This document shows, in pieces, positions 1 through 37,719 of a stretch of DNA of 37,719 bases. A program made the position numbers and the translations under genes. Location: the IMG/VR virus record IMGVR_UViG_3300032086_004785, positions 1-37,719 of that record. One strand, given 5' to 3'. This stretch comes from a virus. The notes under the pieces were generated by a model. It was given only the letters and a program-made list of their open reading frames with translations. It did no database searches and was not told the origin of the DNA. Every line of letters starts with the position of its first letter. Within the stretch, counting starts at the first letter, position 1.

Positions 1-114
1 AATAACGAACAAACAAAACAAAAGACTGGTTCAGTCGTTAATAAAAGCATAGAAGAGTTTAAGCAAGACTTAAAAGATGAAAAGAAAAGATTAAGAGAGA
101 TAGAGTATAAATGA
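1..114 (+). CDS. C-terminal end of an unknown gene (partial)
   Basis: Reading frame 1 is open from the first base of the window and stops at TGA 112-114, giving the last 37 residues of a protein that begins upstream. The visible part is hydrophilic, rich in Lys, Glu and Gln, and looks helical (for example EEFKQDLKDEKKRLREIEYK). No domain can be named from it. The stop overlaps the ATG of the next gene (ATGA at 111-114), which is typical translational coupling and supports both genes being real and in one operon. Confidence 0.7.
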   Translation, partial: NNEQTKQKTGSVVNKSIEEFKQDLKDEKKRLREIEYK

Positions 115-482
115 TGCAAGTATTTTTAGCGTTCTCGGTGGTCATAAATCTTATACTTATGGCTTTTGTTGTGGGGCTTATGCCCCTTTTGCTTTCTTTG
201 GCTATTCTTACAATAGCAACTCTTGTTTGGTATATTATCAAAGTAAGAAAAGAACTTAGCGAAGTATCACAAGACTTAGAACAGTTTTTTAAAAAAATAG
301 ACGAATATGAAAAACACGTAGATCAAATCCACGGCATGGAGATGTTCTATGGAGATCAGACTTTACAAGGCTTGATTAGACATTCTCGTGAAATGATAAA
401 CGAGATTATAGATTTACAAGAAAAATATCAAATAAATGAGGAAGATGATTTTGACGAAACCAAAGAAAACGAAGCGACGTAG
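111..482 (+). CDS. Small membrane protein with cytoplasmic coiled-coil tail, function unknown
   Basis: A 123-aa protein. Residues about 3-23 and 25-44 are two strongly hydrophobic stretches separated by a Gly-Leu-Met-Pro turn, so a two-helix membrane hairpin is likely. Lys/Arg residues follow (KVRKEL), then a charged helical region at about 45-110, probably a coiled coil, and an acidic tail. The phrase MFYGDQTLQGLIRHSREM looks conserved-domain-like, but I cannot assign a family. The start is one of two adjacent ATG codons (111 or 114); 111 overlaps the upstream stop. Its 3' end overlaps the sigma-factor gene that follows. A holin is conceivable from size and topology, but the long cytoplasmic tail and the neighbours do not specifically support it. 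Confidence 0.75.
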   Translation: MMQVFLAFSVVINLILMAFVVGLMPLLLSLAILTIATLVWYIIKVRKELSEVSQDLEQFFKKIDEYEKHVDQIHGMEMFYGDQTLQGLIRHSREMINEIIDLQEKYQINEEDDFDETKENEAT

Positions 483-1146
483 AAAGAAGAATCTTTATTT
501 TACAGAAAAGCACCAAAATGCAATAGTAGAATATGCTCTAACTAGCGATAATAAAATAAGAACTCAACTTTATATAGAATATATAGCTCCAGCTTTTGAT
601 GAGATGGTGGATAAAATTATTTACACTTATAAGTTCACTACACTACCAAACATCGAAGTTCTCAAGGACGAATGTAAGATTTGGCTTACAACTATCTTAG
701 ATAAGTTCGACCCAGAGAAAGGCTCCAAAGCCTTTTCTTATTTTAGCGTAATCACTAAGAACTGGTTTATCCACAAAGTAAAGAAAAACGCAAAAAATCT
801 CAAACAACAAGTGCAATATGAAGACGTGATAGGAGAGATTGAGCAAGATTATCTTTCTACTGAAAACCCTTACTTAGAAAGTAGAGAGAAACATGAATTT
901 TGGATTCTTTTAATGACAGAGTTTAAAAAATGGGATGAAACTACTTTAAAAGAAAATGAAAAAAAAGTTCTGGACGCTATTATTGATTTATTTGAAAATG
1001 TTGACGAGCTTGAAATTTTTAACAAAAAAGCTATTTATATGCATATAAGAGAACTAACAAATCTTAATACAAAACAGGTCGTTAATAACTTGAATAAAAT
1101 AAAGGCTCGATATAGAGGTTTTAAAGAAGATTGGGACAACAAATAA
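445..1146 (+). CDS. 55: T4 gp55-like late-transcription sigma factor
   Basis: A sigma-70 region-2-like protein of the phage gp55 family, which redirects host RNA polymerase to late promoters. Visible features are a very basic N-terminus (KPKKTKRRRKK), a helical segment with LYIEYIAPAFDEMVDKI, and the core FDPEKGSKAFSYFSVITKNW about 90-110 residues in. The 'Gly-Ser-Lys-Ala-Phe-Ser-Tyr-Phe' style is characteristic of region 2 in marine T4-like gp55 proteins. At about 230 aa it is longer than T4 gp55 (185 aa), with an extra helical C-terminus (residues 165-236). The start is uncertain: ATG 436, ATG 445 and TTG 451 are all in frame. The only Shine-Dalgarno-like sequence (GAGGAAG, 438-444) favours 445 or 451. 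The gene overlaps the membrane protein gene by about 38 bases in a different frame. Confidence 0.8.
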   Translation: MILTKPKKTKRRRKKNLYFTEKHQNAIVEYALTSDNKIRTQLYIEYIAPAFDEMVDKIIYTYKFTTLPNIEVLKDECKIWLTTILDKFDPEKGSKAFSYFSVITKNWFIHKVKKNAKNLKQQVQYEDVIGEIEQDYLSTENPYLESREKHEFWILLMTEFKKWDETTLKENEKKVLDAIIDLFENVDELEIFNKKAIYMHIRELTNLNTKQVVNNLNKIKARYRGFKEDWDNK

Positions 1147-1147
1147 A

Positions 1148-1450
1148 ATGGCAAAACCAGATTTAGAAGATTGTATAGAATCAGCTTTAGAAAACATTAG
1201 AAATGACAGAGCACTTGCTCTTACTTTGTTGACTGATTTGATGACATACATAAATGCAGAAGAAGCAAGACACAAAGAAGCAGGACTAACAGCAGCTAAG
1301 TACTTGGAAACACTACAAAGATCTAACGAACAGCTTGTTAAAATATCCTCTCTTTTGCAAAAAAACAATAGCCAGCAAGTAGGTCTCACTGCCGACGATA
1401 AGGAAGATTTGTATGCTCTTATACAAGATTCAGAGGAGAAATCTATCTAA
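1148..1450 (+). CDS. Short helical coiled-coil protein, function unknown
   Basis: A 100-aa acidic protein that looks entirely helical. Residues 1-45 (DLEDCIESALENIRNDRALA, then a short LTDLM segment) are followed by a heptad-like stretch around residues 50-70 containing YLETLQRSNEQLVKISSLLQ, and an acidic tail with Asp-Asp-Lys-Glu-Asp. It starts one base after the sigma-factor stop, and its TAA shares a base with the ATG of the hub gene, so it is firmly within the operon. A small-terminase or chaperone-like role would suit the size and coiled coil. No large terminase gene is present here, so this is a guess and I leave the function open. Confidence 0.75.
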   Translation: MAKPDLEDCIESALENIRNDRALALTLLTDLMTYINAEEARHKEAGLTAAKYLETLQRSNEQLVKISSLLQKNNSQQVGLTADDKEDLYALIQDSEEKSI

Positions 1451-4400
1451 TGTCTAGAGATATTCTTAGAAATACTCTTGAAAATACGTATGCGAATAAA
1501 GGGCTCGACGCCTTAAAAATATTAAGACAATCAGGATATGACAGAGACTACATTGAAGAGACCGGACCATACTTGGCAAAAGTTCTAAGAGTTGAGCCTC
1601 TCGTTGGAACTGATACATGGGTAGATGGTGCTGCTGTCAATGCTGCGATTGATTTCGACAAAAAAGGAAAGCCATACAATCCCCTAGAGCCATATTCTAA
1701 ATCTTATGTTGTTACGGCTCGTATTTCTAGTATGGAAGGAAGACAAATAGGTATACACGATTATCTTCCAGAGCCGGAACAATTAGGTACAAAAAAAGAT
1801 TTAGAAGGAGATTTTAAATCGGAATCTGCTATTTTCAATCATGATTCTTTTGTACCTCAAAGTTTAGATTTACCCGCCCCGGAATTGGGAAGTTATATTT
1901 GGGTTGATTACCTAGATAAGCAAAACCTTGCAGATGGAATATATATCAGACCAATGGTTCCAGGCGATTCGTTTGCTTTTAAAACCAAGGATGACCCTTG
2001 TCCGCCCCCTTATCCTACTAAAGGCAAAGGAGCGAACGGCGCTGCCACTGGCAAAGGAGAAAAAAATCCTGGCTTAGGTAAAAACAAAGGACAGCCAAAG
2101 CCCGACGCAGTTGTTCCTAAATTAAAAGGTTACAAATTAGAAGATTTTACAAAATCTACTTCGTTTAATGCAGATCCAAAAAAACAGAATCTTCTTAAGA
2201 TAGTTGGCGTAGCTGAAGTTATAACTATGTTTTTTAATGTTTTGTATCCTAAAGCAGATATAAAAGTTGTTGCACCAACCACGGCACGAGACAAAACTGA
2301 AATAGAACAACCAGAACTAACACCCAAGGAAGCTGCAAAATTTCATTACACAGGTTTGGCATTAACAGTTGAAGTTCATAAAGACAACACTCCTATGCCA
2401 AAAGAAGAAATATATGCAGCAATGATGCTATTAATTTTAAAAGGCAAGTTGCCTCCAGGCGGCTTGGGGTTTTTTCAAACAAACACAGGAGACGGAACCA
2501 ATAAAGATAAAACTACTACTTTAGGCACTGACTCAAAAGCTTCAGGTTTTCCACACTATGATTTACGAGAGGGAACAGGCAACTATTGGGTAGTCTCAAC
2601 AAAAGACGGCAAGCAAGTTCTTGATGGAAAGGTGACTAACATAAACAACTGGATTAATCTTTCAAAGAAAAAAAGAACAAATTTGCCACCTCATGTGATG
2701 ACTGAATATGTAAAAATAGCAAAAAAGATGCCTCCATCTTTTCCAAATTTAAATACTACTCTTGCAGCTATTGAACAAAAAGAAAAATTTCCATCTAATA
2801 CTGGAACACCTGCTGATGAAAAAACAGCAGGAGAAAAGCCCCCTAAAACAGAAGAAAAAACCGAGAAGACTCTTCCAGCCGCCATACAGAATAAAATACA
2901 ACTTCTTAACATCCAGCTTGCCATGCATAACAATATCTCAAGCCCCGCAGCCAAAGCCCAAGCTGAAAAAATAAAAGCTCAAATAGAAGAGCTTAAAAAA
3001 CAAGCAAAGCCAGAAACAGAAAATAATAAAGAAAATAAAGACAAAAAAGAAAAAGAAGATAAAGATAAAACAAAAAAAGATCAAACTCCTAAAAAAGTTC
3101 CTGTTGCAAAAGTACCGTGCCCAGATGACGATGGAGATGGAGGAGCAGGTGCTCAAGATTTAACGAAAGGTACAATTGGAAAAACTGCTGGCACACCTCC
3201 TACTAATCAAGTAAAAAGCGAAAAAAACATAATGCAACATATTGGTGAAAAAAAACATTTAAATGATTATTTCAAAAAAGACGGAAATAAATTAACAATG
3301 TTTGTTTTGCATTATACCGCAGGCTTCGGTACAGCCATCTCCGTAGCAGCCAAGAGGAAAAAGCAGATAGAAGATGCAATCGTCGCCAATAACGGTGTAA
3401 ACAAAGACATTGAAAAAACTACATCTTATACTGTGCATCTTTGGATGGGTCGCGCAGGAGAATGGTTTCAACAAGTTGATTTTATGCATAAACTTGGACA
3501 TGCATCTTGTTTAAACAGTGTTTCAGTAGGAATGGAAAATATTCTTGTTGGGTTCTCAACAAGCAAAAAAACAATAGCAGACCGCCTCACCGCGTGGGAG
3601 CACTGGATAGGAAAATACGGCTCAGTTGCTCCAGAACTTTTTCAGAAAGGTCTTTTAGGGTTTTCTCCGTCCAGTACAGAAACTTGTTTTGGTTTACCAA
3701 GTTTAGCGCAGTGTGAAGGAAACTACAGAATGTGCAAATGGCTTACAGGTTTTCAAGGTCTGGGGAAAACAAGGAAACAAGGTCCATATCCACCAAAATA
3801 TATGAACATACCTATGGCTTTCCCTGCAACATCTAGTTCTGACAAAAGACTTAGCGTTTTTAATAAGCCTGCTTTTAAAAACAAGAATGTTTTTATTTGG
3901 GGTAGAGTTGATTTAAATAGATCAGATGGAAAAGGAACCGGTTCCCTCAAGCAGAACTCTTCAAATGACTTTTGGGAAGCTCGCGTTTTTAAAAAGGGCT
4001 CGCTTAGGAGCTTGCCAGAGAAAAGGCAAAACTGGCATCATGGAATAGTCGCTCACACTAGATTTCCAACACACGGTGATGGTCATTTTTTTGAATTTTA
4101 CGTACTAGGGAGAGTTTTGGGCTTAAGCGCAAAAGATGCTTATTTTGCTAGTGTAGCTGCTGCATCACATAGAGCAGTTAAAACACATGGACCTTTAGGG
4201 GGAAGATCCAATGCCGGTTTGACATTTTGGCCAAATTATAAAGGAAAAACCAACGTTGGCAACGCAAAAGGTTATGTTGCAGCCGGAAAGGCAATGTGGG
4301 CGATGTCAGGATTGGACAATACAGATTTAAATAGTCATTGTCCAAGAACAAGTTTGTTCGACAAAGCTAAATTTGAAGAATGGAGAAAGAGTAAAAAAGG

Positions 4401-4518
4401 TCAAAAACAACTTGCTATAGCAAAAAATCTTAATAAGAATGCTGGCTGGAAAGAAAACACGTTAGTGGAACAGTCCAAGAAGATCGGAGTAAGAAAAAAG
4501 CCAGTATACAGTGTATAA
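1450..4518 (+). CDS. 5: Baseplate hub/central spike protein (gp5-like) with N-acetylmuramoyl-L-alanine amidase domain
   Basis: A 1022-aa modular protein. Residues about 35-190 look like the OB-fold of gp5-type spike proteins (APELGSYIWVDYLDK, then GIYIRPM). Residues about 430-565 are a Lys/Glu/Pro-rich charged linker. From about 615 to the C-terminus there is an Amidase_2-like domain: FVLHYTAG with candidate zinc ligand His621; SYTVHLWMGRAGEWFQQVD; GHASCLNSVSVGMEN with candidate catalytic Glu696; and AHTRFPTHGDGHFFEF with candidate ligands His869 and Asp877. The family cleaves the amide bond between muramic acid and L-alanine. T4 gp5 carries a glycoside-hydrolase lysozyme at the equivalent place, so the enzyme type seems swapped. 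AGGAG at 1433-1437 is the ribosome site. The residue assignments are inferred by eye. Confidence 0.75.
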   Translation: MSRDILRNTLENTYANKGLDALKILRQSGYDRDYIEETGPYLAKVLRVEPLVGTDTWVDGAAVNAAIDFDKKGKPYNPLEPYSKSYVVTARISSMEGRQIGIHDYLPEPEQLGTKKDLEGDFKSESAIFNHDSFVPQSLDLPAPELGSYIWVDYLDKQNLADGIYIRPMVPGDSFAFKTKDDPCPPPYPTKGKGANGAATGKGEKNPGLGKNKGQPKPDAVVPKLKGYKLEDFTKSTSFNADPKKQNLLKIVGVAEVITMFFNVLYPKADIKVVAPTTARDKTEIEQPELTPKEAAKFHYTGLALTVEVHKDNTPMPKEEIYAAMMLLILKGKLPPGGLGFFQTNTGDGTNKDKTTTLGTDSKASGFPHYDLREGTGNYWVVSTKDGKQVLDGKVTNINNWINLSKKKRTNLPPHVMTEYVKIAKKMPPSFPNLNTTLAAIEQKEKFPSNTGTPADEKTAGEKPPKTEEKTEKTLPAAIQNKIQLLNIQLAMHNNISSPAAKAQAEKIKAQIEELKKQAKPETENNKENKDKKEKEDKDKTKKDQTPKKVPVAKVPCPDDDGDGGAGAQDLTKGTIGKTAGTPPTNQVKSEKNIMQHIGEKKHLNDYFKKDGNKLTMFVLHYTAGFGTAISVAAKRKKQIEDAIVANNGVNKDIEKTTSYTVHLWMGRAGEWFQQVDFMHKLGHASCLNSVSVGMENILVGFSTSKKTIADRLTAWEHWIGKYGSVAPELFQKGLLGFSPSSTETCFGLPSLAQCEGNYRMCKWLTGFQGLGKTRKQGPYPPKYMNIPMAFPATSSSDKRLSVFNKPAFKNKNVFIWGRVDLNRSDGKGTGSLKQNSSNDFWEARVFKKGSLRSLPEKRQNWHHGIVAHTRFPTHGDGHFFEFYVLGRVLGLSAKDAYFASVAAASHRAVKTHGPLGGRSNAGLTFWPNYKGKTNVGNAKGYVAAGKAMWAMSGLDNTDLNSHCPRTSLFDKAKFEEWRKSKKGQKQLAIAKNLNKNAGWKENTLVEQSKKIGVRKKPVYSV

Positions 4519-4524
4519 AATATT

Positions 4525-5472
4525 ATGGTAACAGTAAGAATAGATCCTATGGATGGAGCACATCCTGATGAAAAAAAACAGTTTGAAAATATACCTGCGT
4601 CTCAAAGACCTCATTCAACAGGTATAGCTGGAGCAGCTTATCCAGAAGCTATACCTTTGTATGAAAAAGCGGATTGTGAAACAGTCTTCAAAGGAAAAAA
4701 TGATTCTTATATTGTATTAGGAAGAGATAGAACCGGAACATTGCTTGAAGGATATGGAATGATTGGAGAACCTAAGTGTTCTTCTATAGACATGGTTGTC
4801 GGTCGCTGGTCTGGACTAGCTCCTAAAGTCAATGAAAAGGGAGAAGATAATAAGCTCAACCCTAACTTTACAATTGATGCTGCAAGAATATACATATCTC
4901 AACGCACAGATGTTGACGCTGCTTTTAGTTTAACCAGAGGAAAAGTTGGCATACATGAAGACAGATCAGCCGTCGCTTTAAAAGCCGATGGGATACGAAT
5001 AATGGGCAGAGAAGGTATAAAATTAGTTACTGGTATCGACCCAGTTAACTCAAAAAATGTAGAATTTAGCGAGTACGGCATTGACCTAATAGCATTGAAT
5101 AATGATACAGACTTGCAGCCTTTAGTAAAAGGAAAAAACTTAGAAATGTGTCTAAAGAGGCTCTGGCATCATATGGATAGCCTAGCAGAGGTTGTACAAA
5201 ATTTTTGTTCTCATCAGATAAAATTTAATCGTATAGTTCAAGAACACACTCATATTAGTCCTTTCGATGCAGATGATACTTCTCCAAATATTAACTTGGA
5301 ATCAGGTGACGGACCAACCACTATAAAAAATATTTTTGAAGACGCTTCCAAGCAACTAACTGTAGTTCAAGAGAATTTAGGAAGATGGAAATCTAAATAC
5401 TTAGAAAAAGTAGGAATTGACGGCAAAGAATCAAAGTACTACATTAATAGTAAATACAATAATACCAACTAA
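4525..5472 (+). CDS. Spike-associated baseplate structural protein
   Basis: A 315-aa protein directly after the hub/amidase gene (6-bp gap). The middle, about residues 125-170, contains RGKVGIHEDRSAVALKADGI followed by RIMGREGIKLVTG. These short alternating strand/turn repeats resemble the beta-prism or beta-helix of phage spike and VgrG-like proteins. Residues about 190-245 contain LQPLVKGKNLEMCLKRLWHH and EHTHISPF, a phrase style seen in phage baseplate proteins that follow the spike. The C-terminus ends YYINSKYNNTN. No catalytic motif is visible. Best reading: a spike or hub component working with the gp5-like protein; the exact T4 counterpart is not clear. No good ribosome site precedes the ATG, so translation probably depends on coupling. 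Confidence 0.6.
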   Translation: MVTVRIDPMDGAHPDEKKQFENIPASQRPHSTGIAGAAYPEAIPLYEKADCETVFKGKNDSYIVLGRDRTGTLLEGYGMIGEPKCSSIDMVVGRWSGLAPKVNEKGEDNKLNPNFTIDAARIYISQRTDVDAAFSLTRGKVGIHEDRSAVALKADGIRIMGREGIKLVTGIDPVNSKNVEFSEYGIDLIALNNDTDLQPLVKGKNLEMCLKRLWHHMDSLAEVVQNFCSHQIKFNRIVQEHTHISPFDADDTSPNINLESGDGPTTIKNIFEDASKQLTVVQENLGRWKSKYLEKVGIDGKESKYYINSKYNNTN

Positions 5473-5482
5473 TAAAAAAAAT

Positions 5483-8400
5483 ATGAATTATAAAGACGCC
5501 ATACTAGAGTTTGTTGATGAAAACAGCACAGTAGTGCCAGTTCATCAACTTTTTTCTGAAGCTCGCGACATAGAAAGTATTAATCAAAATATAGATAATT
5601 TTTTTGTTCATACTTTTGCTGGAGAAAATGTTTCTGGAATGAGCACTTATTTTACCGATTCTTTTCAATGGGAAGATTACGGGAACAATACTTCTCAAAT
5701 TAAAAACTTTACTTTTGTACAAACAGATTTTGGTTCTTATAAAGGAAAGGTTTTAGTTTTATCTAATGCAGAGGGAGAGCTTCAAAATCTTGTTCGTGTT
5801 AAAATTATTGACAATGATCCTTTCTACGTTAATGTAGAAAATAAAACTTCTCTACCTGATGAAGCTATAATACCGGGAAATTATTATTGGATAAAAATAG
5901 AAAATTTATTTCCAGTAAATCCTAAAACTGATGATGTTAAAAGTCTTTTTAACGAAAGTTTTTTTGGTTCTGAAGAAGCCTCCCAATTGTCTGAAGCTCA
6001 ATCTAAAGTAGATAGTTTTAAAACAGACACTGTTGGTTGGCACAAAAAACAACCAAATTCTATTTTTAAAAGTCAAGATAATAGTGGGGTTTATGTTACT
6101 ATTGATACAGGTCTTGAACATATTGAATCAATGTCAGACTTACCAAAAATCGATTTTGCAGCAATGATAGCGGCAAAAGATCATATTATTAAAAAGTATA
6201 ATATTATTTTGAACCCTTTACATGAAGAAAATCTAGTATATGCTTTTAAAGTCATAGACAAGAAAATAGAAAATAGACCTAACTCTACTTTAAAATATCT
6301 TCTTTTTATACCAAGCTCTGTTTTGAATCCTATCCTAGAAGAAAAAGAAGAGAGCTATGATAAAGAAGTTCGGTTTAATCCAGTTTATTTTATTGACAAA
6401 ATCAGAAAAGTTGCTTTATTTTTAGAATCTTTAGACCCTAAAGTAAAAGAAAAAAATATTCCTTTAGACTTGAAAAAAGAATCAGTAAGACTTATGTCCG
6501 CAGCTTTTTCAATAAAAAACTATCTTGATAAATATTATAAGTCTTTTATGGATGATTCTAAGTACGAGATTGTTCTTACTTTTGATTTTGAATCTAAGTT
6601 ATCTGCACTATACTTGGAAGGACCGGAAGGAAGAGTAAAGCCACCTGAAGAATTATCACAAGGCATGTTGGTGGATGTCTCTTGGTATAGTGAAGATTTT
6701 TTTAAAGGTAGGACTTTTCATTATCTTGTGAACTCAGGTCTTATGTATAGTGATATGAATTCTGTTGGAGTTATTCCAAGAGGAATGCCTTGGCTTACAT
6801 TTTTGAAAACATATACTTTGGACATGCCAGCGCATAAACTTTCTCAAGAAGATAAATCTTCCTCAAGAGAACAAGAGGCAGAAAAAGAACTTGAAAAAGC
6901 CAAAGCAGAGCTTCGCGGTGTAACCAACAGCAATCATTTAGAAAAAGTTATTAGAAGGTTAAGTCCTGAGATTAGAGCTTTAACATATGAAGCAAAGAAA
7001 AATATGTTTAAAAAAATCCAAGATTCTAACATGAAGAAAATCACCAGTAAAAATTTTGGAATATATGATATTGATAGTTTGTTTAATGATGTCTTGGACA
7101 GAGTGTCTATTGATACTATAATAAACACCATAAAGTTAGCACAAAATCCAGATACTGCAAAAAAACATTTTAAAAATAAATTTATTTCTTTTGATATTTC
7201 TGAAAAAGTAAAAAAAATAGAAAATACAAAAAAAGAATTTCAAAGACAACTTGAGCACAAAAGAAGTTCTCCTGAACAAAAAAGAACTGCTTACGAAGAT
7301 AATAAAGAGATTAAAAGTGTTGCTAAAAATGCTTCAAAAGAAGCGATAAATCATTTAACTGCTTTAGCTGAAGGCGCACTTATACAAACCGTTAAAAATC
7401 TTTTGCAAAGCTTGGTAGAAAGTTTAAGAGAGGAAAATGAAGTAGATAAAGCAAAAGAGATCGGATCTTTAAACATAGAAGAAACTGTATCCCCCACAGA
7501 CTTAACAGCAGTCTTGGGTTCAATAAACTCGTTAAGAGGTGTTGATTTTGAGTTGCCAGACTTACAGATTATATTAAAAATTATTTCTGAAAACACAACT
7601 CCAACAGAAATGCTTGCTATTTTTGAAGGAGAAGGTAACATGGCGGTTATTCATCTTCTAGATAGATTGTTAAAAGAAAGATTTGCTATGTTAGTAGTTT
7701 TATTACCGACTCTCTATGATGTAGAAGATTTCTTAATGGCGTTGGGGAAAAACATTTTAAGTACCATAAACAACGCAGTAGCTGAAATAAAAATAGAAAA
7801 GATTGAAGAAGCATCTCCTTTAGATTATTGTTCTAACGACGAAGAGGTTATATTAGATTATCTGTCGGAAAGATTCCCAGAAATATTGTCAAAAGAACAG
7901 ATTGGAAAGAGCGAAGAAAGCAAGTTAGCTCTTTTGAATACGCTAGAAGATTTACAAAATACTATTGATGGATTTTCTGGTCTTTTAGGCAATGATACTA
8001 TAGATGCAGTTTTAGATTCCATACAGGATAATCCCGCTGTAAAGTACAATATGGGACAAGTTGTTGAAGCTTATCTAAATCCAATTATAAAAATGTTTGT
8101 TTTTGAAGCCTTAAACGCGGGTTCTTCTCTTGTAGAAATGGTCGCTGTACCACACCCAGCTTTCAGCGAAGATGAACTTAACGGACTTCTCGGACCTCAA
8201 GGTGAAAAAACACAAGCACAAAAAAATGACATTGCTGCACAATATTTAGCTACGCGCCCTCCATCAACAAAAGAAGAGCTTATATTACCATTAAGAGAGA
8301 TTTTAAATCTTTTAGAAAACCCTAGTAAAAGCATATACACTAATCTAAACTATACTTTGGAAGCTGAGTATGATGAAGTTAATGATATGATGATAGATAA

Positions 8401-11400
8401 TTTTAATATTATTATACCTTTAGACCCTTACAATCTAGGTACAGACCAACTTGCTTTAGACAAAAGTTTAGATAATTATATGCAGATTAAGTTTTTTGGA
8501 ATGACACCTCCTCCGACTTATGAACAAGTTGCTAAACTTTTTGCAGAAGGAAAAAGCAACAACGAAGCAGACAAAGGAGCAATGCCACAAGCTAGTTTAG
8601 AAAAAATGATTAATAATCAACTAGAAGAGCTATTGCTTGAACATGAGGAAACCTACAGGAATATTCGCACTCTTTTTAAAGTAGTGTTAAACAGCACAAC
8701 GATCATAGAAACAAACTCTACTATTGATGCTGTCACTTTAGAAGACCCAAAAATAAATATGGGAGACTTAATTAATTCAGAAGACATAGGAATACTCCCG
8801 CAAGCCTCGGCTTTTGGAACTTGGATAGATGGGGTTTTTAAAAAATATAATGCAAAATATAAAACAGAAGATAACACACCCTCCTTCAATACAGAAGTGT
8901 ACAGCAAAGGACTAGGGCAAGGAGAGGTCCCATATACAAAATGGATAAATGACTTTTCTAAACACTGGCTCTTTGCTTATACAAACAGACAAATACTATA
9001 TAGAATCTGCAAGCAAGTATCGCAATCTGATTTTTTCAATGTAGATGTAATGAAAAATCTAAAGCTTACCCCACCGTCAGATTATTTTATTTCCGCTAAA
9101 GGAGAACAAGTTTCTGCACAAAGCCTTAACGAGCTTATGCCAAGTAGTACATTTAAAAAACAAACTGCTGACAAAGAAAAATTGTTTAGATTTTATGAAA
9201 AAAACACAAATGAAGTTCTTTTTGATAGAACTCCTTTAGAGAATGCTATTTCTATGCAAGCTGTAGAAATGTTTGTAAGAATTTACATAATTGAATATCT
9301 TTTATCTACAGTGCCAGTTCAAGGAGAAATAAACACAAGCAAAATAAATAAACAGCTAGACAATCTTGAGCCTATTATTGGTTTAATGATCGAAAATATA
9401 AAAAGTTTCGGCAAAGAAGATGAGTTTTTAATAACAACTCTTCTGGCTCAGTATCTACAATTTAGACAAGAGTTCTCAGGTCGGAGCGAGAAGATTTCTC
9501 CTTTGCCAGAAAATTTTAATTCTTATGAAACTGACCTAGAAAATATTTTATCAGTGTTGATTAATGAACAGTTTGCGCTAGTAGAACAAGATTTTGTTAA
9601 TATTATAAAGTTGTTTGATCCTTCATCTAGCGACATAAGATTAGAAACGAAAGAATTTTTAGATATTATACCGAATATTGATGTCGCAGAAAGCTCTGCG
9701 TCTTCCAAAAATAGGCTTTTGAAACCAATAGATGACTTGTTAAAAGAAACAGTAGCAATGGGTGGTTTCATGCTAGAAAGATATCTAAAAATAGAAAATC
9801 CTCCTAAATCATTTGAAGGTGGAGGAGGTGTTGACGATGTTGAGTTATATAAAATGATGGTCGAAGACCCATTAAGCTCTCACATTATTCTTTTAGAAGA
9901 TATTCGAAACCCAGGCTCTTTTTTGCCTGTAAAAAAATCTGAGGTTTGGAACAATCCAACAGCCGTCTTTGGGCTAAAAAAAGCACAACTATGGTTTGAT
10001 ACATATAACGACAAATATAATAAATATTCTGCTGATTGGCAAGCTACAAAAGACAACCCTGTAGCTAACAAACTTGTTAAAAATAAATGGAATGACTGGA
10101 AAGACGATTGGTTAGAAAAATGGAAGGAAGGAGAACTAACAGCAGCTTTTAACTCTGAAATAAACAAGAGTGCTAAACTAAGTGAACAAGATTTTTATTA
10201 CGACAAAGGCAACTTGATTGGAGTGGTTAGAAGATCTACTTTTAAAGATTTAATAAAAAAAATAGGGTTTTATAATGCTTCTCTTATATTTCCTTTGGAA
10301 TCTACTATTAAGAATGCCTATAGTGCTAAATATGAACTTGACGCTTTGAAAAGTATTAAAAAGGATGCATATTCTGTATATGTAAAAGCAGCGGAAAAAG
10401 CAAGTGAATGGTTTTACAACTATACTACTAAGTTTAAAACACCATATGATATGTCTGACTTTTATGATTTTAGTTTACCTCAAGATGAAGAATATGTTTT
10501 CTCTGAAAATATTTGGGTTGCAGGAAATCCGTATAATATAGAACAAGTGTTTAAAATAAACACTTTTTTTGATTTTCTTGAATCTGATGATGTTAAAGAC
10601 TTTTATGGATACGAAATAATACAAAAAGCAATAGCTTCGTGGGCTTTAGACGAATACATAGGCTCTACAGAGGATATAAATAAGCTTGATTGGAAAACAA
10701 AAGCTATAGAAAAAATGATGAAGCATCTTACAACACAAGAATCGTGGGATGAATTCTTATTATCTTTATTAAACTATGGAAAGTCAGCAGGTCAGCCAGC
10801 CTCTATAAGTGCATTTGTACAAGTTTTTCAAGTGCTTATAGACCCCGCAGGAGTCGATCCTGAGTTATTAGATCTTCTTTCAGAAGAATATAATCAATAT
10901 TCAGATTTTAGTTCTGAAGACTATGAGTTTAAATTGTCAGAAAAATACAAAACACAACTTATACAAAACAGTGGATATAATAAACTACCGTATTATAGAG
11001 CAATAAACGAGTTAGATAGTTTGATTAAAGCTATGGGACCAGGCTTGCAGTTTTTGAAAATTATGGCACAAAATACAGAATCTTACAGCGACGATTTTGA
11101 GCCAACAACTCCAAATCAAACGTTTTTAGATGCTGTACAAGAAAGAATAGACTCTTGGGAAGAGAGACTTGTTTATTATAATCAGCCAACTATAAAATCT
11201 GGAGCAAAAATCGGCGGTGTAGAATATGAAGATTTAAATTTTTTCAATGTGATGCAAGATTTTTATAATGCTTATGATGATTATATTGAGGCATCTAAAA
11301 ACTATACTGAATCTTATTACAAGTTTAAAAGCACACCACTTGGCGAAAATTCTGCGGGCGTAAATACACAACAAATATTGGCAGATATAATAGCAGAAAA

Positions 11401-12571
11401 TGAAACCGCGCTAGAAATGGCTCAGAATCAGGTTATTATGGGTCCATATACGAAATATTTAAACTCTATAAAGTATGGTATTAGGCTTGTGTATAAACTT
11501 CCATCTCAGGAGGTTTTTAACGATCCTTTAGGTCCAGGTGGTTTAAATGCAAATCAAATAAAAGCTAATTTTTTAGACCACTTTTCAGGTCGTTCAGCAG
11601 ATTTTACACATCCAGTTAATTACGCTGGAAAAGCTTTTAAGATAAAAGAAGTTGATTTAGAAAAAAACCAATATATCGATGATGTAGAAAAATATTTATC
11701 TGATTTATGGGCAGATCCTTTTTTGAAAGAAGATGACCCAAAATCTTACGTACCTGTGAAACAAGATACATTTTTAACAATACCTCTAATAGAAATAGAA
11801 GAAGAAGTAAAAGATTATTTTCAAAAAAACAACTTACCAGTATCACCTGATTCAGAAGCTCCACCTCTGACAGAAGTTATTTTAGAACATTTTCCTGTAA
11901 ATTATTTAAAAAATAAAATGAACAATTCTCAAGAATTAAAAGTTTTGCTAACAGAAATGATGCTATATGATCAACTTGCAACATTGGTTGGAACGTGGGT
12001 TTCTGCTTATGCAATGAAATCTACTTTCTCAGGTTCAAACTCTGGTCTTTTTTCTGGCACAAAGCATTATATAAAAGCAGCCTTAAAAGGATTAGCTGTA
12101 CAAAGAGAAATAGAACATTCTAATGCAGATAAAACAACAATCCAATCTGTGAAAGAGAACGCAGCTTCTTTATCAAACCCTAAACTAGAAACAAATAGTG
12201 ATTTTGGTCCATTAAAAGACTTTTTTGGATACGCAGCTATTTTTGCTATTAAATATCCTCTTAAAGTATTAAAAGGTCATGTTCTAGCTTCTGACCCGGC
12301 TATCATAACTGCTAAAAAGATTCAAGATGCTATTGTTGCAGCAATTCAAGCTGGTGCAGCGGCAGTTAATACAGCAGCAAACCTAGCAGGATCAGAAGGT
12401 CCAGATGTTTCAGATGCAGTAGAGGCTGCTTCATCTAATTCAGCTTTGATTCCTATAACCTTGTCTCTTACTCCTTTTCCGATTGGATTTAATTTTGTCA
12501 CACCAATCACACCAGCAGGAATAGCATTTTTGGGAACAGCGGGAATACAGGATGCTCTAGATAAGTTATAG
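5483..12571 (+). CDS. Giant helical virion protein (2362 aa), function unknown
   Basis: The largest gene in the window. The first in-frame ATG is at 5417, inside the preceding gene. ATG 5483, 10 bases after the upstream stop, gives a more natural N-terminus (MNYKDAILEFVDE) and is preferred. The first 180 residues look globular and beta-rich. Most of the rest is predicted helical by composition, with charged coiled-coil-like stretches (for example residues about 450-480, SREQEAEKELEKAKAELRG). The last 120 residues are Ala-rich and then hydrophobic, ending with PITLSLTPFPIGFNFVTPIT and PAGIAFLG. A tape-measure role suits the length, but the position between spike and gp25 genes and the lack of obvious repeats make a baseplate or ejected internal protein equally possible. 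No enzyme motif was recognised. Confidence 0.7.
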   Translation: MNYKDAILEFVDENSTVVPVHQLFSEARDIESINQNIDNFFVHTFAGENVSGMSTYFTDSFQWEDYGNNTSQIKNFTFVQTDFGSYKGKVLVLSNAEGELQNLVRVKIIDNDPFYVNVENKTSLPDEAIIPGNYYWIKIENLFPVNPKTDDVKSLFNESFFGSEEASQLSEAQSKVDSFKTDTVGWHKKQPNSIFKSQDNSGVYVTIDTGLEHIESMSDLPKIDFAAMIAAKDHIIKKYNIILNPLHEENLVYAFKVIDKKIENRPNSTLKYLLFIPSSVLNPILEEKEESYDKEVRFNPVYFIDKIRKVALFLESLDPKVKEKNIPLDLKKESVRLMSAAFSIKNYLDKYYKSFMDDSKYEIVLTFDFESKLSALYLEGPEGRVKPPEELSQGMLVDVSWYSEDFFKGRTFHYLVNSGLMYSDMNSVGVIPRGMPWLTFLKTYTLDMPAHKLSQEDKSSSREQEAEKELEKAKAELRGVTNSNHLEKVIRRLSPEIRALTYEAKKNMFKKIQDSNMKKITSKNFGIYDIDSLFNDVLDRVSIDTIINTIKLAQNPDTAKKHFKNKFISFDISEKVKKIENTKKEFQRQLEHKRSSPEQKRTAYEDNKEIKSVAKNASKEAINHLTALAEGALIQTVKNLLQSLVESLREENEVDKAKEIGSLNIEETVSPTDLTAVLGSINSLRGVDFELPDLQIILKIISENTTPTEMLAIFEGEGNMAVIHLLDRLLKERFAMLVVLLPTLYDVEDFLMALGKNILSTINNAVAEIKIEKIEEASPLDYCSNDEEVILDYLSERFPEILSKEQIGKSEESKLALLNTLEDLQNTIDGFSGLLGNDTIDAVLDSIQDNPAVKYNMGQVVEAYLNPIIKMFVFEALNAGSSLVEMVAVPHPAFSEDELNGLLGPQGEKTQAQKNDIAAQYLATRPPSTKEELILPLREILNLLENPSKSIYTNLNYTLEAEYDEVNDMMIDNFNIIIPLDPYNLGTDQLALDKSLDNYMQIKFFGMTPPPTYEQVAKLFAEGKSNNEADKGAMPQASLEKMINNQLEELLLEHEETYRNIRTLFKVVLNSTTIIETNSTIDAVTLEDPKINMGDLINSEDIGILPQASAFGTWIDGVFKKYNAKYKTEDNTPSFNTEVYSKGLGQGEVPYTKWINDFSKHWLFAYTNRQILYRICKQVSQSDFFNVDVMKNLKLTPPSDYFISAKGEQVSAQSLNELMPSSTFKKQTADKEKLFRFYEKNTNEVLFDRTPLENAISMQAVEMFVRIYIIEYLLSTVPVQGEINTSKINKQLDNLEPIIGLMIENIKSFGKEDEFLITTLLAQYLQFRQEFSGRSEKISPLPENFNSYETDLENILSVLINEQFALVEQDFVNIIKLFDPSSSDIRLETKEFLDIIPNIDVAESSASSKNRLLKPIDDLLKETVAMGGFMLERYLKIENPPKSFEGGGGVDDVELYKMMVEDPLSSHIILLEDIRNPGSFLPVKKSEVWNNPTAVFGLKKAQLWFDTYNDKYNKYSADWQATKDNPVANKLVKNKWNDWKDDWLEKWKEGELTAAFNSEINKSAKLSEQDFYYDKGNLIGVVRRSTFKDLIKKIGFYNASLIFPLESTIKNAYSAKYELDALKSIKKDAYSVYVKAAEKASEWFYNYTTKFKTPYDMSDFYDFSLPQDEEYVFSENIWVAGNPYNIEQVFKINTFFDFLESDDVKDFYGYEIIQKAIASWALDEYIGSTEDINKLDWKTKAIEKMMKHLTTQESWDEFLLSLLNYGKSAGQPASISAFVQVFQVLIDPAGVDPELLDLLSEEYNQYSDFSSEDYEFKLSEKYKTQLIQNSGYNKLPYYRAINELDSLIKAMGPGLQFLKIMAQNTESYSDDFEPTTPNQTFLDAVQERIDSWEERLVYYNQPTIKSGAKIGGVEYEDLNFFNVMQDFYNAYDDYIEASKNYTESYYKFKSTPLGENSAGVNTQQILADIIAENETALEMAQNQVIMGPYTKYLNSIKYGIRLVYKLPSQEVFNDPLGPGGLNANQIKANFLDHFSGRSADFTHPVNYAGKAFKIKEVDLEKNQYIDDVEKYLSDLWADPFLKEDDPKSYVPVKQDTFLTIPLIEIEEEVKDYFQKNNLPVSPDSEAPPLTEVILEHFPVNYLKNKMNNSQELKVLLTEMMLYDQLATLVGTWVSAYAMKSTFSGSNSGLFSGTKHYIKAALKGLAVQREIEHSNADKTTIQSVKENAASLSNPKLETNSDFGPLKDFFGYAAIFAIKYPLKVLKGHVLASDPAIITAKKIQDAIVAAIQAGAAAVNTAANLAGSEGPDVSDAVEAASSNSALIPITLSLTPFPIGFNFVTPITPAGIAFLGTAGIQDALDKL

Positions 12572-12586
12572 TCAACATTACATAAA

Positions 12587-12639
12587 CTTATACAAAATAT
12601 AGTGATATAACCTATTTAAGTATAGCGAGGCTTATACAA
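12587..12639 (+). repeat. 9-bp direct repeat CTTATACAA flanking the gp25 leader
   Basis: CTTATACAA occurs at 12587-12595 and again at 12631-12639, where the second copy runs into the ATG of the gp25-like gene. The copies bracket the 67-bp gap that also holds the CTATTTA motif. The repeat is short and could be chance in AT-rich DNA; it is recorded because it sits in one of the few non-coding gaps. Confidence 0.3.
12612..12618 (+). promoter_or_regulatory. CTATTTA motif, candidate late promoter or leader element (copy 1)
   Basis: CTATTTA begins 27 bases before the gp25-like ATG, followed by AGTATAG. The same heptamer recurs at 21791 and 33184, the two other gaps between structural genes that exceed 20 bases. 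The downstream pattern is loosely shared (three variable bases, then A-T/A-A, then G within two bases). GAGG at 12627-12630 is the likely ribosome site for the gene. Promoter function is inference. Confidence 0.35.
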
Positions 12640-13022
12640 TGAACAATGATGGATACTCACCTTCTTTACCATTAACGACTATCAAAACTCATTATGATAT
12701 GATTTTTGATATTGAGTCTAATATCAAGCAAAATTTTAAAAATCTTTTGTTGACTAACCCCGGAGAAAGAATGATGATTCCAGACTTTGGCTGTGGGGTA
12801 AGACGTTATCTTTTTGAGTACGATATAAATGCCTCTTTTGATGATTTAACAACTATAATACAAGATCAAATTGACACATATATGCCTTTTATAGAAATAG
12901 AAGACATATCACTGGACACTGTGGTTCTTGGAGGAACTTCTAAGGAACACACACTAGCTTTTACTATAAGCTATACTGTTTCTTCTTTAGATATTCAAGA
13001 TTCTTTATTAATAACAACATAA
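12639..13022 (+). CDS. 25: Baseplate wedge protein, GPW/gp25 family
   Basis: A 127-aa protein, close to T4 gp25 (132 aa). The signature NPGERMMIPDFGCGVRRYLF at about residues 40-59 is the family's hallmark ('tNPGER.m.pdfG...'), followed by a helix (SFDDLTTIIQDQIDTYMPFI) and a beta-rich end. gp25 sits in the inner baseplate, contacts gp6 and helps trigger and initiate sheath assembly. Its neighbour downstream is the gp6-like wedge gene, the expected partner. GAGG at 12627-12630 lies 8 bases before the ATG. Confidence 0.93.
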   Translation: MNNDGYSPSLPLTTIKTHYDMIFDIESNIKQNFKNLLLTNPGERMMIPDFGCGVRRYLFEYDINASFDDLTTIIQDQIDTYMPFIEIEDISLDTVVLGGTSKEHTLAFTISYTVSSLDIQDSLLITT

Positions 13023-13035
13023 ACGGATAGTACTT

Positions 13036-14838
13036 ATGGCTAAAAAATTTAAACCACCTATTAAATACACCGACAGAGATTTTGAATCTATTAAAGAATC
13101 TCTGATAGATTATGCAAGAAAGTATTATCCTAACACTGCTAATGATTTCAACGAAGCTTCTTTTGGTTCTTTGATGATAGATATGGTTGCTTATATAGGA
13201 GACGTTTTATCGTTTTATTTGGATTATCAAGCAACAGAATCTTTCTTAGATTCCGCTATGGAATATAATAATGTAGTTCGCTTGGCTAGACAGTTAGGAT
13301 ATAAACACGATCCCCAAGTGACAGCTTATGGAGCCGTTTCTTTATTTATCAAAGTGCCAGCAAATCCATCTGGCTTAGGACCTGATGAAAAATATTTACC
13401 TGTTTTAAGAAAAAACTCTAGGTTTAAATCAGAATCCACTACATTTTTACTAATGGAAGATGTTAATTTTAACACTTCCGAAGTACAAGCTCTTGTTTCT
13501 GAAGTAGACGGAACAACTGGAAATCCAACTTACTATGCAGTAAAAGCTTATGGAGAAGTTATGTCTGGGGACATAGGTACTTACACTTTTTCTGTAGGAG
13601 AGTACCAACCTTTTAGAAGATACGAGCTTCCAGTTCCTAGCGTAGCAGAGATATTGTCTGTTGTCGATACAGAAGGCAACGAATATTATGAAGTTGATTA
13701 TTTATCTCAAGACGTTATATACATAGGGGTGAATAATAGAGGTACAGACAAAGATCTTGTCCCAAGTATTCTAAAGCCAGTATCTGTACCTAGAAGATTC
13801 ATAGTAGAAAAAACTGAAGAAGATACTTTTTTACAGTTTGGAGAGGGGAGTGATACAGACGAAATAATAGAAAACGATGTTAGTTTAGATCCCAGTAATG
13901 TTGCATTGAAAATACACGCTAAAGATTATGTTTCTCAAGCTAGTTTTGATCCAAATATTCTTGTTAAAAACAATAGTATGGGGATTTCTCCTTCTAATAC
14001 AACAGTAACAGTTATATACAGAACTAACATGTCTGATACTATTAATGTCGGCGTCGGTAGTTTAGCAAATGTAGTTTCTTTAGAAATGGAATATGAAGAT
14101 CCAGCTACTTTGTCTGCAACAGAACTTTTGAATATAAAGAAATCATTTGAAGTAACAAACGAAACACCCATTGTAGGTAGAGTTTTAACTCCAGAGGCTG
14201 AAGAAATACGTATTAGAGCTATGGAAAGCTACGCCAGTCAAAACAGAGCAGTTACTAAACAAGACTACATAGCAATGACTTACTCTATGCCTAAAAAGTT
14301 TGGAGCTATAAAAAGATGTAAGATAATGCAAGATAAAAAATCTTTTAAAAGAAATCTAAACTTATACGTTATATCTGAAGGATTAAATGGATTTTTGCAA
14401 ACTACAAATACAAAAGTTAAAACAAACTTAAAAAATTGGATTAATGAACATAAAATGCTTAATGATACAATAGACATAGTGAATGTAAACGTTTTGAACT
14501 TAGGCATATCTTACGAACTTGTTAAAGAAACAGAATCTGATAACTTTGAGGTTAAGCAAAATGCCATATTAGCATTAAGTAATCTTTTATCACAAACACC
14601 AGACATTGGAGAATCTTTTTCTATAACAGACGTGTACAATGTTTTAAATGAAGCGGAAGGGGTCGCAGATGTAGCTAATGTTGATATTACAGTAAAAACA
14701 GGCGGTATTTATTCTGATTATTCCATTGATATAGATCAGTATATGTCTCCAGACGGCAGGTTCATTAACATACCTCATGACGCTATTTGGGAAATAAGGT
14801 TTGTTGAAGATGACATTAAAGGAGTGATTTTAGAGTGA
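13036..14838 (+). CDS. 6: Baseplate wedge subunit, gp6/Baseplate_J-like
   Basis: A 600-aa protein, similar in length to T4 gp6 (660 aa). The N-terminus contains IKYTDRDFESIKESLIDYAR and FGSLMIDMVAYIGDVLSFYL, the typical opening of gp6/gpJ wedge proteins. Residues about 400-425 contain NRAVTKQDYIAMTYSMPKKF, the conserved 'AVT..DY.am' segment of the family. In T4, gp6 dimers form the ring of the inner baseplate and bind gp25 and gp53. It starts 13 bases after the gp25-like gene, and its TGA overlaps the GTG start of the following gene. Confidence 0.9.
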   Translation: MAKKFKPPIKYTDRDFESIKESLIDYARKYYPNTANDFNEASFGSLMIDMVAYIGDVLSFYLDYQATESFLDSAMEYNNVVRLARQLGYKHDPQVTAYGAVSLFIKVPANPSGLGPDEKYLPVLRKNSRFKSESTTFLLMEDVNFNTSEVQALVSEVDGTTGNPTYYAVKAYGEVMSGDIGTYTFSVGEYQPFRRYELPVPSVAEILSVVDTEGNEYYEVDYLSQDVIYIGVNNRGTDKDLVPSILKPVSVPRRFIVEKTEEDTFLQFGEGSDTDEIIENDVSLDPSNVALKIHAKDYVSQASFDPNILVKNNSMGISPSNTTVTVIYRTNMSDTINVGVGSLANVVSLEMEYEDPATLSATELLNIKKSFEVTNETPIVGRVLTPEAEEIRIRAMESYASQNRAVTKQDYIAMTYSMPKKFGAIKRCKIMQDKKSFKRNLNLYVISEGLNGFLQTTNTKVKTNLKNWINEHKMLNDTIDIVNVNVLNLGISYELVKETESDNFEVKQNAILALSNLLSQTPDIGESFSITDVYNVLNEAEGVADVANVDITVKTGGIYSDYSIDIDQYMSPDGRFINIPHDAIWEIRFVEDDIKGVILE

Positions 14839-16367
14839 GCATTCTAAGGTATTCAGCAGAAAAAGACAACACTATTTCTAATGCTTATAAATCTAATTTA
14901 AGCGGCACCGCAACCGGCTCTAATATGGGTTTGGCAGACGCCTTGCATGTTTTTTCTATATACGGACAAACGTCTGGGTCTGCTGGTTTTTCAAAAGAAC
15001 TTTCTAGAGCTATTATTAAATTTCCAGTTACTGGAACAAACAGCATTAAAGAAGACAGAGATAATGGAGTTATTCCTGCATCTGGAAATGTCAGTTTTTA
15101 TTTGAACCTTTATAATGCAGTCCATACGGAAACCGCTCCAAAAGATTTTACCATAAGTTTATATGCGCTAGACCAAAGTTGGAACGAAGGCGACGGATTA
15201 GACATGGCTTCTTATAAAGATACTGGCGCTTCAAACTGGGAAGATAGAATTTTAGGAACCGCTTGGGCTGTTACTGGAGGAACTTTTCAAGATACTGCTT
15301 CTGTTGCCATATGGCAAGCCAATCAATACTTTACTAATGGCGACGAAGATTTGTCAGTTGATGTGACTCCTTATGTAGAATCTTGGATTAAAGGAACCGG
15401 CGGTGGCGGATTTGAAAACTATGGTTTTTTAGTGGCTCTTACTCCCACTGAAGAAAGTGCTTCCCAATCTTATTACACAAAACACTTTTTTGCTAGATCT
15501 AGTGAATACTTTTTTAAAAGACCTGCCATTGAAGCCCGCTGGAATAGTTCTGAAGGCGACGATAGAGGAAACTTCTATCTATCAAGCTCCCTTGCCACAG
15601 CAGCGAACAACATAAATACTCTTTATTTATACAACTATGTTAGAGGACAACTCCAAGATATTCCAAACTTGGGCGACGACAAATACGTTTACCTAAGTTT
15701 GTTTTCTGGATCTTTAAATAACGACGCTCCATCTGGTTCTGCTTTGATTCTTTCTCCCGATGACGATGGAAGAGTCCGCGCCGCTGCTCCTACTGTTGTT
15801 ACAGGCGGTATTGTTTCTACAGGGATTTACACCGCTTCATTCGCTTTCACAGGCTCAACAACTTTAACAGATGTTTTTGATGTTTGGTTCACAGGAAGCC
15901 TTAATACAACAGATGCAACCGAAGCGACAATCCAGTATCATACAGGAAACATTATTCCAAAAACTCTTGATTCTTCTAACATTAACCCTACAAATCAATA
16001 TGTAAGTAAAATAACAAACCTTAAACCATCTTACTCCACCAGAGAAGAGCCAAAATTACGACTCTACGCAAGAAAAAAAGACTGGTCTCCTACAATATAT
16101 ACAGTCGCTAGTTCTGAAATACAAACAGATATTGTAGACCAGGCTTATTTTAAAGTTGTAAGGGTTATAGACAATTTAGAAGTTATTTCCTACGGAACAG
16201 GTAGTGATCAACATACAAAAATGTCTTATGACATTAGTGGCAACTATTTTGATTTAGATATGAGCTTGCTAGAAAGCGGCTATATGTATGAAATAAGCGT
16301 TGCTTACTATCTTAACGGAGCTTACAAAGAACAACCAGAAACCTTCAAATTTAGAGTGGAGGATTAA
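14835..16367 (+). CDS. Virion structural protein with DNRLRE/CBM96-like domain
   Basis: A 510-aa protein. The GTG start at 14835 overlaps the gp6 stop (GTGA) and is preceded by AGGAG at 14820-14824. Residues about 85-245 resemble a DNRLRE/CBM96-type beta-sandwich: SFYLNLYNAVH, SLYALDQSWNEGDG, then VDVTPYVESWIKG with FENYGFLVAL and AIEARWNSS ('V..W..G..NYGf.l' is the family's recurring pattern). The second half is Ser/Gly/Thr-rich and beta-like. Such domains bind carbohydrate or stabilise extracellular assemblies. Location directly after gp6 suggests an outer baseplate or fibre-attachment component, but no T4 counterpart is recognised. Confidence 0.65.
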   Translation: MSILRYSAEKDNTISNAYKSNLSGTATGSNMGLADALHVFSIYGQTSGSAGFSKELSRAIIKFPVTGTNSIKEDRDNGVIPASGNVSFYLNLYNAVHTETAPKDFTISLYALDQSWNEGDGLDMASYKDTGASNWEDRILGTAWAVTGGTFQDTASVAIWQANQYFTNGDEDLSVDVTPYVESWIKGTGGGGFENYGFLVALTPTEESASQSYYTKHFFARSSEYFFKRPAIEARWNSSEGDDRGNFYLSSSLATAANNINTLYLYNYVRGQLQDIPNLGDDKYVYLSLFSGSLNNDAPSGSALILSPDDDGRVRAAAPTVVTGGIVSTGIYTASFAFTGSTTLTDVFDVWFTGSLNTTDATEATIQYHTGNIIPKTLDSSNINPTNQYVSKITNLKPSYSTREEPKLRLYARKKDWSPTIYTVASSEIQTDIVDQAYFKVVRVIDNLEVISYGTGSDQHTKMSYDISGNYFDLDMSLLESGYMYEISVAYYLNGAYKEQPETFKFRVED

Positions 16368-16369
16368 AA

Positions 16370-19300
16370 GTGTCGTTAAAAGATTTATTTAATGATATAG
16401 AACATATAGGAATGACTAATACGTCTTCCCATCCTCAAATACAAGCTTTTAATGACGAGGTTGAGTCTTCTAACTACGCTTTAGCTGTTACTAAAGAAAA
16501 AAACAGATTTGTTCCTAATATTGACTTTTCTAAGCCTGAAAACTTTGCTAAATATGGCTCTGCTGAAGAATATTATACCAAAGCAATACAAGAGATATAC
16601 AACTACTATCCATATGATGGATCTTTGAAAGAAAAAGAAGAATGGTATACTAACTCAACTTATATGGAAAAATACTTGTTTGACAATGAGTATCCAAGAA
16701 CAAACGGCTATGCTCTAATCTCAGCCGATGGCTGGGGAACACAAGTAGATAGAGACGGCGACTATGGTCTTCCAAGTGTTTTAGAATACATTTCATTTAA
16801 AAGCGGACCACACCAAAAAAACATTTGGGATGAAAGCAAAGACAGAGAAGAAAACTTAAAATTTGATATAATAAACAAAGGCGTGACAGTTGAGTTTTGG
16901 CTAAAGAAAGACGCTTGGGCTACAGGTCTTACAAACAAAGAAGTTGTTTTCGATTTATGGAACAGTAAACATAGCAATGAACATGACTACGGACGCTTGA
17001 GGATCGAACTATCTGGAACATCACCAGGAGCAGCTTTTAGAGTAACAGCCCTTTCTGGCACATCAGGAGTGTATGATGCTCCCGTGGGTGAAAGCGTAAC
17101 TCCTGCTGTTGTTGCTGATGGCAAGTGGTCTCACTATGCTTTTACTTTAACTCACAATAGTGGTCAAACATCTATTGAGATGTATAGAAATGGTGCTTAT
17201 GTTGATACTGTTTTAACAGGAAGTAGAACAGGACATGTTACTGGTTCTCTTTATGGTTACATTGGTGCAAACACAACCCCTCCAAGATATACACTAGCGG
17301 CAACAGGCTCAGGTAAACTATCTGGCTCCATCGATGATTTTAGATACTGGAAAACTCGTAGAACTTCAAAAGAAATTGGAAGAAACTACATTTCTCAAGT
17401 CGGTGGAGGAACAAACACAGACGATGCTAATACAGATTTAGGTGTTTATTTTAAGTTTAATGAAGGCATGACAACCAATACGACCACAGATTCTATAGTT
17501 TTAGACTATTCTGGAAGACTAAGCAATGGTACTTGGATTGGTTATGATTCTTATTCAAGAAGCACTGGCTCTGCTATGGTATTAGCAGGGGCAACTAAAT
17601 TTGAGTTTAAAGATCCTATCATATATTCTTCCCACCCAGATGTAGTTTCTTTATTGGCTTCTAAAAAAGAAATAGGAGAAATACATGATATTTCTAATGT
17701 TTCTAGTTTGTATAAATCTTTTCCTTCTTGGATAACAGAAGAAGATGAAGCCGCCGGAAGCGAGCTAAAAAACTTAACGCAGATTATGGCTAGTTATTTT
17801 GATGAACTTCATAATCAAATAGAAAATTTACCTCGGATTAAAGATAAAACGTATCCATCTGGCAGTACTTTAACCGGAAGCTTTAAGCCCTATCCTTTTT
17901 CAAAAAGGCTTTTGTCTTCTCAAGGTTTTAAAATACCAGAGCTTTTTGTTGATAGTACTATTTTAGAAAACTTTTCTTCAAGAGACGAGGCAATAAAGTA
18001 TGAAGAAAAAATCTATAATGTAAAAAATCTAATTTACAAAAACATATACAACAACTTAGATGCAATTTACAAATCCAAAGGAACAGTAAAGTCTATAAGA
18101 AACCTCATTAGAGCATTCGGTGCAAATGAAGATATTATTAGTGTTAATGTTTACGCAAATAACATAGAGTCTGAAATTAAAAAAAATATAGATTATAAAA
18201 CTATTAGAAAGAGAATTGTAAATTTTAACAAAGCTGGTAGAAATGGCGGCACCATATATTCGTATATGACAGGTTCAGGAACTACATCACTTATTTCCGG
18301 CTCAGGTGCAGACGGAACTTATATTCCTAGTACTGTTGAATGTGAAGTTATATTTCCTAAGCCAATAGATGAGTTTAATCCTACACACTATCTTTACGAG
18401 AACTTAACTGCGTCTATTTTTGGACAACACACTATCGATCCCTCTTTAGCTGAAAACGATTTAACTTGGAATGCAGATGATGTTTGTTCTTTTCAAGTTT
18501 TTGCTGTCAAGACAGATAAAGACTCTAATGATGCATTTTTTATGTTAACAGGTTCAAATTTTTCCCCTGTTACATCTAGTATGTATCGTAATGTTTATCA
18601 AAATGAAAAATGGAATTTTGCAGTAAGATTTAGACCATCTAGTTCTTTTGGCAATCTTGTTTATGATAAATCCGGGCTTGATTATAAGATAGAGCTTTAT
18701 GGTGTTAAACAACTTGCAGGCACTATAGAAGAAGAATTTTTAGTCACTAGCTCTATGTCTATTACCTCCGGTCAATCATTTGCTACGTCAGGAAAAAGAG
18801 TTTATGCTGGAGCAGAAAGACAAAACTTTACTGGTTCATTAATAACTCCTACTAACTTAAAAATATCTAATGTAAAATTTTGGCTGTCTTATATAAGCGA
18901 TGAAGAAGTTAGAAATCATGCAGTTGGAATGTATTCTTATGGACCAGACAGTCCATATAAAAACTCTGTTTATGACCAAACGGCATTATCTAATATAGAA
19001 CTGCCTAAACTTGAAACTTTAGCACTTGATTGGAATTTCAAAACTGTTTCATCATCTGCTGATACATCCGGTCAAATAGTAGTTAATGATTACTCTTCTG
19101 GCTCTAGTGACCTTGTAAATAGATATGGCTTTGTAGGTAATATCACAAAGCAAAACCATACTGCTCTGATAGATCACGTAGGAACCAGTGAGACTAATGT
19201 TGTATTACATGATTTTATTTTCACAACAAGAAACAAACTCCCTGAACAATTTAATAGTTCAGACATGGTTAAGATAGATAACAATGATGATTTAATTTTT

Positions 19301-21781
19301 ACTAAAGATACAAGACCTGTAGATTACTTTTTTTCTATTGAAAATAGTATGTATAGAGTCATCTCAGAAGAAATACTAAACGTATTTTCTTCTGTTGTAG
19401 ATTTCAATAATCTCATTGGCGACCCTGTTAATCGCTATCGTCAAGAATATAAACAAATAAACAAATTAAGACATTTGTTTTTTGAAAGAGTGGAAAACGA
19501 ACCAGACGTTGAGCGTTATTTAGATTACTTTAAACATGTGGACGCTTTTATTCAAACAATGTTAGAGTATCTAATACCTGCTTCTTCTAACATAAGCGAT
19601 TCAGTTCTTAATATTGTTGAAAGCCATGTATTAGAAAGAAATAAATACCAAAATAAATTTCCAACAATGGAAAGCAAGCAGCCAGACCCTATCACGACCA
19701 TTCAAGGGATAAACGAGTTGCTCTATAACTGGAAGTTCGGTCATGCTCCTGTGTCTACAAGCTATACTCCTGGTGTTTATCCGCATCTTGAAGGTTCAGA
19801 ACAAAATGTTAATTGTACCTACTGGCACGAGCTTGCAGAAAGAGGCGGTTCTGTTATTACGTCTGGTGACGCCACTGTCGATGCTCAAAGAGAAACAATA
19901 AAAACTGTTGTAAATACAGAAGTATCAGGCTCAACTTACGCAACAAGAAAGCTAGGTAAAAACTATCGCTTTGCAACAAACTTATCTAACAAAATTAATG
20001 GTGGCTCCAATATTGAAACTAACAATCTTTTTGGATTTCACAGACAAGCTATTAGTTTTAATAATCCAAATGATTATATAAAAATTAATTTATCAAACAT
20101 TGAACAAAACAAAAACTGTGATGAAGATAAAATACCAGAAGAACTTAGAAAAAGAACTTCAAAAGTAAAAGCAACAACTTTTACTTTAGGAGAGTCTAGT
20201 GCCAGAGCAGACTATGGTGACGGAAAAGCCAACTTATTACTTCCTTTTACTATTTTTTCTTCTTCTGTTCAGACAGGTTATTTAGGATCTCTTGCAACTC
20301 CCGCTAGTGAATCTTTTGAAAACATACACAGAGATGTTGTAGGAAGAAATAATCAAAGACCTCTTCAAGGTCCATTTACAGAAAAGTATGTTGGTGGTCT
20401 TCAATACAGACATGCTCCAATAAACTATAGTTCTTCAGCCAGAACACTTGACTCCCCAACTACTCGTGCGGAAGGCTGGTTCCTTAAAACTCCAACCCCT
20501 CCAGGCTCTTCTGCTACGCTCTTGAGCGAATCTTTTAGCGCAACTGACCCTGTGGGTTGGACCAACGTAGGAAGTACAGCCACAGGACCTTCTGGGTGGA
20601 TTCTAACGCATTCTGGACCAACTCCCTCATCTGGTACTGGTCCAGATGTAGCGTTTGATGGATCTTTCTATGCTTATGCAGAAACATCAACTCCAAATCA
20701 TCCTGGCTCTTACTTTGGACTTGTAACCCCAAAGCTAGATGCTAGTGATTTAGCTGGACCTGACTTCAGTGCTTCTTTCTATTATCACATGTATGGTATA
20801 GACGTTGGTAACTTAAGAGTTCAACATTCAGAAGATTCTAGTTTTGGAACGGGTGTAACAGATCTTACCGTTACTTGGAATGGAGTTCCAGCCACATATA
20901 TAGCAGGACAACAACAAGGAGCATCTTTAGATCCTTGGAGACAAGCAACAATAGATTTGACTTCTTACGCTGGAACAGAGTTTTATTTAAGATTTCTTTA
21001 CCAAGGCGGTATTACTTATCTTTCTGATGTTGCTATTGACGCTATTGAAGTATCTGGTACATCCGGCGGCTCTGTATTTAAGTTGCTTGACCCTGCTTAT
21101 AATAATGCTGATAGAATGCGAGCGGTTTATTATCGCGATGAAGTAGCAAAAAGACCTGTTAATATTAGAAACATTAAAATGACTTCTTCATCACCAACGA
21201 TTATTGGTAATTACTCCAATAACTACGAAGTTGTAAATATTCCAGGTCGTAACATAAATAACATTTGGTTTGTTCAGAATAGCGGCTCAGTTGCTACTTC
21301 TTCGCCAGAATCAGATTTTATTTCTGGAAGCTTTGATTTTTCATTAGCAGATAGAAATACTTTGCAAGACGGAAGCAAAAACAAAACAGTTATTGTAGAA
21401 AGATTCTCTGCTCCTGGTGGTCCAGAAGTAATGAGTAGAGGCTTCTTAGATGTTGAATCTGAAACATTCTCTGTTTACAACTCTATGAACTACAGAAACT
21501 CAACTGTACGAAATAACTTAAATCTTTGGAATAAACAGCATAGTATATGGGGAGGATATGATGGAATTTATGGCTCTCCAACTGCTTCTTACCACAAAGT
21601 ACAAAGGAACACAGGTTTGAGAATAGAATGGGAAGGTGGCGTGGCTTTGACAGGATCTGAAGCAATAATGAACACTATTACAGCTTCTTATTTTGACAAT
21701 GGATTTATTACACATCAAATTCCACAATCAGACAGCGGATACTCTTGGATTTCTAGCTCTATTATCCAATCCGTAATTTAG
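16370..21781 (+). CDS. Large virion protein with LamG-like and MAM-like domains
   Basis: An 1803-aa protein. GTG start, with GGAGG at 16358-16362 seven bases upstream. Residues about 170-345 look like a LamG/concanavalin-type lectin fold: GVTVEFWLKK, WSHYAFTLTHNSGQTSIEMY, RNGAYVDTVL and SGSIDDFRYW. Residues about 1383-1565 look like a MAM domain: SASFYYHMYGIDVGNLRVQ, then WRQATIDLTSYAGTEFYLRF and YLSDVAIDAIEVSG. The rest is Ser/Thr/Gly-rich, with helical segments around 440-620. These are adhesion-type domains, so a fibre, baseplate skirt or surface decoration that touches the host is likely. The gene ends with adjacent stop codons TAG TGA (21779-21784), and the next gene lies in the same frame. 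Confidence 0.7.
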   Translation: MSLKDLFNDIEHIGMTNTSSHPQIQAFNDEVESSNYALAVTKEKNRFVPNIDFSKPENFAKYGSAEEYYTKAIQEIYNYYPYDGSLKEKEEWYTNSTYMEKYLFDNEYPRTNGYALISADGWGTQVDRDGDYGLPSVLEYISFKSGPHQKNIWDESKDREENLKFDIINKGVTVEFWLKKDAWATGLTNKEVVFDLWNSKHSNEHDYGRLRIELSGTSPGAAFRVTALSGTSGVYDAPVGESVTPAVVADGKWSHYAFTLTHNSGQTSIEMYRNGAYVDTVLTGSRTGHVTGSLYGYIGANTTPPRYTLAATGSGKLSGSIDDFRYWKTRRTSKEIGRNYISQVGGGTNTDDANTDLGVYFKFNEGMTTNTTTDSIVLDYSGRLSNGTWIGYDSYSRSTGSAMVLAGATKFEFKDPIIYSSHPDVVSLLASKKEIGEIHDISNVSSLYKSFPSWITEEDEAAGSELKNLTQIMASYFDELHNQIENLPRIKDKTYPSGSTLTGSFKPYPFSKRLLSSQGFKIPELFVDSTILENFSSRDEAIKYEEKIYNVKNLIYKNIYNNLDAIYKSKGTVKSIRNLIRAFGANEDIISVNVYANNIESEIKKNIDYKTIRKRIVNFNKAGRNGGTIYSYMTGSGTTSLISGSGADGTYIPSTVECEVIFPKPIDEFNPTHYLYENLTASIFGQHTIDPSLAENDLTWNADDVCSFQVFAVKTDKDSNDAFFMLTGSNFSPVTSSMYRNVYQNEKWNFAVRFRPSSSFGNLVYDKSGLDYKIELYGVKQLAGTIEEEFLVTSSMSITSGQSFATSGKRVYAGAERQNFTGSLITPTNLKISNVKFWLSYISDEEVRNHAVGMYSYGPDSPYKNSVYDQTALSNIELPKLETLALDWNFKTVSSSADTSGQIVVNDYSSGSSDLVNRYGFVGNITKQNHTALIDHVGTSETNVVLHDFIFTTRNKLPEQFNSSDMVKIDNNDDLIFTKDTRPVDYFFSIENSMYRVISEEILNVFSSVVDFNNLIGDPVNRYRQEYKQINKLRHLFFERVENEPDVERYLDYFKHVDAFIQTMLEYLIPASSNISDSVLNIVESHVLERNKYQNKFPTMESKQPDPITTIQGINELLYNWKFGHAPVSTSYTPGVYPHLEGSEQNVNCTYWHELAERGGSVITSGDATVDAQRETIKTVVNTEVSGSTYATRKLGKNYRFATNLSNKINGGSNIETNNLFGFHRQAISFNNPNDYIKINLSNIEQNKNCDEDKIPEELRKRTSKVKATTFTLGESSARADYGDGKANLLLPFTIFSSSVQTGYLGSLATPASESFENIHRDVVGRNNQRPLQGPFTEKYVGGLQYRHAPINYSSSARTLDSPTTRAEGWFLKTPTPPGSSATLLSESFSATDPVGWTNVGSTATGPSGWILTHSGPTPSSGTGPDVAFDGSFYAYAETSTPNHPGSYFGLVTPKLDASDLAGPDFSASFYYHMYGIDVGNLRVQHSEDSSFGTGVTDLTVTWNGVPATYIAGQQQGASLDPWRQATIDLTSYAGTEFYLRFLYQGGITYLSDVAIDAIEVSGTSGGSVFKLLDPAYNNADRMRAVYYRDEVAKRPVNIRNIKMTSSSPTIIGNYSNNYEVVNIPGRNINNIWFVQNSGSVATSSPESDFISGSFDFSLADRNTLQDGSKNKTVIVERFSAPGGPEVMSRGFLDVESETFSVYNSMNYRNSTVRNNLNLWNKQHSIWGGYDGIYGSPTASYHKVQRNTGLRIEWEGGVALTGSEAIMNTITASYFDNGFITHQIPQSDSGYSWISSSIIQSVI
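16880..17410 (+). other. Region encoding a LamG/concanavalin-like lectin domain
   Basis: Within the 1803-aa virion protein. The segment has the usual order for this fold: an opening strand with Val-Glu-Phe-Trp, a long beta-rich middle, 'W.hyA.t' near the centre, 'I.myrNG' with the Arg-Asn-Gly turn, and a closing 'G.iDDfR.w' strand. These are recurrent signatures of LamG_3 domains in bacterial and phage surface proteins. Ligand unknown. Confidence 0.65.
20518..21066 (+). other. Region encoding a MAM-like adhesion domain
   Basis: Within the same 1803-aa protein. It opens with ESFSATDPVGWTNVG and contains a YHMYG motif followed by 'vGnLrV', a Trp-Arg-Gln-Ala strand before 'IDLTSYAG', and the closing SDVAIDAIEV. 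MAM domains typically carry 'f.YhmyG...G.L.v', 'W....vdl......f.i.feg' and 'sdIAiDdi'. The order and spacing match by eye. The flanking protein resembles ordinary phage structural sequence, so this may be an inserted module. Confidence 0.6.
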
Positions 21782-21790
21782 TGAAAACAA

Positions 21791-21797
21791 CTATTTA
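21791..21797 (+). promoter_or_regulatory. CTATTTA motif in the 24-bp gap (copy 2)
   Basis: CTATTTA starts 15 bases before the ATG at 21806 and is followed by GACATAAG. No good ribosome binding site is seen here. If it were a -10 element the transcript would begin almost at the start codon, so either the mRNA would be nearly leaderless or the motif is not a promoter at this site. See copies at 12612 and 33184. Confidence 0.25.
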
Positions 21798-21805
21798 GAC
21801 ATAAG

Positions 21806-24800
21806 ATGAATGACGAGAATTTAACATTTTTAAGTGCTAGTGAGTATGGTAGTGTTGGTCTTACTATAGACAACAAAAGATACTTTGGGATTACGCACCC
21901 TATTGTTGGTACTAGTGCTCTCTATGAACATTTCATACCTGTTGACTTTGTTGGTTTAAATACAAACATAAATGAACCAGTATCTTCTAGTTCTAACATG
22001 CTTGGCTATCCATCTGGAACCACAGGCTTTGTAAACGGAGCAACTCAATGGAGATATCAAGGTGGCTTAACTACTGATGCCTCTGTAGGAGGCATTAATG
22101 CTCAAAATGCGCTTCTTAATTCTCTTATTCACCATCGCCAAGGTCCTTATGGCTGGCCAACTTGGAAACAAATTCGAGGAGGCAATCATCCTATCATTCG
22201 CTCTCAAAAGAAGCAAAATATTTTTTCGATTGGAAACTTTATAAGAGTTAAAAAAGTTGTATTGCCTTTGTTTGGTCTTAATCCTCCTCAAGGTGAAAAT
22301 CCGCTTAATCCCAACCCTCCAACTCTAGGAAATCTTATAAAGTATAAATCAGGAGAAATAATAAGCGAAGGAGGAGGAATAGAACATTATAGACTTCCTT
22401 GTGTTAGTAATAGATACCAACCTTTAGTTCACTCTTTCCAAGTTTCGCAAGACAAAGAAGGCGTTCCTCAAACAACTAATTTTACTATTAAGCACTCGTA
22501 TGGCAACATTGACTCTCATTACTCTGATGAAAACTTAAATATTAAGTTTGTGTTTCCAAAAAATTATGCTCCTCCAGTAGACAAGATATATGACGATTTA
22601 AAAAAGATTTACATTACTAAAGAATATGCGTCCGACGCAACCCCGGACAGCCCTTTTGGAGCACAAGTTCCTTTTAAAGTATTAAATTACTTTTTATATT
22701 CAGAAAAGATTTTTCCAAAACAAAATAACACTTATCTTGCTCAAACTAGAAAAAGAACAAAATACGCAGAAACAGCTTCGTTTGACACAAGAGGATTTAA
22801 TAGAAGAGATTATGAAAATACTTGGCATGATAATATTCTCGATCGCAAAGTTAGAACTTCTGAATCTGCATTAAACTCTCAAGATGCTACAACTGCTGAG
22901 ATTTTAAGTGTCTGGTCTTTAGATACAAGCATCCCCAATAGAGAACAAAACTACGCTAGGATTACTGGAGCCATTGGAGAACTAAGCACTCCACTTGGAT
23001 TTCACAGCTACGAGGGACGGACAGGTTTGACACAGATGTATTCTATAACAGCTTCTGTCAATAGTTTTAGATTTCCTTCGCAACACAAGCCAACTGAAGA
23101 TGATAATCTAGATCAATGGGCTAGAGGAGTTCCAAATTATGCAACAGATTTAATCTCTGGAAAAAGACCTTTTTATGATTCTTACGAAGATTTTGCAGAA
23201 GACATTCGAGGATTAGGAAAAGATTATTCTATTTTACCAGAGTTTCGTATATCAGACCATATGGATTATTATATAAACGAAAAAGAAGGAAACTTCTTAT
23301 CAACAAATAACGCTTTTTTAAACTTAAAATGGGGAAATATTTCTTCAAGCGCAGCGCAAATAAACGAAAGCGAATCAGCTTTGGAACAAGATTTTTTTGT
23401 TGAATACACCAACTCTGATTTTATGAAATATTTTGGAGATTTTTCAAAAGAACACACAGTAGACATAGCGACTATAAATTCTTATTCTTTTACAATGAAA
23501 GGGATTAAAAAGCTCTTACCGTACAGAGGTTTTTATCCTCACCAAAGAGCGCTTCAACTAGGCACTATTTTGTCTCAATCTTTTGGTAAATCTTTAACAG
23601 GTTCTATAAATGAAAGCTACATTGCTCCACCCACTGTTGAAAGAGCCGTAACAGGAAGTTTAAGTGCTTTTTTGAGACCTATTATAAGCCCTGGAATCGT
23701 TTTCAACTCTTTAAAATCTGCATTAGCTGTTGATTATCCTGTATTTACTGGCTCTATCCCTGGTTCTCGCGCTCTTATTGATTCTGATACAGGCTTAAGT
23801 TTTTGGGGACCCGGAGCTAATCCAAACTATAGACTTCCTTTCGAAACAGCGATTGAGCCTCAAACTTATTTACCTGTTTCTTCTTCTAATAGAAATAAAC
23901 TTCAAAATTTGTTTTTTGATGATCCTACCAAAATACAGTCCTTCAATGAATCTGCTAACATAGCAGTCTCTTGGACTGGAGATTTTTCTAATCTTTATTC
24001 ATTAGCAGCAAATAACTTTTTTGGTGAAATACCAAGATTCTTTTTAAAGGACAGCAAGTTTACTGATTTTATTTCTGCGAAACAATCTGAGTTTGAAGAA
24101 GTAGAAGAAGGTAAGTTTTATTACATGGATGTTGTTTTAAGAAAAACTAACGATATGGTCTTATGGGAAGGACAGCTAGACGCCTCATCAGCCCCATATT
24201 CAGGTTCTAACGAGCGAGGTATGTTCTATGGTCCTCCTGTTAGTTCCTCTTGGGCTAATGACCAAAACGGGGGAAATATTAAAGACCCTGCATATGCACC
24301 TTACACTCCTCCTTATTTTTATGAAGAATCTACCGCAAGGATTACTTATGTTGCAACAGCCTCTGGTCCTGTTACTTTAGATGAACTACTTTCGAATACT
24401 AGAATAAACACGTATTTTACAGGAAGCTCCGCTGAACTTGGATTAAACGATACGGCTTCAAACAATAAGATGAAAATCACAGGTTCTGTTAATCTTTTTG
24501 GAAAATCTAGATATAAACCAGTCACATTCGACCCTCGCAATATCAATCCTTTAGGAGGTTTTGAACCCACCAGCTTAGATGATACAAGCGATGGAGCTTT
24601 CACTGCTTGGTCTATTGGTACTAAATTTGAATGCCCTGCTCTCAACTTTAGTGCTTCTACTGATTATCATGATACAACCACAGGTCGAGGTTTGTGGGGA
24701 GGATATGGTTCTATACCTACAGGTAAAACAGGACTATATATTTCTTTGAAAGAGAGCTTTCCTGATTTAATCGGTACAGCAGCGGCTGAAAATACGGGCT

Positions 24801-25651
24801 CTTTAATACAACTTTGTGGCTTTAAGGCTGGTTCAAAAAAAATAGGAAAAGTAGCTCCAACTAAGACAATTTCTGAAGCTGTAGTGGCTATTCCATTTGT
24901 TTATAAAAAACCAAAACCAGGGTTTGCCACTACAATAAAATACCCAAATACAGATAAAAGATTTTTTAAAATTCATTTGCCTAAATTTTACAAAGCACAA
25001 AAAGAACTAGCTTCAGGAACTGAACCTGAAAACACTACCAGCCCTTCTATAGCCAATATGATAGAAAAGCTAAGTAAATATAATATGCCTCCTAGATATG
25101 ATTTTTTAACTTTTCCACAAAAACAAAAAAACTTCATGCTCAGTCCTCCCGGACTTTCTCCTTTTGTAGTATATGTTTTTGAATTTAACCATACACTATC
25201 ACAACAAGATTTATCTGACATTTGGCAAGGCTTAATGCCTAATATTTCCATTCGAGCCGAAGAAGATGAAGTCGTCGTTTCTCATAGAAACAACATAAAT
25301 GAGTTTTTCCACGGCGCACCTCTTCCCGAAGATACTAGATGGATGTTGTTTAAAGTAAAAAGAAAAGCAGAGAAAAGCTATTTTGCAGTCACATCAGATT
25401 CTACAGATGATTCGAGGTTTAAGTTTAACTTTGGCAATGAAGAAAAAGCCCCAGAGTATAATTACAATTGGCCATATGACTTTTTCTCTTTGGTCGAGTT
25501 GGTAAAAATGGATGCTAATATTACTTTTAAACCTAAACAACCTATCCAGGCAGATTTAGCCGCTTTAGGAGGTGGTCAAGGAACAGCCCAGGCTGCTCCA
25601 TCGCCAGCAGCAGAGGATATACCACCTGGAGGTTTGGGAGGAACCATATAA
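21806..25651 (+). CDS. Large virion structural protein, function unknown
   Basis: A 1281-aa protein rich in Ser, Asn, Pro and Gly with many short beta-like stretches and no enzyme motif. The N-terminal 160 residues carry HFIPVDFVGLNTNINEPVSS and HHRQGPYGWPTWKQIRGGNH, phrases I associate with large structural proteins of marine T4-like phages. The last 40 residues form a Gly/Pro/Ala tail (ALGGGQGTAQAAPSPA, then PPGGLGG). It is in the same reading frame as the preceding 1803-aa gene, separated by TAG TGA and seven sense codons. No Shine-Dalgarno sequence is obvious before the ATG, suggesting reinitiation, readthrough or a recent split of one longer gene. Role: probably a baseplate periphery or fibre component, inferred from context only. 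Confidence 0.7.
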   Translation: MNDENLTFLSASEYGSVGLTIDNKRYFGITHPIVGTSALYEHFIPVDFVGLNTNINEPVSSSSNMLGYPSGTTGFVNGATQWRYQGGLTTDASVGGINAQNALLNSLIHHRQGPYGWPTWKQIRGGNHPIIRSQKKQNIFSIGNFIRVKKVVLPLFGLNPPQGENPLNPNPPTLGNLIKYKSGEIISEGGGIEHYRLPCVSNRYQPLVHSFQVSQDKEGVPQTTNFTIKHSYGNIDSHYSDENLNIKFVFPKNYAPPVDKIYDDLKKIYITKEYASDATPDSPFGAQVPFKVLNYFLYSEKIFPKQNNTYLAQTRKRTKYAETASFDTRGFNRRDYENTWHDNILDRKVRTSESALNSQDATTAEILSVWSLDTSIPNREQNYARITGAIGELSTPLGFHSYEGRTGLTQMYSITASVNSFRFPSQHKPTEDDNLDQWARGVPNYATDLISGKRPFYDSYEDFAEDIRGLGKDYSILPEFRISDHMDYYINEKEGNFLSTNNAFLNLKWGNISSSAAQINESESALEQDFFVEYTNSDFMKYFGDFSKEHTVDIATINSYSFTMKGIKKLLPYRGFYPHQRALQLGTILSQSFGKSLTGSINESYIAPPTVERAVTGSLSAFLRPIISPGIVFNSLKSALAVDYPVFTGSIPGSRALIDSDTGLSFWGPGANPNYRLPFETAIEPQTYLPVSSSNRNKLQNLFFDDPTKIQSFNESANIAVSWTGDFSNLYSLAANNFFGEIPRFFLKDSKFTDFISAKQSEFEEVEEGKFYYMDVVLRKTNDMVLWEGQLDASSAPYSGSNERGMFYGPPVSSSWANDQNGGNIKDPAYAPYTPPYFYEESTARITYVATASGPVTLDELLSNTRINTYFTGSSAELGLNDTASNNKMKITGSVNLFGKSRYKPVTFDPRNINPLGGFEPTSLDDTSDGAFTAWSIGTKFECPALNFSASTDYHDTTTGRGLWGGYGSIPTGKTGLYISLKESFPDLIGTAAAENTGSLIQLCGFKAGSKKIGKVAPTKTISEAVVAIPFVYKKPKPGFATTIKYPNTDKRFFKIHLPKFYKAQKELASGTEPENTTSPSIANMIEKLSKYNMPPRYDFLTFPQKQKNFMLSPPGLSPFVVYVFEFNHTLSQQDLSDIWQGLMPNISIRAEEDEVVVSHRNNINEFFHGAPLPEDTRWMLFKVKRKAEKSYFAVTSDSTDDSRFKFNFGNEEKAPEYNYNWPYDFFSLVELVKMDANITFKPKQPIQADLAALGGGQGTAQAAPSPAAEDIPPGGLGGTI

Positions 25652-25654
25652 AAT

Positions 25655-26692
25655 ATGGAATTTTTTAATCAAAAAGAAGATGTAATAGACATACAACTTA
25701 CTCAATATGGAAAAAGAATGCTTTCCAAAGGAAAGTTTAAGCCTGCATATTATGGATTTTTTGATAAAGATATTATTTATGATTCTCAATGGGGAGGCAT
25801 AGCTTCAGAAGAACAAAATTATTCAGAAACAAGAATCAAAGACGAAACACCTAGATTAAAAGTTCAGCACAACTTCATAGGAGTGGAGACTCAGTTTCAT
25901 GAAATGAAAGAAATTATTCAACATAAAGAAAATTTTAGTGACAAATATGTCCAAGAGGCACTCCAAGATACTGAAAATATGTTTTATGGCGCAGATACTG
26001 CAATTGGGAATACAAAGTTAAATAATCGCTATATTCCTTCTTGGAAAATAAGTTCTTATAATCAAAAAATATCTGGTTCTTCTCATTATATAACTGGTTC
26101 TGGTACACAAAACATTAAAGTACCACAAATAGATTTCAAAGTAGAATATAAAACATTTATTGTTGATGATTTTGACAACTTTCAAGTCCCACAAAATACA
26201 TCTGGATTGAACTCGTTCTCCGAAGATGACGCCGCTGATAATGATTGGATAGAATCATCTCCTCTGATATTTCAGGACGGAAGCGGACTTGGCTTACAGG
26301 AAGACTTTTTATTAATAGGTGTAGATGAAAAAAACACTAATTTTCTAAATGAAAATTTTGAAATAGAAGTGTTTATGGAAGAAACAGAAACGCTTAATAA
26401 TGGAGAAACCAAAAAAAAACTCACTCAATTGCGCTTTGCTCCAGAAGATGAGCAAGAGATGGATGAGCTTGCACAACAAGGCATAGATCCAATGTTTGAT
26501 CCAAGCTTTGTAGAATATTATATGGACTTAGAAATAGATTCAGCTATTAGTAATGACATACTTTGCAGTTGGGTTGGTGAAGACGAAAAAAGGTCTTTAT
26601 ATGTTAAAAACATATTTACTTGCCCAGACCAAGAAATATTATCAAAAGAAACCATTTATGCTGCTGATGAAACAGGAGAGCCTTGCGAATGA
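25655..26692 (+). CDS. Virion structural protein with N-terminal 'LTQYGKRMLSKG' domain
   Basis: A 345-aa acidic protein. The N-terminus, IDIQLTQYGKRMLSKGKFKP followed by AYYGFFDKDIIYDS, matches in pattern the N-terminus of the 310-aa protein at 33234 (LTxxGxxxLxKG, then FK, F-x-D, I-x-Y), so the two share a domain. The middle is Ser/Gly-rich and the C-terminal 130 residues are very acidic. It starts four bases after the previous stop; GGGAGG in the Gly codons of the upstream gene (25636-25641) may serve as a distant ribosome site. Its TGA overlaps the next ATG. The function of the shared domain is not known to me. Confidence 0.7.
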   Translation: MEFFNQKEDVIDIQLTQYGKRMLSKGKFKPAYYGFFDKDIIYDSQWGGIASEEQNYSETRIKDETPRLKVQHNFIGVETQFHEMKEIIQHKENFSDKYVQEALQDTENMFYGADTAIGNTKLNNRYIPSWKISSYNQKISGSSHYITGSGTQNIKVPQIDFKVEYKTFIVDDFDNFQVPQNTSGLNSFSEDDAADNDWIESSPLIFQDGSGLGLQEDFLLIGVDEKNTNFLNENFEIEVFMEETETLNNGETKKKLTQLRFAPEDEQEMDELAQQGIDPMFDPSFVEYYMDLEIDSAISNDILCSWVGEDEKRSLYVKNIFTCPDQEILSKETIYAADETGEPCE

Positions 26693-29600
26693 CATTGCCT
26701 ATTGACAACCAATCACTTTTAGGAGATTTCCTGCCAAACATTATGGTGAAAAGGGTTATTCTGTCTTATGGTTCATCTACAACTCAAATAAGAGGTGATA
26801 ATCCTCATTATACAATCCCAACTAAAGAAGAGTTTTTAAAAAATTTGAATTCTAAGAACTTTCAGTCCCAAGATCCAAATCTTGACGTGAATCCGAATCC
26901 TTTAGATGGTGACGGTCCTGTTGGACAAGGGTTATTAAAAGACCCTTTAGCAGAATATGCTAAAATGTTTGGAAGTCTGGTCGGGACAGATAAAAGAAAG
27001 ACATCTCTTTCAGGGTATCAAGCTAACCAAGCAGATATTAAAAATGAACCTTTAAAGATAAGAATAGATTTTTTTGCTAGAGAAGTTATAGAAAATAAGT
27101 TTTTGACCAGATTTATTAATAATGAAAAAATAAAGAAATTTTTAAAAGTAAGAATATTTTTATCAACTGATCCAGCTTTTGATACTTTTGTCAGTTTAGC
27201 AAATCAATCTAGAAATACTCTAGGCTTTAAGTTGTTGTTCGCGGAAGCAGCAGACACCGAAACATGGCGTACCATATCATTTAATGACGCTTTAGATGAA
27301 GCTGGTAAAGGATGGACTGAAGATATGGACCAGTTCAATAGCTATACCAACGAACAAGGGCAAGAAGTTTATGATATAATGTTTTCTGAAACTTTTACGG
27401 TTAATGTAGAAAATCCTCAACATGTTTCTTTTTTCATTTATCCTTTCATAGATCAAGAAGAATTTGAAAAATCTTTTAGCCCTGCCATTGATTTAAATGG
27501 TATTGATGGCATTTTAGGAATGCTGGTAGGAAAACAAACAGTAGAACCAGTTATTATCAACGGAGAACCCTCAAATAGTGCAACATATTATGTTGATTCT
27601 AACAATGTAATATGGACAGGACAAGTAAATCATCAATATGAAGCTTTTTTGAAAGAAGGTGGCACATCATCTTTTTTAACAGCCGCAGAGGCAATAGAAG
27701 CAGGATTAAATGTAGACCTTTTACGAAAAATAACATTTAAAGGAGCCAACAAACTAGCTTCAAATGCTTTCCAAAATGCAGAGCTAACACAAGTTTCCGT
27801 GCCAAATATCAAACTACAAGATTTTAGAACAAGAAAGCAAATAGAAAATTTAGTTATAGATTTCTCCGAAGCAAAAGACTTAATAGGTATAAAGCCTATA
27901 TCTCCAGCAGATTTTTCTCTTAAAAAAATTAAAGACAGTGATTCTTTTTTTGGTCCTCCAATGATTACAAAAGATATGGGAGGAAGCGTCCGACTTTTAT
28001 TCTCAGCAGACATTAAAAAAATGTTGATTCAAAACTCTAACTATGGAAAAATATGGGATAATATGACCGACACAGAAAAAAAAGGCATTTTAGATGGAAA
28101 GATTTTTCAAAAGCTTACTCTTGTTAGAAGGCGAATAGAAGGAAATTCTCAAGTGTTTGGCAATTATCTAACTCCAGGTAAAGAAAATACAGACCTCTTT
28201 GATGAAGAAACCGCAGAGCATATTGTTGGAGAATATTCTATAGCTGCCGCTTTCGGTCTGGCTGATAACAACTCTCAAGACAACAGTGCAGGATTTATAC
28301 AAAAAGTAGGAATCGATGTTTTAGACCCACAAAGAAAAAATGTGTTCTTTACAGCTTATGACGACGAAATATCTAGAAAGACATCTGGCTATTACCAATA
28401 TGGTTTAAAATATTCTTTTCCAGATGAACTTTTAGCTTTGCTAGAAGATAGAACAAGATTATTGCAAGTAAGTCATCAAAATGTTAGTTATTTGTGTTAT
28501 TTAGCAGAACTACCAAAATATTACGATCTTATAACTGATTCCTACACTCCTCTTTTTGGAGAAGAGCAGACAGAAAGATATAATAAGACATTGCCTTTGG
28601 CATTGGCTAGATTTGAAGATTTACACAGACTTATTTCTGGTCCTAAAAACTTAAAACCTATTATTCAAAGCCTTCTTAATATTACTCACCCAAAAACAGG
28701 AACTCCTGATGGATTAGTTTTTCTTAAAGAAATGATTGATATATTGCTACAAAAAGCATTTCATGTAATAGGACAAAAACCAGTTGAAAAGTCACCTAGT
28801 TATTCTCCTGCTCCTAAAGCATCAAACAAAAACAACCTTATACAAGGTGAACATTATTTTGACATGGCAGTTGAATACGGGCAGAAACTAAATATGGGAT
28901 ATGATTACTTGCAGCATGGCTCCCAGTTTAGTGTTGCTAATAAAGGATTGCTAGGAATAAGTTATGATTATTTTGATGACCGCGCTGCAAAAGAAACAAA
29001 AAAATATTTCAACGATCCAAATAAATCAGTTTACTTAAAGTTAGAAAAAGATTTAAATCCAGGCAATGCAACAAGTCTTAACGATGCAAAATACACTTAT
29101 CTTTCGCCTTCTTTAATTAATAGCGGAGGTCGATCTCGAAAGTTAATAAATGACGAAACTGTTTTTGTCAATCTTAACACAGAAAATATGAATATTCAAT
29201 ATTCTGATTTAAATAAAGTTATGACAGAGATTATTCGAAATAAAACCAACACTTTCGCTGCTCCCATACAAGTAAGTCAAAAAGAATATACCAACTTGTC
29301 TATGGGTGACAAAAAAATGAAATACCAGCTTCGTGAAATCTTAGCTAGTAAAGGTGGCTCTTATGAAGAAGGAGTTACAGGAGCTACTGCTTTTGGTATT
29401 GTACAGAATTTCTTGCAAGATTTTACTCTTACTGAAACTCAACAAAACTTGCCCTGGGAAGATGTCGGGGGGATAGAAATAGCTCCACCACAAGAACTTC
29501 TTGATGAAAAACAGTTTAGAGAAGAGATAGGCGATGAGAAGAACTTCAATGATTCTATGTTGTTTTTGACAAGAACAGATCAAGACGTATCAATTGATTA

Positions 29601-30390
29601 TTATTCTAAATTTTTAAGCAGACTTAAACAAGCAATTAACCCTGAAGCAATAGGTCTAGGTATTTCTGTGCTTACGAATGAAGATGTAAAAAAATTCCCT
29701 AATCAATATAAACAACTAATAACTTTTTGGAATGGGTCCTGGGCAGATAAAAACCCCACTAATATATTAGGATTTCCTGCCGGAACACCCCAGTTGGATT
29801 TTTTAAACACTTTAGATAAAAGCTTTGGTATATGGATGAACTATTTCAATCTTGTAAGAGTAGAGTATCTTGTTGGATATGATACTTCTAGTCTTTCTTC
29901 TCCAATATGGGCTCCTATAACAAATGAAAAGTTCAACTCTTTTAAAAACAGTAATAAAGTCATTTTATGTCGTCTAAAACAATATGCTAATAAAAGCGCA
30001 GGGGTAAGTGTTGAGTCTTTCTTTTCGCTGCCTATTTATAACCATTATTTTATATTAGCTCCTAACGATTGGTTGCAAAACAACACTTCTCCTTTTGTAG
30101 AAAATGGACTACAAGAATCTCTTAAAAAGATGATGCAAATGCAAAAGCAAATGAATACACTAAACAATATACCAGTTGAAGCCCTCGCCGCTGCTGGTCC
30201 TGGTGGTGCAGGTCCTCCATTGACTACTGAGCAACAAGATATATCACTTGGACAAGGTGCAGCAGGCAACCTGGGAGGACCAGCTTTTACTTTTGGTGGT
30301 AATCAAGGCGGTGCCAATGACCCAGGACCAGGCGGTGGCGGCTTCGGCGGCGGCGGAGTCGGTGGATTCGGCGGCGGAGGAGGTTACTAA
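26689..30390 (+). CDS. Large virion protein with poly-glycine C-terminal tail
   Basis: A 1233-aa protein. The ATG at 26689 overlaps the upstream TGA (ATGA) and has GGAGAG at 26675-26680 at good spacing, so I prefer it to the in-frame TTG at 26683. The body is mixed, largely hydrophilic, with no recognised domain. The last 70 residues are low complexity: PGGAGPPL, then GNLGGPAFTFGGNQGGAN, and finally almost pure Gly with Phe and a terminal Tyr. The tail's GC-rich DNA stands out from the AT-rich surroundings. Gly-rich tails can act as flexible linkers, assembly signals or processed ends. The next gene starts immediately after its TAA, in the same frame. A virion role is inferred from context. 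Confidence 0.7.
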   Translation: MTLPIDNQSLLGDFLPNIMVKRVILSYGSSTTQIRGDNPHYTIPTKEEFLKNLNSKNFQSQDPNLDVNPNPLDGDGPVGQGLLKDPLAEYAKMFGSLVGTDKRKTSLSGYQANQADIKNEPLKIRIDFFAREVIENKFLTRFINNEKIKKFLKVRIFLSTDPAFDTFVSLANQSRNTLGFKLLFAEAADTETWRTISFNDALDEAGKGWTEDMDQFNSYTNEQGQEVYDIMFSETFTVNVENPQHVSFFIYPFIDQEEFEKSFSPAIDLNGIDGILGMLVGKQTVEPVIINGEPSNSATYYVDSNNVIWTGQVNHQYEAFLKEGGTSSFLTAAEAIEAGLNVDLLRKITFKGANKLASNAFQNAELTQVSVPNIKLQDFRTRKQIENLVIDFSEAKDLIGIKPISPADFSLKKIKDSDSFFGPPMITKDMGGSVRLLFSADIKKMLIQNSNYGKIWDNMTDTEKKGILDGKIFQKLTLVRRRIEGNSQVFGNYLTPGKENTDLFDEETAEHIVGEYSIAAAFGLADNNSQDNSAGFIQKVGIDVLDPQRKNVFFTAYDDEISRKTSGYYQYGLKYSFPDELLALLEDRTRLLQVSHQNVSYLCYLAELPKYYDLITDSYTPLFGEEQTERYNKTLPLALARFEDLHRLISGPKNLKPIIQSLLNITHPKTGTPDGLVFLKEMIDILLQKAFHVIGQKPVEKSPSYSPAPKASNKNNLIQGEHYFDMAVEYGQKLNMGYDYLQHGSQFSVANKGLLGISYDYFDDRAAKETKKYFNDPNKSVYLKLEKDLNPGNATSLNDAKYTYLSPSLINSGGRSRKLINDETVFVNLNTENMNIQYSDLNKVMTEIIRNKTNTFAAPIQVSQKEYTNLSMGDKKMKYQLREILASKGGSYEEGVTGATAFGIVQNFLQDFTLTETQQNLPWEDVGGIEIAPPQELLDEKQFREEIGDEKNFNDSMLFLTRTDQDVSIDYYSKFLSRLKQAINPEAIGLGISVLTNEDVKKFPNQYKQLITFWNGSWADKNPTNILGFPAGTPQLDFLNTLDKSFGIWMNYFNLVRVEYLVGYDTSSLSSPIWAPITNEKFNSFKNSNKVILCRLKQYANKSAGVSVESFFSLPIYNHYFILAPNDWLQNNTSPFVENGLQESLKKMMQMQKQMNTLNNIPVEALAAAGPGGAGPPLTTEQQDISLGQGAAGNLGGPAFTFGGNQGGANDPGPGGGGFGGGGVGGFGGGGGY
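30376..30383 (+). promoter_or_regulatory. Strong ribosome binding site GGAGGAGG inside poly-Gly codons
   Basis: GGAGGAGG lies seven bases before ATG 30391. It is formed by consecutive Gly codons at the end of the upstream gene (GGA GGA GG-T), so the same bases code for the glycine tail and present a near-perfect Shine-Dalgarno sequence for the next gene. Confidence 0.6.
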
Positions 30391-33159
30391 ATGCCTTTTA
30401 AAGATTATAAAGATAAACATACAAACCCAGGACAAGCACAAGGCGGCGTCCAAGCCGGAAAAGGAATGCAACAAACCAACGGAGCCATGGGAGGCGATTA
30501 TTCTGCTACTCCTGAAAAAGCAAAACTTCAAGAAGAGCCTAGTATATTTGACAACGAAAGTCCGGGTGGAGTAGAAGGTAATCAAAAGAAACCAAAAATG
30601 CCTGGTAAGACTTTGTTTGTTGATAAAACAATAACAGATGTTACTTTTACAAATGACCCGAATGCTGGAGTCACAAACGTTTTAAATCCTTTTAGAAGAG
30701 ATACTCGTACTTATTGGCATTATTATCCCGAAGAACAAGAATATAAGATTAGACAGAAACCCCAGCCAATAGGACAAGGACAGTTTATTTTGGGTTCTGA
30801 GCAATTAAATGTGCAAGTTTGTTTTCAAAAAATAAGTTCCATCGAAAAATCTGTGGATAATGCCGACTACATGCCAAATTTATTAGAAAAATACAAGGTT
30901 TATTTGCAACAAGGAGCCATTTCTATTTTGAATTTAAAAGAGGATAATCTTTGGACTAACTGGGTTGACAGTGTAACATCTAAGGCTTATTACCGTGATA
31001 TTTGTTTCAAAATGAATGAAGCAAACCCTAACCTTAATTTAAATGAAGCCTTGTATAATTCTTTGTCGCCTATAAAAACAAACATAGTGGCTATTAAAAC
31101 TGAGTATAACTACTTTAATAAGCAATATGAAGAAGTTATTTCTGAAGCTGTAGATAATGAATTTTATAATATAGATGAAAAATCTTTACCAAATCTCTAT
31201 ACTTTTATGCTTTCAGCCGAAGAAAGTCCTCTTACAGGCTCTAACATACAACAAGCAGTGAACCAAGAAGCAAATCCAACAGATGTTTTTAGAGAACATA
31301 CGACTATAGGTAATACCCTGGAAGGCATAGATAAAGATAAAATCTTTTTTTCTAAAACTACTAAAAAGTTTGATATTAAAGATGCTCCTATAAACTACTA
31401 TTTTAACGCTTGGTCAAAAGGTTTAAGCAGCTTATTGAATGCCGCAAATATCACAGGAGACACTGACTTTGGACAAGAATATTTTTCTAAAATAATCTTT
31501 TCTGATGCTTCTTACAATGATGTTTTGAAATATAATAATGATGTTGACAACTTTCCAATGCACGCTAAGGTTTCTATCGCTACTTCTCCTAACAATAATT
31601 TTTACAAAGCTCTTAAAGATACAAATTATTCTTCTTTGCTGTTAAATTATTTAAGTCTTCTAGAAGAACCGCTAGATATTAGTTTTATACAACAAGATGC
31701 GGGTCCTCCTTATAACGATGAAACTCCAAGAAAAGTATGGGATTTTAATGGTTTCCTTGACAGTGTTATTAATGGAACTTTAGATGACGCGATTGTTCCT
31801 GAAGATTCTATATTTTTAGGGGAAACATTAACAACAGAGCAGATGTTTGCTAAAGAAAACAGCTTGTTTAATAAACTTATGTCGTTGGCATTAAAAAGCA
31901 AAATTAAAACAATGGCAAAAAAAGCTCATCGCAACTTTGAAAATATTATAAATGGTGGCGTAGGATATTCTGAAACTTTCTTTTTTGAAGTAGAAAAATG
32001 GTCTTCAAACGCAGCCGGGTTGCCTGTATCGTTAATACAAACTTTTTATCTTCCAAATAGTGAAAATAAAATGATAGAATTTATGGATACACAAATAATT
32101 CCAGATAAGTTTTATATTTATAGGATTTGGGCTCATAAAATGGTTATTGGAACGGATCTTAATATTACTCCAGTGCCAGGAACTTTAGTTGACACCAAGG
32201 AAGAAAAATCAGTAGAGATGAACTTCTATACTAAACCTACAATAAAAATAATCAGAATGCCTTATTTTAATGTTTCTGAGGCTCCTTTACCAGTAGGAGA
32301 TAATGCTTCGATCAATCCCCCACCTCACGACACAGTAATGATAATGGACGACCCGCCTCTTGCTCCTGAAATAGACTGGGCACCTATCATAGAACAACCA
32401 GGGAAAATGATTTTTAATATTAAAGATAAAATAGGAGAAGAAAAAATGTTTCCTCGTATAATAGGAAACGATGTAGATATTCTCCAATTATTAAATGTCT
32501 TATTCGTGCAGAAGAAAAATGAACTTGGACTAACAAAAGAACAGTTAGGAGATGTAGGTTTAGAAAAAAATAAAATTCGTTTTAGTTCTGACGATGCATC
32601 AGCGGCTTTTGAAGTTTATGCCCTTCAAACAAAACCCACAAGCTATACAGATTTTAAAGACAGGCTTTTAAATACATACCTTGGACCAAATACATCTTTT
32701 AAATACCATTTTAATTTCAATGAAAAAAACTATTTTGTTTTCCGAGCCATTGACCAGAAAGGAAAATATTCTAACTTAACAGATGTTTATGAAATAGAGT
32801 TTAAAGAGAACTCTGGGGTGTCTTATCCAGAAGTTAGAATATTTAATATTGAAGAAGAAAATAAAAAAATGTTCTTGGAAAAACAAAAAGCCTTAACAAA
32901 AAACACCATAACTGCTAAAAAATTCTTATATGTAAGACCATCTTTGGACCAAAGAGATGTGACTATGAAGTATCAAACAGAACCAGATGACTTAGATTCT
33001 GCTTTTGATTTAAAAGATTTTTCTATAGGGACATCCGAACAATCAGTTTTTAGACCAGATAGGAAATTTAAGATAAGATTAAAATCAAAAAAAACAGGCA
33101 AAAAAATAGACTTTAACATTAGATTTAATCACAAGCACGAAAAAATAATAATCAAATAA
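30391..33159 (+). CDS. Virion structural protein with Gly/Gln-rich N-terminus, function unknown
   Basis: A 922-aa protein whose ATG follows directly on the TAA of the preceding gene, in frame. The first 75 residues are low complexity and polar (NPGQAQGGVQAGKGMQQTNG), suggesting a disordered arm. The remainder is mixed alpha/beta: about 540-640 contains FFFEVEKWSSNAAGLPVSLI and QTFYLPNS, and 780-820 contains 'Y.FNFNEKNYFVFRAIDQKGKYS', which is fibronectin-like in feel. The C-terminus is basic (KIRLKSKKTGKKIDFNIRFN). No enzymatic motif. It ends the first structural block before a 74-bp gap. A baseplate or tail-associated role is inferred from context. Confidence 0.7.
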   Translation: MPFKDYKDKHTNPGQAQGGVQAGKGMQQTNGAMGGDYSATPEKAKLQEEPSIFDNESPGGVEGNQKKPKMPGKTLFVDKTITDVTFTNDPNAGVTNVLNPFRRDTRTYWHYYPEEQEYKIRQKPQPIGQGQFILGSEQLNVQVCFQKISSIEKSVDNADYMPNLLEKYKVYLQQGAISILNLKEDNLWTNWVDSVTSKAYYRDICFKMNEANPNLNLNEALYNSLSPIKTNIVAIKTEYNYFNKQYEEVISEAVDNEFYNIDEKSLPNLYTFMLSAEESPLTGSNIQQAVNQEANPTDVFREHTTIGNTLEGIDKDKIFFSKTTKKFDIKDAPINYYFNAWSKGLSSLLNAANITGDTDFGQEYFSKIIFSDASYNDVLKYNNDVDNFPMHAKVSIATSPNNNFYKALKDTNYSSLLLNYLSLLEEPLDISFIQQDAGPPYNDETPRKVWDFNGFLDSVINGTLDDAIVPEDSIFLGETLTTEQMFAKENSLFNKLMSLALKSKIKTMAKKAHRNFENIINGGVGYSETFFFEVEKWSSNAAGLPVSLIQTFYLPNSENKMIEFMDTQIIPDKFYIYRIWAHKMVIGTDLNITPVPGTLVDTKEEKSVEMNFYTKPTIKIIRMPYFNVSEAPLPVGDNASINPPPHDTVMIMDDPPLAPEIDWAPIIEQPGKMIFNIKDKIGEEKMFPRIIGNDVDILQLLNVLFVQKKNELGLTKEQLGDVGLEKNKIRFSSDDASAAFEVYALQTKPTSYTDFKDRLLNTYLGPNTSFKYHFNFNEKNYFVFRAIDQKGKYSNLTDVYEIEFKENSGVSYPEVRIFNIEEENKKMFLEKQKALTKNTITAKKFLYVRPSLDQRDVTMKYQTEPDDLDSAFDLKDFSIGTSEQSVFRPDRKFKIRLKSKKTGKKIDFNIRFNHKHEKIIIK

Positions 33160-33183
33160 AAACAAACAATTGGATAAAAAATA

Positions 33184-33196
33184 CTATTTATAAAAA
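33184..33196 (+). promoter_or_regulatory. Candidate late promoter: CTATTTA (copy 3) overlapping TATAAAAA
   Basis: In the 74-bp gap before the 310-aa protein gene, CTATTTA (33184-33190) overlaps TATAAAAA (33189-33196), one base off the T4 late-promoter box TATAAATA. The ATG is 38 bases downstream, with a strong ribosome site between. A gp55-like late sigma factor is encoded at the left of the window, so late promoters of this type are expected. This is the most credible of the three candidates. Confidence 0.45.
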
Positions 33197-33218
33197 GTAC
33201 GCACAACGCCTATATATT

Positions 33219-33225
33219 AAAGGAG
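33219..33225 (+). promoter_or_regulatory. Strong ribosome binding site AAAGGAG
   Basis: AAAGGAG lies 8 bases upstream of ATG 33234. It is one of the best Shine-Dalgarno sequences in the window and, with the candidate promoter before it, suggests high, independent expression of the 310-aa virion protein. Confidence 0.6.
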
Positions 33226-33233
33226 ATAAATAA

Positions 33234-34166
33234 ATGGGTTTTCTAGACAACAGCGGCGACATTATTCTTGATGCTGTCCTAACTGATACAGGAAGATTCC
33301 GCCTTGCCAAAGGCGATGGAAGTTTTAAGATTGCTAAATTTGCTTTTGGCGATGATGAAATTGATTATTCACAATACGACAAAGACCATCCAAGTGGCTC
33401 TGCTTATTATGATTTGAACATTATGCAAACTCCTGTTCTAGAAGCTTTTACAAATAATGCATCTTCTATGAAATCCAAACTAATGTCTCTCGCAAGAAAC
33501 AACTTGCTTTATCTTCCAATTGTAAAACTACAAGAAAGCCAAGGAACCACACGCTTTAGCAGTAACAACACTTTCCTTGTTGCAGTAGACTCAACAACTC
33601 AAACTGACATTGGCTACAATGGAGAGAATACTGTTGCAGGAGTTATTTTTGGACAAACTTTAAACCTAAATAACTGGATTCGACTAGAACAAGGGCTGGA
33701 CACTACGGAAATACCAGATTCAGTCAGTCTCGATGCTGATCTAGTAGAAACACAGTATATTATTGAAATGGACAACCGGTTTGGCAAGTTGGCTTCTGCT
33801 GTTCAAAACTCTACTATCGCTAGTCCGTCTTATATTGACGATGATAATATTGCTAGTTACTATGTTTCTCTTGCCAACGACCCTGCATATGTTTCAGATT
33901 CGTGGGATGGTAAAGTAAACAACACAGAAAATGCTATTAATGTAAGCGGCATTCGAGGACCAAAAGGCACAAGACTGAACTTTATGATTGCTTCATCGCT
34001 AGATTTGGCAACTAATACATATCTTTTTGACACCCTCGGCGGCGACGGGTTTGAGCCTGTTGCAGGCAAAAACTGCCTATTTATTGACTCTAATGTTAGA
34101 GTAATTGGTGCTACAACCGGATACACAGTCGATATACCAGTCAGATATATTAAAAGATCATCATAA
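33234..34166 (+). CDS. Virion structural protein, same N-terminal domain type as the 345-aa protein
   Basis: A 310-aa protein beginning with GDIILDAVLTDTGRFRLAKG, then FKIAKFAFGDDEIDYSQYD. This has the same spaced pattern (LTxxGxxxLxKG, FK, F-x-D, I-x-Y) as the N-terminus of the protein at 25655. The rest is Asn/Asp/Ser-rich with beta-like strands, ending VDIPVRYIKR. Upstream lie the 74-bp gap, a promoter candidate and a strong ribosome site, so it may be a high-copy virion component. TAA TAA ends the gene, and the next gene follows 15 bases later. It is not recognised as sheath, tube or capsid. Confidence 0.72.
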   Translation: MGFLDNSGDIILDAVLTDTGRFRLAKGDGSFKIAKFAFGDDEIDYSQYDKDHPSGSAYYDLNIMQTPVLEAFTNNASSMKSKLMSLARNNLLYLPIVKLQESQGTTRFSSNNTFLVAVDSTTQTDIGYNGENTVAGVIFGQTLNLNNWIRLEQGLDTTEIPDSVSLDADLVETQYIIEMDNRFGKLASAVQNSTIASPSYIDDDNIASYYVSLANDPAYVSDSWDGKVNNTENAINVSGIRGPKGTRLNFMIASSLDLATNTYLFDTLGGDGFEPVAGKNCLFIDSNVRVIGATTGYTVDIPVRYIKRSS

Positions 34167-34181
34167 TAACGAGGAACACAA

Positions 34182-35387
34182 ATGGCTACCACTTTTAAGA
34201 CACTTACTAACAATGATATTACTTCTACAAGAACGCTCTTGCACGAAGCAATACCAATTACAGGATCGATTGTCTCTGGGACTTACAATCAAGCCGCCGC
34301 TCTTGCACTAGGCTCTGAAGAAAATATTAAAACTTATTCTCATGGAATGTTCCAATCTGTTTATGACTATCCTTATCTTAGTTCCTCTGCTAATCATATT
34401 ATTGATGTCACTCTTGGTTACTCTTCAGCATCAAATTTAAACTCAACATCAAATACGCAAAATACAAAGAAGATTAACTTGTACACTGAAATGGCTCAAG
34501 TTCTTGCGGGTTACAATGTCACAGGTGGAATTCTTCGCTTTGATGAAGATGGAAATTTAAACGACGGCGGAACAAAAGTTGATGAATGTTTCTTCTTAAA
34601 CTTTTCTCGCCTTCTTACTAAAGACGAAATCAAAAAAGGCTCTTTTAACTTGGAGCTTGGCGTTGGAGCAGCTTTTGAAACTAATCCAACTAATCAAGGA
34701 ATTTTTCAAGAAAGAATCCTTATTACAGACGCCTCGGGAACCAGCGGCTATAAAGTAAACTCTCCAGCAGGCGAGTATGGTATTCTTTTTGCCACAGGAA
34801 CAGCTTATGGAGGACTTGCGAACCCACAACCAGGAACAACTATGTGGTCTGGCAGTGCTTATGTTGATCAAGGTGTTGGAACCCCGGTTGGGTTGATTTA
34901 TTATCAAGCAGGGATCGCAGTTATTTCTGGCTCTGTTTTTAATAACAATGTCCAAGGCGGCATTTTAGATCAGATTTTTTGCTCTGGTTCTTTCCTTGGA
35001 CCTGGATTCGGAAACTCCTATGGTGATGCCGCCGCTACTCAAGGCTCTGGCTTCAATGCTGTAACGGGCTCTTCTATTGATACTATTGCGAACGGAATCA
35101 GAAGTCGTATTTACAATCTTTCTTTTAACAACACTACTGAGCTTAACTCTACAATCTATTTCTGTAGAGCAAATCATAATGATTTTAACTACAGTGCTAA
35201 TCCAACTTATTTGGGTAATAGTAAGATAAGAGTTAAAAATGTTTCTACTGATAATCCCGTTTCTTACATCACAACAGTTGGATTATATTCAGCGGACAAC
35301 GAACTTCTTGCAGTAGCAAAGCTTTCTGAGCCTCTCAAGAAAACTCCTGAAACAGAGCTTACTTTGAGAGTAAGATTGGATTACTAG
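34182..35387 (+). CDS. Virion structural protein, paralogue A (shared C-terminal domain)
   Basis: A 401-aa Ser/Gly/Asn-rich beta-like protein. It shares several spaced motifs with the next gene's product: 'IKKGS-x-x-L' in the middle (here DEIKKGSFNLEL), 'G-L/V-I/V-x-Y-x-x-G-I/V' followed by 'SGS/TGS' (GLIYYQAGIAVISGS), and the C-terminal YITTVGLYSADNELLAVAKL, then P-L-K-K-T and a final Arg/Lys-rich strand. The C-terminal phrase resembles the 'EiGLYd..g.LiAva' strand pair found in some phage tail-fibre domains. GAGGA at 34171-34175 precedes the ATG. Likely a fibre, collar or decoration component; this is an inference. Confidence 0.72.
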   Translation: MATTFKTLTNNDITSTRTLLHEAIPITGSIVSGTYNQAAALALGSEENIKTYSHGMFQSVYDYPYLSSSANHIIDVTLGYSSASNLNSTSNTQNTKKINLYTEMAQVLAGYNVTGGILRFDEDGNLNDGGTKVDECFFLNFSRLLTKDEIKKGSFNLELGVGAAFETNPTNQGIFQERILITDASGTSGYKVNSPAGEYGILFATGTAYGGLANPQPGTTMWSGSAYVDQGVGTPVGLIYYQAGIAVISGSVFNNNVQGGILDQIFCSGSFLGPGFGNSYGDAAATQGSGFNAVTGSSIDTIANGIRSRIYNLSFNNTTELNSTIYFCRANHNDFNYSANPTYLGNSKIRVKNVSTDNPVSYITTVGLYSADNELLAVAKLSEPLKKTPETELTLRVRLDY

Positions 35388-35397
35388 GCATTATGTT

Positions 35398-36600
35398 ATG
35401 GCTTTACACAAATTTGGACCAAACGATCTTTTTGTCAGCGCAATAAAAGCCTATCCTAAAGTTAATTTCTTTATTTATTCTGGTTCTTATTATTACAATT
35501 ATCAAACAGCGCAGTCTGGCACTTGGTCTGACCCTGTAAAAAATGTTCCTGTTGGTAATATTAGCCTTTATGAACTTAATATTGATAGACCTTCAGACAA
35601 TCTTATTTATCCTTTTGTTACAAAGAACAGTAGTTTAGATGTCTTTAGCACAGTAAGTACTGATTCTTATATGGGTTTTAACTACGGCGATGTTATTAGT
35701 GGAAGTTATCCTCTTTCTGCTACTATTGATAGAAGGTTTTATCTAGAATACACAGGCGATCTGCCAATCCCTTCTACAAATGTGACTTATCGCCCTCACA
35801 TAATGGCGCTTAAAAATACCACAAATGATTATATGAGATTGAGCCCCCATTATGAATATTCTGCATCTCAAGATAATCCACTGGGAGGTTGGAATAAAGA
35901 TAATCAAATGATCACGATGATAAGTATTCCATCCATTTTTTATGGATCATCAATAAAAAAAGGCTCAGTTGATTTAAAATTCTATACAACAGGTACATTG
36001 GCAGGTCAATTAACAGACTATTATAAAAACGGAGAACTTATACAGTTTTCAGGAGCAGTATCAACTAATGATGGCAAATGTGCTGGCGTCGTTCTTTATG
36101 ACCAAGGAGTTATTTTATTAACAGGCTCTTGGACTATTTCTGGTCATACTGAAGAATATCGAGGAGGTGCTACAGCTTATAATCCTGCTTGGGTTTATTT
36201 TGGAGCTTCCGGCACAGCAGCAACTGGCTATCTTAGACAATCAAGCTTTACTATGGATTTTAAAGGAACGCAAACTGTACCAACCATTACCATGTTAGCT
36301 CATGCTCCTAAAAATACTTTAAATAATTCTTCTAATCCTACTTTTGTACAAAGCAGTTCACTAGCAAATACTGTCTTTACATCCTCCGCTATTTACGAGG
36401 AATATGATAAAAATTTAGTTAAAAACATTGTAAAAAGCCCTTATAATAACTACACTGCAAGCTTTCAACGTGAGACGTACATATCAGAGATTGGAATATA
36501 TGATGACGATAAGAACTTAATTGCCATTGCCAAGCTTGCTACTCCAATTAAAAAAACTGAAGAAAGAGATTTTACGTTCAAGTTAAAGGTAGACATTTGA
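35398..36600 (+). CDS. Virion structural protein, paralogue B (shared C-terminal domain)
   Basis: A 400-aa protein of nearly the same length as its upstream neighbour. Matching motifs are SSIKKGSVDLKFYT, GVVLYDQGVILLTGSW and the end YISEIGIYDDDKNLIAIAKL, then P-I-K-K-T-E and a basic final strand. The N-terminal 150 residues differ from paralogue A. The two genes therefore look like an old tandem duplication or two proteins with a common attachment domain and different outer parts. No strong ribosome site is seen 10 bases after the previous stop. Its TGA overlaps the TTG start of the resolvase gene. Confidence 0.72.
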   Translation: MALHKFGPNDLFVSAIKAYPKVNFFIYSGSYYYNYQTAQSGTWSDPVKNVPVGNISLYELNIDRPSDNLIYPFVTKNSSLDVFSTVSTDSYMGFNYGDVISGSYPLSATIDRRFYLEYTGDLPIPSTNVTYRPHIMALKNTTNDYMRLSPHYEYSASQDNPLGGWNKDNQMITMISIPSIFYGSSIKKGSVDLKFYTTGTLAGQLTDYYKNGELIQFSGAVSTNDGKCAGVVLYDQGVILLTGSWTISGHTEEYRGGATAYNPAWVYFGASGTAATGYLRQSSFTMDFKGTQTVPTITMLAHAPKNTLNNSSNPTFVQSSSLANTVFTSSAIYEEYDKNLVKNIVKSPYNNYTASFQRETYISEIGIYDDDKNLIAIAKLATPIKKTEERDFTFKLKVDI

Positions 36601-37130
36601 TTTTAGGTTTAGATGTAAGCACAAGCATTACAGGAATAACAATACTTGAAAAAGATGGAACTCTTGTTTATAATGATTGTTGGGACACAAGAAAATTTAA
36701 AAGTTTTTTTGAGAAGGTAGAATACGTTGAGCAGCAAATTAATAACCTTAATAAACTTTACGGAAAATTCGAAAGAGTATTTATCGAAGAATCTTTACAG
36801 ACTTTCAGATCTGGATTCTCCTCCGCAAAAACTTTGTCAACTCTCGCTCGTTTTAATGGCGTTGTTTCATGGCTTGTATATAGAATACTCAAGAAACAAC
36901 CAGAATACTTAGCAGCCACATCAGCAAGAAAACTATGCGGTATTAAAGTTCCAAAAGGAACTAAAGCAAAACAAGTTGTTATTCAGTATATTCTAGATAA
37001 TGTCCCAGAAATCAAAATAGAATACACAAAGCAAGACAACATCAAGCCTCATTGCTATGATAAGGCAGATAGTTGGGTTATTGCTAAAGCAGGGCTTATA
37101 CAATGTCAACAGGAAGAAAAACTTGAATAA
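36597..37130 (+). CDS. RuvC-like Holliday-junction resolvase
   Basis: A 177-aa protein, about the length of bacterial RuvC (173 aa). It has the RNase H-fold acidic residues in RuvC order: Asp6 in ILGLDVSTSITG, Glu64 in VFIEESLQTF, and Asp155 and Asp158 in HCYDKADSWVIAKAG. The start must be TTG 36597, which overlaps the upstream TGA (TTGA); AAAGGT at 36585-36590 is the ribosome site. No ATG could give an intact first motif. In phages such resolvases debranch replication products before packaging, the job of T4 endonuclease VII (gp49). Finding it in the late structural operon suits that timing. Confidence 0.85.
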   Translation: MILGLDVSTSITGITILEKDGTLVYNDCWDTRKFKSFFEKVEYVEQQINNLNKLYGKFERVFIEESLQTFRSGFSSAKTLSTLARFNGVVSWLVYRILKKQPEYLAATSARKLCGIKVPKGTKAKQVVIQYILDNVPEIKIEYTKQDNIKPHCYDKADSWVIAKAGLIQCQQEEKLE

Positions 37131-37138
37131 AATACATT

Positions 37139-37400
37139 GGTGCTTATATTCTATATAAGATAAGGAGTGAGGCGGTATTACGCAGGGTTCTACTGAGATG
37201 ATATACGACCCAGACCAAGAAATAAGAGTCTTAAAAGGGAATACTTGGTCGCTTGCAGGTGAAAATCCTGCCATTCCTTCAAATGAAGATACCCCGATTG
37301 TAAGGATGAAGCGGGAGAGGGATAAACTCCATGATTGCTAATCTGCGGGTGGGACTGGAAACAGTCAGTTAGGTGGGTTGGTTGCCTAACACCTTTTTAG
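37139..37400 (+). promoter_or_regulatory. Structured RNA leader, cobalamin-riboswitch-like
   Basis: The 281-bp gap between the resolvase gene and the last gene is densely structured. In order it contains GGTGC (37139-37143), a 7-bp hairpin (37143-37159), TTAAAAGGGAA (37231-37241), a stem with seven-base loop GCAGG-TGAAAAT-CCTGC (37255-37271), CCCCGATTGTAAGGATGAAGC (from 37292), CTCCATG (37327-37333), GGTGGGA (37348-37354) and a GACTG-GAAA-CAGTC hairpin (37353-37366). These blocks follow the order of the cobalamin riboswitch core ('TTAAAAGGGAA', 'GGTGaaAATCC', 'CCCCGC..CTGTaA', 'CCAcTG', 'GGTGGGAAgg'). Deviations are an enlarged P4 and a weak match to the canonical Thr/Cys-Ala-type 'CCACTG' box. 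A GGG/CCC helix (37237-37239 with 37292-37294) and TACTT/AAGATA would form that larger P4. Another structured RNA class remains possible. Confidence 0.42.
37368..37398 (+). terminator. Terminator-like hairpin ending the structured leader
   Basis: GTTAGG (37368-37373) pairs with CCTAAC (37385-37390) around an 11-base loop, followed after ACC by five T residues (37394-37398). It lies just before the ribosome site AGGAGAG and ATG 37412. This is the position expected for a riboswitch expression platform that stops or releases transcription. AGGTG 37371-37375 with CACCT 37390-37394 is an overlapping alternative pairing. Confidence 0.45.
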
Positions 37401-37405
37401 GAGAG
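37399..37405 (+). promoter_or_regulatory. Ribosome binding site AGGAGAG
   Basis: AGGAGAG lies 6 bases before ATG 37412 and immediately follows the T-run of the hairpin at 37368-37398. It supports the chosen start of the last gene and places its translation under possible control of the leader fold. Confidence 0.6.
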
Positions 37406-37411
37406 AAGAAA

Positions 37412-37719
37412 ATGAGTTGTCCAAGATACGTTGTAGAAATCAAACTCTATGGAACAGATTGCAGATACACTTGGAAAATGAAGACAAGAGTTGGAGATCA
37501 TAAAGGCTTTCAAAAAGAAATGGAAGTGTTAGCAGAACGTGGTGAATTTGAAAGAATCTCCGAAGGCTTCGTAAAACACAATGGCGGGTTAGCGAAGATA
37601 GAAAGAGAATGGTTCAAGAAAGTCGCAGAACAGAAAGAAATAAACAAGATGGTCGATGAAGTTGAATCTGCCGCTGTTAAAGCAGCACATAAAGTAATGG
37701 AACAATACAGCGAAGCATT
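37412..37719 (+). CDS. Unknown protein, N-terminal part (runs off the window)
   Basis: The frame is open from ATG 37412 to the end of the window, giving at least 102 residues starting MSCPRYVVEIKLYGTDCRYT. The first 40 residues look like a small beta-rich unit with two Cys (positions 3 and 17). The rest is charged and helical (ERISEGFVKHNGGLAKIERE, then 'DEVESAAVKAAHKVMEQY'). A good ribosome site precedes it. No family is recognised, so the gene gives no independent support for cobalamin control. It is the first gene downstream of the structured leader and hence its presumed target. Confidence 0.7.
   Translation, partial: MSCPRYVVEIKLYGTDCRYTWKMKTRVGDHKGFQKEMEVLAERGEFERISEGFVKHNGGLAKIEREWFKKVAEQKEINKMVDEVESAAVKAAHKVMEQYSEA

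Follow-up and report, generated by a model that had tools for sequence, protein, structure and literature searches.

The window analyzed here (the whole stretch of 37,719 nucleotides, positions 1-37,719 of the IMG/VR virus record IMGVR_UViG_3300032086_004785, a 37.7-kb contig) is packed with genes, late-sigma-like and baseplate-wedge-like genes among them, and has one sizeable gap. This non-coding gap of 281 nt (37131-37411) is bounded by the end of a RuvC-like ORF at 37130 and by the ATG of the next ORF at 37412. What does it encode? A first-pass annotation, which had correctly singled out the gap, read it as a riboswitch-like leader of the cobalamin class and offered a new structured RNA class as its fallback. 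The fallback fits the evidence: as judged from comparative sequence analysis, the gap is a conserved, modular, structured leader RNA, previously undescribed and outside Rfam 15. The ORFs that cross it, a reverse-strand frame (36993-37274) and a 5' extension of the next ORF, were considered for a coding role and rejected; compensatory changes lead the gap to be read as RNA instead. The RNA feature extends from about 37163 to 37398, and its overall layout is indeed riboswitch-like, with a promoter, a folded RNA, a terminator-like hairpin, a ribosome-binding site (RBS), and an ORF:

36597-37130, plus strand: RuvC-like resolvase ORF (phrog_159, E = 3e-8), the upstream neighbor of the gap
37123-37150, plus strand: weak sigma-70-like promoter, TTGAAT-16-TATATT, scoring 9/12
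37163-37279, plus strand: module A, tRNA-like domain (consensus fold, covariation, MFE, covariance-model matches, tRNA-model match of a homologue)
37281-37390, plus strand: module B, three hairpins (alignment, covariation, stem replacement)
37303-37345, plus strand: module C, a plug-in at the apex of the first hairpin (P1) of B (present/absent comparison; many homologues are without C)
37368-37398, plus strand: third hairpin (P3) of B and U-run, terminator-like, beside the RBS (terminator scoring)
37400-37719, plus strand: RBS (37400-37405) and small ORF with its ATG at 37412, which runs off the contig (ORF list)

In five relatives (L002-L006), a primase-like ORF overlaps the 3' end of the RuvC-like ORF and there is no gap. 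Since the next ORF follows directly in these RuvC relatives, the leader and its ORF look inserted in the window.

Homologues and Module Combinations

Through exact-pattern searches from the region, close relatives of the window's leader were detected in about 40 IMG/VR phage contigs, which are fragments from uncultured phages. The leader was absent from 50,697 phage records (INPHARED, blastn) and from GTDB genomes (two exact-pattern scans). Among 42 records scanned with covariance models, 36 had a match to B at E<=1e-7 and 24 a strong match to A, counts that are not prevalences, as the contigs were partly chosen with those same patterns. Of the 11 new loci returned by a degenerate pattern, one (L149) is a true copy and another (L152) just a terminator-like hairpin, with the other nine unrelated; 20-mer matches in L008 and L017 proved to be chance, inside a coding gene.

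The modules (A, 117 nt; B, about 70 nt without C; C, 43 nt) occur in several combinations. ABC is found in the window, L007, L009, L018, L019, and others; AB in L023, L027, L029, L033, and L100; BC in L013, L016, and L045; B alone in L011, L089-L099, and L149; and A alone in L011 and L013. This natural set of A, B, AB, BC, and ABC amounts to a deletion series, so that the role of each module is testable in a reporter. L011 (4035-4100) and L020 (after P3) also share an extra hairpin module, GTTGCTTTTTATG...CATAAAAGCAAC, between B and the ORF.

Unrelated small ORFs follow one and the same module set, with no single gene class downstream, and members of one ORF family follow AB, B, BC, and ABC copies; the family of the window's own small ORF is likewise found behind other module combinations. 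Several contig pairs share little or nothing except the leader. The stretch shared with the window is 74 nt at 96% in L045, 115 nt at 87% in L075, and 256 nt at 86% in L018. Across 3.7 kb the thyX-type contigs L089 and L090 match at about 73%, and in the 28-nt B core a single base separates them. Among contigs over 10 kb, leader copies lie no more than 2 kb from a contig end in 14 of 32, vs. 3.2 expected, a crowding that repeats or hypervariable cassettes breaking assemblies would explain.

Promoters and Downstream ORFs

A promoter scoring at least 9/12 (best site) is present in the 55 nt upstream of 18/21 A-first copies and 8/14 B-first copies, and in most homologues it lies just upstream of the first module and is much better than the window's. 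In B-first copies 6-7 nt separate the end of the -10 box from AAATGAAG. By the spacing of these predicted promoters, the RNA would start at or very near the first base of the first module. B-only copies before thyX-type genes, plus some others, have no good promoter directly upstream. In most copies an RBS and an ATG follow about 20-30 nt past P3.

These loci have other features too. In L089, L090, L093, L094, and L099, a thyX-like gene (named by eye) follows the B-only copies, and a second hairpin, TTTTGCCC...GGGCGAA, near the RBS replaces the U-run. The N-terminus MKITKRQLRxIIREA, or a similar one, is carried by many otherwise different ORFs (L011 3391-3720, L013 13090 on, and G017).

Module A Resembles a tRNA

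Module A and module B were each aligned from 18 sequences, several of them closely related. Covariation in aligned homologues, the check proposed at the outset, was found in both modules, and in each case 0/500 shuffles reached the score. For A, RNAalifold gave five helices, all of which are present in the window's minimum-energy fold:

37163-37169/37272-37278, plus strand: acceptor-like stem (consensus fold)
37172-37174/37181-37183, plus strand: D-like stem (consensus fold)
37185-37189/37207-37211, plus strand: 5-bp stem (consensus fold)
37213-37219/37244-37250, plus strand: long arm (consensus fold)
37255-37259/37267-37271, plus strand: T-arm (consensus fold)
37260-37266, plus strand: T-loop TGAAAAT; TTCAAAT, TTTAAAC, and TGAGAAC in homologues (alignment of A)

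Compensatory double changes occur at 8 of the 27 pairs (34 double-change cells vs. 9.2 in shuffles), and 99.0% of cells are paired, a figure that drops to 35-45% in slid controls. Three helices carry this covariation: the acceptor-like stem, the long arm, and the T-arm. The remaining two are nearly invariant; like module C and P1 of B, they vary too little for covariation to speak for or against them.

The order of these helices follows the layout of a class II tRNA, namely a 7-bp stem, 2 nt, a 3-bp stem, 1 nt, a 5-bp stem, a long arm, and, stacked straight on the first stem, a 5-bp T-arm whose loop has 7 nt. A thus has in common with tRNA (RF00005) an acceptor-like stem, a 3-bp D-like stem, a long variable-type arm, and a T-arm with its T-loop, joined by the same connections. 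The acceptor-like stem and T-arm covary, and nearly every copy retains UNNRANY in the T-loop; positions 2 and 3 of this loop drift, which fits the missing D-loop GG of A. The covariance model of A matches genuine tRNA genes in these phages, and for the A copy of L026, RF00005 is the best among 4227 families, at full length (23.1 bits, E 0.0079). This best homologue nevertheless falls under the family cutoff of 29. In contrast to tRNA, A lacks an anticodon loop, with a 17-nt loop where the 7-nt anticodon loop belongs, and it has neither the D-loop GG nor CCA. ARAGORN detected no ordinary tRNA gene in the window. As far as its predicted fold tells, A is tRNA-like and not a tRNA, and it is probably derived from tRNA as a plug-in domain without an anticodon. 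On the minus strand of L019 (~4168-4220), an apparent 5' half of a tRNA gene, with the 3' half absent, lies directly upstream of A.

Modules B and C

Module B contains three hairpins:

37291-37296/37346-37350, plus strand: P1
37353-37357/37362-37366, plus strand: P2
37368-37373/37385-37390, plus strand: P3, with a conserved G/T-rich loop

With C excised from the rows that hold it, 5 of the 12 counted pairs of B covary; in P3, 5 of 6 pairs do. Whole stems are replaced with pairing kept, in 10 distinct versions of P2 and 8 of P3, and the P3 loop stays TGG..GGTTG-like across phages. The first 28 nt of B are nearly invariant, and covariation is therefore no test of P1. A U-run is present in 13/20 distinct B forms and absent in 7/20, so termination is not universal.

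At 486-560 of L024, the P1 apex carries an insert other than C (hairpin GCAGC...GCTGC), which indicates that the apex accepts various plug-ins. B opens with a mini-ORF, ATGAAGTTACCCCGNTTGTAG (MKLPRL; MKIPRL in the window, 37283-37303), which in B-first copies lies some 2 nt from where the transcript probably starts. It varies little overall, and in L020 and L045 its stop codon is gone. Two further candidates were rejected. GTTAGGT...GCCTAAC recalls the core boxes of an integron attC, but on inspection the order is reversed and the stem freely replaced; a pairing between TACCC and the P3 loop, as in an antiterminator, has only 3-4 bp and is unconserved.

The Cobalamin Reading

The first-pass annotation had based its class assignment on short blocks and on three proposed helices. 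The blocks exist (AGTC, 37227-37230; GATT, 37296-37299; GCAGG/CCTGC, 37255-37259/37267-37271), but of the helices only GCAGG/CCTGC, the supposed P5, is genuine, and it is the T-arm of A. AGTC-GATT, the supposed P3 of the cobalamin core, is ruled out as a conserved pair by the separate occurrence of A and B and by the variation in GATT. In place of the proposed P4, the CCC run pairs with 37346-37350 and not with the GGG at 37237-37239. The wider impression that the gap is structured is confirmed: the comparative evidence beats chance, while the folding energy gives a z of only about -1.7.

Scanning with Rfam, RF00174 and RF01689 included, produced no cobalamin match at the gathering score and none at E<=10 with permissive filters. 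No riboswitch family of any kind reached E<=10 in the gap region under those filters, no Rfam 15 family exceeded its cutoff anywhere in the window, and the cobalamin families were absent from the homologues tested against Rfam. The supposed core blocks vary and sit in separable modules, and form no single continuous aptamer. For instance, GGTGAAAATCC, the block that constitutes the T-arm, reads GGGTTTAAACCCC or GGTTCAAATCC in homologues, and GGGAA becomes AGGAA.

Module A Inside a tmRNA

In G017 (L075/L160), A sits within a tmRNA gene (717-1192; RF00023, 97.2 bits). ARAGORN returned nothing at this locus, and the flanks joined without A yielded a tmRNA with the tag ANNNYFYDSARLAA; with A in place, a standard finder overlooks the gene. 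When A was folded together with its tmRNA flanks, it made its own domain, and the other ORFs of G017 are phage-like by eye. As this single case demonstrates, A is not bound to the role of a leader.

The insertion site is the apex of a hairpin that reads AAATGGCTACCCTCGTTGTATGAGGTGG in the tmRNA of G008, where it resembles the first hairpin of B (AAATGAAGTTACCCCGCTTGTAGCGGGTGG). The B model compared with single tmRNAs gave E 0.023 and 0.011, with a shuffle p of 0.018 for G008 and 0.12-0.15 for the others. These values are suggestive of a resemblance between B and a hairpin of these phages' tmRNAs, weaker than that of A to tRNA. Three further phages have tmRNAs (L159, 1501-1877; L161, 1501-1902; L162, 1501-1840, minus strand). 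ARAGORN reports the tags ANNNYHYNSVALAA in L159 and ANDNVELNYAQAA in L161; the L162 tmRNA is over the Rfam cutoff, yet receives no ARAGORN call. The leader is thus linked to tmRNA (RF00023) in that these phages encode tmRNAs and A is inserted in one of them at a hairpin like P1 of B. It differs from tmRNA in having neither a tag reading frame nor tmRNA ends, and the window has no tmRNA match.

A Proposed Mobile Leader Cassette and Its Alternatives

The explanation in which we place moderate confidence is that the leader belongs to a horizontally shuffled promoter-leader cassette of uncultured large phages, which controls a small ORF in cis and is built partly of tRNA/tmRNA-like parts. The cassette would comprise the sigma-70 promoter, the leader, the terminator-like hairpin with the RBS, and the small ORF, and would be shuffled among phages and genes, with the leader presumed to act in cis. 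Its tRNA-like 5' domain could bind a host factor that handles tRNA or tmRNA (RNase P, EF-Tu, and the ribosome are candidates) or, alternatively, could shield the 5' end of the transcript. The last hairpin of B may gate either transcription or the access of ribosomes to the ORF, which lies 20-30 nt further on, and C is a second plug-in module. More tentatively, phages may have made tRNA-/tmRNA-like domains into interchangeable plug-ins, such that A, in leaders or in a tmRNA, recruits the host tRNA/tmRNA machinery to the transcript; if true, this would define a new class of mobile parts for regulation at the RNA level. The leader represents a structured RNA family missing from Rfam, suggests the use of a tRNA-like mRNA leader by DNA phages, and shows that a single closed RNA domain turns up both in leaders and within a tmRNA.

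A stand-alone small RNA (promoter, A and/or B, and P3 as terminator) could instead act elsewhere in trans, for example as a tRNA decoy or as a binder of RNase P or the ribosome, with the ORF as a passenger or reached by read-through. The terminator-like P3 with its U-run, the U-run behind A-only copies, and a second promoter-like stretch before the ORF in L024 and L091 (the latter two from sequence reading) would agree with this, as would the ability of A to stand as a closed domain in another RNA, the tmRNA. We consider it unlikely, given the RBS and ATG that follow P3 in most copies and the B forms that are without a U-run.

A riboswitch for a ligand other than cobalamin, in which A and/or B bind a small molecule and P3 toggles between terminator and open states, would account for the aptamer-like character of A, whose two large loops are almost invariant and whose stems covary, and for the terminator-like P3. 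It is improbable in view of the variety of genes downstream, the occurrence of A within a tmRNA, and an inspection that found no conserved alternative pairing. Still less probable is an RNA that modifies its own RNA polymerase so that early operons are read through terminators. HK022 put is a precedent (PMC9378689), and the location at the very start of transcripts and the conserved loops on hairpins are in keeping with it; on the other hand, A and B are independent of each other, and neither the B copies before thyX-type genes nor the A copy in the tmRNA lies at a promoter. There is a very slim chance that the element serves mainly recombination, as conserved DNA for the exchange of small ORFs with an incidental RNA fold. 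While the shuffling and sharing of the cassette among contigs and its crowding at contig ends are consistent with this, helices are preserved by compensatory changes as the sequence changes, which plain homologous recombination does not need. The cobalamin riboswitch first proposed (RF00174, RF01689) deserves practically no credence, since short blocks in a similar order, judged by eye, are set against the lack of any Rfam match, unconserved blocks, and modules found apart.

Comparison with Known Systems

The leader cassette has its nearest counterparts among other mobile elements. PeSLs reportedly are mobile regulatory cassettes of T4-like phages, a view said to go back to Arbiol in 2010 and Comeau in 2014. 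PeSL cassettes are reported to be units of a promoter and a stem-loop/terminator between small ORFs that mediate modular shuffling (PMC4503421). Most copies of the leader, though not all, likewise combine a promoter with a terminator-like stem-loop between small ORFs, and the same cassette is present beside different genes, as expected of shuffling. Past the promoter, the leader has some 75-250 nt of conserved RNA that includes a tRNA-like domain and plug-in modules, and in this it differs from PeSLs as reported. As to a sequence relation with the PeSLs of T4-like phages, no blastn match to the leader was found in 50,697 phage records.

HK022 put differs from the leader in size and architecture. 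Like the leader, it is a phage RNA at the start of an early transcript (PMC9378689). Rickettsia palindromic elements, which occur in tmRNA and RNase P RNA genes, resemble A in being closed RNA-like inserts, of 105-146 bp, that are tolerated in a tmRNA gene (PMC2229807). These elements are long stem-loops that also occur in ORFs, whereas A is a multi-helix tRNA-like domain found mostly in phage mRNA leaders. To our knowledge, neither PeSL cassettes nor Rickettsia elements have a tRNA-like leader module. Built on an RNA family absent from Rfam, the leader is best regarded as a type of mobile regulatory cassette.
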